Shown here: positions 1 to 64,000 of the stretch, one piece after another
How positions within the stretch are numbered: the stretch's first letter is position 1
How the letters are laid out: each line of letters begins with the position of its first letter
Source of the DNA: Pseudoalteromonas sp. DL-6
GTDB lineage: Bacteria; Pseudomonadota; Gammaproteobacteria; Enterobacterales; Alteromonadaceae
Length of the DNA stretch: 64,000 nucleotides
NCBI RefSeq assembly: GCF_004328665.1
Contig: NZ_CP019770.1
Span: forward strand, 2,232,001-2,296,000
Direction of reading: 5' to 3'
Translations under genes and position numbers: made by a program
The notes under the pieces: generated by a model
Told to the model about the DNA's origin: nothing
The model's database searches: none
What the model saw: only the letters and a program-made list of their open reading frames with translations

Positions 1-79
1 TCCATACTAATGCCCGCAGTTAATCATTGACTCATAATACAAAAAACAGACAAGTAAGCGACTAGTCTATTAGTGGTAT

Positions 80-170
80 GGGGTTCGGGGTTCGGGGTTC
101 GGGGTTCGGGGTTCGGGGTTCGGGGTTCGGGGTTCGGGGTTCGGGGTTCGGGGTTCGGGGTTCGGGGTTC
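80..170. repeat. 13 perfect tandem copies of GGGGTTC
   Basis: Exactly 13 head-to-tail copies of the heptamer GGGGTTC (91 bp) with no interruptions. Each copy supplies a GGGG run separated by TTC, so the top strand has the layout of a repetitive G-quadruplex former. The array lies about 40 bp past the terminator of ssrA and is not inside a recognisable gene. The unit is not a multiple of three, so a reading frame through it cycles through three phases and encodes a GSGFGVR repeat only trivially. Confidence 0.97.
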
Positions 171-213
171 GCAAGATAAACCAAAGCACAATAAATTCAA
201 TAATTTTAGCCAT

Positions 214-254
214 AAAAAAACCCGCGACTTGATTGCTCAAGTTGCGGGTTTTTT
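214..254 (-). terminator. Intrinsic terminator of ssrA
   Basis: A 12-bp stem with one G-T wobble (CCCGCGACTTGA pairing with TCAAGTTGCGGG) and a TTGC loop is flanked by A and T tracts. Read on the minus strand it is followed by a run of T, directly downstream of the tmRNA 3' end. Confidence 0.85.
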
Positions 255-289
255 AGGGTTTTTAAACAAACGAATTTAAAAACCGTTAT

Positions 290-646
290 TGGTGGAGCTG
301 GGGGGATTTGAACCCCCGTCCGAAAAGCCTCGACCGTCGGTACTACATGTTTAGTATTGTCATTTAATTAACCTTTAAATCCCGGACAAACACGGTAGAT
401 AAAGGCGAGGCCGCTTGGTTTTAACGCTTCAACCCCGGCCAGGGTTTCCGTCGCGATCAGGTGTTAGGGTGACACTCCAAAATCCAGTCCACAAGAATAC
501 ATGGAAGGAGCGCTAGCCAGCCTAAGCTGCTAGAGAGTAGTTATCGTCGTTTGCGATTACTTTAAATTGCGGCTTTTTTACGAGGCAAACCGCACCTCGA
601 CATGCACCTTGGGCTTCTTGAATTCCGTCGAATCCTAATCAGCCCC
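290..646 (-). ncRNA. ssrA: tmRNA (SsrA)
   Basis: Transfer-messenger RNA that, with SmpB and EF-Tu, rescues stalled ribosomes and tags the nascent chain for proteolysis. On the minus strand the 5' end reads GGGGCTGATTAGGATTCGAC and the 3' end carries the tRNA-like TTCAAATCCCCCCAGCTCC followed by CCA, which pairs as an alanine-type acceptor arm. The tag frame (554 down to 522) starts at GCA and encodes ANDDNYSLAA followed by TAG, against ANDENYALAA in E. coli. The ending LAA, read by ClpXP, is kept. Unlike E. coli, smpB is not adjacent but about 47 kb away in this window. Confidence 0.97.
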
Positions 647-678
647 TGAATAAGGTTACTCATTCAGAGCGTGCAAGC

Positions 679-708
679 AGTATAACTGAGTAACCCATCA
701 ATACTCAA
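679..708 (-). promoter_or_regulatory. Probable sigma-70 promoter of ssrA
   Basis: On the minus strand TTGAGT (708-703) and TATACT (684-679) are separated by 18 bp. The -10 element lies 33 nt upstream of the mature tmRNA 5' end, which leaves a short 5' leader for RNase P removal, as is usual for tmRNA precursors. Assigned from consensus match only. Confidence 0.5.
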
Positions 709-897
709 CACCTTAGGCACTTTATTTTATCGCTTGATTAATCCTGCATCAAACACGTACTTAAAAATGTAAATACTAGGATAATAAAAAAACAATTACT
801 TAACACCTAGGCTTGTTTGTGCTCAAATATGCAGCTAGACCTTGGTCTAATAGATTATAAAAAATAATAACAGGCATATTACCTAGAGGATTTATAA

Positions 898-2523
898 ATG
901 TCGGTTTTTTCTTTTGATGAGCAAACGGGGTATATCTCTTTAGTTTCCCACCCACAAGTTTCAGGTTTAGCCTCAACAGCAACACAGCTTATTGAATTAA
1001 TTGGACAGTCAGAATATTGCGAGTGTGAGGTTATTGCTAGCAATATTGGTAAGCTGTTTGCTCAAAGTAATACCGAAGAACCCACCTCTTTAGTGATTGC
1101 TCAAGCCATTGATGCAAAGCTTACGATAAACATCGATGAAAAAAACATGCTCGTTGAAGCTACCCTTATTACTGCCAAGGGCGGTCAATTGCTTAGCATG
1201 GAACAAGCGATTGAAGAGTTAACACAAGCAGGCATTGTAAAAGGCATTAGCTCTCATGCATTAGAACAGTTATTGGCACAACAGTTTGAACACCCCTCAG
1301 GAAGCACGCATTGCGCCGAAGTCGCTTTTGGTCGCGCGCCTAAAGTGGGTAACGATGCCAAATTTGTGCGTCTTTGCTGCACAGCGCAAGACCGCGTACT
1401 TAGCCCGCAAGCTAAGGGCGGTGGTAAAGTCGATATGAGAAACCTAGGTGATATTATTACTGTAAAACCGGGATGTGAACTAATGCGACGTATTCCTGCA
1501 ACACCCGGTGTTGATGGGTTTACTGTATTTGGTGATGTAATAACTGCTCCTCCCGGTAAAGAGCATAAATTACAACCCTTTGACGGCACTAAAATTGCGC
1601 CCGATAACCCTAATTTATTAATTGCGGATTGTACTGGCGTACCGGTTGCCCTTCCCCGTGGTATGCGTGTTGATGATGTTTTATGTTTTCACAATATTGA
1701 CCCAAGTACCGGGCATGTTGAATTTGATGGCAGCGTTATTGTCAGCGGTGATATAAAAGATGGCATGCGCGTGACTGCCACTGGCGATATTACTGTTTTA
1801 GGTTTTGTTGAATCGGCACAGCTAAAAAGTGATAGCGCCATCACAATAGTAAAGGGTGCAATTGGTCGTAAGCGAGAAGCCGATGAGCCATTCACCTGTT
1901 CTATTTTTTCTAAACGAACCGTTGCGCTTGGTTACTCTCAATACTGCGACATAAAAACGGAGCAAAACTTATTAATAGATCGCCAATCATTACATTGTGA
2001 CTTAAGTGCCGGAAATCTAATTAGAGTGGGCAGTGCAAAAGATCCTAAAGGTAAAATTATTGGTGGCCATATTCTTGATGCAATGCGCATTGAAACAGGC
2101 GAATTAGGGGCGCCAGCAGGGACTAAAACGCGAGTTTGCATCGCCCAGCGCTGGTACGTGCTAAAACAAAAACAAGCGCAAATCACCGATTTTGAAAAAG
2201 TTTTAATTAGTAAGTCAATTGAGCTGCAGCAAGCGCGCCAGCGAATTAATAAACAGGTTGCAAGTTCACAGCGTCAGCAGTTTTTAGATAAAATAATAAC
2301 TAATGAAGAACACATAGCAAACCGAAGCGCTAGTATCAATCAGCAAAAGCAGTTGCTAAGAAAGAAAATGGCGCAGCTTTTAGCGCTCAGTCGTTTAAAA
2401 GTTAATGAGCTTATGCACCCTGGGGTGGAGCTTAAAATTGCACGAGAATCAATTAGCTTTTCGCGTAATTACCCACCACATTTAATCACCCACAGTGAAG
2501 GTAAAATAACCCAATCGTTTTAA
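898..2523 (+). CDS. FapA-like DUF342 protein
   Basis: 541-residue protein of the DUF342/FapA family, known from polar flagellated bacteria and otherwise poorly characterised. The family signature (PGVDGFTVFGD-type segment, then GDI and GHVEFDG repeats) lies near residues 195-300. Gly- and Val-rich beta-helix-like repeats follow, then a long Gln/Lys-rich coiled coil around residues 420-500. No signal peptide or membrane segment is seen, so it is probably cytoplasmic. An AGAGGA ribosome site precedes the ATG. It ends in a large hairpin shared with convergent rnt. The nearby motY is compatible with a motility role, but that is inference. Confidence 0.8.
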   Translation: MSVFSFDEQTGYISLVSHPQVSGLASTATQLIELIGQSEYCECEVIASNIGKLFAQSNTEEPTSLVIAQAIDAKLTINIDEKNMLVEATLITAKGGQLLSMEQAIEELTQAGIVKGISSHALEQLLAQQFEHPSGSTHCAEVAFGRAPKVGNDAKFVRLCCTAQDRVLSPQAKGGGKVDMRNLGDIITVKPGCELMRRIPATPGVDGFTVFGDVITAPPGKEHKLQPFDGTKIAPDNPNLLIADCTGVPVALPRGMRVDDVLCFHNIDPSTGHVEFDGSVIVSGDIKDGMRVTATGDITVLGFVESAQLKSDSAITIVKGAIGRKREADEPFTCSIFSKRTVALGYSQYCDIKTEQNLLIDRQSLHCDLSAGNLIRVGSAKDPKGKIIGGHILDAMRIETGELGAPAGTKTRVCIAQRWYVLKQKQAQITDFEKVLISKSIELQQARQRINKQVASSQRQQFLDKIITNEEHIANRSASINQQKQLLRKKMAQLLALSRLKVNELMHPGVELKIARESISFSRNYPPHLITHSEGKITQSF

Positions 2524-2541
2524 TAACACTTATTAAGACTG

Positions 2542-2581
2542 ACTCAGCTCAAAAGTGAACATTCACTATTATGAGCTGAGT
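2542..2581. terminator. Long hairpin between convergent genes
   Basis: ACTCAGCTCA (2542-2551) pairs perfectly with TGAGCTGAGT (2572-2581). Nested inside are AGTGAA and TTCACT, and outside AGACT pairs with AGTCT. It sits between the stops of the DUF342 gene and rnt and probably ends both transcripts, although no long T run follows. Confidence 0.55.
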
Positions 2582-2583
2582 TT

Positions 2584-3258
2584 CTAGTCTTGGTTGCTTG
2601 CTTCGTCTTCGCTTTGTTGTGTTTCGTCTACAGCAAGCGGCCAACCACCTAGTTGCTGCCAACGATTAACAATTAAACAGTATAGTTCAGCAGTACGTTC
2701 TGTATCGTATAACGCTGAATGCGCTTGTTTGTTATCAAACTCTATCCCTGCTGCGCGACACGCTTTAGCTAGTACCGTTTGCCCTAATGCCAAACCAGCA
2801 AGTGATGTGGTATCAAAACTAACAAACGGATGAAATGGTGTGCGCTTGATATTATTACGCTCAATAGCCGCATTTAAAAAGCCGTGATCAAAAGCGGCAT
2901 TATGAGCAACCACCACTGAGCGCTGGCACCCTGCAGCTTTTTGCGCTTTGCGCACTACTTTACAAATTTCTTTAATCGCCTCTTCTTCTGGGACAGCCCC
3001 TCGAAGTGCTGAAAAAGGCTCAATCCCATTAAACTCAATGGCAGCTTGCTCAATGTTTGCACCCTCAAACGGTTGCACATGAAAATGAACGGTATGATCG
3101 ATACTAAGCAGTCCTTCATCATCCATTTTTAAAACGGACGCTGCAATTTCTAGTAGTGCGTCGGTTTCTTTGTTAAAACCGGCGGTTTCAACATCAATAA
3201 CCACTGGAAAAAAGCCACGAAAGCGTTGCGCGAAAAGTGTTTGCTCAGTATTTGCCAT
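2584..3258 (-). CDS. rnt: Ribonuclease T
   Basis: DEDDh-family 3'-5' exoribonuclease that trims the 3' ends of tRNA and other stable RNAs. At 224 residues it is close to the E. coli enzyme. The catalytic set is visible: Asp22 and Glu24 in [10 protein letters not shown], Asp124 in AAFDHG, and His180 and Asp185 in [12 protein letters not shown]. The acidic C-terminal tail ([10 protein letters not shown]) is longer than usual. It is transcribed away from motY, and the rnt-motY neighbourhood is known from Vibrio. Confidence 0.96.
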
Positions 3259-3463
3259 AGTATTCTTGGTTTATAGGGATTAGCTGTCTATTATGTCAAA
3301 ATTGGTGGCCTGTCGGCTAGGGGATTTATTGATTAATTACAGTTAAACTATAGGCATGTTACTTGCTTTATAACTAGCGTTTGCGCTGAATTATTTGCTG
3401 TTGCGTAATATTTTACGGTTTTTGTCACTTTTTTGGCAGAGCTAGATAACTGGAGAATTCTCG

Positions 3464-4342
3464 ATGAAGTGTAAGTTGTTATTTATTAGCCTAGGCATTA
3501 GTAGTGTGCTGTGTAGTTTGAATACAACTGCGGCAATGCGCCAATACACGGCTAACCAAGATAATTCAAATTGGAACTTGGTTAAAACGACTCGCTTACA
3601 ATGCCAATTAAATCATGAAGTTCCCTACTATGGTGAAGCCGTTTTTAAAGCATCAGCCAGTAAAAACAAAGATCTCACCTTTAATTTAGACATGGTTGTG
3701 CGCCCAGAAAATTACGCGATTGCCGGTTTAAAAGCGGTACCACCTAGCTGGCGAGCAGGCCGCCCTGCCCGTGATATTGCTGATATGAAATTACTTAAAA
3801 AGTTTGATGGTGAATTAGGTAATAAAACAGCATGGGAAATGCTTACTGAGCTTGAAAAAGGTAACCAACCCACTTTTTACTACCAAGACTGGCAAAATAG
3901 TGCCGATAAAATTGCCGTGGGCATGTCTAATGTTAACTTTAAGCAAGCGTATTGGGCGTTTTTACAGTGCCGCGATGAACTACTGCCATACAATTTTGAA
4001 GATATTTCGTTCACTATAATGAACTATGAATCTAATAGCAGTAAGTTAACTAAGTCATCGCAACAACGCCTTGATAAAATTGCTGAGTATTTGAAAAACG
4101 ACCCCAGTATAGAGTCAATCAGTATTGCATCCTATACCGATAGTTACGGTGGCCGATGGAATAACCTCGATTTATCTAGAACCCGTGCTAAGGCGATTAA
4201 AGATTACATGGTGAGCTTAGGTGTTGATGAAGCTAAAGTGGTTACTGAAGGCTTTGGTGAAAAACGCTTTGTAGATACCAACGATAATATTTTGGGCCGT
4301 GATAAAAACCGCCGCTTAGTGATTCAAATAGCTAAAATGTAA
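3464..4342 (+). CDS. motY: Sodium-type flagellar motor protein MotY
   Basis: Part of the T-ring under the polar flagellar basal body, where it helps hold the sodium-driven PomA/PomB stator. The 292-residue precursor has a signal peptide ending near TTAA/MRQY. It has a MotY-type N-terminal domain (residues 25-170) and an OmpA-like peptidoglycan-binding domain (about 185-290), with TDSYGGRWNNLDLSRTRAKA and the NRRLVIQI ending. A GGAG ribosome site lies ahead of the ATG. No stator gene is in the window. Confidence 0.93.
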   Translation: MKCKLLFISLGISSVLCSLNTTAAMRQYTANQDNSNWNLVKTTRLQCQLNHEVPYYGEAVFKASASKNKDLTFNLDMVVRPENYAIAGLKAVPPSWRAGRPARDIADMKLLKKFDGELGNKTAWEMLTELEKGNQPTFYYQDWQNSADKIAVGMSNVNFKQAYWAFLQCRDELLPYNFEDISFTIMNYESNSSKLTKSSQQRLDKIAEYLKNDPSIESISIASYTDSYGGRWNNLDLSRTRAKAIKDYMVSLGVDEAKVVTEGFGEKRFVDTNDNILGRDKNRRLVIQIAKM

Positions 4343-4644
4343 ATTCAGCCCCCTCTTTTAATGGCTGAAGGTGCAATTTTAGCACTTTCGGCCAACACCT
4401 ATTGTTTTAGTAATCCCTCTATTGTGCAAAACCAATAATCTGACCATTTAGTTATTAACATTTGGCTTTTTATTTATTAATTATATTAATGAGTTAAATT
4501 ACATCTGCAAAATATCTCTGCTTTTTAAATACAGTTGTAAATAGAAGATTACATTTTATTTTGTCTCTTTTATGACAAAACTATTTAAGTTTTGCACAAC
4601 TAGTTATATCTTGCGTGTCTCTCACGTTTGATCAGGATCATTAA
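4343..4644. other. Intergenic region, motY to permease
   Basis: About 300 bp, very AT-rich. Just after the motY stop, TTCAGCC (4345-4351) can pair with GGCTGAA (4364-4370), possibly a weak terminator without a clear T run. No credible small gene or RNA was seen in the rest. It probably holds the promoter of the permease, but no single -35/-10 pair stands out. Confidence 0.4.
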
Positions 4645-5847
4645 GTGCTTAAAAATAAAACAATAGGTAGCATGTTAATTGTTGCAGGAACTACCATAGG
4701 CGCAGGTATGCTTGCCCTACCAATTGCCTCTGCGGGGCTTGGGTTTAATACGGCAATGGTGTTAATTGTCGGCTGTTGGTTACTTATGACCTACACTGCT
4801 TTACTTATGTTGGAGCTACACCAATATGCCCCTCGCGATGCCACTTTAAATACACTTGCTAAGCTTTGGCTTGGTAAACGTGGCCAGTATGTGGCTAACT
4901 TTTCGATGATATTCTTATTTTATGCACTGTGTGCTGCTTACATAGCAGGTGGTGGTGCTCAGCTACAAGAGCGCATTAATACTGGGTTTAATCTTAGTAT
5001 TGCTCCACAATTAGGCTCCGTTATTTTAGCCGTGCTAATTGCAGGCGTGGTGACTTTAGGCACTAGTAAAGTAGATAAGCTTAACCGAGTACTATTTAGT
5101 ATAAAAATAGTCGTTTTGGCTAGCTTGTTTTATATGCTAACACCTTATGTACATGGCCAACATTTATTGGAAATGCCTGTTGAGCAAGGGCTGATACTAT
5201 CGGCTATTCCGGTGGTATTTACCTCCTTTGGTTTTCATGGCTCAATTCCTTCTATTGTTAAATACGTCGGGCTTGATATAAAAACCTTACGCAAAGTTAT
5301 GATTGCAGGCGCCTCTTTACCATTGGTTATATATGTATTTTGGCAAGTATTAAGCCAAGGCATAATGAGTCAAGATCAATTACTACAAAGCGAAGGGTTA
5401 ACTGGGTTTGTAGCCAGTGTGGCCAATATTGCCAATAACGCCAATGTTTCTACTGCGGTTAAATTGTTTGCTGACTTAGCCCTAGCAACGTCATTTTTAG
5501 GGGTGAGCTTGGGGTTATTTGACTTTTTTGCCGACACATTCAAAAAAGCAGATACGGGCGCAGATAGAATTAAAACAGCACTTATTACTTTTGTTCCTCC
5601 TCTTGGATTTGCTTTGTTTTACCCGCAAGGCTTTATTATGGCATTAGGCTATGCGGCCATTGCTTTAGTAATATTGGCAGTATTTTTACCTGTTAGTATG
5701 GTGTACAAGCAGCGTCAGGGGATTGAAAAAGAAGGCTATAAAGTACGCAGTGGTAACATTGGTTTAGCGATAGCCGCTTTGTGCGGTATATCAATTATTA
5801 GCGCACAATGCCTACAAATGGCAGGCTTAATACCTGCAATAGGCTAA
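4645..5847 (+). CDS. Aromatic amino-acid permease (TyrP/Mtr family)
   Basis: Inner-membrane proton-coupled transporter of the HAAAP family, which imports tyrosine or tryptophan. The 400-residue protein has about 11 hydrophobic segments. The N-terminal signature GSMLIVAGTTIGAGMLALP is typical of TyrP, Mtr and TnaB. FTSFGFHGSIPSIVKY near residue 190 is the conserved substrate-site region. The GTG start at 4645 follows an AGGA at good spacing. The exact substrate cannot be read from sequence; tyrosine is the likeliest. Confidence 0.88.
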   Translation: MLKNKTIGSMLIVAGTTIGAGMLALPIASAGLGFNTAMVLIVGCWLLMTYTALLMLELHQYAPRDATLNTLAKLWLGKRGQYVANFSMIFLFYALCAAYIAGGGAQLQERINTGFNLSIAPQLGSVILAVLIAGVVTLGTSKVDKLNRVLFSIKIVVLASLFYMLTPYVHGQHLLEMPVEQGLILSAIPVVFTSFGFHGSIPSIVKYVGLDIKTLRKVMIAGASLPLVIYVFWQVLSQGIMSQDQLLQSEGLTGFVASVANIANNANVSTAVKLFADLALATSFLGVSLGLFDFFADTFKKADTGADRIKTALITFVPPLGFALFYPQGFIMALGYAAIALVILAVFLPVSMVYKQRQGIEKEGYKVRSGNIGLAIAALCGISIISAQCLQMAGLIPAIG

Positions 5848-5866
5848 TCCTTATAGTTGTTCTAAT

Positions 5867-5900
5867 ATATGCACCCCATAGATGGTTTTGGGGTGCATAT
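5867..5900. terminator. Hairpin between permease and ggt
   Basis: Perfect 11-bp inverted repeat ATATGCACCCC and GGGGTGCATAT with a 12-nt loop, between two convergent genes. No T tract follows on either strand, so termination efficiency is uncertain. Confidence 0.5.
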
Positions 5901-5924
5901 CATTCAAACGTCAATTGTTGACAT

Positions 5925-7589
5925 TTAAAATACTATCGCTTGCCCTCTTCCGCTTTGCTCAGACGCTGCATCTAATTTGCCTTCATTATTAATAATCACG
6001 TGCATATCACCAAAGTGGCGTTCATCGACTGTATAACCCATTTTTATTAGCTGTTGCTTGACTGAGGACTCCAATCCCGAGTGCGCTCTAATTACATTTT
6101 TAGGCCATAACTGATGATGAAATCGCGGACTATTTACTACATCATCTGCGCTCATATTAAATTCAATTGCGTTGAGTATTGATTGATACACAGAGCTAAT
6201 AATAGTGGTACCGCCGGGCGACCCTGTTACCATTTTTACCTGATTATTACTGAGTAAAATAGTGGGGGTCATAGAGCTAAGCATACGTTTATGCGGCTGA
6301 ATTTCATTTGCTTTGCCGCCAATGGCGCCAAATACATTCATAACCCCAGGTTTGGCGCTAAAATCATCCATTTCATCATTTAAAATAAAGCCTGCGCCTT
6401 CTACAACGACACCACTACCAAACCCTAAATTAATGGTGGTGGTATTAGCAACGGCATTCCCCATGTTATCAACAATGGAAAAGTGGGTGGTTTGCTCGCT
6501 TTCTTTTAAACCTGGTTTAATATTTTCGGTAGTTGAAATAGCATTTAAATCTATACTGTTGCTACGGTTTTTAAGGTAATTTTCTGCAAGCAGCTTTGCT
6601 GTAGGTACTTGGTAAAAGTCAGGATCGCCTAAGTATTCTGCCCTATCAGCAAACACTCGCTTTCCTATTTCAGCCAATAAATGCGCATACCCTACTGAAT
6701 TATGTTGTTGTGCAGGAGTTGGTTTTTTAAGCTCATACATTTTCAGCCATTGCAATATAGCAATACCTCCAGAGCTAGGAGGTGGCGAAGTGACGACTTG
6801 ATAGCCGTTCCAGTTAGCTTTTATAGGTGTACGAGACTTTGCGCGGTAATTTTTTAAATCGTCTTGAGTAATAATACCGCCATGTTGCTTCATAAAGTTT
6901 GCGATGATCGTTGCAGTTTCACCTTGATAAAAGCCATCTTTACCATTATCGCGAATGCGTTTGAGTGTCGCTGCAAGCTCAGGTTGCTTAAAAAGCTTAC
7001 CAGATGTGGCGCTTGCAAAATAATTGGCAAAGTTTACTTTAATGTTTTTATTGTTTAGGTGTTCTATGTAACCCTCAATTAACAGAGCCAACTTTTCAGG
7101 CACCACAAAACCTTGCTCTGCTAATATTACCGCAGGCTGTACTAAGGTTTTCCAAGGTAATGTGCCATGCTTTTTATGTGCTAGCCACATACCAGCAACA
7201 CTTCCGGGTACACCGCTGGCATGAATACCATAAATAGACTTATTGGCAATAACTTGCCCTTGCTGGTCTAAATACATATCACGATGCGCGGCGTTAGGTG
7301 CAGTTTCACGGTAATCTATAAAATCACCTTGCCCATCTTTATGAATAAGCATAAAACCACCGCCGCCAATATTACCTGCTTCGGGGAGCGTAACGGCCAA
7401 CACAAACTGCGCTGCAATGGCTGCATCAACCGCATTGCCCCCCTGCTGTAACACAGTTTTTGCTGCTTGCGCACTAAATGTGTCGGGCATCGCCACCGCA
7501 CTTTGCTTGGCAACAACATTAAAAAAGCATACTTGTATTATTAAGACACTACTAATAATTAGCTTGCTTGGTGAAAAGAGTGATCCCAT
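5925..7589 (-). CDS. ggt: Gamma-glutamyltranspeptidase
   Basis: Periplasmic enzyme that cleaves or transfers the gamma-glutamyl group of glutathione and related peptides. The single 554-residue precursor should self-cleave into two subunits before Thr367 in the TTHFSIVD motif, the N-terminal nucleophile of the small subunit. Also present are GNAVDAAIAA (about 51-60), GGGGFML (about 75-81) and the PSSGG loop (about 271-275). The N terminus is a hydrophobic signal sequence ending near VVAKQ. The start at 7589 places this signal correctly. Confidence 0.94.
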   Translation of the reverse strand: MGSLFSPSKLIISSVLIIQVCFFNVVAKQSAVAMPDTFSAQAAKTVLQQGGNAVDAAIAAQFVLAVTLPEAGNIGGGGFMLIHKDGQGDFIDYRETAPNAAHRDMYLDQQGQVIANKSIYGIHASGVPGSVAGMWLAHKKHGTLPWKTLVQPAVILAEQGFVVPEKLALLIEGYIEHLNNKNIKVNFANYFASATSGKLFKQPELAATLKRIRDNGKDGFYQGETATIIANFMKQHGGIITQDDLKNYRAKSRTPIKANWNGYQVVTSPPPSSGGIAILQWLKMYELKKPTPAQQHNSVGYAHLLAEIGKRVFADRAEYLGDPDFYQVPTAKLLAENYLKNRSNSIDLNAISTTENIKPGLKESEQTTHFSIVDNMGNAVANTTTINLGFGSGVVVEGAGFILNDEMDDFSAKPGVMNVFGAIGGKANEIQPHKRMLSSMTPTILLSNNQVKMVTGSPGGTTIISSVYQSILNAIEFNMSADDVVNSPRFHHQLWPKNVIRAHSGLESSVKQQLIKMGYTVDERHFGDMHVIINNEGKLDAASEQSGRGQAIVF

Positions 7590-7700
7590 CCCATATCCTT
7601 AGGTTATTTTTATACATTTATGGCAAACATTAATGCACAGTAACAAACACTAGGTCAATATTTAGACGCTATATTTGTAGAGCTTGAGATTATTTTTAAT

Positions 7701-8246
7701 CTATCTACACGACTTTGAATATAGCGCAGCAGTTAAGTTTGAGCCGTCATCAGTATGAATATAATAATGTTTAAGCCGCATACCGAGCTTTTTCATAACA
7801 CTAATTGAGCCAACGTTGGCGGTCAGTGCCGTGGCACTAATTGCCTTAATTTGCGGTTGCTTCTCAATCGTTGAGCAAATCGCTTGTGCCGCCTCAATTG
7901 CATAACCTTTACCCCAACTCGCTTGTTTAAATCGCCAGCCCACTTCAATATCACTAAAATCAGGCGTATCTGAAAAAAAGCCCATCGGCCGTACAAGCAC
8001 CCACCCTATAAAGGTATTGCCTTCACGCAGGTTTACTTGCCATAACCCCCAACCTTGTTGCGCATTACGATAAGCGAGCATTCTAGGAATACTTATCGTT
8101 TTTATCTCTTCAAGAGTGGTTGGTTTACCTTGAGATAAATGCTGCATTACTGCGGGGTCTTGATCGAGCTCGTATAATTGCGGCCAATCATTTTCGTCCA
8201 TTAATTTAAAACTTAATCGTGTTGTTACAGCTATGTTCATTTTCAT
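7701..8246 (-). CDS. GNAT acetyltransferase, RimJ/RimL type
   Basis: 181-residue acetyl-CoA-dependent N-acetyltransferase fold. Visible are the N-terminal TTRLSFKLMDENDWPQLYEL region typical of the RimJ/RimL branch, the central IEVGWRFKQASWGKGYAIEA acetyl-CoA loop (about 100-120), and the NVGSISVMKKLGM motif (about 145-158). The substrate is unknown; this branch acts on protein N termini or small amines. It is a monocistronic gene divergent from the lipoprotein at 8296. Confidence 0.85.
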   Translation of the reverse strand: MKMNIAVTTRLSFKLMDENDWPQLYELDQDPAVMQHLSQGKPTTLEEIKTISIPRMLAYRNAQQGWGLWQVNLREGNTFIGWVLVRPMGFFSDTPDFSDIEVGWRFKQASWGKGYAIEAAQAICSTIEKQPQIKAISATALTANVGSISVMKKLGMRLKHYYIHTDDGSNLTAALYSKSCR

Positions 8247-8295
8247 TGTTGTATAGTTACCCTTGAAATATATTTTTCACTAAAGGAGATAGTCA

Positions 8296-8661
8296 ATGAA
8301 GAAGTTAGCAGGTTTAGCATTATTAGGCACTTTAATTACACTAACAGGGTGTGAAGATGCCAACGAAGTGAAACAAGACGCCAAACAAACAAGCGCTGAA
8401 GTTCAAGAAAAGCTAAACGAAACGTGGAACGACGTTAAAGAAAAAACCAATGAGCTTAAAAATGACGAGTCATTTAATGAGCTACTCGAAGAGAGTAAAG
8501 CGATGGGCTTAGACATGTACGATGACGGCAAAGAAGTGGCTGTTGATGCATGGATTAAAAGCAAAGAAGCGGCTGGCGACCTGACTGAAAAAACCAAGCA
8601 AAAAGCACGTGAAATTGCGGCAGAAATTGAGCAAGCACGAGAAGAACATAAAGAAGGTTAA
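8296..8661 (+). CDS. Small charged helical lipoprotein
   Basis: 121 residues with a lipoprotein signal (lipobox LTGC, Cys19). The mature part is almost entirely Lys/Glu/Asp/Ala-rich helix (residues 22-121) and is predicted to be a long amphipathic or coiled-coil rod in the periplasm. A strong AAGGAGA ribosome site precedes the ATG, and a strong terminator follows. No family is recognised. The composition resembles LEA-like or YtxH-like stress proteins, but that similarity is only compositional. Confidence 0.8.
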   Translation: MKKLAGLALLGTLITLTGCEDANEVKQDAKQTSAEVQEKLNETWNDVKEKTNELKNDESFNELLEESKAMGLDMYDDGKEVAVDAWIKSKEAAGDLTEKTKQKAREIAAEIEQAREEHKEG

Positions 8662-8675
8662 TTATTTTTAACCAT

Positions 8676-8706
8676 AAAAAAAGGTAAGCCATGGCTTACC
8701 TTTTTT
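8676..8706. terminator. Bidirectional intrinsic terminator
   Basis: Perfect palindrome GGTAAGCCATGGCTTACC flanked by A7 and T6. It lies between the lipoprotein gene and the convergent TonB receptor gene and should work for both. Confidence 0.9.
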
Positions 8707-8732
8707 ATTTAACTTTTAGAGTAAATTATGGA

Positions 8733-10955
8733 TTATAGTTCAAAGTCTTTTTTGAATTTTAAACCAAACTCACTACGATCATTACTGCGCATTACGCCAA
8801 CAAAGCCAGTTTGCTGCAAGCGACCTACATCGTAAACTTCGTTTAATACATTCTCACCATATAGCGTTACTTCCATATCGCCGTATGGGTTAGTGTAAGA
8901 AATATTAAAACCAACTAGCTCACGCGAATCAATCGTTTCACTTTTGTTGAAAACTGACTGACCTTGCATTTCACTGCGGTACGAGTAGTTTGCATTTAAT
9001 GCAACCGTGCCACCATTGCTTAAATCAACAAAGTAAGATGGAGCAACCATTACTGTCCAACGAGGTGTCAGTGCTGGTGAGTCGCCTTTGCCAATACCTT
9101 GTACGCCCTCAGCTACTTCTGTAATTTCAGAATCTAAGTAGCCTACTGCAGTGCGAATAGTAAAGTCGTCGGTTAGTGCAATTGTGGTTTCAAGCTCAAT
9201 ACCTTGCGCTTTAGACTGGCCTGCATTTTCAACGATAGTGACAAAGCCACCGCCCGCTGTTGGATCTGAGAATGGCAGTGCTAAATCAGTGTAGTCAGTA
9301 ACAAACATTGCAAGCATCATAGATACATTTTCATGTACCTGGCCTTTTAAACCAATCTCGTAGTTAACTGCTTTGGTTTCATCAAACGATACAAACTGAT
9401 CCGGACCACCAAATGGGCGCGGTGGAAAGCCACCTGTTTGGTAACCTTTTTGCACTTGACCGTAAACGTTCATATTATTGCTAAGCTGGTATGAAGCATT
9501 AATGTCCCATGTCACTGCATTAAAGTCTGCACTAATGTCTTTACGTTCAGGGAAGGTTGGGAAAATGGCATTAGCATCTTTTTTATCTTCTGAGTAACGA
9601 AGACCACCGCCGATTGTTAAATCATCAGTTAAATCGTAACTACCGTTGATGTAAGCTGCGTATGAGTTTGTTTCTTGATTGATTTCAAAAAAGCCAAAAC
9701 CACCAAATGACGGAGTAACACCATCATTCAATAGACCATTTGGCGTGTTAAATGGGCTAAATACAAAATCTTCAGAGCGAGTAAAGCCATCTTCATTAAA
9801 GAAGTATAAGCCAGAAACAAAGTCCATTTTATCAAACGTGGCGTTTAGTTGAAGTTCAAAAGAGTATTGATCTGCACCGCCCACTTCTGGGAACTCTGAT
9901 AAGTTAAGTGAAGATGCATCATCATCTAAACCACCTTCATATTCAGAGGTACGGTAGCTTGAAATAAACTTGGCTGTATATGTGTTATTAATCGCCCAAT
10001 CAGCTGTGAATGACGTGCCCCAACCGGAATATGAGGTTGATTCAATACCGGCAACTGTTGTGCCTAAATCATCAGGATTCGCTGGAAGTAAGTCTTCAGT
10101 TAATAATGGGAAATCACCATTGAATACATTACTTGAATCTAATGGTTCAGTAAGCTCAATAGTATAAGGCGATTGGCCTGATTCATTATCAACCCCATCT
10201 AGCGAGAAGGTAAACGCTAAATCACTGGTTGCTTCGTATTTAAGCGCAATACGACCACTAAACTCTTGCTCTTCACCAATTTCTTTTTCAGGGTTAACTA
10301 AATTTACCGCTGTTCCTACCCCATTACGTTGCTTATATGACGCACTTGCCGACATGCTTAAATCATTGGTTAATGCATCATTGAAGTAAATATCACCAGC
10401 GATACGACCACGACTACCGACTTTAGCCGATGTCGTTAAAATGCCCTCATCACCTGGTTGTTTAGTAATTACATTTACCGCGCCACCTAATGTATTACGA
10501 CCATAAAGCGTGCCTTGTGGTCCACGCAGAACTTCAACACGCTCAACATTAGGAAGTGATAAGTTAGATCCCATTTGGCGGCCTAAATAAACACCGTCTA
10601 GGTAAACACCTACGCCAGGATCTGTGGTTATAATGTGATCTTGCAAGCCAATACCACGAATGAATACTGAAGCATGCGCTGCGTTACCAACACCATAGCG
10701 AGTAATATTTAAGTTAGGAACGTATTTACCAATATCTTCTAAGTTACCCATATTGGCTTTATCAATAAGGTTAGCACCTATTGATGTAATCGCAGTTGGA
10801 GATTCGAACAAGCTCTCTGTACGTTTACGAGCTGTCACTTCAATTTTTTCAAACGCGTCTTGTTTGGCTGTCGTTTTAGCTTCTTGTGCATTTGCGGAAG
10901 TTGTTAGGGCTGCAATAACCGCTAAACTTAACTGTGAGAGGGTGCGTAATTTCAA
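8733..10955 (-). CDS. TonB-dependent outer-membrane receptor
   Basis: Outer-membrane active transporter powered by TonB-ExbBD. The signal peptide ends near TTSANA. A TonB-box-like FEKIEVTARKR follows, then the plug domain (about 50-170, with VEVLRGPQGTLYGRNTLGGAVNVIT) and a 22-strand-type barrel ending in FGLKFKKDFEL. I place the start at a TTG (10955), preceded by GGAG at 6 nt, which gives a clean signal peptide. An upstream TTG at 10967 overlaps that ribosome site. The substrate is unknown; the class includes siderophore, vitamin and glycan receptors. The leader holds a possible attenuator. Confidence 0.9.
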   Translation of the reverse strand: MKLRTLSQLSLAVIAALTTSANAQEAKTTAKQDAFEKIEVTARKRTESLFESPTAITSIGANLIDKANMGNLEDIGKYVPNLNITRYGVGNAAHASVFIRGIGLQDHIITTDPGVGVYLDGVYLGRQMGSNLSLPNVERVEVLRGPQGTLYGRNTLGGAVNVITKQPGDEGILTTSAKVGSRGRIAGDIYFNDALTNDLSMSASASYKQRNGVGTAVNLVNPEKEIGEEQEFSGRIALKYEATSDLAFTFSLDGVDNESGQSPYTIELTEPLDSSNVFNGDFPLLTEDLLPANPDDLGTTVAGIESTSYSGWGTSFTADWAINNTYTAKFISSYRTSEYEGGLDDDASSLNLSEFPEVGGADQYSFELQLNATFDKMDFVSGLYFFNEDGFTRSEDFVFSPFNTPNGLLNDGVTPSFGGFGFFEINQETNSYAAYINGSYDLTDDLTIGGGLRYSEDKKDANAIFPTFPERKDISADFNAVTWDINASYQLSNNMNVYGQVQKGYQTGGFPPRPFGGPDQFVSFDETKAVNYEIGLKGQVHENVSMMLAMFVTDYTDLALPFSDPTAGGGFVTIVENAGQSKAQGIELETTIALTDDFTIRTAVGYLDSEITEVAEGVQGIGKGDSPALTPRWTVMVAPSYFVDLSNGGTVALNANYSYRSEMQGQSVFNKSETIDSRELVGFNISYTNPYGDMEVTLYGENVLNEVYDVGRLQQTGFVGVMRSNDRSEFGLKFKKDFEL

Positions 10956-10982
10956 GGTTTTCTCCAAAGGGTATTAATTTAA

Positions 10983-11042
10983 TTATGCGTTATGCTGTGT
11001 AAACATAAATTGTAGGCATAAAAAAAGATGCGTTAGATGCAT
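10983..11042 (-). CDS. Possible 19-residue leader peptide
   Basis: An ATG at 11042 preceded by AGAGGAAAG opens a 19-codon frame (MHLTHLFLCLQFMFTQHNA) ending in TAA. It lies between the -10-like TATAAT at 11065 and the TonB receptor start. Its first codons overlap the intrinsic terminator at 11021-11046, the layout expected of a transcription-attenuation leader. The spacing from ribosome site to ATG is short and the frame could be chance, so this stays tentative. Confidence 0.25.
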   Translation of the reverse strand: MHLTHLFLCLQFMFTQHNA

Positions 11043-11046
11043 CTTT
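11021..11046 (-). terminator. Terminator-like hairpin in the receptor leader
   Basis: On the minus strand AAAGATGC, a 7-nt loop and GCATCTTT are followed by a run of T, a canonical intrinsic terminator. It is unusual because it lies upstream of the receptor gene that is read in the same direction, with no known gene before it. Confidence 0.6.
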
Positions 11047-11059
11047 CCTCTGGGAGTGC

Positions 11060-11065
11060 ATTATA
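11060..11065 (-). promoter_or_regulatory. Likely -10 element of the TonB receptor
   Basis: A perfect TATAAT on the minus strand, about 105 nt upstream of the chosen receptor start. A -35 candidate TACATA sits 17 bp upstream. Transcription would start close to 11053, shortly before the terminator-like hairpin. Confidence 0.4.
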
Positions 11066-11329
11066 TTACATAAAAGTTACAATATGTATATTTAACTTTT
11101 GTTTATACAAAAAAATAATTTTTAGCTTTTTTAATCTAAACTAATTACCTCAACAATGACACAGCTTTGGTTATAAATTAATACTTTAATATTAACCACC
11201 AACTGTATTGTTCATTAATCGTACACACCGTTTGTTGTGGAAAACACATTAAAACTGCTTGAAATTATGACAATATCCAAAGAGCCTTTATATTTAAATA
11301 TAAAGCAGAACCATTTTTAGGTGAAAAGC

Positions 11330-11926
11330 ATGACAAAAAAACAGACCACACAATCAACTAACATGCTTTTTAACAACAACCACTATAATCCATTATTTTT
11401 TACTACATTGAATAACGACATATTGTTAGTATGCTACTCAGCCCTTAACTCCCTAACTAACTACGAACTTTTAAACCAATTTATTCATACAAATAATTAC
11501 CAAGGGTTAGTTATTTATAATATTCCTAAAGATACTGATGCCGTTTCACTGAAAGAATGGCCAAATTTAAAAGGTCTTTTTTATCAAGATACTAGTGAAG
11601 AGTTGTTCACTAGGGGGCTAGAAGCAATTAAACAAGGCGAATTGTGGTTTCCACGAACCATTAGTGACATTTGGATGCGTCAAATGCTCGATACAGAACA
11701 AAAGAATGCTTTGCAAACAAGTAATTTAACCGATAAAGAAATTAAAGTACTCAACCTACTTTTTAGTGGACTTCACTCCAGTGCTATTGCTGATAGTTTA
11801 TTTATAAGTGAAGCTACGGTTAGAGTTCACTTACATAAAATTTATAAAAAAATAGCGGTCAAAAATAAGCAGCAGGCAATTCGTTGGTGCCAAGATAACC
11901 TAAAAAATATAAATTCGCGTTCATAA
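11330..11926 (+). CDS. CsgD/VpsT-like LuxR-family regulator
   Basis: DNA-binding regulator of about 198 residues: a degenerate receiver domain (about 12-128) and a C-terminal LuxR helix-turn-helix (about 135-195: LTDKEIKVLNLL, SSAIADSLFISEATVRVHLHKIYKKI). The block GEL-WFPR just before the linker lies where CsgD and VpsT have their signature. VpsT binds c-di-GMP with a W[FLM][TS]R motif, and here it reads WFPR. I prefer the ATG at 11330 because AGGTGA lies 5-6 nt upstream; the GTG at 11321 overlaps that site. The receiver lacks an obvious phosphoacceptor setting. Likely targets are the flanking receptor and porin genes (inference). Confidence 0.82.
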   Translation: MTKKQTTQSTNMLFNNNHYNPLFFTTLNNDILLVCYSALNSLTNYELLNQFIHTNNYQGLVIYNIPKDTDAVSLKEWPNLKGLFYQDTSEELFTRGLEAIKQGELWFPRTISDIWMRQMLDTEQKNALQTSNLTDKEIKVLNLLFSGLHSSAIADSLFISEATVRVHLHKIYKKIAVKNKQQAIRWCQDNLKNINSRS

Positions 11927-12163
11927 CTAAAAAAACACTACTTAATACTTACTTTATCAACTTTCCTCTCATAATTAATAATCCAAACAACTCAGTTAGT
12001 TACATAAGCTAAAAATAAAAAGTGCTTAAATTTCAATAACTCCACTACATTGATGTTGCAAAAAAGTAGTAAAAAGTACTTAATTCATTAATTTTAATTA
12101 GAAAAAAGTTAATGCTCATCTTATACTGCAACGGGATACACATGAAATTAAATAGGATACACA

Positions 12164-13309
12164 ATGAAAAAACTATCTGTAGCAGTAGCAATTTGTTGCG
12201 CACTTGCCACAAGCAGCGCAAGTGCTGAGGTTCGTATTAATGGGTTTGCTTCTATTGTCGGTGGTAAGTCGCTCGATAGTGATCAAACGTTATATGGATA
12301 TGATGATGATATTTCATTTAAAAATGAAAGCGTATTTGCACTTCAGCTAACCGCTGATTTGCAAGAGAAGCTAACCGCCACAGCGCAGATTGTAGCTCGC
12401 GGGGCAAATGATTTTGACGCTGATTTTGAATGGGCGTACTTAACATATGAATTCTCAGATGACTTACAATTAAGCGCAGGAAAAATGCGTCTTCCTCTAT
12501 TTCGCTACTCTGACTTTTTAGATGTTGGTTATACCTACCGCTGGGTACGTCCGCCTCAGTCTGTATATAACTTACCGTTCTCAACCTATGAAGGCCTAAG
12601 CTTATTACATACAACTCAACTTGGTGATTGGGATTCGACTGTGCAAGTTGTTTATGGCAGCTTCGACGATAATATCGCCGTAGTATCAGTAAACGGAGAT
12701 ACCGAGCTTAACAACATGGCCGGGGTTAACTGGTCATTGTCATACGATTGGTTTAGCGCTCGCGCTGCATATTTCATTGCAGATACGAGTATCGGTATTC
12801 AAAATGATACAGCTGAAGGTATGGCTCTTAATGGACTTGAGCAGGCACTTCGTAGTTCAGGGTTTTCAGAACAAGCAAATGATATAGCAATAAATGAGGA
12901 TGATAGCTACTTCCTCGCTTTCGGTTTCTCAATCGATTACAACAATATCTTGTTTGATGCCGAATACACAGAATTTGAAGTTGAAAACAGCGCGCTCGCT
13001 AAGCAAACTCAATACTACACCTCTTTAGGCTACCGTATGGACGAGGTAACCGTTCACTTAACATACGAAAACAACGACGATAAGCACGACAGCAGCCGTT
13101 ATAATGCACTACCAACTGTTCCACCTCTAAACGCAGGTCTTAACCAAGCTTTAGAAGGCTCAAAGGCAAAAAGTAATGTATACACCATAGGCGCTCGCTA
13201 TGACTTCCACCCAATGGCAGCCTTAAAAGTAGATTTTAGTCGCTTTGAAGATGATATAACAAATACTGAAACTGACGTAGTCGCCGTTGGCGTTGATTTA
13301 GTATTTTAA
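12164..13309 (+). CDS. Outer-membrane porin-like protein
   Basis: 381 residues with a signal peptide ending in SASAEV. After it comes a beta-barrel pattern of alternating residues, with the porin-like opening EVRINGFASIVGG, the segment LSAGKMRLPLFRYSDFLDVG (about 105-125), and a terminal Phe (VAVGVDLVF) expected for BAM-assembled barrels. It resembles phosphate-selective or general-porin-like proteins of marine gammaproteobacteria. It is read with the PBP-like gene only 9 bp downstream, which suggests a common operon and ligand. Confidence 0.85.
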   Translation: MKKLSVAVAICCALATSSASAEVRINGFASIVGGKSLDSDQTLYGYDDDISFKNESVFALQLTADLQEKLTATAQIVARGANDFDADFEWAYLTYEFSDDLQLSAGKMRLPLFRYSDFLDVGYTYRWVRPPQSVYNLPFSTYEGLSLLHTTQLGDWDSTVQVVYGSFDDNIAVVSVNGDTELNNMAGVNWSLSYDWFSARAAYFIADTSIGIQNDTAEGMALNGLEQALRSSGFSEQANDIAINEDDSYFLAFGFSIDYNNILFDAEYTEFEVENSALAKQTQYYTSLGYRMDEVTVHLTYENNDDKHDSSRYNALPTVPPLNAGLNQALEGSKAKSNVYTIGARYDFHPMAALKVDFSRFEDDITNTETDVVAVGVDLVF

Positions 13310-13318
13310 TAGGAGCGT

Positions 13319-13729
13319 ATGATGAAAAAATTAATTTTAGCCAGCATGCTAACACTGTGTAGCACAATAGCATTTGCTGAAGTTGCTGTAATTGTAAACC
13401 CAGCTAATGCCAATGCAGTGAGCCAAGATGATATTAAAAAAATATACCTTGGCAAGAGCAAATCGTTTGCTGATGGTACCAAAGTAAATCCTGTTAACCA
13501 AAATGGTAATGCAGTAGCTGATGAATTTAACGACAAGCTTGTTGGCAAATCAGGCAGTCAATTAAATGCCTATTGGTCAAAGCTGGTTTTTACTGGTAAA
13601 GGCACGCCTCCAGGTAAACTTGATAACGACCAAGCAGTAATTGATTTTGTAGCTGCTAATGCAGATGCAATTGGCTATATAGACAGCGCTAAAGCAAGTG
13701 ATAAAGTAAAAGTAGTAGGTAAATATTAA
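13319..13729 (+). CDS. Small PstS-like periplasmic binding protein
   Basis: 136 residues with a signal peptide ending IAFAEV. The mature part matches one lobe of a PstS-type substrate-binding fold: VIVNPANANAVSQDDIKKIYLGKSKSFADG, then WSKLVFTGKGTPP and IGYIDS. It is far shorter than true PstS (about 320 residues) and no ABC transporter genes are adjacent, so uptake by a classical Pst system is unlikely here. The two ATGs at 13319 and 13322 both follow AGGAGCGT. It is cotranscribed with the porin, so a periplasmic ligand-capture role is a reasonable guess. Confidence 0.85.
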   Translation: MMKKLILASMLTLCSTIAFAEVAVIVNPANANAVSQDDIKKIYLGKSKSFADGTKVNPVNQNGNAVADEFNDKLVGKSGSQLNAYWSKLVFTGKGTPPGKLDNDQAVIDFVAANADAIGYIDSAKASDKVKVVGKY

Positions 13730-13746
13730 TCTACTAGGTTAAAAAC

Positions 13747-13783
13747 AAAAGCCCGCAATAAATACTTTATTGCGGGCTTTTTT
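13747..13783 (+). terminator. Intrinsic terminator after the PBP-like gene
   Basis: GCCCGCAATAAA pairs perfectly with TTTATTGCGGGC across a 3-nt loop, flanked by A and T runs. It lies between convergent units. Confidence 0.92.
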
Positions 13784-13835
13784 ATATCTATAACATTTAC
13801 AACCTTCATAAAACGTTAAAGTAGTGTCTTAACGA

Positions 13836-15461
13836 CTACTCAATTTTAAACTTAGCAGTTGCATCTAATAGGTTATCTGAAAGGTAATGTAAGTTTTTAG
13901 CCACATCTCTTACTGCTTTAAGTGAGCTCATTGTATCTTCAAATGAAACATGCATATTAGATACGTTGTCTACAACCATTGCGGCCACTGAGGTTTGCTC
14001 TTCAGTTGCTGCTGCAATCTGCGAGTTCATCCCATTAATTTCTAGTATTTGCTCTGCTATTTTTTCAATCGAGACACCGGTTTGCTCTGCTGCACTGGCA
14101 TTATCGGTTGCCATGTCTCTTGCAGAGGTCATAGCCGTTACAGATTCATTGGCAGCAACACTTAGGGTACTTAATAGCTCACGAATTTCATTGGTTGACT
14201 GTGCTGTGCGTGATGCAAGCTCGCGGACTTCATCAGCAACCACGGCAAAGCCACGACCATGTTCACCTGCGCGCGCAGCTTCTATTGCAGCATTTAACGC
14301 TAACAAGTTTGTTTGCTCGGCAATGGAGGTGATTACATTTAGTATTTGCGATACATTTTTAGTGTCATCTGCTAACTTATTAATGGTGTTGGCCGCTATA
14401 TTAATTTCATCACTTAAAGTGCGCGACGCATTAACAGACATTTTTACTTGCGCACGGCTTTGATCTACCTCTTTTTCTGCTGTTTGCACGGCATTAGATG
14501 CGCTCGCAGCTGATTGTGAAATATCGCCAACGCTTTGCTTCATTTCTTCCATCGACTGTTTAACAACATCGGCATCGGTGGTTTGTTTAGTGGTTGCTCG
14601 CTCAGCTCGCTCCATTCCTTGCACAAGCCGGGTTGAATTTTCCATTAACGGTTCACATACCGCTATTACTTCTAAAACGGTTTCTCTTAGTAGGCTAATA
14701 AAGGCATTAAAGTTTATAGACACCTGCCCTATTTCATCTTCAGAGTTAACGGCAAGCTTGGTACTTAATGATCCTTTACCACTTGCTAGAAGACTCAGGT
14801 TATTAGCGGCATCACTGGCTGATGAACCAATATTACGTGCAATCCAAATAGCCATAAGTAACAGCAGCACTAATGATACAACCGCAACAAGCAGCATTAA
14901 ATTAAGCGCATCATCTGAGCGTGCTTTTGTATTAGCAACAAGTTGGAAAAAGCGATCATCTGCTTTTTGCTGCGCGCTTTTAAAGCTAGTTAAAACAGCC
15001 TCAAAAAGGCTTGTTTTAAGCTGAGCCTGTTGTTGTATTTTGCTAAAGTCAGCCGTGCCATTAACCATACCATTGGCGATAGTTGAAGATATTTTCTCAT
15101 AATTAGCCAGCCGCGTTTTTGTGTCGCTATCAACATATGATGCATTAATTGCTTCTATTGCGTCTAAGTTCGTAGTGAGCTGCTGATAAGTTTCACCCGC
15201 TTTTGTTACTAAGTCTTGTTCACCAAAGGTTACAGCCTGAGTGTATAACTCATCTAACTTTTCTAAAATACTTACGTTAGCCAGGGTTAATTTGGCTACT
15301 TTATAAGAAGACTTCTCCATTTCATCAAGTGATATGCGATTTTCGTTCATAGCAAAGTAATTAACCAAAACAATTACTAAGAATGCGATAATCGCTATAG
15401 ATGTAATTGCATGTATTTTTTTAGTAATGCTGAGGTTTTTAAAAGAGAAACCTGAAGCCAT
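13836..15461 (-). CDS. Methyl-accepting chemotaxis protein
   Basis: 541-residue transmembrane chemoreceptor feeding CheA/CheW. TM1 (about 18-37) and TM2 (about 187-207) flank a helical periplasmic ligand domain of about 150 residues of the four-helix-bundle type. A HAMP region follows (about 208-260). The kinase-control hairpin [20 protein letters not shown] continues into [13 protein letters not shown] (about 381-413). No C-terminal CheR-docking pentapeptide is seen (it ends DATAKFKIE). A good sigma-28-type promoter lies 33 nt upstream. Confidence 0.95.
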
Positions 15462-15493
15462 ATTAATTTACCCCGTTTAATTATCTATAGTTA

Positions 15494-15520
15494 TTATCGG
15501 CTTAAGATGCAAAAATGTTA
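15494..15520 (-). promoter_or_regulatory. Sigma-28 (FliA) type promoter of the chemoreceptor
   Basis: On the minus strand TAAC, 15 bp, then GCCGATAA. The -10 half is a perfect match to the flagellar sigma factor consensus TAAA-N15-GCCGATAA and the -35 half matches 3 of 4. It lies 33 nt upstream of the chemoreceptor ATG, so the gene is expected to be expressed with the late flagellar genes. Confidence 0.7.
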
Positions 15521-15672
15521 ACTTTATTTTTAATTTTCGACGCTTTTTATACATAAAATTAAATATACAGCAGTATTCTTTTATAAACACTAACAATTGA
15601 AATATAGAGTGTTCTCTCCAATGTTCAACATTAATCTAAAAAGAGTTGTTTAATATTTTAAATTTCAAGCAC

Positions 15673-15706
15673 AAAAAAACCAGTAACATTACTGTTACTG
15701 GTTTTT
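15673..15706 (-). terminator. Terminator after tRNA-Leu
   Basis: AAAAACCAGTAACA pairs perfectly with TGTTACTGGTTTTT around a TTAC loop. It is bidirectional in form and lies just downstream of the tRNA 3' CCA. Confidence 0.92.
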
Positions 15707-15711
15707 GTATT

Positions 15712-15796
15712 TGGTGCGGATGGGGGGACTTGAACCCCCACGCCCGAAAGCACTACCCCCTCAAGGTAGCGTGTCTACCAATTCCACCACATCCGC
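15712..15796 (-). tRNA. tRNA-Leu(GAG)
   Basis: 85-nt class II tRNA with encoded CCA. The acceptor stem is GCGGATG/CATCCGC. The D arm contains GGTGGAATTGGTAGACACG, the anticodon arm reads CTACCTTGAGGGGGTAG with anticodon GAG, and the long variable arm and a GGTTCAAGTC T arm are present. It follows secG in the same direction, as tRNA-Leu(GAG) does in E. coli. Confidence 0.97.
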
Positions 15797-15874
15797 ATTT
15801 TTTAAGCTATTGCTTAGTGCTAAGTCCGCATGTTTATTTGAGGGGAATAAACAACTTAACGATTTAAAACTAAA

Positions 15875-16228
15875 TTAATTTGGTACGTCAGAGCTTTGCT
15901 CTTTAGTTGATGTTACAGGAACATCTTCTTCAACTGGGTTAACAGTTTCAACAGCTGGAGCAGCTTCTAAGTTTTCCCATTCGTCAGTCTTTTTAATTTG
16001 ACCGGCAGTTAGGTTACCTAAAACAATACTCAACACAAAAAAGATTGTTGCTAAAGTTGTTGTTGTTTTCGTCATAAAGTTACCGGCTCCTGAAGAACCA
16101 AAAACAGTAGACGATGCGCCCGCACCAAATGATGAGCCCATGTCAGCACCTTTACCTTGCTGGATCAAAACCATACCAACAAGCGCTAAAGCTACAACTA
16201 AATACACTACTAATAAAATTTCGTACAT
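15875..16228 (-). CDS. secG: Preprotein translocase subunit SecG
   Basis: Small auxiliary subunit of the SecYEG channel. The usual start MYEILLVVYLVVAL is at 16228; a longer upstream reading would overlap tpiA. Two membrane helices (about 3-22 and 53-73) flank the conserved QQGKGADMGSSFGAGASSTV loop with its GSSGAGNFM continuation. The 117-residue protein has a Glu/Pro/Thr-rich C-terminal tail. It follows tpiA with one intervening base after that stop. Confidence 0.95.
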   Translation of the reverse strand: MYEILLVVYLVVALALVGMVLIQQGKGADMGSSFGAGASSTVFGSSGAGNFMTKTTTTLATIFFVLSIVLGNLTAGQIKKTDEWENLEAAPAVETVNPVEEDVPVTSTKEQSSDVPN

Positions 16229-16229
16229 C

Positions 16230-16979
16230 TTATACGGTCCCTTTTGCACTATTGCAGATAGCAGTGAATGATTCTGCTTTTAAACTTGCGCCGCCAATTA
16301 GCCCGCCGTCTATATCTGTTTGTGCAAATAATAATTCGCTATTTTTTTCATTAACGCTACCACCATATAAGATGGTTAGCCCTTGTGCTAAATCGCTGTC
16401 TAATGAAGCAATTTTGTCACGGATAAATTTGTGAACACTTTGTGCCTGTTCAGGCAATGCAGTCTTACCTGTGCCTATAGCCCAAACGGGCTCATATGCT
16501 ATCACAGATTCTTTCAGTGCTGCTACACCTAATTTATTAATTACTGCGTCAATCTGCGCAGCAACTACCTGTTCTGTTTGCCCGTTTTCTTGCTCTATTT
16601 CGCTCTCTCCAACACATAAAATAGGCGTTAAACCTACTTGTTGTGCGCGAGCAAACTTAGCCGCTACGGTATCGTTACTTTCTTTGTATATGCTGCGTCG
16701 TTCTGAATGACCAACCAGTACATACTTTGCACCTAACTGTTTAATCAGCTGGGCATCTACTTCACCAGTAAAAGCACCGGGTGTATTCTCTGAAACGGTT
16801 TGTGTTCCGGTAGTTACACCACTTGCAATCATTGCTGATACCAGTGGAAACGGAGGAAATAAAACAATGTTTACTTCAGCAGATTTAACATTGTTAATAG
16901 CATCAGACAGTTGTTCAACAAGCTCTAATGAGCCATTCATTTTCCAGTTGCCTGCGACCATCGCCTTGCGTGTTGCCAT
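16230..16979 (-). CDS. tpiA: Triosephosphate isomerase
   Basis: Glycolytic enzyme interconverting dihydroxyacetone phosphate and glyceraldehyde 3-phosphate. It is 249 residues from MATRKAMVAGNWKMNGS, with Lys13 in the NWKMNG motif, the catalytic His in YVLVGHSERR (about 95) and the catalytic Glu in AYEPVWAIGTG (about 167). The phosphate-binding GGSVN is also present. I choose the ATG at 16979 because GGAG lies 7 nt upstream; an earlier in-frame ATG at 16994 has no such site. tpiA between glmM and secG differs from E. coli but is common in other gammaproteobacteria. Confidence 0.96.
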   Translation of the reverse strand: MATRKAMVAGNWKMNGSLELVEQLSDAINNVKSAEVNIVLFPPFPLVSAMIASGVTTGTQTVSENTPGAFTGEVDAQLIKQLGAKYVLVGHSERRSIYKESNDTVAAKFARAQQVGLTPILCVGESEIEQENGQTEQVVAAQIDAVINKLGVAALKESVIAYEPVWAIGTGKTALPEQAQSVHKFIRDKIASLDSDLAQGLTILYGGSVNEKNSELLFAQTDIDGGLIGGASLKAESFTAICNSAKGTV

Positions 16980-17051
16980 TTTTCCACTCCACATTAGAAA
17001 GCGGGCGAGATATTAACTCGACTCGCCCAAAGTTACAAGAGGTTATTGTTA

Positions 17052-18401
17052 TCAATCAGTTTGTTTGCTCATAGATTCGACAACCGCTGCTATTTTCTGT
17101 GCGCTGTCGATAACTATTTTTTCTTGTTCTGCTTCAACCATCACCCGTACAACAGGCTCGGTCCCTGACTTACGCAGTAATACGCGGCCTTTATCTGCTA
17201 AGCTTTGTTCTACTTCAGCCACTGCAGCAAGCACTTCTGGCGCTTGGGTCGGATCGGTACCGGCAGTGTATCGCACGTTAATCATTTTCATTGGGTACTT
17301 AGTAAATCCAGCGCCTAAATCTTGAAGTGTACGGTTTTGTGCCACCATAGCAGCGAGTACTTGCAAGCTTGAAATAATGCCATCGCCAGTGCTAATCAAA
17401 TCTAGGTTTAAAACATGACCTGAGCTTTCACCACCTATTTTCCAGCCTTTTTGCTGCAGTAGCTCCATCACATAACGGTCACCCACTTTGCTACGAGCAA
17501 AAGCAATGTTTTTAGCTTTTAATGCATTTTCAAGGCCCATATTCGACATTACAGTACCAACAACACCACCACCTAAGTTGTCATCTTGAGCAGCTTGACA
17601 GGCAATAATGTAAACTAAATCATCACCATCAAATACACGGCCATTATGATCAACCATCATTACACGGTCGCCATCGCCATCATAGGCAATACCTACATCC
17701 GCTTTATGCTCAAGTACTTTTTGCTTTAGTGTATCTACGTGTGTTGCGCCACATTCGTGGTTAATGTTCACCCCATTTGGCTCACACGCATGAGTGATCA
17801 CCTCAGCACCAAGCTCTCGCATTACTGAAGGCGCTATGTGATACGTTGCACCGTTGGCACAATCTAAGACTATTTTTAGTCCCTCAAGTGATAAGCCTTG
17901 TGGGAACTGGCTTTTACAAAACTCAATATAACGGCCATCAGCGCTTGATAAGCGTGTTGCTTTACCTAGCTTATCAGAGGCTACACATGTCATTGGTTCG
18001 TCAAGCATGGCTTCAATTTGCAGCTCTACAACATCATCTAGCTTTAAGCCTTGGCCATTAAAAAACTTAATACCGTTATCGTAGTAAGGATTATGGGATG
18101 CACTGATCACAATACCTGCTTCTGCGCGAAACGTTTGCGCTAAATACGCAACGGCAGGCGTTGGCATAGGACCAAGTAAAATAACATCAATACCGGCTGC
18201 AATTAGACCAGACTCTAGTGCGGTTTCAAGCATGTAACCAGAAATACGAGTGTCTTTACCAATAATGACTTTTTTTGTACCGTGTTGCGATAATACACGC
18301 CCTGCAGCCCAACCTAACTTCATTGCAAATTCAGGATTAATAGGTCCTTGCCCCACTAAACCACGCACACCATCTGTGCCAAAATATTTTCTTTCTTTCA
18401 T
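17052..18401 (-). CDS. glmM: Phosphoglucosamine mutase
   Basis: Converts glucosamine 6-phosphate to glucosamine 1-phosphate for UDP-GlcNAc, peptidoglycan and LPS synthesis. At 449 residues it is normal length. The phosphoserine loop [16 protein letters not shown] puts the active Ser at 102. The metal-binding loop [11 protein letters not shown] (about 243-253) and the phosphate-binding [14 protein letters not shown] near the C terminus are present. The ATG directly abuts the folP stop codon, so the two are translated from one transcript. Confidence 0.97.
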
Positions 18402-19247
18402 TTAAAGTACTCCTTGTTTGCAGGCTTGATATACGCCAAGCACGTCTGCGGTTTCTTTTACATCATGCACACGAATAATATGCGCACCATTTTGTGCAGC
18501 TATTAATGCGCCAGCTAAACTGCCTGCTAATCTATTTTCTGTATCTCTGTTGAGTAAATTACCAATCATTGACTTACGCGATAACCCTGCTAGCAGCGGT
18601 AAGCCAAACTGCGCGTAGTCATTAAATTGAGCCAATATTTGATAATTGTGTTTAAGTGTTTTTCCAAAGCCAAAACCAGGGTCTAATATTAACTGGCTTT
18701 GCTTTATGCCAGCAGTTTCGCATGCAGCGATTCGCTGGTTAAAAAAGTCATTTATCTCGCTTGCTAAATCATCATAGTGAGGGTCGTTTTGCATACTTCG
18801 CGGCTGTCCTTGCATATGCATTAAGCAAACCGCCACATCAGGGTACTGCGCAACGACAGCAAGCGCATCGTCCTCTTGTAAAGCTCTCACATCATTTACT
18901 ATATCCGCACCGGCTTCAATGGCTTGACGCATGACCTCAGCTTTACTGGTATCGATTGAAATAATGCAATCACTTTGCTCACGAATAGCCTTAATAATCG
19001 GAATTACGCGCTGCAGTTCGTCTTCAAGGCTAACATCGGGGGCACCTGGGCGTGTTGATTCGCCGCCAATATCTAGAATAGTCGCGCCATCATCAAGTAA
19101 TTGCATCGCATGATTTAGCGCAGCTGCCGTATTAAAAAACTGGCCACCATCCGAAAATGAATCAGGAGTAACGTTTACTATTCCCATAATAACGGGCTCG
19201 CTAAGGTCAAGCGTTCGACCACGCGCAAGGTTAATTTTATTATTCAT
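18402..19247 (-). CDS. folP: Dihydropteroate synthase
   Basis: Folate pathway enzyme joining p-aminobenzoate to dihydropterin pyrophosphate; the sulfonamide target. The 281-residue TIM barrel shows GIVNVTPDSFSDGGQF (about 22-37), GGESTRPGA (about 61-69), the DPGFGFGK motif (about 192-199) and a C-terminal IRVHDV. The ftsH-folP-glmM order is the same as in E. coli. A terminator hairpin sits between ftsH and folP. Confidence 0.96.
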   Translation of the reverse strand: MNNKINLARGRTLDLSEPVIMGIVNVTPDSFSDGGQFFNTAAALNHAMQLLDDGATILDIGGESTRPGAPDVSLEDELQRVIPIIKAIREQSDCIISIDTSKAEVMRQAIEAGADIVNDVRALQEDDALAVVAQYPDVAVCLMHMQGQPRSMQNDPHYDDLASEINDFFNQRIAACETAGIKQSQLILDPGFGFGKTLKHNYQILAQFNDYAQFGLPLLAGLSRKSMIGNLLNRDTENRLAGSLAGALIAAQNGAHIIRVHDVKETADVLGVYQACKQGVL

Positions 19248-19306
19248 CGCTAACCTTAATATGTGTTTGTTGAGTGTAATTTGGGTTAATCACAGCAAAC
19301 TGATAC

Positions 19307-19333
19307 AAAAAAGCCCCGAACTTCGGGGCTTTT
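19307..19333. terminator. Hairpin terminator between ftsH and folP
   Basis: GCCCCGA, ACT loop and TCGGGGC flanked by A6 and T4, between the ftsH stop and the folP start in the same direction. It should reduce, but need not abolish, readthrough into folP-glmM. Confidence 0.8.
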
Positions 19334-19352
19334 GGATATGTTATTTTAACGA

Positions 19353-21371
19353 TTATTCAGCTTTATCATCAAGGTTTGTTTCATCTTTTTTAGACTCATC
19401 TTTTTTAGACTCATCTTTCTTAGACTCATCTTTCTTAGACTCATCTTTCTTAGACTCACCTTTTTTAGATTCGTCAGTTGGTTTTTGGATTTCATCAACT
19501 GCTTTATCTTTAGAAACATCTTCTTTTTCTGGTTTAGCTTCATGACGGTCATGCGCATCACGTGGTTCACGTACTGGCTGACGTGCCATTAAATCATCAA
19601 TCTGTTTCGCATCGATAGTTTCATACTTCATCAGTGCATCTTTCATTGCGTGTAAAATATCAATATTTTCTTTCAATATTGATTCTGCACGTTGATAGTT
19701 GCGGTCTGAGAATAAACGTACTTCTGCATCAATTACTTTGGCTGTTTCATCCGACATGCTCATAGAACGACCACCGCCGCCACCCATATACATTTCGTTT
19801 TGATCTTCAGCATAAAGTAATGGACCTAGCTTTTCGCTTAAACCCCATTGTGTAACCATTTTGCGAGCAATGTCAGTTGCACGTTCGATATCGTTACTTG
19901 CACCTGTAGTTACTTTGTCTTCACCATAAATAATGGCTTCTGCAATACGGCCACCATAGAGGCTAGAAATCATAGATTCAAGCAGTTCTTTAGAATGGCT
20001 AACACGGTCTTGCTCTGGTAAATACATTGTCACACCTAACGCTCGGCCACGTGGAATAATAGATACTTTATAAACCGGATCGTGCTCAGGCACCATACGA
20101 CCTACAATGGCATGACCTGCTTCATGGTAAGCCGTCATTTCTTTTTCTTGCTCGCTCATCACCATGGTCTTACGTTCAGCACCCATCATGATTTTATCTT
20201 TTGCAGCGTCAAATTCAGCCATACTAACAACACGCTTATTACCACGAGCTGCATAAAGAGCGGCCTCATTCACTAGATTAGCAAGATCAGCCCCTGAGAA
20301 ACCAGGTGTACCACGTGCAATCACTGCTGCTTCAACGTTATCACCTAAAGGTACTTTACGCATGTGTACTTTTAGGATTTGCTCACGACCACGAATATCT
20401 GGCAAACCAACCACAACTTGACGGTCAAAACGACCAGGACGAAGTAATGCTGGGTCTAAAACATCAGGGCGGTTAGTCGCAGCAATAACGATAATACCTT
20501 CATTACCTTCAAAGCCATCCATTTCAACTAGCATTTGGTTAAGCGTTTGCTCACGTTCATCGTGACCGCCGCCCATACCTGCGCCACGTTTACGCCCTAC
20601 CGCATCGATTTCATCAATGAAAATGATACAAGGTGCTGCTTTTTTAGCTTGTTCGAACATGTCACGTACACGTGATGCACCTACACCCACAAACATTTCA
20701 ACAAAATCAGAACCCGAGATGGTAAAGAATGGTACTTTTGCTTCACCAGCAACCGCTTTAGCAAGCAAGGTTTTACCCGTACCAGGAGGACCAACCATAA
20801 GTACACCTTTAGGAATACTACCACCTAATTTTTGGAACTTAGAAGGGTCACGTAAAAAGTCCACCAGCTCGGTTACATCGTCTTTGGCTTCATCACAGCC
20901 AGCTACATCAGCAAAAGTCGTTTTGACTTGATCTTCACTCATTAAACGGGCTTTACTTTTACCAAATGACATGGCGCCTTTGCCACCGCCACCTTGCATC
21001 TGACGCATGAAGAAAATCCACACACCAATTAGCAGTATCATAGGGAACCAAGAAATGAAAATGCTTGCTAAAAACGATTGTTCCTCAGGTTTAACACCTT
21101 TGACATTTACATCGCTTTTTAACAAATCATTTAAAATATCTTTATCATAGATCGGCATTATCGTTTGAAAACGCTCGCCACTATTTTTTATGCCAGTAAT
21201 TGTGCCACTGCCACTTTCAATAGACACTTCTTGTATAGAGCCGCTGCGGGCATCTTTAACAAATTGACTGTAACTTGTTTGACGATCAACTTGATCGCCG
21301 CCATTAAAGCTCTGAAATACTGACATAAGCACAACTGCAATAACCAGCCAGAGTATTAGATTTTTCGCCAT
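19353..21371 (-). CDS. ftsH: ATP-dependent zinc metalloprotease FtsH
   Basis: Membrane-anchored AAA+ protease that degrades misfolded membrane proteins and regulators such as LpxC and sigma-32. From [13 protein letters not shown] (21371) it is 672 residues. It has TM1 (about 4-22), a periplasmic domain, TM2 (about 103-122), Walker A GPPGTGKT (about 194-201), Walker B IIFIDEID, the second region of homology RPGRFDRQ, and zinc-site HEAGH. The last 60 residues are a highly charged tail with six consecutive five-residue repeats of the KKDES type, about 25-30 residues beyond the E. coli enzyme. A TTG at 21380 is an alternative start. Confidence 0.96.
19381..19470. repeat. Six 15-bp in-frame repeats in the ftsH tail
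   Basis: Six adjoining 15-bp units, variants of TCATCTTTCTTAGAC on the plus strand. The two nearest the stop are identical (TCATCTTTTTTAGAC), the next three are identical, and the sixth carries two changes and encodes a Gly in place of Asp. The unit is a multiple of three, so copy-number change would lengthen or shorten the FtsH tail without a frameshift. Confidence 0.95.
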
Positions 21372-21437
21372 ATCGCTCAAGGGGTTAACCTCTTGTATCC
21401 AATTAATTTAAATTCAACTAAACGCCAAGCAACTGTA

Positions 21438-22067
21438 CTACAGTTTGTATCCAGTCGCTACTATATATACTTCCCGAGAACGGGGACGCGAGGCATCCGG
21501 TTTACGTATCTTCACTGCTTTAAAACTATTACGTACATCTTGCAAATATTGATCAAAGCCTTCACCTTGGAATACTTTAACAATAAACGCGCCATTTTTC
21601 TTTAAAACTTGGTGGCACATATCAAGTGCAAGCTCAACCAAGTACATGCTACCTGCCTGATCAACCGAGTTATTGCCACTCATGTTAGGTGCCATATCAG
21701 ACAATACCACATCTACATTTTTACCATCAATGCGTTTTAATAGCGCATTAAGTACAGCCTCTTCACGAAAGTCACCTTGTAAAAAGTCAACACCCGCTAA
21801 TGAATCCATAGGTAAAATATCACACGCAACCACTTGGCCTTTGTCACCTACTTTTTCTGCTAAGTATTGTGACCAACTCCCTGGAGCTGCGCCTAAATCA
21901 ACCACTGTCATTGCTGGACGCAATAACTTATCTCTGTTTTGGATTTCGTCTAATTTGAAAACAGCTCGAGAGCGCCAGCCTTTTTTTTGCGCTTCTTGAA
22001 CATATTTATCATCAAAATGTTCTTTAAGCCAACGCTGTGAACTGGCTGACTGTTTTTTATTTGTCAT
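21438..22067 (-). CDS. rlmE: 23S rRNA 2'-O-methyltransferase RlmE (FtsJ)
   Basis: Methylates the 2'-O of U2552 in the A loop of 23S rRNA during 50S maturation. The length, 209 residues, equals the E. coli protein. The SAM-binding [15 protein letters not shown] (about 54-68) is clear. The catalytic K-D-K-E set is expected at Lys38 region, [17 protein letters not shown] and the SREVYIVA ending. It lies 66 bp upstream of ftsH, probably cotranscribed and heat-inducible as in E. coli, and divergent from yhbY. Confidence 0.96.
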
Positions 22068-22155
22068 AAATTAACACGCAACTAATTAGTAATATTCTCT
22101 AGATGGCGTTAGAATACCCTTAATTCAAGCCATATTCAGCAAAATTTGTAATATC

Positions 22156-22452
22156 ATGACATTATCAAACAAACAAAAGCAGTTTTTAAAAGGTCAGGCA
22201 CATAGCCTTAAACCTGTAGTTTTACTAGGTTCTAACGGTTTAACCGAAGGCGTAGTAGTTGAAATCCAAAGCGCATTAGAAATTCACGAATTAATTAAAG
22301 TGAAAGTGCCAACTGACGATCGTGAAACCAAAAAGCTTATTTTTGATGCCATTGTTCGCGAAACAGGGGCTACCAAATTACAAACAATCGGTCATACGAT
22401 TGTGCTTTACCGTCAAAGCCCTGAGAAAAAAATTCAGTTGCCTCGCGGCTAA
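22156..22452 (+). CDS. yhbY: Ribosome assembly RNA-binding protein YhbY
   Basis: Single CRM-domain RNA-binding protein (98 residues) associated with pre-50S particles. It shows the opening LSNKQKQFLKGQAHSLKPVV, the GSNGLTEGVV loop carrying the CRM-type GxxG-like motif, and IGHTIVLYR near the end. The divergent yhbY/rlmE arrangement is conserved in gammaproteobacteria. Confidence 0.95.
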   Translation: MTLSNKQKQFLKGQAHSLKPVVLLGSNGLTEGVVVEIQSALEIHELIKVKVPTDDRETKKLIFDAIVRETGATKLQTIGHTIVLYRQSPEKKIQLPRG

Positions 22453-22469
22453 TAATCCGTTTAAAAATC

Positions 22470-22997
22470 CTAAAAAACCAGCTTCGGCTGGTTTTTTTGT
22501 ACATGATTAAAATCCATTGTTCGCAATTTTGATTTGTAATTGCCATCCTCAAGCTTATTAAGCAAATAATAGTGCCCGTATTGCTCCTCATCCATATTTT
22601 CAATCGCTTGGTTACTTAATAATGAAGCCAGTTGCGGTGTGGTATTACTATGCCCTATAACCACCACAACGCCGTCTTGTGCCAACAACTGATTTTTCAA
22701 TGCCGTTAAATCTGCAGCATTATAGGTAATCGTTTTAATATTAAAATATGCGGCTAAGGGTGCTGCAGTACTTAATGTGCGGTTATAATTACTACTGTAT
22801 AACGTTATGTGTGGATGAATGTTAACCAACGAAACCAAATTCTCAGCACGCGCCTGCCCTTGCTCTGTTAAATATGGATTACTGCCTGTTTGTTTTTCAC
22901 TATGGCGAAACAAATAAAGTTGTTCAGGCGCAGAAAAAGCAGGATGGCAAACGAGTAACAGTAATGCTACCCATGCTGATTTTATCAATGAGCTCAT
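22470..22997 (-). CDS. Periplasmic histidine-phosphatase family protein
   Basis: 175 residues with a signal peptide ending in HPAFSA. The branch 1 histidine phosphatase (phosphoglycerate mutase-like) motif LFRHSEKQ carries the catalytic His32. The second catalytic His is in VVVIGHSNT (about 118). SixA-like in size, but exported, so its substrate is extracytoplasmic. It starts with a TAATG overlap on the stop of the serine hydrolase gene, indicating translational coupling. The final twelve codons form half of the yhbY terminator. Confidence 0.85.
   Translation of the reverse strand: MSSLIKSAWVALLLLVCHPAFSAPEQLYLFRHSEKQTGSNPYLTEQGQARAENLVSLVNIHPHITLYSSNYNRTLSTAAPLAAYFNIKTITYNAADLTALKNQLLAQDGVVVVIGHSNTTPQLASLLSNQAIENMDEEQYGHYYLLNKLEDGNYKSKLRTMDFNHVQKNQPKLVF
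22472..22498 (+). terminator. UUCG-loop terminator of yhbY
   Basis: ACCAGC, TTCG tetraloop and GCTGGT with flanking A and T tracts. The last codons of the convergent phosphatase gene (stop at 22470) lie inside this hairpin. Confidence 0.9.
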
Positions 22998-24148
22998 TAT
23001 TTTTTGCCTCGTTTGTATGCCAATAAACGGTCTATGAATTCCGTGGTAAGCTCATTAATAAGCCCTGTTTCTGCATTTAAAATTAAGCTAAAGCCTACGT
23101 TTAAATGCGGAAAAACCACTAAATCACTTCGGTATCCTTGTACCCAACCACTGTGATAGTAAAGCGTTTCATCATTATAATCATACACACGCCAACCCAG
23201 CCCATAATAGGCTTCATTCATGTGTTCTCGCCACACCCGTCGATAACGTTCTTTTTTAGTGTGCGTGTACGGACGCGTTTGGGTAGCTAATGCGTCTAAT
23301 GATAATACCGCTGGATATTGTCCTAATTGCGCATTTAACCAAATAGCCATATCTGATGCACTGGCGTTAACCCCTGCCGCGGGTGCAACTTTGTAATAAT
23401 TCTTTTTTAAACGGGCGCTATACCAACGCTTTTTACCACGCACGTGAGGGTGTGCATAGTTATTATCTTGCACCATGGCATCGTAACCTAAACTAGCATC
23501 ATTCATTTCTAAAGGGGTAAAAAACGCGTCATTGAGCCACTGGGTATAGGTTTTGTTGGTGCTTTTTAAAATCACATCGTCAATTAAGCTAAACATCACA
23601 TTTTGATAACCATAACAATCACCGGGGTCACAAATGGGTTTGACACTCAATAGTTTTTCAACAATGTCGTTATAGCCCATTCGCGATTCGATTAAGTTAT
23701 CGTAAGCATTGGGCACTAACCCACTAGAATGGCTTAAAATATGAAAAACTTTTAAATCATCTTTATAACCAGTTTGCTTAAAGTCAGGTAAATAGTGACT
23801 AACAGGTAAATAAAGGTTGAGCCGCTGTTCATTTGCAAGTTTAGCCGCTAACGACCCTGCAAATGTTTTCGATACTGAAGCTAAACGAAACCGAGTGTGC
23901 GGATTAATTTTTTGTCCACTGCGTACCTTTGTATGGCCCATAGTATGGATATAGTCACGCGCTTGGGAGTTGACAATAGAAAGCGCTCCTCCTGGGATTT
24001 TTTTTATTTTTAGTTTTTTTTCTGTATAGCGTCCATAACTTTTAACAAATGCTTCCCAATCAGGATCTGTGCTTGCGCTCGCCTGCAAATGCGTCCCCAT
24101 AAGGCACACAGCAAAAAAGTAAAAGGGTAAGGTGTTAAAATACTTCAT
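22997..24148 (-). CDS. Exported serine hydrolase, class C beta-lactamase fold
   Basis: 383 residues with a signal peptide ending near LQASAS. The family motifs are SVSK (Ser91-Lys94) for the nucleophile and its general base, a YQN triad (GYQNVMFSL, about 185), and HSGWVQG (about 340) in place of the KTG box. These fit the beta-lactamase-related esterase/DD-peptidase group rather than a true beta-lactamase. It is in an operon with the histidine phosphatase. The substrate is unknown. Confidence 0.88.
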   Translation of the reverse strand: MKYFNTLPFYFFAVCLMGTHLQASASTDPDWEAFVKSYGRYTEKKLKIKKIPGGALSIVNSQARDYIHTMGHTKVRSGQKINPHTRFRLASVSKTFAGSLAAKLANEQRLNLYLPVSHYLPDFKQTGYKDDLKVFHILSHSSGLVPNAYDNLIESRMGYNDIVEKLLSVKPICDPGDCYGYQNVMFSLIDDVILKSTNKTYTQWLNDAFFTPLEMNDASLGYDAMVQDNNYAHPHVRGKKRWYSARLKKNYYKVAPAAGVNASASDMAIWLNAQLGQYPAVLSLDALATQTRPYTHTKKERYRRVWREHMNEAYYGLGWRVYDYNDETLYYHSGWVQGYRSDLVVFPHLNVGFSLILNAETGLINELTTEFIDRLLAYKRGKK

Positions 24149-24203
24149 TCTTAGCTAATTTTTCTTTTTTAGTCATAATCGACCGTTATAATATCATGAA
24201 CTT

Positions 24204-24236
24204 TTGTTCGGACTAACGTACAATATGTCCGAACAA
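24204..24236. promoter_or_regulatory. Perfect 10-bp inverted repeat, possible operator
   Basis: TTGTTCGGAC (24204-24213) and GTCCGAACAA (24227-24236) are a perfect inverted repeat with a 13-bp spacer. It sits between the serine hydrolase start and the lipoprotein start, about 28 bp upstream of the latter. It could be a repressor operator or an RNA hairpin in the 5' UTR; no regulator is identified. Confidence 0.5.
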
Positions 24237-24263
24237 TGGCTTTTGAGTGGATGTAAAATATTT

Positions 24264-25073
24264 ATGCGTTTTTTAGTTGTATCACTTTTTATAATATTAG
24301 CGTCAGGTTGTGCTGTCGTTAAACAACCCGCAGAGCCTCTAGCAATGCCTGCAAAGCCTATGCTTAAGAGCCAAACTTACCAGTTAAAGTATGAAACTGA
24401 GCATGCTTCACCAAAAGTGAAGTCGGTGCAGTTACCCGCTCACAACGTGAAAAAAAATCAAACCGTTAGAGTAATTGTAGACCGTGCAAGCGTCACAGAC
24501 ACTTTAGTCTCTCAAATAAGCCAAGCCTTAATTGATAAACAACTTAAGGTGACCACAAGCGAGAATAGCGATTACACGTTAGCCATTCATCAGGTTGATC
24601 TAGAATTTATAGATGACGCCAAGTACACCTTAGCGCAACCAGAAAAACCATATTCACTGTTTTCAAAAGTTGAGCAGCAATTTCCCTCGCAACAATGCGC
24701 AAATATATTAGCCCAAGTTAGCATGCGACTTACTCACAAAGCATCAGGCGATGTGGTGTGGTTTGCTAAATCATCAATTGACAGTGCAAGCTTTCATCGT
24801 GAACCTCTAGTTTATAGCTTCAGCGAAGAAAAGAAGATCACTAATGAGCTGGAAGTTGTTGCATTTATACATAAGCACAACACCGAGCAGGCTCGCCTAA
24901 AGCGAGCTGAACTTAATAGTGAAGTAACGGCCCCTGCGTATAAAACCATTACGAAACTGAGTCGTTTAACTAAATTAAATGGGCCATGTACACGCACCGA
25001 AATAAGCGCGCTCACTCCCATGATGCAATTTTATCTAAGCAGTATTCTTATTGATAAAATTAAAGTTCAGTAG
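24264..25073 (+). CDS. Lipoprotein of unknown function
   Basis: 269 residues from the ATG at 24264, which places a proper lipoprotein signal MRFLVVSLFIILASGC at the N terminus. Longer readings from 24204 (TTG) or 24225 (ATG) would bury it. The mature part begins with a Pro-rich linker (QPAEPLAMPAKP), then a mixed alpha/beta domain. The segment VTDTLVSQISQALIDKQLKV followed by SDYTLAIHQVD resembles the small-subunit-type domains of outer-membrane lipoproteins, but no family is assigned. It is probably an outer-membrane lipoprotein and single gene. Confidence 0.75.
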   Translation: MRFLVVSLFIILASGCAVVKQPAEPLAMPAKPMLKSQTYQLKYETEHASPKVKSVQLPAHNVKKNQTVRVIVDRASVTDTLVSQISQALIDKQLKVTTSENSDYTLAIHQVDLEFIDDAKYTLAQPEKPYSLFSKVEQQFPSQQCANILAQVSMRLTHKASGDVVWFAKSSIDSASFHREPLVYSFSEEKKITNELEVVAFIHKHNTEQARLKRAELNSEVTAPAYKTITKLSRLTKLNGPCTRTEISALTPMMQFYLSSILIDKIKVQ

Positions 25074-25089
25074 TTGTTAGGACGACCGC

Positions 25090-25103
25090 TACATTTTTTT
25101 ACA
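25090..25103. promoter_or_regulatory. RstA-box-like site upstream of cassette 1
   Basis: TACATTTTTTTACA matches the E. coli RstA box TACATNTNGTTACA at every defined position except the G. It is 64 bp upstream of the first MipA/OmpV gene, whose cassette encodes an RstA-like regulator. A TATACT lies downstream at about 25125. The functional link is inference. Confidence 0.35.
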
Positions 25104-25166
25104 GATTTAGCCAAGAGTTTGACAATATACTAGCCTCTTTAGCAAACTCTAATTAAGGTTCCAAGG

Positions 25167-26024
25167 ATGACGCATACTTCACTTAAACAATCTTTTGGTT
25201 GTGCAGCCTTATTAGTTGCCGCCATTTTTAGTGCCAAAAGCAACGCTAGTAATCGTTACTATGCCGATAATACCTTAGAGCCCACAACTGGGTTTGCTTG
25301 GGATTGGAGTGCTGGTGCGGGTTATTACATTGAAGACTCTTATTTAGTTGGCATGAACTCCTATGATGTTGGCGCAGAGCTAGATTTGAGTCTTGCCGTT
25401 TCTTACGATAATTTTTATCTTGATTTTGACCATAATCAGCTCAGCGGTGGACTTGTTTTAGGCTATAGCTTAATTAACAAATATGATTGGGGCCTTGATT
25501 TATTAGGTACCAATATTCAAGCGGGGTTTGATGAGCAAGGTTTAGGCTTTTACAACGACGGGGTAATTGATCCACTGCGTGGTATAAAAAAGCGTAACTA
25601 TGATTTTGACACCGGCCTTCGATTAACACGCCGATTTGAAAATTCACAAATTTCCCTTGAATACTTACATGATATATCTGGTGCTCATAACGGCTGGGTT
25701 GCCAATGTGTTTTTCAGCCATATTCAACCTTGGCGCAATTGGGAGTTTCGCTCCGGAATTGGCCTAAGCGCCTACTCTGCTGATTTTACAAACTATTACT
25801 TTGGTATTGATAGCGATGAAGCAAACGCAACCCGTCCTATTTATAATACCGACGCCAGTACCAGTATTATGTTTGAATTTCATGCTGAATATCCAATTAA
25901 TCAAGATTGGGTATTTTTAGCAGGCTGGTTAACTACATGGTTTTCAAAAGAAATTGATGACAGCCCAATTATTTCCCAAGGATATCAACACAAAGCCAAG
26001 GTAGGCCTGCGTTATGTACTTTAG
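25167..26024 (+). CDS. MipA/OmpV family outer-membrane protein (cassette 1)
   Basis: 285-residue outer-membrane barrel of the MipA/OmpV family. In E. coli MipA scaffolds the murein hydrolase MltA with PBP1B; other members respond to osmotic or antibiotic stress. A signal peptide ends near SNAS. Aromatic-rich alternating strands follow, with FAWDWSAGAGYYIEDSYLVG, a conserved GLDL region, and a C-terminal YQHKAKVGLRYVL. The 3' end overlaps the DUF3019 gene by 11 bp. It is the first gene of a four-gene cassette paralogous to that at 35039-38238. Confidence 0.88.
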   Translation: MTHTSLKQSFGCAALLVAAIFSAKSNASNRYYADNTLEPTTGFAWDWSAGAGYYIEDSYLVGMNSYDVGAELDLSLAVSYDNFYLDFDHNQLSGGLVLGYSLINKYDWGLDLLGTNIQAGFDEQGLGFYNDGVIDPLRGIKKRNYDFDTGLRLTRRFENSQISLEYLHDISGAHNGWVANVFFSHIQPWRNWEFRSGIGLSAYSADFTNYYFGIDSDEANATRPIYNTDASTSIMFEFHAEYPINQDWVFLAGWLTTWFSKEIDDSPIISQGYQHKAKVGLRYVL

Positions 26025-26400
26025 ATTTTTTTACTGTTTGTTGTTTACATACTCAGGCTCTTTGCTTGCAGTGACAACACAAGCGCCCAGTGAGCTTACT
26101 GCCGTACCGGATACCTGTGTCGCCTTACGTGAAGGACGCCATTGTTACGCCGATGTGGTTTTGTCATGGCAGCAACCGGAAGTGGGGAATTATTGCTTAC
26201 GCGACGCGACTTCAAAGTACATTATGCAGTGCTGGCTTAAACAGCGACAAGGTTCGTTTAATTATGCTTTTGACTCAACACAAAGCATTTCATTTGAGCT
26301 ATTTGATAGTAATACATCACAGGTCATTGCTGTAAGCGAAGTAAAACTACAATGGGTGTATCAAAATAGGCAAAAAAAGCGGCGCTGGCGATTATTTTAA
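26014..26400 (+). CDS. DUF3019 secreted protein (cassette 1)
   Basis: 128 residues with a signal peptide ending near SLLAVTTQ. The mature domain carries four cysteines spaced C-x8-C-x16-C-x11-C (DTC, RHC, NYC, MQC) within a short beta-sandwich-like sequence. It ends in a very basic tail RQKKRRWRLF. The family has no assigned function. The ATG lies inside the last codons of the MipA gene after AAGGTAGG, so translation is coupled. The second copy at 37008 has the same cysteine plan. Confidence 0.85.
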   Translation: MYFRFFYCLLFTYSGSLLAVTTQAPSELTAVPDTCVALREGRHCYADVVLSWQQPEVGNYCLRDATSKYIMQCWLKQRQGSFNYAFDSTQSISFELFDSNTSQVIAVSEVKLQWVYQNRQKKRRWRLF

Positions 26401-26463
26401 ATCAGCCAACTATTAAACATATTTTACTAGCTAAAATATCATTTAGGTATACGAAGAAAGCTT

Positions 26464-27168
26464 ATGGATAATTACGGTACTATTTTACTGGTTGAAGATG
26501 ATATCTCTCTTGCACAATGGGTGACTGAGTATTTAACTGAGCAAGGTTATATTGTGCATGTGTGTCATCGCGGTGATGAGGTTGTAAGCCAAGTAAAGCA
26601 TTTAAATCCACAACTTATTTTACTCGACATTATGTTACCCGGACTTGATGGTATTAGTGTATGTCGTGAGTTACGAAGCTTTTATCATGCCCCTATAATT
26701 ATGCTCACCGCACGAGATGAAGAAATGGATGAGGTCATTGGGCTTGAAGTCGGTGCTACCGATTACATAATAAAACCTGTTCGCCCTCGTGCATTGCTTG
26801 CCCGTATTAAGTCGGCTTTACGTTACAGCAACGACATGCCTAACACTGATGCTCAAACGAGTATAATCAATATCGGTCAATTAAGTATTAATACCGAATC
26901 TCGTAACGTCACACTCAACCAACAAGATATAAATATTTCAAGCGCAGAGTACTTATTACTGCATTATTTAGCGAGCAACGCTGGGCAAGTAGTATCGCGT
27001 GATGCGGTATTTAAAGCAACCAAAGGCAGGGAGTATGATGGCTTAGATAGAAGCGTTGATGTACTTATTTCTGCTTTACGTAAAAAGTTTAATGATGATC
27101 CGCAAAAACCAGAAAAAATAAAAACTATTTGGGGCCGTGGTTACTTATTCGTGACTACAGCGTGGTAA
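26464..27168 (+). CDS. OmpR-family response regulator (cassette 1)
   Basis: 234 residues. The receiver domain (about 6-118) has the acidic pair Glu11-Asp12, phosphoacceptor Asp55 in LILLDIMLPG, and the lysine in IIKPVRP. The winged-helix DNA-binding domain (about 135-232) includes GREYDGLDRSVDVLISALRKK, a signature shared with RstA. It pairs with the histidine kinase 77 bp downstream, and probably regulates its own cassette. Confidence 0.93.
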   Translation: MDNYGTILLVEDDISLAQWVTEYLTEQGYIVHVCHRGDEVVSQVKHLNPQLILLDIMLPGLDGISVCRELRSFYHAPIIMLTARDEEMDEVIGLEVGATDYIIKPVRPRALLARIKSALRYSNDMPNTDAQTSIINIGQLSINTESRNVTLNQQDINISSAEYLLLHYLASNAGQVVSRDAVFKATKGREYDGLDRSVDVLISALRKKFNDDPQKPEKIKTIWGRGYLFVTTAW

Positions 27169-27245
27169 CTTTTAATACCAGAGTGCTTATAAATAAACGT
27201 CACTTTAATGTACCAAGCCTGCGCTATTAATATGGAATAGCATCA

Positions 27246-28535
27246 ATGAAAAAGTTTTATATTTCACTACTGGGCAGTGCGCTGCTTTCAATTATTGTTT
27301 TAGGTTGGCTCATTGATGCATTTAGTCAACAAGCGCATGCGCCACTCGATGAGTTTAGTTTACAAAGCCAAATTATTGTTGGTTTAAGTGAACAACTCAC
27401 GGCTATAAAACCACAAGCACGCCCTGAGAAGGTAACTCAGTTAGCCAGAGATTTTAATCTAGCTCTTAACTACAAATTAAACCAGTCGCTCGCACTGCCA
27501 TCAGAGTTATTAGATAAAATGCAAACCCAAGGCGGGTTAATACTCGAGGACGAGCAAGGCTTTTACATGCTCTACACGAATGATGCATTGAGCCCTTATC
27601 ATTTAACCATGCGTTTAGATAAGCCTTACGAAAGCACACAGCGAAACGACATAATTTTAACACTGCTATTTTATACTGGCTTATGTGTTTTTATGGGCTT
27701 TATTATTACCCCTTTAGCAAAACGCCTCACGGTATTAAATGATGCGGCAAAACAGTTCGCATCCGGTAATGTTAAAGCCCGAATTAAGCCCTCTCGCTTT
27801 ACCTATATAAAAGATGTGGAACTGACTTTTAACCGTATGGCGAGCCAAATTGAAAAGTTAGTTGCTGAAAATAAACTGATGGCCTCAAGCCTATCCCATG
27901 ACATTAGAACTCCAATAGCCTGCTTACGCTTTGGTGTTGACGCCGCCCTTGATACTCATGACGAGAGTAAAATAAAGCATTATTTAACCCGTATGGAGAC
28001 CGATTTGGATCATATGGAGTCAATGTTAAAAAGCTATTTAGCGTTTGCTACTTTGGAACAAAATGCCAATAAACTTACTTACTCATCAGCAAATATTAAA
28101 CATTACCTCAGTGATATTATGTCGCAACTTGAACCTAAAATAGCCGCACGTTCGCTCAAAATCTCTTTAGAGTGCGATGATCATACTATATATGCTGACT
28201 TACATTGGCTAGCAAGAGCAATCGCTAACTTAATTAATAATGCCTGCGATTTTGCTCATCATCACATTAAAGTAACAGCTTCAGTGCAAGAACACGTTTT
28301 AGTTATTAGCATTGCCGATGATGGCCCAGGAATAGCTCAAGAAAATAACCATAAAGTATTTAGCCCGTTCTTTCGTGAACGTAGCCACCGCAATCGCAGT
28401 GACAATAGTTACGGACTCGGGTTAGCGATCGTTGCCAAAGTCGCAGATTGGCATCATGGTACTGTAGCAGTAAGCAAAAGCGAGCAACTTGGTGGAGCCT
28501 GCTTTACATTAAGTATTGCTCAGCATGAAGGTTAA
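27246..28535 (+). CDS. Sensor histidine kinase (cassette 1)
   Basis: 429-residue membrane kinase. TM1 is at about 5-24 and TM2 at about 134-155, bounding a periplasmic sensor of about 110 residues. HAMP is at about 157-208, and the dimerisation box SSLSHDIRTPIACLRF carries His218. The ATPase domain shows the N box NLINNACDFA, the G1 box IADDGPGI and the G2 box YGLGLAIVAKV. It has the RstB-like layout. The signal it senses is unknown; the linked MipA and DUF3019 proteins suggest an envelope cue. Confidence 0.93.
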   Translation: MKKFYISLLGSALLSIIVLGWLIDAFSQQAHAPLDEFSLQSQIIVGLSEQLTAIKPQARPEKVTQLARDFNLALNYKLNQSLALPSELLDKMQTQGGLILEDEQGFYMLYTNDALSPYHLTMRLDKPYESTQRNDIILTLLFYTGLCVFMGFIITPLAKRLTVLNDAAKQFASGNVKARIKPSRFTYIKDVELTFNRMASQIEKLVAENKLMASSLSHDIRTPIACLRFGVDAALDTHDESKIKHYLTRMETDLDHMESMLKSYLAFATLEQNANKLTYSSANIKHYLSDIMSQLEPKIAARSLKISLECDDHTIYADLHWLARAIANLINNACDFAHHHIKVTASVQEHVLVISIADDGPGIAQENNHKVFSPFFRERSHRNRSDNSYGLGLAIVAKVADWHHGTVAVSKSEQLGGACFTLSIAQHEG

Positions 28536-28732
28536 TCAACCAAGCACTATCGCTTCTAACTAACGCAATATAATTAAAGAAATCGTGCTATTTATAATCA
28601 AAATACGCACGTGTTATTTATATCTGAAAATAAAACGCAATAATTGTGCGACTTAGTCAAATAAGCACTTTTTATTTATTTACAATTCCAGTAGATTGTC
28701 AGCGGCGTCAAAAAATAGAGAAGCAGAATAAT

Positions 28733-30088
28733 ATGAGTGCAGTCAGAGGTGAGTTTAGCTCCCGCTTTGGTTTTATAATGGCCGCAGCAGGGTCTGCTGT
28801 TGGGCTTGGTAATATTTGGGGTTTCCCAACACAAACAGCAAGTAATGGGGGGGCAGCCTTTTTAGTCGCGTACTTAGTACTGGCCTTCTTTTTAGCCTAT
28901 CCCGCTTTAATGGCAGAACTGATGATAGGTCGCCATGGACAAGCTAATGCGGTTTCTTCATTAACTAAATTAACCACTAAACCTTGGCAAAAGCAGTTTG
29001 CTTTTGCTGTTGGCTTTGGCGGTATTTTATGTGCAGGTTTTATACTCAGCTTTTATGCGATTGTTGCTGGTTGGATGTTAAGTGCAACTCTGGAGCCGGT
29101 TACCACACTCATAGGTGCTGATGCTGCATCTTCGTGGCTAAGTAAACAGTCACTTACACGTAATATTCTTTTTACTGTGGTATTTATTATTTTAACCGTT
29201 GCTATTATTAGCCGCGGTGTTGAAAACGGTATTGAAAAGTGGTCAAAACGTTTAATGCCTGCTCTGCTCGGAATTTTGTTTGCTTTAATTGCCTATGTAA
29301 TGACTCAAGAAGGGGCTGTTGAGGGGTTAAAAGCTTACTTAGTCCCCGATTTTTCTTCTATTTTTGATCCTACGTTATTAGTCAGTGCATTAGGGCAAGC
29401 CTTCTTTTCATTATCACTGGGTACCAGTGTAATGATTATTTATGGCTCATATATCAGTAAAAAGGAAAACCTCGTCTCTTTGGGTGCTTATGTTACGCTT
29501 ATTGATGTATTTATAGCATTTGTAGCGGGCTTACTGATTATCCCGGCTATGTATGTTGCACAAGCACAAGGTGTTGAAATATTCTCGTCAACAACAGGCA
29601 AGCTGCTCTCAGAAGACACTTTAGTATTTCAGGTTTTACCCGCCCTATTTGATGGTATGGGTGGTGTTGGTTTATTTGTTGGCTTTGCTTTTTTTGCATT
29701 AATGAGTATTGCCGCACTGACCTCGTCTATTTCAATGCTTGAAGCGCCGGTGTCGTACACTGTAGAGCGTTTTGCAATGAAGCGTGTGCAAGCCACGTGG
29801 TTAATTGGTGCTTTGATTGCCATTGTCAGTATTACTATTGTATGTAACCTAGGCGCGTTATTTGGTTTAGTGATCACCTTAACGACTAAAGTCGCGCAGC
29901 CCTTATTAGGACTTATGTGTTGTATTTTTGTAGGGTGGATCTGGTACAGGTCGTCATTGCTCAAAGCAATCCAGCAAGGTAACCCTGAAGTACATAACAC
30001 CTTATTTTGGAAAATATGGCCTTGGTACACTAAGTTTGTATGCCCCATAGCCATTAGCCTAGTATTCTTACATTCTTTACTAAGCTAA
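28733..30088 (+). CDS. Sodium-dependent NSS-family transporter
   Basis: Sodium:neurotransmitter symporter homologue of the LeuT fold, importing amino acids or similar solutes. From the ATG at 28733 it is 451 residues and begins GEFSSRFGFIMAAAGSAVGLGNIWGFP, the sodium- and substrate-binding TM1 signature. About 11-12 membrane segments are visible, as in bacterial members that lack TM12. An upstream extension to 28646 is less likely because it adds a polar non-family N terminus. Its own terminator was split by an IS element. Confidence 0.9.
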   Translation: MSAVRGEFSSRFGFIMAAAGSAVGLGNIWGFPTQTASNGGAAFLVAYLVLAFFLAYPALMAELMIGRHGQANAVSSLTKLTTKPWQKQFAFAVGFGGILCAGFILSFYAIVAGWMLSATLEPVTTLIGADAASSWLSKQSLTRNILFTVVFIILTVAIISRGVENGIEKWSKRLMPALLGILFALIAYVMTQEGAVEGLKAYLVPDFSSIFDPTLLVSALGQAFFSLSLGTSVMIIYGSYISKKENLVSLGAYVTLIDVFIAFVAGLLIIPAMYVAQAQGVEIFSSTTGKLLSEDTLVFQVLPALFDGMGGVGLFVGFAFFALMSIAALTSSISMLEAPVSYTVERFAMKRVQATWLIGALIAIVSITIVCNLGALFGLVITLTTKVAQPLLGLMCCIFVGWIWYRSSLLKAIQQGNPEVHNTLFWKIWPWYTKFVCPIAISLVFLHSLLS

Positions 30089-30108
30089 AAATAAAATATA
30101 AAAAAAGG

Positions 30109-30120
30109 CCCACAAATGTG
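30109..30120. repeat. Left target-site duplication of the IS
   Basis: CCCACAAATGTG, identical to 31274-31285. Twelve base pairs is within the 11-13 bp range of the IS4 group. Confidence 0.95.
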
Positions 30121-30177
30121 TAATGCCGATCAGTTAAGAATATTTTTGATCGGTTGACTGATCTTTTTAACGCTTTC

Positions 30178-30210
30178 AAAATCCGATATCTGTCTCTGGT
30201 ATCGGATTTT
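30178..30210 (+). terminator. Hairpin inside the IS, before the transposase
   Basis: AATCCGATA pairs with TATCGGATT, followed by T5. It lies between the left IS end and the transposase ATG at 30214 and would limit expression driven from outside promoters. Confidence 0.6.
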
Positions 30211-30213
30211 TTT

Positions 30214-31264
30214 ATGCGCTTTGAAAATGAATTAGCGGTCGCTTTTAACTCTTGTGGTAGTTTTCATACATTCGAAAAATATGCTGAGCTACTTTCCCCT
30301 CAACTTATTCAGCAAGGCTTTGAACAAGCTGATGTGGCTACCATTCGTAAAAGAAGATTGCCGCTTGAAACGGTTCTGTGGTCAATTATCGGCATGTCTT
30401 TATATCGTCAGAAATCGGTTTGGGATATTGCAACACAAATGGACATTATGTTGCCCGATAAGAAACCATTGGTAGCGCCCAGTGCGTTGGTTCAGGCAAG
30501 ACAGAGGTTGGGGGAAGACGCTGTTCGAGAGGTGTTTCGCGTGATAGCAAAGCATAGCTATGAGTCTAATCAATTTGAAACCTGGGCTGGATTAAATTTG
30601 CTGGCTGTTGATGGTGTTGTCTGGCGAACGGCTGATACGCAGGAAAATCATGAAGTGTTTGAGACACAGAGTAATCAACATAGAGAGAATACTTATCCTC
30701 AGATCCGTATGGTTTGCCACATGGAAATCACCAGCCATCAACTTATCAATAGCGCCTTCTCGGGTTACCGCACCAATGAAATGAAGTTGGCCGAGGAGTT
30801 GGTAAGCACGACTCCAAATCATTCTTTAACGCTGTTTGATAAGGGGTATTACTCTCTTGGTCTGCTAAATCGTTGGCATCAAGCAGGTGAGCAAAGACAC
30901 TGGATGATACCCGCGAAAAAAGACCTTCAGTATGAGGTGCTACGTAGCTTTAGCAAACAGGACCAGCATATACGTTTAACCAGCACACCACAGGCAAGGA
31001 ATGACGGCAGCAGCAGGGAAATTAGGAGGTGTGTTACCCAATCAACTCAGTTTTACCAGCTGTTCAATGGCTATTACACACTTCTTCGTTACTGTATCGT
31101 TGAGCAGTCCAGGCAATATTCCTAAAGCATACAATGCCTTACTCACGAAAATGAGCTTCTTCTTGTTACCAGAAAGGCGAGAAGACAGGAGCTACCCAAG
31201 ATGGGTAAAACCAAAGCCAAAGAAGTATCCGACTAAAAAGAAAAATGCCAGTCAGCTTAACTGA
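30214..31264 (+). pseudogene. IS4-family transposase, deleted and frameshifted
   Basis: The N-terminal two thirds (30214 to about 31005) match IS4 transposase: [33 protein letters not shown], first catalytic Asp in [11 protein letters not shown], and second Asp in [17 protein letters not shown]. After STPQARND the sequence jumps to GVLPNQLSF in another frame (31001-31264), which carries the normal C terminus ending PERREDRSYPRWVK and KPKKYPTKKK. About 95-100 residues between them, including the YREIK block with the catalytic Glu, are missing. The 30214 frame itself stops at 31125. The product cannot be active. Confidence 0.9.
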
Positions 31265-31271
31265 CTGGCAT
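31245..31271 (-). terminator. Hairpin at the right IS end
   Basis: ATGCCAGTCAG and CTGACTGGCAT form an 11-bp stem around CTTAA. On the minus strand the stem is followed by TTTTCTTTTT, so it can terminate transcripts entering the IS from the acetyltransferase gene. Confidence 0.6.
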
Positions 31272-31273
31272 TA

Positions 31274-31285
31274 CCCACAAATGTG
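31274..31285. repeat. Right target-site duplication of the IS
   Basis: CCCACAAATGTG, the exact copy of 30109-30120, immediately outside the right terminal repeat. Confidence 0.95.
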
Positions 31286-31307
31286 GGCCTTTTTTATTGA
31301 GAATTAC

Positions 31308-31751
31308 CTACAGCTTTAAAATCATGTCCTGATGGGCAATCCCATCCTCTAAGTATTCATTACCAACGCACTCAAAGCCAAATGAGCGATAAAAATTTAG
31401 TAGGTAGGTTTGCGCGCCTATATAAATATCACGAGAAGGCCATTGGGCCTTACAGCAGTTAATAGCGTGGCTAACTAATTCTTTGCCTAAACCAGAGCTG
31501 CGCTGTGATTGAGTAACTAAAACGCGCCCTATCGCACTGTACTGTGCATCTTTTTCATAACAACGAGCATAAGCATTTACGGTTTGCCCATCGAGTGAAT
31601 ACAGGTGGCGAGTAGCATCTGCAATATCAACATCATCAAGTTCGGGATAAGGACACGCTTGCTCTACAACAAATACGTCAACACGTTTACGCATAATGGC
31701 AAACAAAGTCTGGGAGTCGAGCGCTGAGAATGGCTCAGGTTTAAATGCCAT
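31308..31751 (-). CDS. ElaA-type GNAT acetyltransferase
   Basis: 147 residues in the ElaA branch of GNAT proteins. Visible are LFAIMRKRVDVFVVEQACPYPELDDVD (about 16-42), the acetyl-CoA loop VTQSQRSSGLGKELV (about 79-93) and the late FYRSFGFECVGNEYLEDGIAHQDM, all characteristic of ElaA. Start follows AGAGGTG. The substrate is unknown. It is convergent to the IS and NSS transporter and 47 bp downstream of the Spo0M-like gene. Confidence 0.88.
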   Translation of the reverse strand: MAFKPEPFSALDSQTLFAIMRKRVDVFVVEQACPYPELDDVDIADATRHLYSLDGQTVNAYARCYEKDAQYSAIGRVLVTQSQRSSGLGKELVSHAINCCKAQWPSRDIYIGAQTYLLNFYRSFGFECVGNEYLEDGIAHQDMILKL

Positions 31752-31798
31752 TAAAACACCTCTTATTATTACAGAGGCTTAATCAGCCTCTGTATTCA

Positions 31799-32542
31799 TC
31801 AAGCAAACAGTCGCTCTAACTGATCGCATAGCTGAGATAAGTTAACATGATCATGCTCAATGGTTAAATCGACATAACCGTCACTTCTAAATGCTCTGTC
31901 TAACTCAATCAGCACATGCGTTTTATGTGCTTCAGGAATAAACGAGAGTTCGATTTCTTTTATTCCAAATAAGCTACGGCTATTTGGTTGATATTCAAGC
32001 TCTTGGTAACACCCCGACACAGATTGAAAAGTAGACGCACGAAGATGCCCCTGTTCTACATCTGCTTTGACTAAACTAAAGCCAAGCTTCTCCATTGCTT
32101 GCATACAGGTTTTAACCGCTTCATTAGGATAGATGTGTAAATGGTCTTTATCTGTTGGGTCAAGTGCAAGATCAATATCAAGCCCTGTTTCTAACCACAC
32201 ATAAGACTGGTTATAACCGGCATTAATTTCAGTGATTGGTGTTTCTGAGTGCAAACGGGCCTCAAATGGAATGGTTTTCACTTCACCAGGCTCAACGGTA
32301 CCAATATCAGTAATGCGCCACTGATCAATAACATGATTAGTAAAATAATCACCGTCTTCACTGGCTACTTTTACTCGGGTAACTAACATTAAATCTAAAC
32401 CCGCAATTTCTTGACTTACATCGCCTGCGGTAATGACAATTTGTGCATTAAATAATTGCCCAGGCTGAAGATGCTCAGTTTCTAGGATAGTATCTACTTT
32501 GGCGGCACCAATGCCTACCGATGCTAAAATTTTTTTAAACAT
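31799..32542 (-). CDS. Spo0M-like protein
   Basis: 247 residues of the sporulation-control Spo0M family, arrestin-like beta-sandwich proteins also found in non-sporulating proteobacteria. The opening MFKKILASVGIGAAKVDTIL is diagnostic. FNAQIVITAGDVSQEIAGLDL (about 31-51) and FIPEAHKTHVLIELDRA in the second half follow. No signal peptide, so cytoplasmic. The AAGGAG site is ideal. Function outside Bacillus is not established. Confidence 0.9.
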   Translation of the reverse strand: MFKKILASVGIGAAKVDTILETEHLQPGQLFNAQIVITAGDVSQEIAGLDLMLVTRVKVASEDGDYFTNHVIDQWRITDIGTVEPGEVKTIPFEARLHSETPITEINAGYNQSYVWLETGLDIDLALDPTDKDHLHIYPNEAVKTCMQAMEKLGFSLVKADVEQGHLRASTFQSVSGCYQELEYQPNSRSLFGIKEIELSFIPEAHKTHVLIELDRAFRSDGYVDLTIEHDHVNLSQLCDQLERLFA

Positions 32543-32851
32543 ATTTTCTCCTTAAGCTAAGCAATACTTTTGTTCGCTTTCGCTTAAACTCCTTCGTTAT
32601 GGCATCTTAACCACATTTAAAAGCGCTTGTCAGCGAAAAACTGCTATTTACATGCTGTTTACCATAAAACTAACCACATATGTGTGTTTTTTGTACTTTA
32701 CAGCCACTTTATACCTGTATTAAGGTGTTTTAGTAATCAGCTGATAAATACTCACTATCAGCCAATTAGCAGCTGTAAATAAGTAGATTAATTGTCAATA
32801 AGCATTGTTTTTCGCTACACTACAATGCCAAATGCAGTGATACTAATAACT

Positions 32852-34423
32852 ATGGAACTAATTTATTTTGCTACCGCCTTCGTCTGCGGTTTTGGTATAT
32901 ATCAGCTAAAATTACCGCCACTTATCGGCTTTCTTATGGCCGGGTTTATTCTTAATTTAGCGGGCTACAAAAGCACGGAGCTACTCGAAACGATTGCCTC
33001 TTTAGGAGTCACACTGCTACTTTTTAGTATTGGCCTCAAGCTAAAAATTTCTAACCTTATGAAACCTCAAGTATGGGCTCCTGCCACCATACACATTGTT
33101 TTAAGTAGCGCATTATTTAGTGGTTTTATGTTGTTGCTTGGTGTATTTGCACTACCGCTATTTGTTGATTTAAGCTGGCAAAGTGCGTTGTTAGTTGGCT
33201 TTGCTCTGAGCTTTTCGAGCACGGTATTTGCTGTAAAAGTGCTGGAAGAGCGTGGGGAAATGGCAAGTTTGCATGGTAAAATAGCCATTGGTATTTTGGT
33301 TATGCAAGATATATTTGCTGTCATCTTCTTAGCGGTCAGTACGGGTAAAGTACCAAACATTTGGGCCTTAGGATTAATTGTTGCGCTACCTTTGTTTCGC
33401 CCTATTATGTATTGGGTTTTAAATCGTTCTAAACACGGTGAGCTACTGCCGCTATTTGGTTTCTTCTTTGCGTTAGTGGCGGGATATAATGCCTTTGAAT
33501 TCGCAGGATTAAAGGGCGATTTAGGCGCATTGATCATTGGCATGATATTCGCCCCACACAAAAAAGCCGGTGAGCTGTCTAAGTCATTACTTAGCTTAAA
33601 AGATATATTACTGGTTGGTTTTTTCTTAAGTATTGGTTTAAGTGCTGAGCTTACTGCCCACTCTCTAGTCGTTGCCTTAATTTTAGTATTAGTTATTCCT
33701 GTTAAAACGCTGCTTTATTACATATTAACCAACTTATTTAAACTGCGTGCTCGTACTTCTTTACTCACTGCGTTTAGTTTGGCTAACTTTAGTGAGTTTG
33801 GCTTGATTGTTTGCGCAGTTGCAGCATCTAGCGGCATGGTTACCTCTGAATGGCTCGCCGTTATCGCAATTGCCGTATCCATCACATTTGTGATTGCTTC
33901 CCCTTTAAATAAACGTTCTAACGAGCTGTACGTTAAAATTGAACGGTTTTTATTGAAGTTTGAAAGTAAAACCCGCTTAGCGGAAGAGCTTCCTGTTAAC
34001 TTAAATGATACGAAAATAGTAATCTTTGGTATGGGTAGAATTGGCACCGGTGCCTACGAAACAATAAACTCAACCCATCCTGATGTTGTAGCAGGTATTG
34101 ATATTAAACCTGAGGTGGTTGATAAACATATAAAACGTGGGCGCAGAGTATTAATTGCTGATGCAACTGACCCCGATTTTTGGCAGCGCGTTAATCACTC
34201 CCATGTTGAAATGGTCATGTTAACTATGCCCAAGCATATGCAAAATATTTTTGCCTTAGAGCAGTTGCAGGCATCAGGTTATAAAGGGCAAGTTACAGCC
34301 ATTGCTAACTATCCCGATCAGCAAAAAGAATTAGAGGATATGGGAATAGATTCTACTTATAACTTTTACTTAGAGGCTGGTAGCGGTTTTGCGGAACATG
34401 TAAAGCAAACCTTGTTTCCGTAA
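32852..34423 (+). CDS. KefB/CPA2-type cation:proton antiporter
   Basis: Inner-membrane monovalent cation:proton (K+ efflux-like) antiporter. From MELIYFATAFVCGFGIYQLKLPPLIGFLMAGFILN (32852) it is 523 residues. It has 12-13 membrane segments with the FSSTVFAVKVLEERGE ion-site segment and GALIIGMIFAPHKKAGELS. A cytosolic RCK/TrkA-N domain (about 385-520) shows the nucleotide-binding GMGRIGTGAY. The 32792 upstream start adds a non-family extension. No ancillary KefF/KefG gene is adjacent. Confidence 0.87.
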   Translation: MELIYFATAFVCGFGIYQLKLPPLIGFLMAGFILNLAGYKSTELLETIASLGVTLLLFSIGLKLKISNLMKPQVWAPATIHIVLSSALFSGFMLLLGVFALPLFVDLSWQSALLVGFALSFSSTVFAVKVLEERGEMASLHGKIAIGILVMQDIFAVIFLAVSTGKVPNIWALGLIVALPLFRPIMYWVLNRSKHGELLPLFGFFFALVAGYNAFEFAGLKGDLGALIIGMIFAPHKKAGELSKSLLSLKDILLVGFFLSIGLSAELTAHSLVVALILVLVIPVKTLLYYILTNLFKLRARTSLLTAFSLANFSEFGLIVCAVAASSGMVTSEWLAVIAIAVSITFVIASPLNKRSNELYVKIERFLLKFESKTRLAEELPVNLNDTKIVIFGMGRIGTGAYETINSTHPDVVAGIDIKPEVVDKHIKRGRRVLIADATDPDFWQRVNHSHVEMVMLTMPKHMQNIFALEQLQASGYKGQVTAIANYPDQQKELEDMGIDSTYNFYLEAGSGFAEHVKQTLFP

Positions 34424-34621
34424 TCGGGCTTAGATGCAAATAGATTGCATTTACATTCCTTTACATCTGAGTATTTTATTGGTCAAAAAATAAGGTAAAA
34501 TGTCTGTGTTGGTTGAATAAAGCTAATACCTAAGTTTGTGTTTTATAAAAGACAAATAACGGACCCCTTGCTTTTAAATGACCAATAAGATTCTCAAATT
34601 AGAGGGCCTACTCCCTCTATC

Positions 34622-34653
34622 AATAGGCTGTTACTTGCCCGTTACAGCCTATT
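34622..34653 (+). terminator. Hairpin after the antiporter gene
   Basis: AATAGGCTGT pairs perfectly with ACAGCCTATT, followed by TTATT. It is about 200 bp past the antiporter stop and 50 bp before the DUF3820 gene. Confidence 0.6.
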
Positions 34654-34700
34654 TTATTCCCTTAAAATCCCTTACACTTATCGTAATTATTTTATAAAAG

Positions 34701-34931
34701 ATGTCAGTAATGGATCCTCAACAACTAAAAATCGCGATTAACACCATTATGCCATTTGGCAAATATGCAGGACGCCCTTTACTTTTACTGCCTGAGCCTT
34801 ACTTAGTGTGGTTTAAACAGCAAGGCTTTCCTGATAGCAAGCTTGGCTCTCAGCTCGCTATGATGTACGAAGTGAAGCTTAATGGTTTAGAGCAAATGCT
34901 GATGCCACTACTAGAAAAAAATAGTAAATAA
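34701..34931 (+). CDS. DUF3820 family small protein
   Basis: 76-residue cytoplasmic protein. The MPFGKYAGRPLLLLPEPYLVWFKQQGFP segment is the hallmark of the DUF3820 (putative quorum-sensing-regulated virulence factor-like) family. Function is not known. An alternative ATG lies 9 nt downstream (MDPQQ). A bidirectional terminator follows before the convergent histidine kinase. Confidence 0.85.
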   Translation: MSVMDPQQLKIAINTIMPFGKYAGRPLLLLPEPYLVWFKQQGFPDSKLGSQLAMMYEVKLNGLEQMLMPLLEKNSK

Positions 34932-34999
34932 AATAGAACTTTTTTATAAGTCGTCTGTCTATCTATTTGCTACTTGTTGATTTTTTGGTTTTAAACCGC

Positions 35000-35026
35000 A
35001 AAAAAGCGCCTTTATGGCGCTTTTTT
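35000..35026. terminator. Bidirectional terminator
   Basis: AAAAAAGCGCC, TTTAT loop and GGCGCTTTTTT. It serves the DUF3820 gene and, on the minus strand, the end of the second cassette. Confidence 0.92.
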
Positions 35027-35038
35027 ATTGTTTGGTAT

Positions 35039-36274
35039 TTAGTTGTCGAGGGTGATAATAAACTTAACCCCACCCAGTGGTGAGTCTTCAATCTTGCACT
35101 GCCCTTTATGCCAACTAATAATTTTATTTACAATTGCTAGCCCTAATCCAAACCCACCGGTTTTTTTATCACGGCTTTTATCTAAGCGGGTAAAGGGTTT
35201 AAACACTTTCTCACGTTCAGCACCGGCAATACCTGGGCCATCATCTTCAATCACCAGAAATAGCTTCGCAGCGTTGGCAGTTAAACTAATATGCACATTT
35301 TGCGTAGCATGTTTCAGTGCGTTACTAATTAAATTTTGTAGCACTCGCGACATAAAATGGCTATCACATACGTAAATAAATTGACTCGGTAGCGTTGTTG
35401 TTAATTTAATAGGGGTATCAAAACTTACTTTTTCGATATTGGCTTTAATTAATGCGACGATATCACAAGGAGCCAATTGCAAGCTTGGTTGCTGTGTATC
35501 TAAACGAGCGTATTCCAGCATTTCTGATACCAAGGATTCTAGCTCATGAATATCCATTTGCATATCAGATAAATAGTGCTGTGCTTTGCCATCTTGAACT
35601 TTATTCTCTAGCATCGCGATTGCAAACTTCAAACGCGCTAATGGTGTTCTGAACTCATGTGACACTGAGGAAGTCAGTTCCTGTTGAGCACTCAGTAAAA
35701 ATTCAATCCGTTGCTGCATTACTTGCAGTGTATCAGTGATGGGTAAAAAGAATGATTTAGAGCTGTCGCTTAATTGAAAATCTTGCGCCCCACCGACGGC
35801 TTCACAGGCTTGGCTGAGCTTGGCAAAATCTCGCCATAACAGTAAGCTCCATAACCCTATCGGTAAGCTAATAATAAATAAAACTAATAAATAAGGAATT
35901 ACGGTCCCAGTGTTTTTAGCTTTAACACCTAAAGGGCCGACTTGTAATAACTGAGAGTTATTTAAAGTAACATACCAAACAATACGTTGCTGCTTATCAT
36001 ACAAGTAAAGGTAATTATTTTGCGTTAATTGTGTTTGCTGCTCAGCTGGGAGAACTAAATCTTGCGGGGCGATAACTTGGCTATCAAAATTATGTTTTAA
36101 CTGCTCAAGACCATCTGGCGTTTGAGAAAGCAGCCATAACGACTGCCCAAATTCATCATCTAACAAAACAAGTTGCTCGGATTCATCATACGGCCAAAGC
36201 TGCTCTATAACACCACTGGCAATAAACAAAGAAGCAATAATATATACGTAAAGGCTTATAAATAGCTTTCCCAT
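35039..36274 (-). CDS. Sensor histidine kinase (cassette 2)
   Basis: 411-residue membrane kinase, last gene of the second cassette. TM1 is at about 5-25, TM2 at about 124-147, with a periplasmic sensor of about 100 residues between. The H box SSVSHEFRTPLARLKF carries His206. The N box NLISNALKHA, G1 IEDDGPGI and G2 GFGLGLAIVNKI are intact. It has the same architecture as the cassette 1 kinase but a clearly different sensor domain, suggesting a different signal. It is 26 bp downstream of its regulator. Confidence 0.93.
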   Translation of the reverse strand: MGKLFISLYVYIIASLFIASGVIEQLWPYDESEQLVLLDDEFGQSLWLLSQTPDGLEQLKHNFDSQVIAPQDLVLPAEQQTQLTQNNYLYLYDKQQRIVWYVTLNNSQLLQVGPLGVKAKNTGTVIPYLLVLFIISLPIGLWSLLLWRDFAKLSQACEAVGGAQDFQLSDSSKSFFLPITDTLQVMQQRIEFLLSAQQELTSSVSHEFRTPLARLKFAIAMLENKVQDGKAQHYLSDMQMDIHELESLVSEMLEYARLDTQQPSLQLAPCDIVALIKANIEKVSFDTPIKLTTTLPSQFIYVCDSHFMSRVLQNLISNALKHATQNVHISLTANAAKLFLVIEDDGPGIAGAEREKVFKPFTRLDKSRDKKTGGFGLGLAIVNKIISWHKGQCKIEDSPLGGVKFIITLDN

Positions 36275-36300
36275 TAACCTAGCCTAATACCTTGCATTAA

Positions 36301-36993
36301 TTACATGTCCCACGCATCTGATACAAATAAATAGCCTTGCCCCCACACCGTTTTAATGCGGTATGGTTTATCACTATTATCACCAAGCTTCTTGCGAATA
36401 CGAGATACGCGTACATCAACGGTTCGATCTAGCCCGTCGTACTCACGGCCAATCATATGTTGGTGCACATGCTCTCGGCTGAGAACCTCTCCGGCATTTG
36501 AAGCCAACAACCACAGTAATTCAAACTCATGCGAAGTTAATACAATTTCAACACCGCTTAGCTTTACAATTCGACTAGTTTTATCTATTGATAAGTCACC
36601 AAATTTAAGCTCTTCAACGGCTTTTACGCTAGGCTGCCCACGGCGCAGTAATGCACTAATTCGAGCCAATAACACGCGCGGCTCAGCAGGTTTAATAACG
36701 TAATCGTCAGCACCGAGTTCTAAGCCAATAACTTGGTCAAAATCTTCACCCTTTGCGGTAAGCATTAAAATAGGTAAGGTGTATTTGTCGCGCACTTGAC
36801 GACACACGCTAAAGCCATCTTTTCCTGGCAACATCACATCTAAAATGATTAGATCAGCATGATTTTCACTCAAATAAGGAAACACTTCGTCACCGCGATC
36901 TAATACGTCAACTTCTAAGCCATTATGCTCAAGATAGTCTTTGGTTAATTGTTGCAACCCTAAGTCATCTTCAACAAGTAATATCTTTGGCAT
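36301..36993 (-). CDS. OmpR-family response regulator (cassette 2)
   Basis: 230 residues. Receiver with Glu8-Asp9-Asp10, phosphoacceptor Asp52 in LIILDVMLPG and Lys in YVIKPAEP. The winged-helix domain has GREYDGLDRTVDVRVSRIRKKLG and IKTVWGQGYLF, the RstA-type signature also present in cassette 1. The ATG follows TAGGAG. It is 14 bp downstream of the DUF3019 gene. Confidence 0.94.
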   Translation of the reverse strand: MPKILLVEDDLGLQQLTKDYLEHNGLEVDVLDRGDEVFPYLSENHADLIILDVMLPGKDGFSVCRQVRDKYTLPILMLTAKGEDFDQVIGLELGADDYVIKPAEPRVLLARISALLRRGQPSVKAVEELKFGDLSIDKTSRIVKLSGVEIVLTSHEFELLWLLASNAGEVLSREHVHQHMIGREYDGLDRTVDVRVSRIRKKLGDNSDKPYRIKTVWGQGYLFVSDAWDM

Positions 36994-37007
36994 TTACTGC
37001 TCCTAAA

Positions 37008-37385
37008 TTAAAAAAAGCTCCAAGGTGAGCGTAGCCGATGTTTTTTCTTAGCGTATACAGTCTGCACTTCTACTTGCACACTCGCTAATGATACACCTGT
37101 AAGGGGATTAATCAGGGAGTATATGGTCTCCACCTGAACACGCGCTTTATAACTAAGTTGCCCTTTTTTTACCCCTTGCCAACATTGCAACTGAGTATCT
37201 TGCTGGTATAAACACACATCGCTTGGCTCAGACAGTTGCCAGTTAAATTTTAACTCAAGATCACAAAATTCTTGTTGTTCGGAAACCACACAGACTTTGG
37301 GTGATACGTTAAGTGAAGAGGCTTTTGCAACGCTAATGTTGCTAAAAAATGAAGCTGCAAACACAACCAACATAAAACACTTCAT
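37008..37385 (-). CDS. DUF3019 secreted protein (cassette 2)
   Basis: 125 residues with a signal peptide ending near SVAKAS. The four cysteines follow C-x8-C-x16-C-x9-C (KVC, EFC, DVC, LQC), nearly the same as the cassette 1 protein. Likewise it ends in a basic-aromatic tail KKKHRLRSPWSFF. Outside these features identity between the two is low, so the duplication is old or the copies were acquired separately. It begins one base after the MipA stop. Confidence 0.85.
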   Translation of the reverse strand: MKCFMLVVFAASFFSNISVAKASSLNVSPKVCVVSEQQEFCDLELKFNWQLSEPSDVCLYQQDTQLQCWQGVKKGQLSYKARVQVETIYSLINPLTGVSLASVQVEVQTVYAKKKHRLRSPWSFF

Positions 37386-37386
37386 A

Positions 37387-38238
37387 TTAAAATGTATGTT
37401 CGAATCCTATAAAGGCGGTCATTGAATAGTCATGTTCAAAGAGCGGGCTGCTATCCATTGCTGAATAGTCATAATATGCTAAATGAAAACGAAGCGCGTT
37501 GGTTTTACCTAGGGGCCAACGGGCGTCGATTTTAGCATAAGGTTGCCAGCTACTACCAACTTCTATTTCACCATATGAAGATTCTGTGCTGTTTAAGCCA
37601 TAAAAGTAGTTATTTAGTTGGGCTGATTTATAGTTAACGCCTAAGGTCGATTTAAGTTTTAACAACTTAAGATCAAAATGGTATTGCCATTGTAGCGATC
37701 CTCTGTAGCTATTATAAACACTGTTTACGTCATGCAATAATTGCGCAGAAAAAACATGTTGTTGTTTTACAAAAAAATAACTCACACCCGCATCCAACAC
37801 CACTCGTCTTTTTTGAATGTTATTAATATTAATCTGGCGAGGAGATTCAATGTGTTGTGATTCTAATATTTCATTATTAGACATTGCTGTGAGCGGGAAT
37901 ATATTTTGCGGGTGCCAATCAATAAAAAACCGTGATTCTGGGTTAATTTCTGACACTAAGCTAATGTTATGCGTATCGCTTTGTAAAAAAGAATAACCTA
38001 AGCGACCGTTATCAAAAAACCAATTTTGGCCATAATAAGCTACTTGTGGAACCACCAACAAAGGAATGTTGTCAGCACCGTATAAAGGATTACTGATCAC
38101 TCCAGCCCCTAAGCTGACACTAATCTTAAGTTCATCCGTAGAGATATGTTGCTGCGTCTGAGCAATTGCATTAGCGCTAAATAACGCCAATAAAATGCAT
38201 ATTTTTATTCTCAGATGTAACATCATGGAGTTATTCAC
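37387..38238 (-). CDS. MipA/OmpV family outer-membrane protein (cassette 2)
   Basis: 283-residue barrel protein, first gene of the second cassette. The signal peptide is MMLHLRIKICILLALFSANA plus IA, so the start may be the ATG at 38226 or 38223 instead of the GTG at 38238. The mature part shows LKISVSLGAGVISNPLYGADNIP, VPQVAYYGQNWFFDNGRLGYSF (the MipA motif order), and a terminal FIGFEHTF ending in Phe. Partners and ligands are unknown. Confidence 0.87.
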   Translation of the reverse strand: MNNSMMLHLRIKICILLALFSANAIAQTQQHISTDELKISVSLGAGVISNPLYGADNIPLLVVPQVAYYGQNWFFDNGRLGYSFLQSDTHNISLVSEINPESRFFIDWHPQNIFPLTAMSNNEILESQHIESPRQININNIQKRRVVLDAGVSYFFVKQQHVFSAQLLHDVNSVYNSYRGSLQWQYHFDLKLLKLKSTLGVNYKSAQLNNYFYGLNSTESSYGEIEVGSSWQPYAKIDARWPLGKTNALRFHLAYYDYSAMDSSPLFEHDYSMTAFIGFEHTF

Positions 38239-38337
38239 TAGTTTATAAAGTGGCTTTGACCCTATAGTAGCAAGTAGTATCAGTACAAGCTCTAGAGGGT
38301 TACAATCATTAACAAATTTGATACAAACGGAACACGT

Positions 38338-39384
38338 TTACAAATTGGCGGCTATTTCAACTCGATTTCGACCATGAGTTTTAGCTAAATAAAGTGCTCT
38401 ATCGGCTTTTTCTACTAATAAACAGCTCTTACTAAAAGGCTGCATTAGAGCTATGCCAAAACTTGCTGAGATATTACGTTTATTATTACTATCTTCTTTC
38501 TTACGGATAGTTAATTTAGCAATACTTAAGCGTAACTTATTACAAAAGATCATTGCATCATTAATGCTATCAAAGTAACCCGTGATACAAAATTCTTCAC
38601 CACCGAAACGATAGGCATTGTATTGTTCTTGCACGCTATTTTGCACTTTTTGAGCAACAAGTTTGAGTACCTCATCGCCTTTTTGATGACCAAAATCATC
38701 ATTGAAACGTTTAAAGTGATCAATATCGAACATTATCAACACGGCTAACTTATCTTGCTCGTCTTGTGAAGATGCATGAAGGCAAAACTCGACTATGTCG
38801 GTATCAAACTTGCCGCGATTATATAACCCCGTTAGCGAATCTTTATCAACCGCTTCTTGAGTCATAGTCAGAGCTTCTTTTAAATCTTTAATCTCATTAT
38901 ATGCTTGCGCTAATTTAGTTTGGAAACCACGGGCGTAATCTTGCATGGCAATAGATTCATCTGTTAAACGCTCTACACAAGACAAAATTTCATTAAATGA
39001 GTTAATACTAGAGAGTGTTTTTAACTCATTTTGTGAGTCAACTAACGAGGTAGTAAAGCTTTTTGAATATTGAATAGAATCACTCAAATCAAACTGTACT
39101 TGCTCTACCGTACCATGAAATTTTTCAGACATTTGTTGGAAAAACGCTAATTCTTCATCGTTTATATATTTATCAAAAATTTCCTGAGCACTTTGGGCCG
39201 AGCAGGTATTGTGCTGACCGATAACTTTATCAAGCTCTGTATTTAGTTGTGGATTATCTCCCTGTACATAACAGTACCAAATCGCATAATTAATTGGCGT
39301 TACCGGCATTTTGTACTTAACCATAAGCGGAATGGCTTTTTTTAAACACTGGGCAGAATGAGCAAGTGAGGCAGTATTATCCAT
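38338..39384 (-). CDS. Diguanylate cyclase (GGDEF)
   Basis: 348 residues, soluble. The N-terminal helical region (about 1-170) has no recognised sensor and no membrane segment. The GGDEF domain (about 180-345) has DSLTGLYNRGKFD, MFDIDHFKRFND and the active-site GGEEF at about 261-265. The inhibitory I-site RxxD is replaced by QxxY, so product feedback inhibition should be absent. It is predicted to make c-di-GMP, relevant to the VpsT-like regulator and the EAL-HDOD protein in this window. Confidence 0.93.
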   Translation of the reverse strand: MDNTASLAHSAQCLKKAIPLMVKYKMPVTPINYAIWYCYVQGDNPQLNTELDKVIGQHNTCSAQSAQEIFDKYINDEELAFFQQMSEKFHGTVEQVQFDLSDSIQYSKSFTTSLVDSQNELKTLSSINSFNEILSCVERLTDESIAMQDYARGFQTKLAQAYNEIKDLKEALTMTQEAVDKDSLTGLYNRGKFDTDIVEFCLHASSQDEQDKLAVLIMFDIDHFKRFNDDFGHQKGDEVLKLVAQKVQNSVQEQYNAYRFGGEEFCITGYFDSINDAMIFCNKLRLSIAKLTIRKKEDSNNKRNISASFGIALMQPFSKSCLLVEKADRALYLAKTHGRNRVEIAANL

Positions 39385-39474
39385 AATTGAAACTCTCAGA
39401 CATCACAACAAAGATGTTAATAAACACATAAATATTAGCGGTTTATATTAACACTTTTTTATCATCCAACAAGC

Positions 39475-40380
39475 CTATATTATGTTTTCTCCCATATTTT
39501 GTGCAATATTCCACAGCGCACTAATCGCTGGATCATTCAATTCTTTGTGTAATACCGCCAGACCAATTTTAAACCCTTGTGGTGGCTCGCCTTTGTACTG
39601 TAAAACCTGCACTTTATCGTTTAGCGGGCTATTATCAAGTACAATTTTTGGGATCATAGCCACACCTAAGCCTAAACTCACCATAGATACCATGGCTTCA
39701 TGCCCAGCCACTTGCGCGTAAATTTTTCCCTGAACGTTATTTTTTCGCCACCATTGCTCCAACCTTTGACGTGAAAACCCTTGTTCAGCAACAATAAACT
39801 CAAGCTCGGACCAATCAATAGTCTCGGTGTTAGTGGCTAGTTTTTCTGTGATCGGGCATTGAATAGTGGGCGCAATTAATACCAGTGGCGAATAACCAAT
39901 GTCTACAAATGCAATTTGTACAGGTAATTTACTGGGTCTAGCTGCAATGGCCATAGATTCATGCCCATCTAACACTCGGTTAATAGCCAAGGCGGGATCG
40001 CCCGTATTTAAGGTGATTTCAATATGCTGATGCTGAGCTCTCAGTTGCTCTAAAATATGATGCAAAAAACTGTAGGACGCGGTAACAGAACAATAAAGGC
40101 TTACATTGCCATAAATGTGTTGTTGCGGCTCGTTTAAATTAGCCTTAAAACGCTGCCAATTATTAAGCGTTGCACTGGCGTACTCCTTAAATGCAATGCC
40201 TTCGCGGGTAAGCTTTACACTGCGATTATCACGCTGAAATAACATCACCCCTACTTCATCTTCTAACTGCTTAATGTTACGGCTTAAAGTAGGAGCACTT
40301 ACATGACACAACTCACTGGCACGAGAAAAATGAAGCGTTTTTGCTAACGCTAAAAAGTAATGTAAATGCTTATGATCCAT
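39475..40380 (-). CDS. ilvY: LysR-family regulator IlvY
   Basis: 301-residue LysR activator of ilvC. The HTH lies at about 1-60 (HLHYFLALAKTLHFSRASEL-type opening, APTLSRNIKQLEDEVG), followed by the two-lobe effector domain. Divergent from ilvC, separated by 138 bp, as in E. coli, where acetolactate or acetohydroxybutyrate is the inducer. The assignment rests on this arrangement plus the IlvY-like N terminus. Confidence 0.92.
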   Translation of the reverse strand: MDHKHLHYFLALAKTLHFSRASELCHVSAPTLSRNIKQLEDEVGVMLFQRDNRSVKLTREGIAFKEYASATLNNWQRFKANLNEPQQHIYGNVSLYCSVTASYSFLHHILEQLRAQHQHIEITLNTGDPALAINRVLDGHESMAIAARPSKLPVQIAFVDIGYSPLVLIAPTIQCPITEKLATNTETIDWSELEFIVAEQGFSRQRLEQWWRKNNVQGKIYAQVAGHEAMVSMVSLGLGVAMIPKIVLDNSPLNDKVQVLQYKGEPPQGFKIGLAVLHKELNDPAISALWNIAQNMGENII

Positions 40381-40393
40381 GTCAACGCCCGTA

Positions 40394-40408
40394 TTTCATT
40401 TTATGAAA
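40394..40408. promoter_or_regulatory. Palindrome in the ilvY/ilvC divergent region
   Basis: TTTCAT-TTT-ATGAAA, a perfect 6+6 inverted repeat 13 bp upstream of the ilvY ATG. Its position fits an IlvY operator that serves autoregulation, but the sequence has not been matched to a proven site. Confidence 0.35.
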
Positions 40409-40518
40409 CACTTTAATTCAAATATATCATTTTACGCAAGAAGAGATTTTTCATATGGTTATTCCAAGCAAAGCAAACGCAATGCATCTAACAAATTGAA
40501 TTAATAGGAACCTTAATC

Positions 40519-41991
40519 ATGGCAAATTATTTTAATAGCTTACCTTTACGCGAACAATTAGCGCAATTAGCACAATGTGAATTTATGGGTGCAGACGAAT
40601 TTAACGACGGCGTTGCCGCACTCAAGGGTAAAAAGTTAGTGATTGTCGGCTGTGGCGCACAGGGTTTAAATCAAGGCTTAAATTTACGTGATTCGGGTTT
40701 AAATGTAGCCTATACACTTCGTGAATCAGCGATTGCTGAGCGCCGTCAATCATTTTTAAATGCATCTGACAATGGCTTTAAAGTGGGTACTTACGAAGAA
40801 TTGATCCCAACAGCTGATGTTGTACTTAACCTAACACCGGATAAACAGCACACCGCGGTTGTTAATGCCATCATGCCATTAATGAAACACGGCTCAACGC
40901 TTGCTTACTCACATGGTTTTAATATTGTAGAAGAAGGTATGCAAGTACGTGAAGACATAACCGTAATTATGGTTGCACCAAAATGCCCAGGTTCCGAAGT
41001 ACGTGAAGAGTATAAACGCGGCTTTGGTGTACCCACCCTCATTGCGGTTCACCCAGAGAACGACCCTCAAGGGCATGGTTTAGCGCAAGCAAAAGCTTAT
41101 GCTGCAGGTACGGGTGGTCATCGTGCAGGGGTACTTAAGTCATCGTTTATCGCCGAGGTAAAATCTGACTTAATGGGTGAGCAAACCATTTTATGTGGCA
41201 TGCTACAAACAGGTTCTATTTTATGTTTTGATAAGATGATTGATAAAGGGATTGATGCTGGCTATGCCTCAAAACTAATTCAATATGGTTGGGAAGTGAT
41301 CACAGAAGCACTTAAGTATGGCGGCGTTACCAATATGCTTGACCGCCTATCAAACCCTGCCAAAGTCAGAGCATTTGAATTAAGTGAGCAGCTAAAAGTA
41401 ATCATGCGCCCACTGTATAACAAACACCAAGATGACATAATCGATGGCACATTTTCACGGGTAATGATGGAAGACTGGGCAAATGATGACGCTAACTTAT
41501 TAAAATGGCGTGCTGAAACTGCAGAAACTCATTTTGAAAAAACACCAGCAGGTGATGTAGAAATTACTGAACAAGAATTTTTTGATAACGGCATTTTAAT
41601 GGTGGCCATGGTAAAAGCCGGCGTAGAGCTGGCATTTGAAACCATGACTGCAGCCGGTATTATTGCAGAATCTGCTTATTATGAGTCACTGCATGAAACG
41701 CCATTAATTGCTAATACCATTGCACGTAAAAAGCTGTTTGAAATGAATCGTACTATTTCAGATACGGCAGAATATGGTTGCTACTTATACAACCATGCAT
41801 GTTTGCCACTACTACAAGAGTTTATGCAAGATATTGATACCGATGTTATTGGTAAAGGCTTAAATGAGCAAAGTAACCAAGTAGATAATCAAACATTGAT
41901 TCAAATAAATACCGCACTGCGTGAACACCCTGTTGAAAAAGTGGGTGCTAAATTACGCGGCTATATGTCGGCAATGAAAAAAATAGTTTAA
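40519..41991 (+). CDS. ilvC: Ketol-acid reductoisomerase, class II
   Basis: NADPH-dependent second enzyme of isoleucine and valine biosynthesis. The length of 490 residues marks the long class II form found in enteric bacteria (class I is about 330). The Rossmann motif [20 protein letters not shown] lies at about 36-55. The metal and substrate site [15 protein letters not shown] is at about 215-229, with a second knotted repeat in the C-terminal half. The ATG is preceded by AGGAACC. A terminator follows. Confidence 0.97.
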
Positions 41992-42026
41992 TTCTATAAC
42001 CCTAGAACTTTCACTTGTTAGAAACC

Positions 42027-42060
42027 AAGCCCACTTGCATTTTGCTGTGGGCTTTTTTTT
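42027..42060 (+). terminator. Terminator of ilvC
   Basis: AAGCCCAC and GTGGGCTT with a 12-nt loop, followed by T8. Confidence 0.88.
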
Positions 42061-42146
42061 AATGTAAATTATTCATCAATAGCCGAAAATAAATAATGTG
42101 CTAAAATAATCCTCTCATTGCCTAAGTTGTAAATATAAGTATTATC

Positions 42147-44066
42147 ATGACGATACAAAATCTCTCTATTACTCAAAAAATAACAGCGCTTGGAAGCATT
42201 ATTGCTATTTGTGTTGCTGTATTAATTGGTTTGACGTCTTTGCATAACTCAAAGAATATTATTGAGCAACGCATGATCGAATCGGAACTGCCAAGTAAAC
42301 TGCAAACAATCAGTAATCATATTGGTGGGGAGATCAATGAACTTCTAGGCGCAGCACAGCAGCTTTCTGCCAATACCTTTATTTTAGATTGGGCAAACTC
42401 TGGCAACACCAATGATGCACTTTTACTCAAAGAACTCAATCGTTTGGTTGAGCAATATGATCTTGCTACCGCTTCATGGGCTAATAAGAATACCGCGCAA
42501 TATTGGAACCAAGATGGCTTTTTGCGTGTTTTAAAAAATGATGCTGCAGATGGCTGGTTTTTTGCTTTTACTCAATCAAAACAACCCTACTCAATCAGTA
42601 TTTATCAAGAATCTGAAAACGATGTAAAAATGTTTGTTAATCACCAGCAGCCCAATGGATTCGGCTTGGCGGGCTTAGCAAAAAGCATCACAGATATGCA
42701 AAAGCTGCTTCAACAGTTTAAAATTGAGCAGTCAGGGTTTGTATTTATTGCCGATAAAAATGGCTTAATTCAGCTACATAAAGATGCAGCTAAAGTTGCC
42801 AAGGTTAATATAGATAGTATTTACAGTGCCAATATTCATAACAAATTACTTGATGAAAACGGCTTTGCATTAGAAGAAGTAAATATTAACGGACAAGCCA
42901 CGCTGATTGCTGCCACACCAATTAAAAACACCGACTTATTTGTGTTAGCTCAAGTACCAAAAAGCGAAGTTTTCGCAAGCGTAAACACTCTAGAGTGGCA
43001 AATATTCACATTCACTATCATCACAGCACTTATCGCAAGCGTGATCAGTTACTTATTAGCTCGTTCTTTAGCCTCACCGTTATCAAAAATGGCGGAGTTG
43101 TTTTCTCGTTTAGGACGTGGCGATGCTAATTTAGCTTATCGCCTACCTACATCACCTCAACCTGAACTCAATAATTTAACGTCGGGCTTTAACCAATTTA
43201 TTGAAAAAATAGAAACCGCCATTGTGCAAGTAGCTGATGAAAGCCATGGTATTCGTCAAAGCTCTGATCATGTCTTTGCGCAAGCAAAACAAAACTCGTT
43301 AGCGTTGGATAAACAAAAAGAGCAAACCATTTCGGTTGCTGCAGCGATTAATGAAATGGGCGCTACGGTGCAAGAAATAGCACAAAGTGCCGCTAATGCT
43401 GCTAAGTTAACCAACGATAGCCGCGATAATACCAAACAAAGTCATCAGCAAGTATTACAGAGCCAAACGACAATCTCAGCCCTTGCCAGCGACATTGATG
43501 GTATTACCGAGCAAGTTGCTTTGCTTTCTAAAAAAACCATTGATATTGCAAGCATAGTGGATTCAATTAGAGGGATTTCAGAGCAAACCAACTTGCTGGC
43601 ACTTAATGCAGCCATTGAATCTGCACGCGCTGGTGAACATGGTCGAGGGTTTGCAGTCGTTGCTGATGAAGTAAGAGCACTGGCGAATCGTACATCACAG
43701 TCAACCACTGAAATACAATCAATGATTGAAGAGCTCACTCAAATTTCAGATGATGTTGTAAATGATATTAGCCAATCAAAGAATAAAGCCCAACAAAGCG
43801 TCAGCGCAATGCAAAGCTCGGTTGAGTTACTTAATACGATTACTGAAACAGCAAATGAAATTAACGACATGGCAACTCTAATAGCCACCGCTACCGAACA
43901 GCAAAGTAGCGTAGTAAATGATGTGGGTCGAAGTATTGAGCAAATTAGTGAGATCAGTGATAAATCAATGAGTGAACAAATCAATACTGAACAAGCAATT
44001 CGTGATTTAGCCACCAGCGCACAAACACTTGATGCACTAGTGGCCACATTCAACCAGCAGCGTTAA
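42147..44066 (+). CDS. Methyl-accepting chemotaxis protein
   Basis: 639-residue chemoreceptor. TM1 is at about 12-30 and TM2 at about 287-307. The large periplasmic domain between (about 255 residues, with [18 protein letters not shown] near residue 206) is Cache-like. HAMP follows, then the signalling hairpin [20 protein letters not shown] with [15 protein letters not shown] at about 480-515. It ends VATFNQQR without a CheR-docking tail. A GCCGAAAA about 60 nt upstream could be a weak sigma-28 -10 element, but no matching -35 is at the right distance. Confidence 0.95.
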
Positions 44067-44145
44067 ATAGTTTGTTACGTTAAAAAATAACCTCTGTACC
44101 AAATAGCCACTATACTTATAGTGTATTTTTTGTACAGAGGTGTGT

Positions 44146-45336
44146 ATGAGTGCTGTTCAAGGTAAACATTACTTACTAGCTGCTTGTTTGCTCAGTTTAA
44201 GTGCGTGTAGCACCACAGATAACGCCAATATAAGTGTGCCAATCCCTATTATTGCTCCCCCAATGCAACTACAACAGCAGCTTGTAGAGTCTGAGCAACA
44301 AATATTTCAACTCGACCATAGCCTCAAACAACAGTTAAGTGCTTATGTACAAACGCGAAAATCTGCTGATGAAATTGCCTATAGTGTACTTAGTTTTTTA
44401 CTCACAAATGGTGATAACTCACTATCGTATCAATCTACCAGCACACAAACTGCGTCTCAAAGCTATCAAAATTTAAATGCCAATTGCTTGTCGCTTTCAA
44501 TTTTAGCGTATAGCTTGGCCGAACATTTAGGCCTTAAGGCCCGCTTTCAAAAAGTACATATTCCAGAATACTGGGCGTTAAACCAAGGGTTTAATTTACT
44601 CACTGGGCATATCAACCTGGCCATAGACAATAAAACGAAGCTCAAAGACAGCTCACTTGTTTATCAGCGTAATCAACGTTTAATCATTGATTTTGACCCT
44701 AATAGCCGACAAGCTCGTTTTGCAACCTCATCGTTATCAAAAAAGCGAGTAACCGCCATGTTTTATAATAATAAAGGCGGTGAGGCATTGGTTAATAAAC
44801 AGTTTGATTTAGCTTATAGTTATTTTAAAGCAGCAATCAATACCGATTCCTCATTTAGTGCCAGTTGGGGAAATTTAGGGGTACTCTTTAAACAATTAGG
44901 TGATTTAAAGCAAGCGGAGGAAATGTACCGCTATGCCATTGCCTTAAACGCTGATAATAATACTGCGCAAGGTAATTTAGCATTATTATATAAACTCACA
45001 GATAGAGTAGCCGAAGGCGATAAGCTATTAGCAGAGCTTGACAGAAAGCGCCAAACTAACCCTTATTATCATATATCGCTTGGTAACAGTGACTATGTAA
45101 GTGGTGACTATACAAACGCGATTAGCCATTATAAAAAAGCAAACGCTATGTCACCAACCTTACATGAAAGTCACTTTGGACTAGCCCGCAGTTACTTTGA
45201 ATTAAATAATATAACTAAAGCGGAGTTTCATTTGCGTAAAGCTAGAAAAAAAGCAGACTTTGTTCATGAAATACAGCGCTATGACAATAAGCTCATTGCA
45301 TTAAAATCACTCACCGCTAAGGCGAATCATTATTAA
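44146..45336 (+). CDS. TPR-repeat lipoprotein with transglutaminase-like N domain
   Basis: From the ATG at 44146 (AGAGGTG upstream) the lipoprotein signal ends LSLSAC. A region with NCLSLSILAYSLAEHLGLKARFQKV (about 115-140) resembles the catalytic-Cys helix of transglutaminase-like proteins. A following GHINLAID could supply the His. Several TPR repeats occupy about 205-385 (GGEALVNKQFDLAYSYFKAA, ASWGNLGVLFKQLGDLKQAE and so on). Probably an outer-membrane lipoprotein. Its stop lies inside the apparent start region of the M28 peptidase gene. Confidence 0.85.
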   Translation: MSAVQGKHYLLAACLLSLSACSTTDNANISVPIPIIAPPMQLQQQLVESEQQIFQLDHSLKQQLSAYVQTRKSADEIAYSVLSFLLTNGDNSLSYQSTSTQTASQSYQNLNANCLSLSILAYSLAEHLGLKARFQKVHIPEYWALNQGFNLLTGHINLAIDNKTKLKDSSLVYQRNQRLIIDFDPNSRQARFATSSLSKKRVTAMFYNNKGGEALVNKQFDLAYSYFKAAINTDSSFSASWGNLGVLFKQLGDLKQAEEMYRYAIALNADNNTAQGNLALLYKLTDRVAEGDKLLAELDRKRQTNPYYHISLGNSDYVSGDYTNAISHYKKANAMSPTLHESHFGLARSYFELNNITKAEFHLRKARKKADFVHEIQRYDNKLIALKSLTAKANHY

Positions 45337-46249
45337 ATTATTTAGCTTAACATGTGTCGTACTTTTTATAAGTTGGAGCGGACTTTGTAAACAGATTGAG
45401 CCACAATTATTAACTGATTTAACTATGTTAACCAGCCCAGAATTGGCTGGTAGAAAAACGAATAGTCATGCTGCCTTGCTCACTAGGGAGTATTTAAAAA
45501 CACGCTTCAAAGAGCATCAACTCATAGTAAGTGAACAACCTTTTACTTATTCCTCAGGGCTGTTTTCTAGCGCACAAGGCGTTAATATTATTGCTACTAA
45601 TACAGTAAAAGATTTACCTGTTATTGTTATTACTGCGCATTATGATCATTTAGGCCTAAAAGCGGGGAAATTACACCCTGGCGCTAACGATAACGCCTCG
45701 GGTGTTGCCGCATTGCTGTATTTATCGCATGCGCTAACGGCCTCTTCCTCTTACCGCTTTATGTTTGTTGCAACAGACGCTGAAGAAAATGGCTTACACG
45801 GCAGTGAGCACTTTGCTAAAACAATGCGCCAGCTCCCTATTGTTTTAAATATTAACCTAGATATGTTGGCAATTAAAAAATCGCATAAGCGATTATACGC
45901 GCTAACAAGTCGCGCCTTAAAAAGCCAACTTAACTTAGTATTTACTCAGATTAAGGGTAACAAAGTGAAATTAAAACCTATTTATTCATCACGAAAAATG
46001 AGCCGGCTCACCAACACGAAACAAATAGATTGGCACAGAGCCAGTGACCATTATTCATTCGCTAAACAAAAAATTCCGTATGTGTACTTTTCGATGGGCG
46101 CCGATAACTATCATCACACAGTAAAAGATACGCTCGAAAATATTAACACTGCTCTTTATCAAGAAGCGGTATTGCTAATTGAGGCATTTATTAATCAGCT
46201 TTCAACAACCCCTGAGGTATTCAGTCCCTCTTTAAAAGCAGCAACGTAG
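45329..46249 (+). CDS. Exported M28-family metallopeptidase, probable ATT start
   Basis: Zinc aminopeptidase-type enzyme. Metal ligands are visible in TAHYDHLG, GANDNASG, TDAEENGLHGSEHF and SDHYSFAKQKIPYVYF. The first ATG (45425) would remove the N terminus. Reading upstream in the same frame gives IIKLFSLTCVVLFISWSGLC, an evident signal peptide, with no ATG, GTG or TTG before the stop at 45302. AAGG at 45319-45322 lies 6 nt before ATT at 45329, so I propose an ATT start (ATT 45332 and ATC 45326 are alternatives). The start overlaps the TPR gene by 8 bp. Confidence 0.75.
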   Translation: MIKLFSLTCVVLFISWSGLCKQIEPQLLTDLTMLTSPELAGRKTNSHAALLTREYLKTRFKEHQLIVSEQPFTYSSGLFSSAQGVNIIATNTVKDLPVIVITAHYDHLGLKAGKLHPGANDNASGVAALLYLSHALTASSSYRFMFVATDAEENGLHGSEHFAKTMRQLPIVLNINLDMLAIKKSHKRLYALTSRALKSQLNLVFTQIKGNKVKLKPIYSSRKMSRLTNTKQIDWHRASDHYSFAKQKIPYVYFSMGADNYHHTVKDTLENINTALYQEAVLLIEAFINQLSTTPEVFSPSLKAAT

Positions 46250-46536
46250 GCTTGTTTTTTTGCCCGAGGAAGTTTTTTAATCGCGTATTCTAATTTACTT
46301 GCCTCGCTTTTAGTCCCAACTTGTTGCTGATGAATGAGCACCAGCGGCCCTTTACCTTTGAGGTTTTTTGCCCCTTTACCTGCTTGGTGAGTGGCGATAC
46401 GTCGTGTTACATCAACCGTAATGCCGGTATACCAATGACCAAACCGTGTTTGCACAATATAAAGTGACCAAATAGCCGGTTTATTTTTACTATTGCTCAA
46501 CTCATTGTTTAAACTTTTTTGATTATTAATGGTCAA
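46195..46536 (-). CDS. GIY-YIG nuclease-superfamily protein
   Basis: Single-domain GIY-YIG protein of the YhbQ/UPF0213 type. LYIVQTRFGHWYTGITVDVTRRI (the GIY and YIG positions replaced by LYI and YTG), HQAGKGAKNLKGKGPL and a KLEYAIKKLP helix are typical. I prefer a TTG at 46536 with AAGGCGAGG just upstream; a longer TTG start at 46575 adds 13 residues not typical of the family. Its 3' end overlaps the M28 gene tail to tail by 55 bp. Biological role unknown. Confidence 0.82.
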   Translation of the reverse strand: MTINNQKSLNNELSNSKNKPAIWSLYIVQTRFGHWYTGITVDVTRRIATHQAGKGAKNLKGKGPLVLIHQQQVGTKSEASKLEYAIKKLPRAKKQAYVAAFKEGLNTSGVVES

Positions 46537-46642
46537 AACCTCGCCTTTACGCGCTAAACAAAAACAATTACTCAAAAGGGTTTTACCTTGAGTGACTAAT
46601 CGGTATCATGCAGATTATAAAAAATAAGGATCACAACTAACA

Positions 46643-47002
46643 ATGCAGTCGTTAAAAACTTTTTCTCTTTGGCTTATCGTCGCTTTAACGCTTAGTTCAG
46701 CCGCAGGTTGTTCTAGCTGGGTATACAGAATCAACATCCCTCAAGGTAACTTTTTAGAACAATCAGACGTTGATAAGCTTCGCGTTAATATGACTCGCGA
46801 ACAAGTAATTTACGTATTAGGCAGACCCATTGCCGAAGACGCCTTCGATAAAAATACTTGGCGTTATGTATACAGCTTCAATAAAGGACGTGCTAATGAA
46901 CAGTTTAAATCATTAGTACTAAACTTTGAAAATGAAAAGCTAGTTACAGTATCGGGCGACTATGAGCAGCCAGAAAACTTTACAACGCCTTTAGAGCAAT
47001 AA
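46643..47002 (+). CDS. bamE: Outer-membrane assembly lipoprotein BamE
   Basis: Lipoprotein subunit of the BAM complex that inserts beta-barrel proteins. 119 residues, lipobox SAAGC (Cys23), then RINIPQGNFLEQSDVDKLRVNMTREQVIYVLGRPIAEDAF and the W-R-YVYSFNKGR segment that identify BamE (SmpA). The neighbours rnfH, ratA and smpB are the same as in E. coli, in conserved orientation. Confidence 0.96.
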   Translation: MQSLKTFSLWLIVALTLSSAAGCSSWVYRINIPQGNFLEQSDVDKLRVNMTREQVIYVLGRPIAEDAFDKNTWRYVYSFNKGRANEQFKSLVLNFENEKLVTVSGDYEQPENFTTPLEQ

Positions 47003-47023
47003 GAAAGCTCTTAAGGTTTAATT

Positions 47024-47052
47024 AAAAAAGGTGAGCATAGCTCACCTTTTTT
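47024..47052. terminator. Bidirectional terminator between bamE and rnfH
   Basis: A6-GGTGAG, CATAG loop, CTCACC-T6 between convergent genes. Confidence 0.93.
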
Positions 47053-47056
47053 GTAT

Positions 47057-47380
47057 CTAACGTTCTAACGGCCGGCCACCAGTGACTTTATTAGCGCGGC
47101 CCTCTTCTTTGGCTTTTTCGGCGCGTTTTCTGCGAGCATCTTTAGGGTCGGCAATTAATGGGCGGTAAATTTCAATTCTGTCGCCATCTTTAAGCTCATG
47201 ATTTAGCTTCACCGTTCTGTTCCATACGCCTAAAGTTAAATCGGTTGCATCAATCTCAGGGCATTTTTTAATAATCCCTGATTGTATTACCGCTTGCTCA
47301 GCCGTTGTGCCTTGCAGCACTTCTATATTTAATGTGGTTGCCTTAGTGGGTAACGCGAACACAACTTCAATATTGATCAT
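47057..47380 (-). CDS. rnfH: RnfH-family ubiquitin-like protein
   Basis: 107-residue beta-grasp protein of the RnfH (RatB) family: INIEVVFALPTKATTLNIEVLQGTTAEQAVIQSG, then GVWNRTVKLNHELKDGDRIEIYRPLIADPK, the family's conserved block. The Arg/Lys-rich C-terminal tail is typical. It overlaps ratA by 4 bp. Its function is unclear; despite the name it is not linked to rnf genes here. Confidence 0.93.
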   Translation of the reverse strand: MINIEVVFALPTKATTLNIEVLQGTTAEQAVIQSGIIKKCPEIDATDLTLGVWNRTVKLNHELKDGDRIEIYRPLIADPKDARRKRAEKAKEEGRANKVTGGRPLER

Positions 47381-47817
47381 GCACGTTCTCCATACACGGT
47401 TTTTGCACGTTGAGTAAACGCACTCACCATGTTTTTTGCCACATCATTAAAAATTTTACCGAACGCTAGCTCTATTAGCTTACTTGAAAATTCAAACTCT
47501 AGCTGTAAATTAACCTTACACGCATGTGTATCTAATTGCTGAAAGTGCCAGCGACCCTGTAGGGTTTTAAAAGGACCATCAACCAAGCGAAGCATCACTG
47601 TTTGCTCATCAATTAGGGTATTTTCAGTGGTAAACCATTTTTTTATGCCGGCTTTAGATATTTCTAAACTAGCGGTCATGTTATTATCATGCTGCTTAAT
47701 AATTTTTGAGTCTGAACAATTAGGTAAAAACTGTGAATAGGCTTCTACATCATTGACTAGATCAAACATCTCTTTAGTGCTGTACATAACCAGCGCGCTT
47801 TTTTCTATTTGTGGCAT
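47377..47817 (-). CDS. ratA: RatA/Coq10-type START-domain protein
   Basis: From MPQIEKSALVMYS (47817, GGAG 5 nt upstream) it is 146 residues, like E. coli RatA. The START-like lipid-binding domain shows MFDLVNDVEAYSQFLPNC, SKAGIKKWFTTEN, and FKTLQGRWHF with LEFEFSSKLIELAFGKIF. In E. coli it was described as a 70S-association blocker, and eukaryotic relatives bind ubiquinone, so both roles are possible. It is divergent from smpB. Confidence 0.94.
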   Translation of the reverse strand: MPQIEKSALVMYSTKEMFDLVNDVEAYSQFLPNCSDSKIIKQHDNNMTASLEISKAGIKKWFTTENTLIDEQTVMLRLVDGPFKTLQGRWHFQQLDTHACKVNLQLEFEFSSKLIELAFGKIFNDVAKNMVSAFTQRAKTVYGERA

Positions 47818-47965
47818 ACTCACTCCCAACTGTGTGCAGGAATTTTAGCAAGCTTTGTGCGTTTCCCCAAACTTTCATCGCGCTTAAATTAATCCTTCGC
47901 TTTTGCATGTATAATTTAAAAAAATCGATGTAAAACATCTTGTATAACGTATATTATAGGGCATT

Positions 47966-48445
47966 ATGGCTAAGAAAAATTCATCAAAATCGACAAGTAA
48001 TACCATCGCGCTAAATAAAAAAGCGCGACACGAGTATTTTTTACACGACAAGTTTGAAGCAGGTGTTGAACTCCAAGGCTGGGAAGTAAAAAGTATCCGA
48101 GCAGGTAAAGTAAATATCTCTGAAACTTATATTCATCTTAAAAACGGTGAAGCATTTTTATTAGGCAGTACCATTCAGCCTTTAAATAGCGCATCGACCC
48201 ATGTTATTTGTGACCCGCTACGTTACCGTAAATTACTACTAAGCAGGCGTGAGCTTGACCGCTTAGTTGGTGCAACTGAACGTGATGGTTATTCATTAGT
48301 TGCCACCGCTATGTATTGGAAAAAATGCTGGGTGAAGCTTGAATTCCATTTAGCTAAAGGTAAGAAAATGCATGACAAACGTGAAGACGGCAAAAATAAA
48401 GATTGGTCCCGTGAAAAAGAACGTTTAATGAAACATAAAGTTTAA
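47966..48445 (+). CDS. smpB: SsrA-binding protein SmpB
   Basis: RNA-binding partner of tmRNA in trans-translation. 159 residues with [29 protein letters not shown] (about 18-46), the OB-fold body, and a positively charged C-terminal tail [25 protein letters not shown] that enters the decoding centre. Its RNA partner ssrA is at 290-646 in this window rather than next door. Confidence 0.97.
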
Positions 48446-48447
48446 AT

Positions 48448-48482
48448 AAAAACGTCTAACATCATGTTAGGCGTTTTTTTTA
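48448..48482 (+). terminator. Terminator of smpB
   Basis: AACGTCTAACA, TCA loop and TGTTAGGCGTT with one wobble pair, followed by T7 or more. Confidence 0.88.
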
Positions 48483-48736
48483 ATTAAATTTTTAGCAAAA
48501 TACAAATTATTACAAATTAAAGTCGCTCGGTGATTTATTTTTAAATAATGAGAAGACCCCCCTCCCGCACCAGATAGCGAGTATCCCATCGTTTTCCTTT
48601 ATTAAGAAAATAAGTACATATTCGTGCCGATAACAAAATCATCTTTGCGGCTAATTGATAACACCTAAGTTACATGGTATTAATAATTCGGCTTGTAAAA
48701 ACAAGTAAATTATAACATATCAACAAGGACTTAAGG

Positions 48737-51331
48737 ATGAAGCAATCAATTGCATTTACACCGAGCTTAATCATCGGTGCTACTATCGCATTGTCAGCAG
48801 GTTTTAGTACAACAACTTATGCTGCACAGCAAACTGCAGAAAAAGTAGAACGTATTCAAGTAACAGGCTCTCGTATCAAACGTTCCGATATAGAAGGCCC
48901 ATCACCAGTACAATCCATTAATAAAGAAGACATCGAAAACATGGGTTATGACAACCTACAGCAGCTGCTTGAAAGAATGCCTGTTGCAGGTAATGGTACC
49001 TTTTCAACCCGTGGTAATAACCAAGACTCGACCGCTAATGGTTCAGCTGCAGTCAGCCTTCGTGGTTTAGGGGCTGATGCTACCTTGGTACTTATTAATG
49101 GTCGTCGTGTTGCTATAAGCGCATTTGCAGAAGGGATCACCAACTCATTTGTTGATATAAACAGTATTCCTGTTTCAGCAATCGAACGTATTGATATTTT
49201 AAAAGATGGCGCATCAGCAATCTATGGCTCTGATGCTGTAGCAGGTGTTGTAAACGTTATCTTGAAAAAAGACATCGACGGTATTGAAGTTAATTTAGGT
49301 TACGGCGGCACAGATGGTCCTAACTATGAAGAAACCACGGCTAGCATTGTTTGGGGTACAACAAGTGCAAAAAGTAGTGCATCCGTTATTATTGATTACT
49401 TTAAAAACACTTCTTTATCATCAGATGAAATGGGCCGCTTAGGTACCGCTAATCAGTCTCCATATGGCGGTGAAGATTTCCGTTCTTCACGTGGTTTCCC
49501 TGGCTACTTCTATGTTGATGGCGTTAAAACAATCGACCCTGCATGTCCTGCAGAAAACGCAACATCAAGCGGTAGTTGTTTATTTGACTATGGTCCATTC
49601 GGCTATATTGCCCCTGCATCAGAACGTGTGGGCGCAATCTCACAATTTGAATACCGTTTTGACAATGGCATCACCGGCTTTTTAGAAATGGCTGTACAGC
49701 ATAACAGCTCAGTTGCAGCGGGTGCACCAACGCCACTTGATGAAGATGCGGGTTTAACCGTACCAGGGAATCATCCAAATAACCCGTTCGGTCAAGATAT
49801 TGAAATTGGTCGTTACAGAACAGTGGATGCAGGTGCGCGTCAATGGGATATCGAATCAGATACATTACGTTTTGTTGCTGGTTTAAAAGGTGAAATTAAC
49901 GACTGGAGTTGGGAAACAGCGGTACAAAAAGGTCGTAGCAAGTCATTACAAACAGGCGATCGCTCACAAGGTTGGGTTCGCACCGACTTCTTACAACAAG
50001 AAATTGACGCTGGCAACTACAACCCATTTGGCGGCACTTACAACGATCCGGCTGTAATTGACAGGATTACTACAAGCTTGGTTCGCCAAGGTGAGTCTCA
50101 TATGACGTCGTTCGATGCTAACATCTCAGGTGAAGCATTTAGCTTTGGTGACGATGTTGTCATGATGGCGGCCGGTATTGAGTACCGTGAAGAAGACGTA
50201 ACTGATACGCCTGATGATCAATTTCAACGTGGATTAATCTTTGGTACCGAGTCTGTTTCAGCTGCCGCAGAACGCGACCAGTACGCTGCCTATGTAGAGT
50301 TTTCAATTCCACTTGCTGAAAACTTAGAGTTACAACTTGCTGGCCGTTACGATGATTACAGTGACTTTGGCACTACGACAAACCCTAAAGTCGCTTTACG
50401 CTGGGCACCTACAGATGAAATCACAGTTCGTGGTTCTTGGGCGCAAGGCTTTAGAGCACCTTCACTGGCACAAGTAGGTTTAGGGCCATCTCAGGAGAGT
50501 CAGTTTTTTATTGATAACTACCGCTGTGATGCAACAGGTAAAGATTGTGATGCGCTAGATTACAACATTGAATTTGCCGGTAACCCAGATTTAGAAGCTG
50601 AAGAGTCTGAATCTTGGAATGTCGGGTTTATTTGGGCACCCACAACTGACTTTGGTTTAAGTGTTGATGTGTGGAGTATCACTCAAGATAATAAAATTGA
50701 TGAGCAAGAGTTTGGTCCAATTTACAACTCAGAGTGTAATAACCAAAATAGTACGGTATGTGTACGCTTACCACCATCAGGTACTGACAGCCTAGGAACT
50801 ATTCAAAAGATTTTCAGTACTTTTGAAAATGTATCATCACAAGAAGTTTCTGGCGTTGATATTTCAGCAAACTACAATCATTCACTGGATGATTTAGGCT
50901 TACTAAAATTCAATTTAGAATGGGCTTACCAAGATAAATTTGAAAAAGATGGTCGCGATTACACTGGTGAATATGGTTACCCAGAGCACCGCTGGATTTT
51001 CTCAACTAACTGGGAAATTGGTCAGTTCAACACAAACATGAACATTAGTTATGTAGGTGAGTTTGAAGATACGCCAGATATCGACTTCGATGGTAACTTA
51101 GACTTCGATAGTAATACATCGCGTACTGTTGATTCACAAGTACTGGTAGATTTACAAACATCATACCGTATTACTGAGTCAGCAAAAGTATCACTAGGTG
51201 TGAACAACTTATTTGATGAAGAGCCACCGTTTGCAATTGGTGACGGTGATTCAGATCTGTATGGTTACGCATCGGGTGTACACAACCCTCGTGGTCGTTA
51301 CATTTACACTAAAGTTAGCTTTTCGTTTTAA
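48737..51331 (+). CDS. TonB-dependent outer-membrane receptor
   Basis: 864 residues. A signal peptide ends near TTTYAA. A VERIQVTGSRIKRSDIEGPSPV segment follows, typical of the large receptor subfamily abundant in Alteromonadales and Xanthomonadales, often tied to peptide or glycan uptake. The plug domain (about 60-165) has VLINGRRVA and IDILKDGASAIYGSDAVAGVVNVILKKD. The barrel ends GRYIYTKVSFSF with terminal Phe. The AAGGACTTAAGG region precedes the ATG. Substrate not deducible from the neighbours. Confidence 0.93.
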   Translation: MKQSIAFTPSLIIGATIALSAGFSTTTYAAQQTAEKVERIQVTGSRIKRSDIEGPSPVQSINKEDIENMGYDNLQQLLERMPVAGNGTFSTRGNNQDSTANGSAAVSLRGLGADATLVLINGRRVAISAFAEGITNSFVDINSIPVSAIERIDILKDGASAIYGSDAVAGVVNVILKKDIDGIEVNLGYGGTDGPNYEETTASIVWGTTSAKSSASVIIDYFKNTSLSSDEMGRLGTANQSPYGGEDFRSSRGFPGYFYVDGVKTIDPACPAENATSSGSCLFDYGPFGYIAPASERVGAISQFEYRFDNGITGFLEMAVQHNSSVAAGAPTPLDEDAGLTVPGNHPNNPFGQDIEIGRYRTVDAGARQWDIESDTLRFVAGLKGEINDWSWETAVQKGRSKSLQTGDRSQGWVRTDFLQQEIDAGNYNPFGGTYNDPAVIDRITTSLVRQGESHMTSFDANISGEAFSFGDDVVMMAAGIEYREEDVTDTPDDQFQRGLIFGTESVSAAAERDQYAAYVEFSIPLAENLELQLAGRYDDYSDFGTTTNPKVALRWAPTDEITVRGSWAQGFRAPSLAQVGLGPSQESQFFIDNYRCDATGKDCDALDYNIEFAGNPDLEAEESESWNVGFIWAPTTDFGLSVDVWSITQDNKIDEQEFGPIYNSECNNQNSTVCVRLPPSGTDSLGTIQKIFSTFENVSSQEVSGVDISANYNHSLDDLGLLKFNLEWAYQDKFEKDGRDYTGEYGYPEHRWIFSTNWEIGQFNTNMNISYVGEFEDTPDIDFDGNLDFDSNTSRTVDSQVLVDLQTSYRITESAKVSLGVNNLFDEEPPFAIGDGDSDLYGYASGVHNPRGRYIYTKVSFSF

Positions 51332-51342
51332 TTTAAAATAAT

Positions 51343-51372
51343 AAAAAAACCGCCATTTTGGCGGTTTTTTTT
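51343..51372. terminator. Bidirectional terminator
   Basis: A7-CCGCC, ATTTT loop, GGCGG-T8 between the receptor and the convergent peroxiredoxin gene. Confidence 0.93.
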
Positions 51373-51391
51373 CTCAAACTAAAGGGCTAAA

Positions 51392-51997
51392 TTATAGCTC
51401 GCCTTCGTTTTCAGATAAGAATTTAGCGACGCCTTCAGGGCTTGCATCCATTCCTTTTTTACCTTCAGTCCAACCAGCAGGACATACTTCACCGTGCTCG
51501 CTGTGGAATGCTAGTGCATCAACCATACGGATCATTTCGTCGATGTTACGACCAAGTGGTAAATCGTTCACTACTTGGTGACGTACGTTACCTTCTTCGT
51601 CGATTAGGAAAGAACCACGAAATGCAACGCCCGCTTCTGGGTGCTCAACGTCGTATGCTTTACAGATTTCGTGTTTAACGTCTGCAACTAGTGCGTATTG
51701 AACTTTACCAATACCGCCGTCTGCTACAGCCGTGTTACGCCATGCGTTGTGTGAGAATTGTGAATCGATAGAAACACCAATTACTTCTACACCACGTTTT
51801 TGAAATTCTGCATAACGCTTATCAAAAGCAATAAGCTCAGAAGGACATACAAAAGTGAAATCTAGAGGGTAGAAAAAGATTACTGCTTTTTTACCTTTGA
51901 TTTTTTCGTGAAGGTTATAGCTATCTACAATCTCACCGTTACCTAGAACAGCTGCAGCGGTAAAGTCTGGTGCCTGGCGGCCTACTAATACACCCAT
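51392..51997 (-). CDS. Typical 2-Cys peroxiredoxin (AhpC/TSA family)
   Basis: Thiol peroxidase reducing hydrogen peroxide and organic peroxides. From MGVLVGRQAPDFTA (51997, GGAG 7 nt upstream) it is 201 residues. The peroxidatic Cys51 lies in YPLDFTFVCPSE and the resolving Cys in HGEVCPAGW (about 172). A longer reading to 52090 is rejected because it adds an unrelated N terminus. No ahpF is adjacent, so its reductant is probably thioredoxin. Confidence 0.95.
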   Translation of the reverse strand: MGVLVGRQAPDFTAAAVLGNGEIVDSYNLHEKIKGKKAVIFFYPLDFTFVCPSELIAFDKRYAEFQKRGVEVIGVSIDSQFSHNAWRNTAVADGGIGKVQYALVADVKHEICKAYDVEHPEAGVAFRGSFLIDEEGNVRHQVVNDLPLGRNIDEMIRMVDALAFHSEHGEVCPAGWTEGKKGMDASPEGVAKFLSENEGEL

Positions 51998-52201
51998 TTT
52001 ATTCTCCAAATATTTTGAGTTTATTGTCAATTGCATACGCAATACTGATAGTAATATGGGCGCTAATTTATAAATTACAATAGCAACCATATATAATTGA
52101 TGATTATTCTATGGCTATCAAAAATAAATTAACAATCGTATTTATAGATAGCACCGTTCTAAAATAACGAACGCTTAACTAATGAACGGATTTTTATTCA
52201 T

Positions 52202-52230
52202 AAAAAAACCTGCTTAAAGCAGGTTTTTTT
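52202..52230. terminator. Terminator of fadR
   Basis: A7-CCTGC, TTAAA loop, GCAGG-T7, just beyond the fadR stop codon and symmetric enough to work both ways. Confidence 0.9.
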
Positions 52231-52231
52231 A

Positions 52232-52945
52232 CTAATCCATAATATCGCTAGGCATATCACCACGAATATGTTGCCATATTTCACCGGTTTGATGACCATA
52301 CTTGCGCATCATGAATATTGCACCATCGTGCTCTTTATTTTCAGCAAGTTTGGTTAAATCTTTATAGAATTGACGTGCAAGCTCACGGGTGCGAGGATCT
52401 GAAAAGTAATGACAACCTATTTTAGAATAAAAGCCTTTGAAACCATTAAGGATCAGCACATAAATGCGGTTGTTACCAGCGACAGCTAACTCATGGTGTA
52501 CTTTATAGTCATAATCAGCAAACGCTTGCGCGCTGTCTTCTAGCTCATCACTTTGCGATAAAATTTCAATAACACGTTCTGGTGCAAGCTTTATAGCTGC
52601 ACGGGTGTAAATTGCGCTAATGTTGGTGCGTGCTGAAAGTAACTGATCGGTTAACTCTGGCATTTTGTCTTCGTCTAAACGTGCCAGTGTTTCAAGAATG
52701 TTTAATCCTGACGTTTCCCAAAAATTATTAACGCGAGTGGGTTTACCATGTTGGATTGTTAACCAACCGTCTCTGGCTAATCGTTGTAACACTTCACGCA
52801 ATGTGGTTCTAGTAACACCAATTAACTCTGAGAGTTCACGCTCAGCTGGCAGAATTGAACCTGGAGGAAAATCACCATTCCAGATTGACTCTACTATGTA
52901 CTCCTCAGCAAATCCTGCTGGGCTTTTCGCTTTAAAAATTCTCAT
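52232..52945 (-). CDS. fadR: Fatty acid metabolism regulator FadR
   Basis: GntR-family regulator that represses beta-oxidation and activates unsaturated fatty-acid synthesis until long-chain acyl-CoA binds. 237 residues. The winged helix near residues 10-75 ([41 protein letters not shown]) is almost identical to E. coli FadR, and [19 protein letters not shown] follows. It is divergent from nhaB as in E. coli. The Vibrio-type insertion in the ligand domain is absent. Confidence 0.96.
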
Positions 52946-53246
52946 TCAATTCCTACTCGAATTAATTCACATTACATCGCTACATACGATTAACTGACTG
53001 ATTGTACCAGACAAGACGCAACTAACAAGTAAAGTAAGTTAAATTACCTAGGTATGTGATTAAAAAGGTAACTTTACTTGTATTATTTACCAGTTTTACC
53101 GATAGATTTTAAACACAATATGAATGCCAACCTATTATTCATACGAGACACTTTGACTATCATTCTATAGTTGTTTACACCCTCTATAAGCTGGACTAAC
53201 TTAATGGCATTAACCAGACTATTAAGCGCCTCTTTAGGGAAAAATC
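52946..53246. other. Divergent fadR/nhaB intergenic region
   Basis: 301 bp holding both promoters. It contains an 11-bp perfect inverted repeat at 53025-53081 and a 10-bp palindrome TACCTAGGTA at 53045-53054. No small gene was seen. Confidence 0.5.
53025..53081. repeat. Inverted repeat in the fadR/nhaB region
   Basis: ACAAGTAAAGT (53025-53035) and ACTTTACTTGT (53071-53081) are perfect inverted copies 35 bp apart, with the palindrome TACCTAGGTA between them. No T run follows, so an operator or looping site is more likely than a terminator. Confidence 0.6.
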
Positions 53247-54818
53247 ATGCAACAGAGCATCCCATCTGCAATGTTTATAAATTTTTTAGGTAAAGCTCCT
53301 CAATGGTATAAATATACCATTATTGCATTTTTGATAATTAACCCGCTGCTATTTCAATTAAGTCCCTATTTATCTGGTTGGGTATTAGTTATTGAGTTTA
53401 TTTTTACACTGGCTATGGCACTTAAGTGTTACCCATTGCAGCCGGGTGGGCTGCTTGCTATTGAGGCGCTATTAATTGGCATGACATCAACGGCGCAAGT
53501 TGAACATGAGATAGCGCAGAATTTGGATGTACTTTTATTGCTAATTTTTATGGTGGCCGGTATTTACTTCATGAAAGATCTGCTGCTGTATATTTTTACC
53601 AAACTAGTGGTCTCTGTGAGAAGTAAAACTGTTTTATCGCTTGCTTTTGCAATGGCTGCGGCGTTTCTATCTGCATTTTTAGATGCATTAACCGTAATGG
53701 CCGTGGTGATTGCAGTGGCTATGGGTTTTTACAGTATTTACCATAAGGTAGCCTCAGGAAAAGACTTCATTAGTGAACACGATATTAATGATGATAACCA
53801 AGTAAAAGAAGTTAACCGACAAGAGCTTGAAGAATTCCGTGCGTTTTTACGCAATTTACTCATGCATGCTTCCATTGGTACTGCACTAGGTGGCGTATGT
53901 ACTATGGTGGGTGAACCACAAAATTTAATCATTGCCGAACGAGCAAGTTGGCTCTTTGGTGAATTTTTTTTACGAATGCTACCAGTTACGTTTCCCGTAC
54001 TTATCGCGGGCTTATTCACTACCTTTATATTAGAAAAAACAAAAACCTTTGGCTACGGTGCTAAATTACCAGAAACAATCCATGCTATTTTAAAAAACCA
54101 TGCACAAACCCTTGATAAAAAACACAGCAAACGCGATAGAGTTAATTTAACCATTCAAGCATTAATTGCCATATGGTTAATTACTGGCTTAGCGTTACAT
54201 TTAGCCACTGTTGGATTAATTGGTTTGTCAGTTATTATTTTAGCCACATCATCGGCTGGTATAATAGAAGAGCACCAACTTGGTAAAGCTTTCGAAGAAG
54301 CCCTTCCCTTCACCGCATTGCTTTGTGTGTTTTTTAGTGTGGTTGCAGTAATCATTGATCAGCAACTATTTACTCCTGTCATTACTTGGGTGCTAACATT
54401 TGAAGGACAATTACAGTTGGTGATGTTTTTTGTTGCCAACGGATTGCTTTCTATGGTCAGTGACAACGTATTTGTGGGTACAGTGTATATAAATGAAGTA
54501 GCGGCAGCACTTAAAGCCGGCCAAATTACCCGTGACCAGTTTGATTTATTAGCGGTTGCTATAAACACTGGCACCAATTTGCCTAGTGTCGCCACACCAA
54601 ATGGTCAAGCGGCATTTTTATTCTTACTTACATCAACACTGGCACCGGTATTACGCCTATCTTATGGTCGAATGGTATATATGGCTTTACCCTATACATT
54701 TGTGCTTACCTGCGTTGGTCTTAGTGCCACTTACCTAGGCTTAAGCGATTTAACCAGTTTATTTTACAAGTTCGAATTAATACAGCACCATATTCCTGTT
54801 GCTAATACAGGGCATTAA
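53247..54818 (+). CDS. nhaB: Na+/H+ antiporter NhaB
   Basis: Inner-membrane electrogenic sodium:proton antiporter important for sodium circulation in a marine bacterium. 523 residues, about 12 membrane segments. The N terminus [25 protein letters not shown] is characteristic. [19 protein letters not shown] and [18 protein letters not shown] belong to the core, and [24 protein letters not shown] marks the C-terminal half. fadR-nhaB-dsbB order is conserved with E. coli. Confidence 0.97.
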
Positions 54819-54834
54819 AATCTTCCCCTTCTTA

Positions 54835-54860
54835 GAGGAGCTAAAGACTTTAAGCTCCTC
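54835..54860 (+). terminator. Hairpin terminator of nhaB
   Basis: GAGGAGCT and AGCTCCTC pair around AAAGACTTTA (itself able to pair), followed by ACTTTTTCCTTTT. Confidence 0.8.
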
Positions 54861-54933
54861 ACTTTTTCCTTTTACTTGCCCCGTTGTTTATCCTACGTCA
54901 TAATCTAAGCCCTTATTTAAATACGGATTTGTT

Positions 54934-55452
54934 ATGAACTGGCTTGCTAATCTTAGTACACAACGTACCCCCTGGTTACTATTTAGTGGAATTGTTTTTC
55001 TACTGGAAGTTACTGCCCTTTTCTTTCAATACAACATGGGGTTAGCGCCGTGCATTATGTGTATTTACCAGCGCACTGCGGTATTAGGCCTACTTTTTGC
55101 AGGTATTATTGGAGCCAGTAAACCAAACAATCTCGTAGTACGTATTGTTGCCTATACAGTATGGGCAGTTTCAAGTGTATGGGGGCTACTTATTGCTCGT
55201 GAGCACATTGAAATGCAAACAACCACAGATCCATTTGCATTTAGCTGTGAATTTGAACCAAATTTTCCAGAATTTATGCCATTACATCACTGGATACCGC
55301 AATTTTTTGAAGCAACCGGTGATTGCGGAAACATAGATTGGCAATTGGCAGGTTTAAGTATGCCAGCATGGATGGAAGTTATTTTTGTACTCTTTACCGC
55401 CACACTCTTTATATTGGTGGCCAGCCGATTAATTACTAAAAAGTCACTTTAA
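54934..55452 (+). CDS. dsbB: Disulfide bond formation protein DsbB
   Basis: Quinone-dependent membrane oxidase that reoxidises DsbA. 172 residues, four membrane helices. Both redox pairs are present: Cys40-Cys43 in APCIMCIYQR and Cys105/Cys131 in the second periplasmic loop (FSCEFEPNFP and ATGDCGNIDW). Follows nhaB. The downstream small membrane-protein gene begins one base after its stop, so they are cotranscribed. Confidence 0.97.
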   Translation: MNWLANLSTQRTPWLLFSGIVFLLEVTALFFQYNMGLAPCIMCIYQRTAVLGLLFAGIIGASKPNNLVVRIVAYTVWAVSSVWGLLIAREHIEMQTTTDPFAFSCEFEPNFPEFMPLHHWIPQFFEATGDCGNIDWQLAGLSMPAWMEVIFVLFTATLFILVASRLITKKSL

Positions 55453-55453
55453 T

Positions 55454-55756
55454 ATGTTTACTTTTTTTTCAAGCCAAGTTGATGAGCTTAAACACTTGAA
55501 AGTTCGTCAGCGACAAACTGTTATAGCTATCTCTTTAAGCATGCTATCGCCCAGTGATAGGGTCTTTATACGCATAGTGAAGCTGATGCTGTTGAGCCCA
55601 TTTTTTTTAATATTCACTTTGTTTGAAGGGTGGTTGCTGGTGCCTTTTTTAATTGTGGCTGGGTTGAGCTACCCGCTACTAACAGCCCCAGTAGATGTTA
55701 ATTTTGCTAAAAAGCATCTTGCTGCTGCCTTAAAACAGTTTGATCAGGGCGCATAG
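55454..55756 (+). CDS. Small two-helix membrane protein
   Basis: 100 residues with an N-terminal soluble part (to about 40), two hydrophobic helices (about 41-60 and 63-80: LMLLSPFFLIFTLFEGWLLV, FLIVAGLSYPLL) and a short amphipathic tail. Resembles small conserved proteins of Pseudoalteromonas (possibly DUF6170), but I do not recognise a function. One base separates it from dsbB, suggesting an envelope role or simple cotranscription. Confidence 0.7.
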   Translation: MFTFFSSQVDELKHLKVRQRQTVIAISLSMLSPSDRVFIRIVKLMLLSPFFLIFTLFEGWLLVPFLIVAGLSYPLLTAPVDVNFAKKHLAAALKQFDQGA

Positions 55757-55768
55757 CGCCCTATTAAG

Positions 55769-56062
55769 TTAAAATGCCACCTTACCATCGAGTTTGGCTA
55801 GCATTTTTTTACCCACCCCTTTTACTTTAGCTAGATCTTCAAGTGATGTGAAATCACCATTAGTTTCTCTATAGTCGAGAATTGCCTGTGCTTTTTTCTT
55901 ACCAACACCCGGCAACTTAATTAGTTGCTTCAAATCAGCAGTATTAACGTTAACCATGGCTGACTGCATCTGCTCTGATAGCATATCGCTTTGCGCAAAA
56001 GTGGTACCCATAGGTAATAAACATAAAGCGGCTGCTAACGAGATTATTTTAATTAATTTCAT
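55769..56062 (-). CDS. ComEA-like helix-hairpin-helix protein
   Basis: 97 residues with a signal peptide ending near TTFAQS. Two helix-hairpin-helix units (about 38-95) follow: NVNTADLKQLIKLPGVGKKKAQAILDYRE and LEDLAKVKGVGKKMLAKL. This is the exported, DNA-binding ComEA type that retains incoming DNA in the periplasm of competent bacteria. Other competence genes are not in the window, so natural transformation is only a possibility. Confidence 0.92.
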   Translation of the reverse strand: MKLIKIISLAAALCLLPMGTTFAQSDMLSEQMQSAMVNVNTADLKQLIKLPGVGKKKAQAILDYRETNGDFTSLEDLAKVKGVGKKMLAKLDGKVAF

Positions 56063-56288
56063 ACTATTTCCTTTTGTGTTCCTACATGAACATTCGTTGA
56101 TTATTTACACCCAGCACTTTTAAATAACTTTGTGGTTACTAAGTGCTAAAGGTAACAAACACTCCTTGCGACTCCTTTACTGCTACGCGTTATAAAGTGA
56201 CTTAATAAATAAAGTAGAGTTGGCCTTTATTGTCAACCAAGCTACAGATAAACTAAGGTTAAAGCTTGCAAAACAACGCGCAAGCTTG

Positions 56289-56308
56289 TACTGTATATAA
56301 AAACAGTA
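56289..56308 (+). promoter_or_regulatory. LexA (SOS) box upstream of yebG
   Basis: TACTGTATATAAAAACAGTA matches the LexA consensus TACTGTATATATATACAGTA at 18 of 20 positions, with both CTG and CAG halves intact. It is 52 bp upstream of the yebG ATG. Confidence 0.9.
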
Positions 56309-56359
56309 ATCTAATGATTTAAAATAATCATATTGCCACGTAAGTAAGCAGGAGAAATC

Positions 56360-56659
56360 ATGGCTGTTGTTGTTAAATATGTTGTAGAACGAAACGGAGT
56401 CGAGCGCATGACGTTTACTACTAAAAAAGAAGCTGATGCCTATGACAAAATGCTCGATATCGCCGAGTCACTAGAACTAATGCTTGAAAAAGTAGATGTG
56501 CCACTAAGTGAACAACAAGTTGAGTCGCTTGCACTTGAGATTGCGAAAAGTAAAGACGACTTTATGGCGGTGCTTAAGGGGACTAAAGAAGTACCCGCAA
56601 AAGCTAAAAAAGCAAAATCAGATAACGTTGCCGATATTAAAGATAAAGCAGCGAGCTAA
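56360..56659 (+). CDS. yebG: SOS-regulated protein YebG
   Basis: 99 residues, the usual size. Opening AVVVKYVVERNGVERMTFTTKKEADAYDKMLD is diagnostic of YebG, a DNA-damage-inducible protein of unclear biochemical role. The C-terminal third is Lys/Ala-rich. AGGAG precedes the ATG. The LexA box upstream predicts SOS induction as in E. coli. Confidence 0.95.
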   Translation: MAVVVKYVVERNGVERMTFTTKKEADAYDKMLDIAESLELMLEKVDVPLSEQQVESLALEIAKSKDDFMAVLKGTKEVPAKAKKAKSDNVADIKDKAAS

Positions 56660-56704
56660 TCTAAAAAATAATGGTGCTGCTTATGAGCCGCATCACTAAT
56701 TAAT

Positions 56705-56738
56705 AAAACTGAATTCGTGCTTCGAATTCAGTTTTTTT
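56705..56738 (+). terminator. Terminator of yebG
   Basis: AAAACTGAATTCG, TGCTT loop and CGAATTCAGTTTT followed by more T. Confidence 0.92.
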
Positions 56739-56820
56739 ATGTCTTAAAATAATGATAACGACAAGCCAGTTTGCTGCGATTAAATCATTACAGTTTGCCT
56801 CTGTTAATAGTCAGTCAATA

Positions 56821-56857
56821 AAAAATGCCAACCAGTTAAACTGGTTGGCATTTTTTT
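56821..56857 (-). terminator. Terminator of putP
   Basis: AAAAATGCCAACCAG, TTAAA loop and CTGGTTGGCATTTTT, a 15-bp perfect stem. Bidirectional in form. Confidence 0.92.
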
Positions 56858-56885
56858 AAACCAAAACTTTACGTTAGTAAATCAG

Positions 56886-58421
56886 TTACAATGACGATTC
56901 AACTTCATCAAACAGATCAGTAATTTCTTTTTTCGGTTCAGCTGTTACAAGGCTACCTACCACAATAGCAATACTCGCTAAAATGAAGCCTGGGACGATT
57001 TCATAGATCACGCTACTTAAGCTATCACCATTAATAGTAATAGGCGCATAAATCCACACAAGCACGGTTAGAGCACCAACAACCATACCACTGATAGCCC
57101 CTTTTAAGTTCATGCGCTTCCAGTAAAGGCTAAACAATACCAATGGACCAAATGCAGCACCAAAACCTGCCCATGCGTTGCTCACTAAATCTAGTATTGA
57201 ACTATTACGGTCATAGGCTAAATAGATAGCAAATAGCGCAACCAGTATCACGCTAATACGTCCTACTAGTACCAACTCAGTTTGCGAAGCATTACGGTTT
57301 AAGTAAATCTTATAAAAGTCTTCAGTTAGAGAGCTTGAACACACCAATAGTTGCGATGAGATAGTACTCATAATTGCAGCTAAAATAGCCGCCAGTAAGA
57401 AACCTGCAATTAACGGATGAAAAATTAATTCCGCCAATACTAAGAATATTGTTTCTTTGTCGGCAATTGGCATTTGATTTTCAATCATGTATGCAGCACC
57501 GAATAAACCGGTAAATACTGCACCAATGGCAGATAAGGTCATCCAAGACATACCAATACGACGCATAGTTGGCATTTCTTTTACTGAGCGAATAGACATG
57601 AAGCGCACAATAATATGCGGCTGACCAAAGTAGCCTAAGCCCCACGCCATTGCAGAAATAATAGCAATAGTAGAACCGCCCGCAAACCAATCAAGCATAC
57701 TTAAAGAATGAATTTCGCTTGCTTTAGGCGAGCTTAGTAATTGCTGATAATTTGCATTTGCTAAGGTGTCCATAAAGGGTTGATCAAGCATCATGTAAGT
57801 GGCAATTGGCACTGCCAACAACGAAATAAACATGATACAGCCTTGCACAAAGTCTGTAAGGCTAACCGCTAAAAAACCACCAAACAGGGTATAGACCACT
57901 ACCACACCGGTGGTAATGTATAAGCCCATTTCGTAACTCATTTGAAATGAGTTTTCAAACAACTTACCACCGGCAACAACACCCGATGAAGTGTATAAGG
58001 TAAAGAAAACAATAATTACTATTGCAGAGATAACACGCAGGATATTTTTGTTGTCATCAAAACGGTTTGCAAAGAAATCGGGGATAGTAATGGAGTCATT
58101 GGCTTTTTCAGTATAAACACGCAGTCTTGGTGCTACTAAAAAGTAGTTTGCCCATGCACCCAATACTAAACCAATTGCAATCCAAACCTTACTCAACCCA
58201 AATAAATACATTGCGCCGGGTAAGCCCATTAATAACCAACCACTCATATCTGATGCACCAGCCGATAGGGCAGCAACACTGGGGGCTAAATTACGACCAC
58301 CTAGCATATACCCTGAAATATCACTGGTAGATTGCTTATATGCGTATAGTCCTATTCCTAGCATTACAATAAAGTACAATGCCAGTGAAATAATCATTCC
58401 TGTTTCCAAATTTGCCTCCAC
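56886..58421 (-). CDS. putP: Sodium/proline symporter PutP
   Basis: Sodium:solute symporter for proline uptake, as nutrient and osmoprotectant. 511 residues, about 13 membrane helices. The signatures are GYMLGGRNLAPSVAALSAGASDMSGWLLMGLPG (about 36-68), SITIPDFFANRF (about 110-121) and WAFGAAFGPLVLFSLYWKR-type region near 415-435. putA is not in the window. The start region upstream is AT-rich without a clear regulator site. Confidence 0.95.
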   Translation of the reverse strand: MEANLETGMIISLALYFIVMLGIGLYAYKQSTSDISGYMLGGRNLAPSVAALSAGASDMSGWLLMGLPGAMYLFGLSKVWIAIGLVLGAWANYFLVAPRLRVYTEKANDSITIPDFFANRFDDNKNILRVISAIVIIVFFTLYTSSGVVAGGKLFENSFQMSYEMGLYITTGVVVVYTLFGGFLAVSLTDFVQGCIMFISLLAVPIATYMMLDQPFMDTLANANYQQLLSSPKASEIHSLSMLDWFAGGSTIAIISAMAWGLGYFGQPHIIVRFMSIRSVKEMPTMRRIGMSWMTLSAIGAVFTGLFGAAYMIENQMPIADKETIFLVLAELIFHPLIAGFLLAAILAAIMSTISSQLLVCSSSLTEDFYKIYLNRNASQTELVLVGRISVILVALFAIYLAYDRNSSILDLVSNAWAGFGAAFGPLVLFSLYWKRMNLKGAISGMVVGALTVLVWIYAPITINGDSLSSVIYEIVPGFILASIAIVVGSLVTAEPKKEITDLFDEVESSL

Positions 58422-58741
58422 TTAAAAAAGTAATAACAGGCTTGTAATCCAAATAATGACTCTTGAAATCTTATAATTAAGACAGTATTGGAATAAAAGC
58501 TTTCTATCCAACTATAACACGGTAATTACTAATAACTCCAACTCGCTAATTTAAGTAGATAAAAAACCATCTATTCGCTCACTTTTAAAACAAATAAAAT
58601 AAAAAACAATGAGTTTAGATTAATAAAAACCACCCAAGCCATGATATTTTATTAATATAATTCATTTTCCCGATGCTATTTTGAATGTTTTCCAATATAT
58701 TATTACAATGTTAACCAATTTCTACTGTTTCGGAATCTTAT
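58422..58741. other. AT-rich intergenic region, putP to EAL-HDOD gene
   Basis: 320 bp between divergent genes. It has several A/T runs and presumably both promoters. I found no stable hairpin, conserved operator or small gene in it. Confidence 0.5.
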
Positions 58742-59965
58742 ATGTATTTTTATGCTGCTCGCCAACCTATTTTAGATCGCAATAAGGAGTTAATTGGCTA
58801 CGAGCTTTTATTTCGTGATGGAGTAGATAACGTTTTTCCGAACATTGACGGCGACGAAGCAACGTCTCGACTGATTGAGGGCAGCCAGTTTAACTTTGGT
58901 CTTGAAGATTTGACCGATAATAAACCTGCTTATATTAACTTTACCCTAGACACCTTACTAAAAGGCTACCCCACGCTATTAAACAAAGACGGGGTAGTGA
59001 TTGAAATATTAGAAACCGTTCAGCCGGGGAAACGTCTGCTAGCGATAGTTAAAGACTTAAAAGAGAAAGGGTATACACTTGCTCTAGATGACTACGCGCA
59101 TCAACCGGTATGGCGTCACTTTTATCCGTTTATTGATATCATTAAAGTTGACTTTTTAACCTGTGATATAGAGACCGTTAAAACGATCATCGAGGATTTA
59201 AAACCTTACCCACACATTAAATTACTCGCGGAAAAAGTTGAAACCTACGAACTGTACAACCAAGCTTTTGAGCTAGGCTTTGAGTACTTTCAAGGCTTTT
59301 TCTTTTCAAAACCAGAGATGGTGCAAAGCAAAGCCTTACCGCCATCGGGCATGGCACTGGCTGAACTTCTCTATGAAACATCCAGTGTAGAAATGGATCT
59401 TAAAAAGATCACCGATGTATTTGAGCGTGATGTTAACTTATCTTACAAGCTCTTGCGCTATTCAAACTCAGCAGCATTTACCCGCCGCTCTGAAATAAAC
59501 ACTATAAAACAAGCGCTGATTGTATTAGGCGCTGCTGAAATTAAAAAACTTCTTTCTTTATTATTTGCAGCACAAGTATCTGCAGATAAGCCATTAGAGC
59601 TTATTAGACTGTCGCTAACACGGGCACGTTTTTGTGAGCTGTTAGCTATTTCACATGGCAAACTTAAAGATACTGGTATGGCATTTTTAACTGGCATGAT
59701 GTCGCTTATGGATGCGATATTAGATGAAGAGATGGACAGTGTAATGCTTAAATTGCCACTGTCTAATGAGATAAAAACAGCGCTGTTAAACAATGAAGGG
59801 CTACTGGCTGAATACTTAAGCTTAGTGACTCTGTATGAGCATGGTGATTGGCAAGCTGCGAACGACAAAGCTCAGCAACTAAACTTAGGTGATGAAGTGC
59901 CTGATGCATACCACGAAGCTCTCAACTGGGTTAGTGAGCAAATGCAGGTGATGATTGATAGCTAA
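58742..59965 (+). CDS. EAL-HDOD signalling protein (YuxH type)
   Basis: 407 residues: an N-terminal EAL-like domain (about 1-200) and a C-terminal HDOD domain (about 205-390, LKKITDVFERDVNLSYKLLRYSNSAAF). The EAL domain is divergent: YELLFRDG replaces the EAL motif region, DDYA replaces DDFG, and AEKVET replaces AEGVE, though the two Asp, Lys and Glu positions remain. c-di-GMP hydrolysis is therefore uncertain; many such proteins act as binding or scaffold proteins. A relation to the chemoreceptors in this window is only a possibility. Confidence 0.92.
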   Translation: MYFYAARQPILDRNKELIGYELLFRDGVDNVFPNIDGDEATSRLIEGSQFNFGLEDLTDNKPAYINFTLDTLLKGYPTLLNKDGVVIEILETVQPGKRLLAIVKDLKEKGYTLALDDYAHQPVWRHFYPFIDIIKVDFLTCDIETVKTIIEDLKPYPHIKLLAEKVETYELYNQAFELGFEYFQGFFFSKPEMVQSKALPPSGMALAELLYETSSVEMDLKKITDVFERDVNLSYKLLRYSNSAAFTRRSEINTIKQALIVLGAAEIKKLLSLLFAAQVSADKPLELIRLSLTRARFCELLAISHGKLKDTGMAFLTGMMSLMDAILDEEMDSVMLKLPLSNEIKTALLNNEGLLAEYLSLVTLYEHGDWQAANDKAQQLNLGDEVPDAYHEALNWVSEQMQVMIDS

Positions 59966-59988
59966 ATGGGTTATTACTAATTAAAAAC

Positions 59989-60016
59989 AAAAACGCCAGC
60001 ATTTGCTGGCGTTTTT
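59989..60016. terminator. Bidirectional terminator
   Basis: A5-CGCCAGC, ATTT loop, GCTGGCG-T5 between the EAL-HDOD gene and convergent mlaA. Confidence 0.93.
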
Positions 60017-60023
60017 ACTTTTA

Positions 60024-60755
60024 TTAAAGGCTTTCTAAGAAATCTTCATCAAAATCTTCAGGCTCTTCTTTTATTGGCGGGTTACCATCAAAGAGCTCGT
60101 ATAATTGACGCTGAAAATAAATGTCTTTAATAAACAAGTACGGGTCTAACGAATCATTCAATAATCCTTCCTGAGCCATTAATGACGCACGTGCTTCAAC
60201 TGCTTTTAGTGCAAACACTAAAATAGTTTGTGGTGTAGTCAGTGCTATTTCAGGCAGTACAACATTATCAACCACATCACCGGTTAAGTTACGCGCGGTA
60301 GATGGCCCCATTGCTGGGATCATTAAATAAGCACCATCACCCACTCCCCACACACCTAACGTTTGGCCAAAGTCTTCGCTAGTTACTTCAAGCCCCAGCG
60401 AACTAGCTACATCAAATATGCCAAATACACCCACAGTTGAATTCACTAAAAAACGTGCAAAATTAATTCCAGCACTGCTTGGTTTTCCTTGCAGACCAGC
60501 ATTTATAATATCAACGGGTGCGGTAATATTATCGGTAAAATGCACAATACTACGACGAACAGGCTGCGGTGTAACAGTGATGTAACCCACTGCTGCTGGC
60601 CTTAAAATATAAGTATCGAGTACGTCCATATTAAAGTCATAAATAGGCCTATTTACACTTTGTAAGGGATCGCGCTCATCATATTTACTCTCGGGCACTT
60701 GAGCACAGCCCGATAAGGTGAGTAAACATAATAAAAGTAAGCCTTGTTTTAACAT
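60024..60755 (-). CDS. mlaA: MlaA (VacJ) outer-membrane lipoprotein
   Basis: Removes mislocalised phospholipid from the outer leaflet of the outer membrane and passes it to MlaC. 243 residues, lipobox LSGC (Cys16), then RDPLQSVNRPIYDFNMDVLD (about 28-47), GVFGIFDVASSLGLE and EDFGQTLGVWGVGDGAYLMIP (about 126-147), all family hallmarks. The Asp/Glu-rich C terminus is usual. It is 9 bp after ccmI and apparently read with the ccm genes. The other mla genes are elsewhere. Confidence 0.95.
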   Translation of the reverse strand: MLKQGLLLLCLLTLSGCAQVPESKYDERDPLQSVNRPIYDFNMDVLDTYILRPAAVGYITVTPQPVRRSIVHFTDNITAPVDIINAGLQGKPSSAGINFARFLVNSTVGVFGIFDVASSLGLEVTSEDFGQTLGVWGVGDGAYLMIPAMGPSTARNLTGDVVDNVVLPEIALTTPQTILVFALKAVEARASLMAQEGLLNDSLDPYLFIKDIYFQRQLYELFDGNPPIKEEPEDFDEDFLESL

Positions 60756-60764
60756 CTCAAATCC

Positions 60765-62021
60765 TTAAGGTATTAATGTATCAATGTTCAGTTGCACTTG
60801 TTGCACATCTTTACGAAGCAGTACTTCAGAGTGGCCTTCAAGCTCACCGGCGCTTGGCATCACTGAATCATCATTAGAGATACGCGCAGAAATAACAATT
60901 TCACTGGCACTGGATAAATTTAGCCCCGCCATCATGGCGTTCGAATCGCTCAGCTCAACCGTGATTGGAAAGCTATAGTCTGTTAGTTTAACAACGGCTA
61001 AAGGCATGGGTGAACCTTCAGAAGCTTTAGCAAACACAAACAAAATACCGTTACTGGGCTGTTTGTCTGCAAGTTGCTCGTCAATCTTAACCGTGACCTG
61101 AATACCCTGAACAACGTGCTGTTCATGACTGTTTAACTCACTTTGCTGAGCTATTTGGCCATCAATTTCACTGATGCGCTCAGAAATCATAGCATAACGC
61201 GTATCTGACTCGTCCATACTGGCAAGAAGTACTTCAAATGCAGCTTTTGCCTGTATCCAATCTTTTCTCTCAAAGGCAATCAGCGCAAGTAACGAAATCG
61301 CATCGAGGTTATTTGGTTGTGCTTGTAGTACTTTAGAAAGCATACCCGCTGCGCGAGTCATATTCTCATCACTGCCCTCAAGTAATAATACCTGCGAGTA
61401 GCTCACCAAGGCTTGCATATTATCAGGGTTCATTGACAATGCTTTATCAAATGACTGTTTTGCCATGTCAAACTCATTAAGCATTATAGCCACACGCCCT
61501 AACAGCATCCAAGCAACTTCATCGTCACCGCTTTGGCTTAACTTCGTACGCAATGCCAATGCAAACGCTTGCAGTTCATTTTTAGTTAACGGCTCACCTT
61601 TTTGCATTACAGCGCGTTGGCCATAATCGGCCAAGTTGTCCATTGCATCATGCCAAGCCGCTATTTGTTGCTGGCTGCCGGTCATTGCATAAAATATACC
61701 CGCTAACGCAATTAAAAACGCCGCCCCTGTTAAAGCAAATATACGATTGTCACCACGACTATTGAGTGACTTCTCTGGTGATAATTCATTTAGCAAACGG
61801 CGTTTTAGCTCAACAATTGCCTCGCTGTGGTTTTGCGAGTCTATGCGTTGGTTGTCTAAATCAGCCTGTAGTTCAACTAAACGCTGCTCATAAATGCTGA
61901 TAAGCTCAGCATTAGCGTTATGAGTAATGGTTACTACGCGCTCTTTTTTTAAAAAAGGCACAATAATAAACAGCAATGCAATGAGTGTGAGTAAAGCAAA
62001 AGACGCCCACATTAAAATCAT
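60765..62021 (-). CDS. ccmI: Cytochrome c biogenesis protein CcmI
   Basis: Apocytochrome chaperone of the haem ligation module. 418 residues. Two membrane helices (about 3-23 and 96-113) flank a cytoplasmic coiled coil (NANAELISIYEQRLVELQADL). A periplasmic TPR domain follows (about 160-280: VAWMLLGRVAIMLNEFDMAKQSFDKALSMNPDN) and a beta-rich C-terminal domain. In E. coli this is the C-terminal half of a fused CcmH; here the genes are separate. It directly abuts the ccmH stop codon. Confidence 0.93.
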   Translation of the reverse strand: MILMWASFALLTLIALLFIIVPFLKKERVVTITHNANAELISIYEQRLVELQADLDNQRIDSQNHSEAIVELKRRLLNELSPEKSLNSRGDNRIFALTGAAFLIALAGIFYAMTGSQQQIAAWHDAMDNLADYGQRAVMQKGEPLTKNELQAFALALRTKLSQSGDDEVAWMLLGRVAIMLNEFDMAKQSFDKALSMNPDNMQALVSYSQVLLLEGSDENMTRAAGMLSKVLQAQPNNLDAISLLALIAFERKDWIQAKAAFEVLLASMDESDTRYAMISERISEIDGQIAQQSELNSHEQHVVQGIQVTVKIDEQLADKQPSNGILFVFAKASEGSPMPLAVVKLTDYSFPITVELSDSNAMMAGLNLSSASEIVISARISNDDSVMPSAGELEGHSEVLLRKDVQQVQLNIDTLIP

Positions 62022-62483
62022 TTAACTTTGCTCCTGACGTTTATTTTGTTTAATCAACTTATTGAGCATCACTTCATCAGTGTCACTCCACGTTTGTTTT
62101 ACCGACGCTTTACGCTGGCGAATAACAATAAAGCCAAAGCCTATTATTACAATGAGTACTGGCAACACCCACAGAATTAACGTAGCCGGCGTTACTGGTG
62201 GATCGTAATGAACAAAGTAGCCATAGCGGTCAATCATATAATCAATAACTTCGTCTTTGCTTTTACCATCTTTTACTAACGCCAATACGCGATCGCGTAA
62301 GTCTTTTGCAACTACGGCGTCTGAATCAGCAATATTTTGATTTTGACATTTGGGACAACGTAATTCTTTAGTTAGCTCTTCAAAACGAACCGCTTGCTCG
62401 TTGCTATCAAATTGATAACGGTCTTGTTGAGCAAACGCAGCTAAACTAATAAATAAGCTAAGGGTTAATAAAAACAATCTCAT
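62022..62483 (-). CDS. ccmH: Cytochrome c biogenesis protein CcmH
   Basis: 153-residue thiol protein that reduces apocytochrome CXXCH thiols. It has a signal peptide ending AAFAQQ, the redox motif LRCPKCQNQ (Cys43 and Cys46), a three-helix domain with VKDGKSKDEVIDYMIDRYGYFV, and one C-terminal membrane helix (about 101-122). Overlaps ccmG by 4 bp (ATGA). Confidence 0.96.
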   Translation of the reverse strand: MRLFLLTLSLFISLAAFAQQDRYQFDSNEQAVRFEELTKELRCPKCQNQNIADSDAVVAKDLRDRVLALVKDGKSKDEVIDYMIDRYGYFVHYDPPVTPATLILWVLPVLIVIIGFGFIVIRQRKASVKQTWSDTDEVMLNKLIKQNKRQEQS

Positions 62484-63052
62484 GGCTGCAGCTCCTGCAT
62501 AAGAGGCGCAAACTTAGCGCGCCAAACTCGAGGGTTTATATCACCAGTGTGGTGTAACAAAATAGTGCCATTTTTATCAACTAAAAATGTTTCTGGTGCT
62601 CCGGACACACCCAAATCTAACGCCAAAGAGCGCTCTAAATCTAAAATATTAAATTGATAAGGGTTACCTGCGCGCGCAAGCATATTACTCACATCGTCAC
62701 GCAGTGCTTGCATATCAAACGGGCCATCAAAATCAGCATCGTAGCTTTGTACATAATACAAGCCGATAATTTTAATGCCTTGCTCGCGAAGCTTAGTTAA
62801 ATAATCAAGCTCAGCTAGACACGTTGGGCACCATGTGCCCCACACGTTCAATAAATACACGTCACCTTTTAATTGCTCATCAGTCCAACGTTTGTCATCT
62901 TGCATTAAATCAGGCAAGTTGAATGCTGGTAAGGTTTGACCAATGCGCCCAGTTTGTATTTCCCGAGGGTTAGCAAACAACCCTTGATATAAAAACACAC
63001 AAATAAAGATAAAAATTAGTAAAGGTACAACTGCCATCAATTTACGCTTCAT
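62480..63052 (-). CDS. ccmG: Thiol:disulfide interchange protein CcmG (DsbE)
   Basis: 190-residue membrane-anchored thioredoxin-fold protein. It has an N-terminal anchor (about 5-24), active site WGTWCPTCLAE (Cys75 and Cys78) and the cis-Pro region GVSGAPETFLVDKNG. It maintains the haem-accepting cysteines reduced through CcdA/DsbD. Overlaps ccmF and ccmH by 4 bp each. Confidence 0.96.
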   Translation of the reverse strand: MKRKLMAVVPLLIFIFICVFLYQGLFANPREIQTGRIGQTLPAFNLPDLMQDDKRWTDEQLKGDVYLLNVWGTWCPTCLAELDYLTKLREQGIKIIGLYYVQSYDADFDGPFDMQALRDDVSNMLARAGNPYQFNILDLERSLALDLGVSGAPETFLVDKNGTILLHHTGDINPRVWRAKFAPLMQELQP

Positions 63053-64000
63053 AATGCCCCCTCTAATTCATCTTTGCGAGGTGTAGCGCGATAACGCTTA
63101 TCAAATAAAATTACAAAACCAGCGAGTGAGATCAGAACACCACCAATCCACATCCAACGCACAAACGGCTTGTGGTAAATACGTAATGACCAAGCCCCTT
63201 CACTTAATTGCTCTCCAAGGGCGAGGTATAAATCGCGAGTAAACCCAGCATCTATTGCGGCTTCAGTCATAAACTGCATACCAATGTCGTATCGGCGTTT
63301 TTCTGCATAAAGACGCGCAATTGTTGTGTCTTCTTTTAGTACTGTTACCACACCCGCATGACCGCTATAGTTTGCACCACGAATTGTCTTCACGCCTTCA
63401 AAACGGTATTGATACTGATTTAGCTGTACGCTATCACCAGGCTTCATTGATACATCACGCTCAACTGAATACGCCGAAGTAAGCGTAATACCGGCAATAA
63501 CAAAGGCCAAACCAACATGGCCAAGCACCATAGCCCAATAACTTAAACCTAAGCGTTTGATGCCGAGCTTAAGTGAGCCATGAACAGCAGCCTTGGTGTA
63601 AAGGTCGATAAAGGTAGCAATAAATATCCATACACCTAACGTAGTTGCTAATAGAGTGAGCGGCGTAACTACTTCATAACTGCTAAACAGCCACGCACAG
63701 GTAATAACGACACTGGCTAGTGCGCCAACAAATAGTTTGTTTTGTAAAAATGCCCATTTATTTTGCTTCCAGCGCAAAAATGGTCCTATGCCCATTAAAA
63801 TCGCAAATGGCACCAGTAGAATTGCAAACATTTTATTAAAGAAAGGTTCGCCAATAGAAATACTACCTAAGCCCATTTCTTTGTGCACCATAGGTAATAA
63901 AGTACCTAATAGTACAATTAAGGTGGCAACCACTAAGAAAATGTTATTTAGCCAAAGTGCTACTTCACGAGAGACAAACTTATAACGTCCTTCACTTTTA
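63049..64000 (-). CDS. ccmF: Haem lyase subunit CcmF, C-terminal part
   Basis: Partial gene: the frame is open to the edge of the window (317 codons visible of about 640-650). The frame beyond 63933 reads KSEGRYKFVSREVALWLNNIFLVVATLIV, so the gene continues. The visible part has several membrane helices, a large periplasmic domain (GITLTSAYSVERDVSMKPGDSVQLNQY, MTEAAIDAGFTRDLYLALG) and WMWIGGVLISLAGFVILFDKRYR near the end. It shares a 4-bp overlap with ccmG, in a ccmFGHI-mlaA transcription unit. Confidence 0.95.
   Translation of the reverse strand, partial: KSEGRYKFVSREVALWLNNIFLVVATLIVLLGTLLPMVHKEMGLGSISIGEPFFNKMFAILLVPFAILMGIGPFLRWKQNKWAFLQNKLFVGALASVVITCAWLFSSYEVVTPLTLLATTLGVWIFIATFIDLYTKAAVHGSLKLGIKRLGLSYWAMVLGHVGLAFVIAGITLTSAYSVERDVSMKPGDSVQLNQYQYRFEGVKTIRGANYSGHAGVVTVLKEDTTIARLYAEKRRYDIGMQFMTEAAIDAGFTRDLYLALGEQLSEGAWSLRIYHKPFVRWMWIGGVLISLAGFVILFDKRYRATPRKDELEGAL

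Follow-up and report, generated by a model that had tools for sequence, protein, structure and literature searches.

Paralogous MipA-DUF3019 two-component cassettes of Pseudoalteromonas sp. DL-6 as candidate autoregulated envelope sensors

In Pseudomonas aeruginosa, MipA and MipB have been proposed as polymyxin co-sensors for ParS of the ParRS two-component system, and the mechanism by which ParS senses cationic peptides is described in the same source as unknown (PMC10936184). In the carRS-ompV-virK locus of Vibrio cholerae, the barrel gene is a direct target of the regulator and cationic peptides are the stimulus (PMC9178039, PMC13413815). For V. mimicus, polymyxin B was reported to induce ompV without a significant rise of carRS, and OmpV may act independently of CarRS there (PMC13413815). 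Some Pseudoalteromonas produce alterins, which are polymyxin-like, LPS-binding lipopeptides (PMC7764243). No paper on the DUF3019 family (PF11456), and no described function for it, was found in the open-licence full-text literature, in agreement with a sequence-only reading of the present locus that knew of no mechanism. The nearest named two-component family, RstAB, responds to more than peptides and, to our knowledge, MipA and DUF3019 lie outside the described RstAB system.

The window analyzed here (64,000 nucleotides of Pseudoalteromonas sp. DL-6; contig NZ_CP019770.1, positions 2,232,001 to 2,296,000) contains two cassettes with the order mipA-DUF3019-response regulator (RR)-histidine kinase (HK), cassette 1 at window positions 25167-28535 on the plus strand and cassette 2 at 35039-38238 on the minus strand. 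All eight open reading frames were present, and both cassettes gave Pfam matches above the gathering cut-offs for MipA (PF06629; 24.2 bits) and DUF3019 (PF11456; 25 bits), and above cut-off for Response_reg with Trans_reg_C and HisKA with HATPase_c. Cassette 1 comprises mipA, encoding a MipA/OmpV outer-membrane barrel (25167..26024; 285 aa, 120.4 bits), DUF3019 (26014..26400; 128 aa, 98.6 bits), an OmpR-type, RstA-like RR (26464..27168) and a sensor HK whose closest NCBIfam model is RstB (27246..28535). Its mipA and DUF3019 genes overlap by 11 nt, followed by gaps of 63 and 77 nt. In cassette 2, mipA (37387..38238; 283 aa, GTG start, 103.3 bits), DUF3019 (37008..37385; 125 aa, 93 bits) and genes for an RR (36301..36993) and HK (35039..36274) of the same types are separated by gaps of 1, 14, and 26 nt. 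These positions and matches confirmed the same four families in the same order with tight or overlapping junctions; the “fusion-like” spacing noted earlier held as regards tightness, but no real gene fusion was present in either window cassette. The two cassettes share 22% identity in MipA, 24% in DUF3019, 53% in the RR and 28% in the HK. As previously noticed, GREYDGLDR occurs in both regulators and the kinase sensor domains differ (approximately 27% identity). Pfam gave the eight proteins no family match beyond the MipA, DUF3019, RR and HK domains, VirK included, and a PF00144 hydrolase (22997-24148) lies outside the cassettes. A third cassette of this composition occurs in the same genome (contig 1, about 502-505 kb; L004:5955-9116), and the three MipA matches of the genome are distributed one per cassette. 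The sequence-only reading included neither this third cassette nor the operators, and it did not mention the cationic DUF3019 tail, the secreted partners in relatives, or the published ParRS-MipBA and CarRS-OmpV systems.

The uninterrupted four-gene order was kept at 103 of 125 DUF3019 genes over many families, and the arrangement is therefore not due to chance. Within 122 fetched neighborhoods, MipA adjoined DUF3019 in 121/125 cases and an OmpR-type regulator accompanied it in 123/125, leaving four without adjacent MipA and two without a regulator. The 125 exclude L165 (truncated contig, DUF3019 missed by the profile) and include L083, whose single merged DUF3019-RR frame places it outside the 151 complete cassettes. 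All 108 genomes searched in the genus of the window carried DUF3019, and genes overlapped at 75/151 and 83/151 junctions of the complete cassettes. The distance matrices of the four families correlated well solely for true cassette partners, this co-variation falling when partners were shuffled within genomes; r was 0.78 for MipA-kinase, 0.65 for MipA-RR, and 0.59 for MipA-DUF3019, the last being noisier because DUF3019 is short. Given this partner-only correlation and the rarity of DUF3019 apart from MipA or a regulator, DUF3019 is therefore not usually found without them, nor were the cassettes assembled independently by chance, which supports the modular envelope-sensing pathway suggested earlier. 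In a tree of 121 of the 151 complete cassettes (neighbor labels assigned by hand), the three cassettes of the genome fell into three old, deep clades, each mixing several families. Recent duplication was rejected on these grounds, cassettes 1 and 2 being old paralogues. Mobile spread was likewise rejected: no relative was found in viral contigs with the search patterns used, and the only two plasmid matches were on Pseudoalteromonas replicons >1.2 Mb. Computationally, the cassette is thus an old four-gene unit whose members co-vary and are inherited together.

Conservation analysis of DUF3019 showed four invariant cysteines, probably engaged in disulfide bonds, and a conserved cationic C-terminal tail with Trp at −4 and Phe as last residue (Phe-terminated in 88% of 151). 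The last 12 codons encode a tail ending KKRRWRLF in cassette 1 (26362..26397, plus strand) and PWSFF in cassette 2 (37011..37046, minus strand). An N-terminal signal-like stretch was recognized by eye in the cassette 1 protein. Structure prediction for the cassette 2 protein gave an Ig-like fold, for which fold comparison indicated no function.

An RstA-type TACA-N6-TACA box preceded mipA at 55 of 121 loci vs. 34 of 905 other genes, the 121 upstream regions being related sequences rather than independent draws and the 905 excluding 42 neighbors that share the mipA promoter region. The strict box was missing at 66/121 regions, among them nearly all of one Shewanella-type clade, and a looser form at 51/121. 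Upstream of mipA 1, orthologue conservation delineates a predicted box, TACATTTTTTTACA (25090..25103, plus strand), and, by eye, a likely −10 hexamer TATACT 22 nt past it (25126..25131, plus strand); a forward TACA-N6-HACA box was present in 37 of 39 orthologous upstream stretches, six of 45 named loci having been dropped because the rule applied gave no mipA ORF. Genome-wide, TACAWTTTTTTACA was matched exactly by the cassette 1 box and nowhere else. The box predicted upstream of mipA 2, TACAATCATTAACA (38301..38314), lies on the plus strand, opposite to the gene, and a reversed TACA-N6-HACA box was conserved in 20/20 genus pairs (L239-L258); exact matching in the genome returned one intergenic site and one further site within a CstA-like coding sequence. 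With one mismatch allowed, the cassette 1 pattern was not enriched in the genome (8 vs. 15 for the reversed control). Across 60 genus genomes, 36 contained 47 exact cassette 1 sites, of which, by eye, 26 preceded a DUF3019 gene of the genus survey by 1.0-1.3 kb and 21 lay elsewhere. A large cassette 1 regulon was rejected, as the reversed control gave 17 sites vs. these 21. The regulators may bind the predicted boxes. Co-variation of RR recognition helix and box spacer was dropped as proof of binding because the partial correlation was −0.06, relatedness explaining the co-variation; spacers were closer for identical helices with receivers >25% different (1.83 vs. 4.06 of 7 mismatches; n = 70, non-independent pairs).

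The periplasmic sensor region of kinase 1 (27321..27665, plus strand) is predicted to adopt a ParS-like fold. The best Foldseek match of the model was the solved ParS sensor domain (probability 1.00, E 7e-3), compared to a probability of 0.41 for the next different protein, and no sequence-level match was found in the PDB; among the kinases, the ParS-type assignment from modeling applies to kinase 1 only. Sensor regions were acidic (median −6), as determined for the 151 kinases less six that lacked the pattern locating the segment. In six relatives, a MipB-like PF00144 lipoprotein adjoins the cassette and has an RstA-type box in 6/6 cases, five of them seen in a general box listing before the set was defined and the sixth (L150) added and then checked; the remaining 11 proteins of this lipoprotein cluster were all absent from that listing. 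A large subtilase neighbors one old cassette lineage across four families. The small set of neighbors that was annotated (nine cluster representatives) included no gene for lipid-A modification.

On balance, we favor the view that the cassettes resemble ParRS-MipBA in being autoregulated sensors of cationic peptides or of the envelope, and that DUF3019 serves as the periplasmic coupler. Each would be a self-contained, positively autoregulated sensor in which the MipA barrel encounters the stimulus; the likeliest candidates are cationic antimicrobial peptides or lipopeptides, or else the damage these cause to LPS. DUF3019, as a secreted, disulfide-stabilized, Ig-like periplasmic protein, may use its cationic tail to couple MipA to the kinase, whose acidic sensor domain is predicted to be ParS-like. 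The kinase would then phosphorylate the RstA-type regulator, which, probably as activator rather than repressor, would increase transcription of its own mipA-DUF3019 operon from the TACA-N6-TACA box. In other lineages, the regulator may also drive a neighboring secreted protein, either the MipB-like PF00144 lipoprotein or the large subtilase. That the tail mimics an antimicrobial peptide, sits in an acidic MipA lumen at rest, is displaced by incoming cationic peptides and then docks on the acidic ParS-like sensor, thereby switching the kinase, seems improbable; if true, it would represent trans-envelope signaling via displacement of a tethered pseudo-ligand. Counted against the sensor model were the gaps in strict-box occurrence, the relatedness of the 121 upstream regions, the helix-spacer co-variation being explained by relatedness, the one-mismatch control, the possible independence of V. 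mimicus OmpV (PMC13413815), the Foldseek E value of kinase 1 (the one kinase modeled) and its missing PDB sequence match, the Ig-like fold that indicates no function for DUF3019, and the lack of a lipid-A-modification gene among the few annotated neighbors.

Since each regulator's predicted operator precedes its own mipA, the data fit either alternative of the sequence-only reading, namely MipA and DUF3019 as sensor partners or as main output, and its interpretation as a whole is partly supported. Were they outputs only, the kinase would detect the stimulus unaided, in the way ParS or PhoQ might, while a protective barrel and a periplasmic binder of cationic peptides or LPS would be what the operon supplies. 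We consider this possible but doubtful: it accords with the operators at the cassettes' own mipA promoters, the acidic kinase sensor regions and the polymyxin B induction of V. mimicus ompV, read there as apart from CarRS (PMC13413815), but MipA correlates more closely with the kinase than with the RR or DUF3019, as expected if barrel and kinase communicate. It is unlikely that the cassette senses another envelope signal (misfolding of outer-membrane proteins, altered LPS, acid or salt, or the activity of secreted proteases), with the Phe-terminated DUF3019 as a chaperone-like or protease-linked monitor. The frequency of the terminal Phe, the subtilase-coupled lineage and the broader stimulus range of RstAB would suit such a monitor, but the predicted sensor fold of kinase 1 together with MipA points to the ParS system, as do the boxed MipB-like lipoproteins. 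Descent alone can preserve gene order, but that the four genes are mere neighbors from an ancestral locus without common mechanism is scarcely credible given the uninterrupted order over many families, the several old whole-set paralogous lineages, the overlapping junctions, and the drop in co-variation on within-genome shuffling.

With the sensor-coupler reading, DUF3019, an uncharacterized family, gains a first testable role through its place in a signaling pathway. A general envelope-sensing theme is suggested in which a MipA/OmpV barrel and a ParS/RstB-type kinase are retained but work with different periplasmic partners, namely MipB in Pseudomonas, VirK in Vibrio, and DUF3019 here, sometimes together with a MipB-like protein. 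Three cassettes in one marine bacterium make ParS-type cationic-peptide sensing testable, and a stimulus is ecologically plausible because some Pseudoalteromonas make alterins (PMC7764243). New here are the boxes upstream of mipA, the predicted ParS-like sensor of kinase 1, the boxed MipB-like lipoproteins, and the cysteines, tail and predicted Ig-like fold of DUF3019.

Among known systems, RstAB of E. coli and Klebsiella was the best NCBIfam match of regulators 1 and 2 and of all three kinases and shares the tandem TACA box (PMC4117788), but these proteins remained under the equivalog cut-offs (NF007977, NF007898; RR 239.7 and 246.3 vs. 330, HK 207.9 and 244 vs. 478) and the cassette 3 regulator scored slightly better to PhoB. 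The carRS-ompV-virK locus likewise combines an RstAB-like two-component system with an OmpV/MipA barrel (PMC9178039, PMC13413815), whereas here DUF3019 takes the place of VirK and the gene order is different; this comparison was by family models only, the nearest being RstA/RstB and OmpVVibrio, all below cut-off (80 bits vs. 400 for cassette 1 MipA and OmpVVibrio). In ParRS-mipBA, as here, a MipA barrel is encoded near an OmpR-type two-component system; the regulator was shown to act at the barrel promoter there (PMC10936184) and is predicted to do so here. The ParS sensor fold is also the best match of the modeled kinase 1 sensor, and PF00144-type lipoproteins with boxes adjoin the cassettes of six relatives. 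In contrast to ParRS-mipBA, no gene for MipB, a beta-lactamase-fold lipoprotein, lies inside either window cassette, DUF3019 is a near-obligate extra component, and all genes form one tight operon in the order MipA-DUF3019-RR-HK, with three parallel copies in this one genome.

In agreement with the sequence-only reading, which had proposed two paralogous four-gene cassettes here, the window carries two sets of genes for MipA (an outer-membrane barrel), DUF3019 (PF11456), an OmpR-type response regulator (RR) and a histidine kinase (HK), at 25167–28535 (plus strand; cassette 1) and 35039–38238 (minus strand; cassette 2). They are convergent, with approximately 6.5 kb between them. A third cassette lies elsewhere in the genome (contig 1, about 502–505 kb; locus L004), and in the genome as a whole (two contigs, 3.9 Mb in all) MipA matched only three times, once per cassette. 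The closest large-database protein to the cassette-2 DUF3019 (96% identity) was named from a Pseudoalteromonas. Plus/minus DUF3019 pairs no more than about 15 kb apart on one contig were read by eye in at least 43 of 108 genus genomes; the convergent pair is a trait of the genus. Between cassettes 1 and 2, an IS4-family transposase (PF13006, partial DDE match; 30154–31125) was present, the DDE part of which appears shortened.

All 108 genus genomes carried PF11456 (1 to 5 copies each, mostly 2–4). At order level 65 of 295 genomes did so, and at phylum level 18 of 398, of which two fall outside the order. Gene neighbourhoods were surveyed in 122 loci: the window, L004, 101 order-wide stretches (from the matches listed in the order search, the window's own not counted), two class-level stretches and 17 genus stretches picked by hand. 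Our own profiles recovered 125 DUF3019 genes, 103 of which stood in uninterrupted MipA-DUF3019-RR-HK order, most of the remainder being variants of it. MipA adjoined DUF3019 in 121 of the 125 (absent in L112, L115, L163 and L100, the last with an RR and no same-strand kinase). Five of seven loci that at first sight held MipA-DUF3019 alone had an RR-HK pair beyond one inserted gene; L117 and L182 had no two-component system (TCS) within the fetched stretch. The reverse dependence does not hold: among 30 MipA loci of the order (best match per genome, ±1.5 kb), five were DUF3019 cassettes, all with a TCS, four had an RR or HK without DUF3019 (one RR match marginal) and 21 had neither. DUF3019 thus singles out a subset of MipA genes involved in signalling.

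Several variants were observed. In L083 (6761–8041), DUF3019 and the RR form a single 426-aa open frame, with no stop separating the periplasmic from the cytoplasmic protein. A 230–244 aa protein with a signal-like N-terminus sits between DUF3019 and the regulator in L152 (6084–6818), L156 and L157, with no Pfam match in the one of the three scanned. L189, L190 and L191 carry an extra RR-HK pair immediately upstream (RR-HK-MipA-DUF3019-RR-HK).

Complete cassettes numbered 151, from 93 genomes; in these, genes overlapped or lay ≤50 nt apart at 149 MipA-DUF3019, 143 DUF3019-RR and 145 RR-HK junctions. Among the 46 multi-cassette genomes, pairwise family distances correlated for RR-HK (0.87), MipA-HK (0.78), DUF3019-HK (0.75), DUF3019-RR (0.74), MipA-RR (0.65) and MipA-DUF3019 (0.59), dropping to means of 0.14–0.36 when partners were swapped among same-genome cassettes. 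Cassettes 1 and 2 shared 22% (MipA), 24% (DUF3019), 53% (RR) and 28% (HK) identity. The RR+HK tree (FastTree, 121 rows) placed this genome's three cassettes in three deep clades, each of mixed families, with some joins weak and long branches flagged, including the cassette-3 row. Judged from these comparisons, the four-gene cassette is a unit, and an old one.

A predicted RstA-type box, TACATTTTTTTACA (25090–25103), lies upstream of cassette-1 mipA, 22 nt ahead of a TATACT element; TACAATCATTAACA (38301–38314) shows the same architecture upstream of cassette-2 mipA on the other strand, and the cassette-3 counterpart is TACAAAATGCTACA. In the RstA box as published, TACATNTNGTTACA, the TACA sites stand in tandem (PMC4117788). 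Of 39 upstream stretches from named cassette-1 orthologues, 37 contained the forward TACA-N6-HACA box, as did 20/20 further genus pairs; at cassette 2 of the same pairs the reversed form of this box occurred in 20/20 (TACAAT[CT]ATTHACA in 13). The strict TACA-N6-TACA box was found in 55 of 121 mipA upstream regions (mean 1.75 and at most 6 over 100 shuffles) and the looser one in 70 (shuffle mean 5.1), compared to 34 and 61, respectively, of 905 further genes from these loci. Because each of the three boxes matches exactly at a single intergenic site in this genome, three separate self-regulating circuits, one per cassette, are predicted. Against this count the strict box's absence from 66 of the 121 regions and the relatedness of those sequences. 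An apparent match between recognition helix and box spacer was discarded as support, being explained by relatedness (partial r −0.06). The 16-nt pattern of the cassette-2 box recurs exactly once more, within a CstA-like coding sequence (G000, this genome, contig 2: 495676–495691; L268), probably by chance.

Six loci (L083, L108, L114, L150, L179, L185) had a beta-lactamase-like (PF00144) protein beside or inside the cassette, placed between DUF3019 and RR in L108 and L179; L108 was assigned by Pfam scan and the other five as its BLAST cluster mates. The lipobox pattern matched in five of six (L179 reads SILGC). Upstream of each of the six genes stood a forward TACA-N6-TACA box: in four it lay between −98 and −106, in the other two at −26 and −48, counted from the earliest possible start; in our reading, a later start would move these two boxes to near −92. 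A hydrolase of the same Pfam family is encoded in the window (22997–24148), divergent from cassette 1 and two genes away, and a PF00144 gene upstream of cassette 1 also occurs in several genus loci.

Upstream of 18 DUF3019 genes (17 loci), and divergent from them, lay a gene for a subtilase of ~1700 aa; in two cases it followed instead. The subtilase label spans four families and required 3 changes on the tree vs. 18 when shuffled; strict boxes, one or two per region, occurred in 12 of 17 subtilase-cassette regions and always on the strand reading towards the subtilase. Cassette 3 is of this type, its divergent large S8-like subtilase (L004: 9238–14415) being assigned by clustering with L146. 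The C-terminal stretch of that protein resembles a surface-sorting tail, and the predicted cassette-3 box reads towards its gene. A secreted beta-propeller protein (PF09826) gene was divergent from the cassette in 11 loci across several families (L123, L128, L131, L173 and seven others; one scanned against Pfam); on the tree this label showed only weak clustering (8 changes vs. 10.7 shuffled).

DUF3019/PF11456 was not found in the full text of open-licence literature, nor DUF3019 in titles or abstract openings of the open-licence papers listed for MipA with Shewanella or Pseudoalteromonas. For the kinase ParS, MipA and the beta-lactamase-fold lipoprotein MipB have been proposed as polymyxin co-sensors, with the mipBA promoter a target of ParR and many mipA genes adjoined by TCS genes (PMC10936184); in V. 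cholerae, ompV is a direct target of CarR (PMC9178039). The barrel, the sensor fold (predicted ParS-like for kinase 1 only), the regulator box and, in some relatives, a MipB-like lipoprotein thus all point in the same direction, to sensing of the ParS/MipBA type. We infer that the ligand is probably a cationic peptide (polymyxin-type). Two observations count against the overall reading: V. mimicus OmpV was judged possibly to act apart from CarRS (PMC13413815), and Pseudoalteromonas has been described as polymyxin-sensitive (PMC7764243). DUF3019 is best read as a periplasmic member linking the barrel to the kinase or, alternatively, as a co-induced protective protein. An envelope sensor of MipA and a TCS is already a known kind; what appears to be new is the addition of DUF3019 as a third, near-obligate component, together with the set of operators, the presence of parallel copies and the occurrence of cassettes alongside MipB-like lipoproteins and subtilases.
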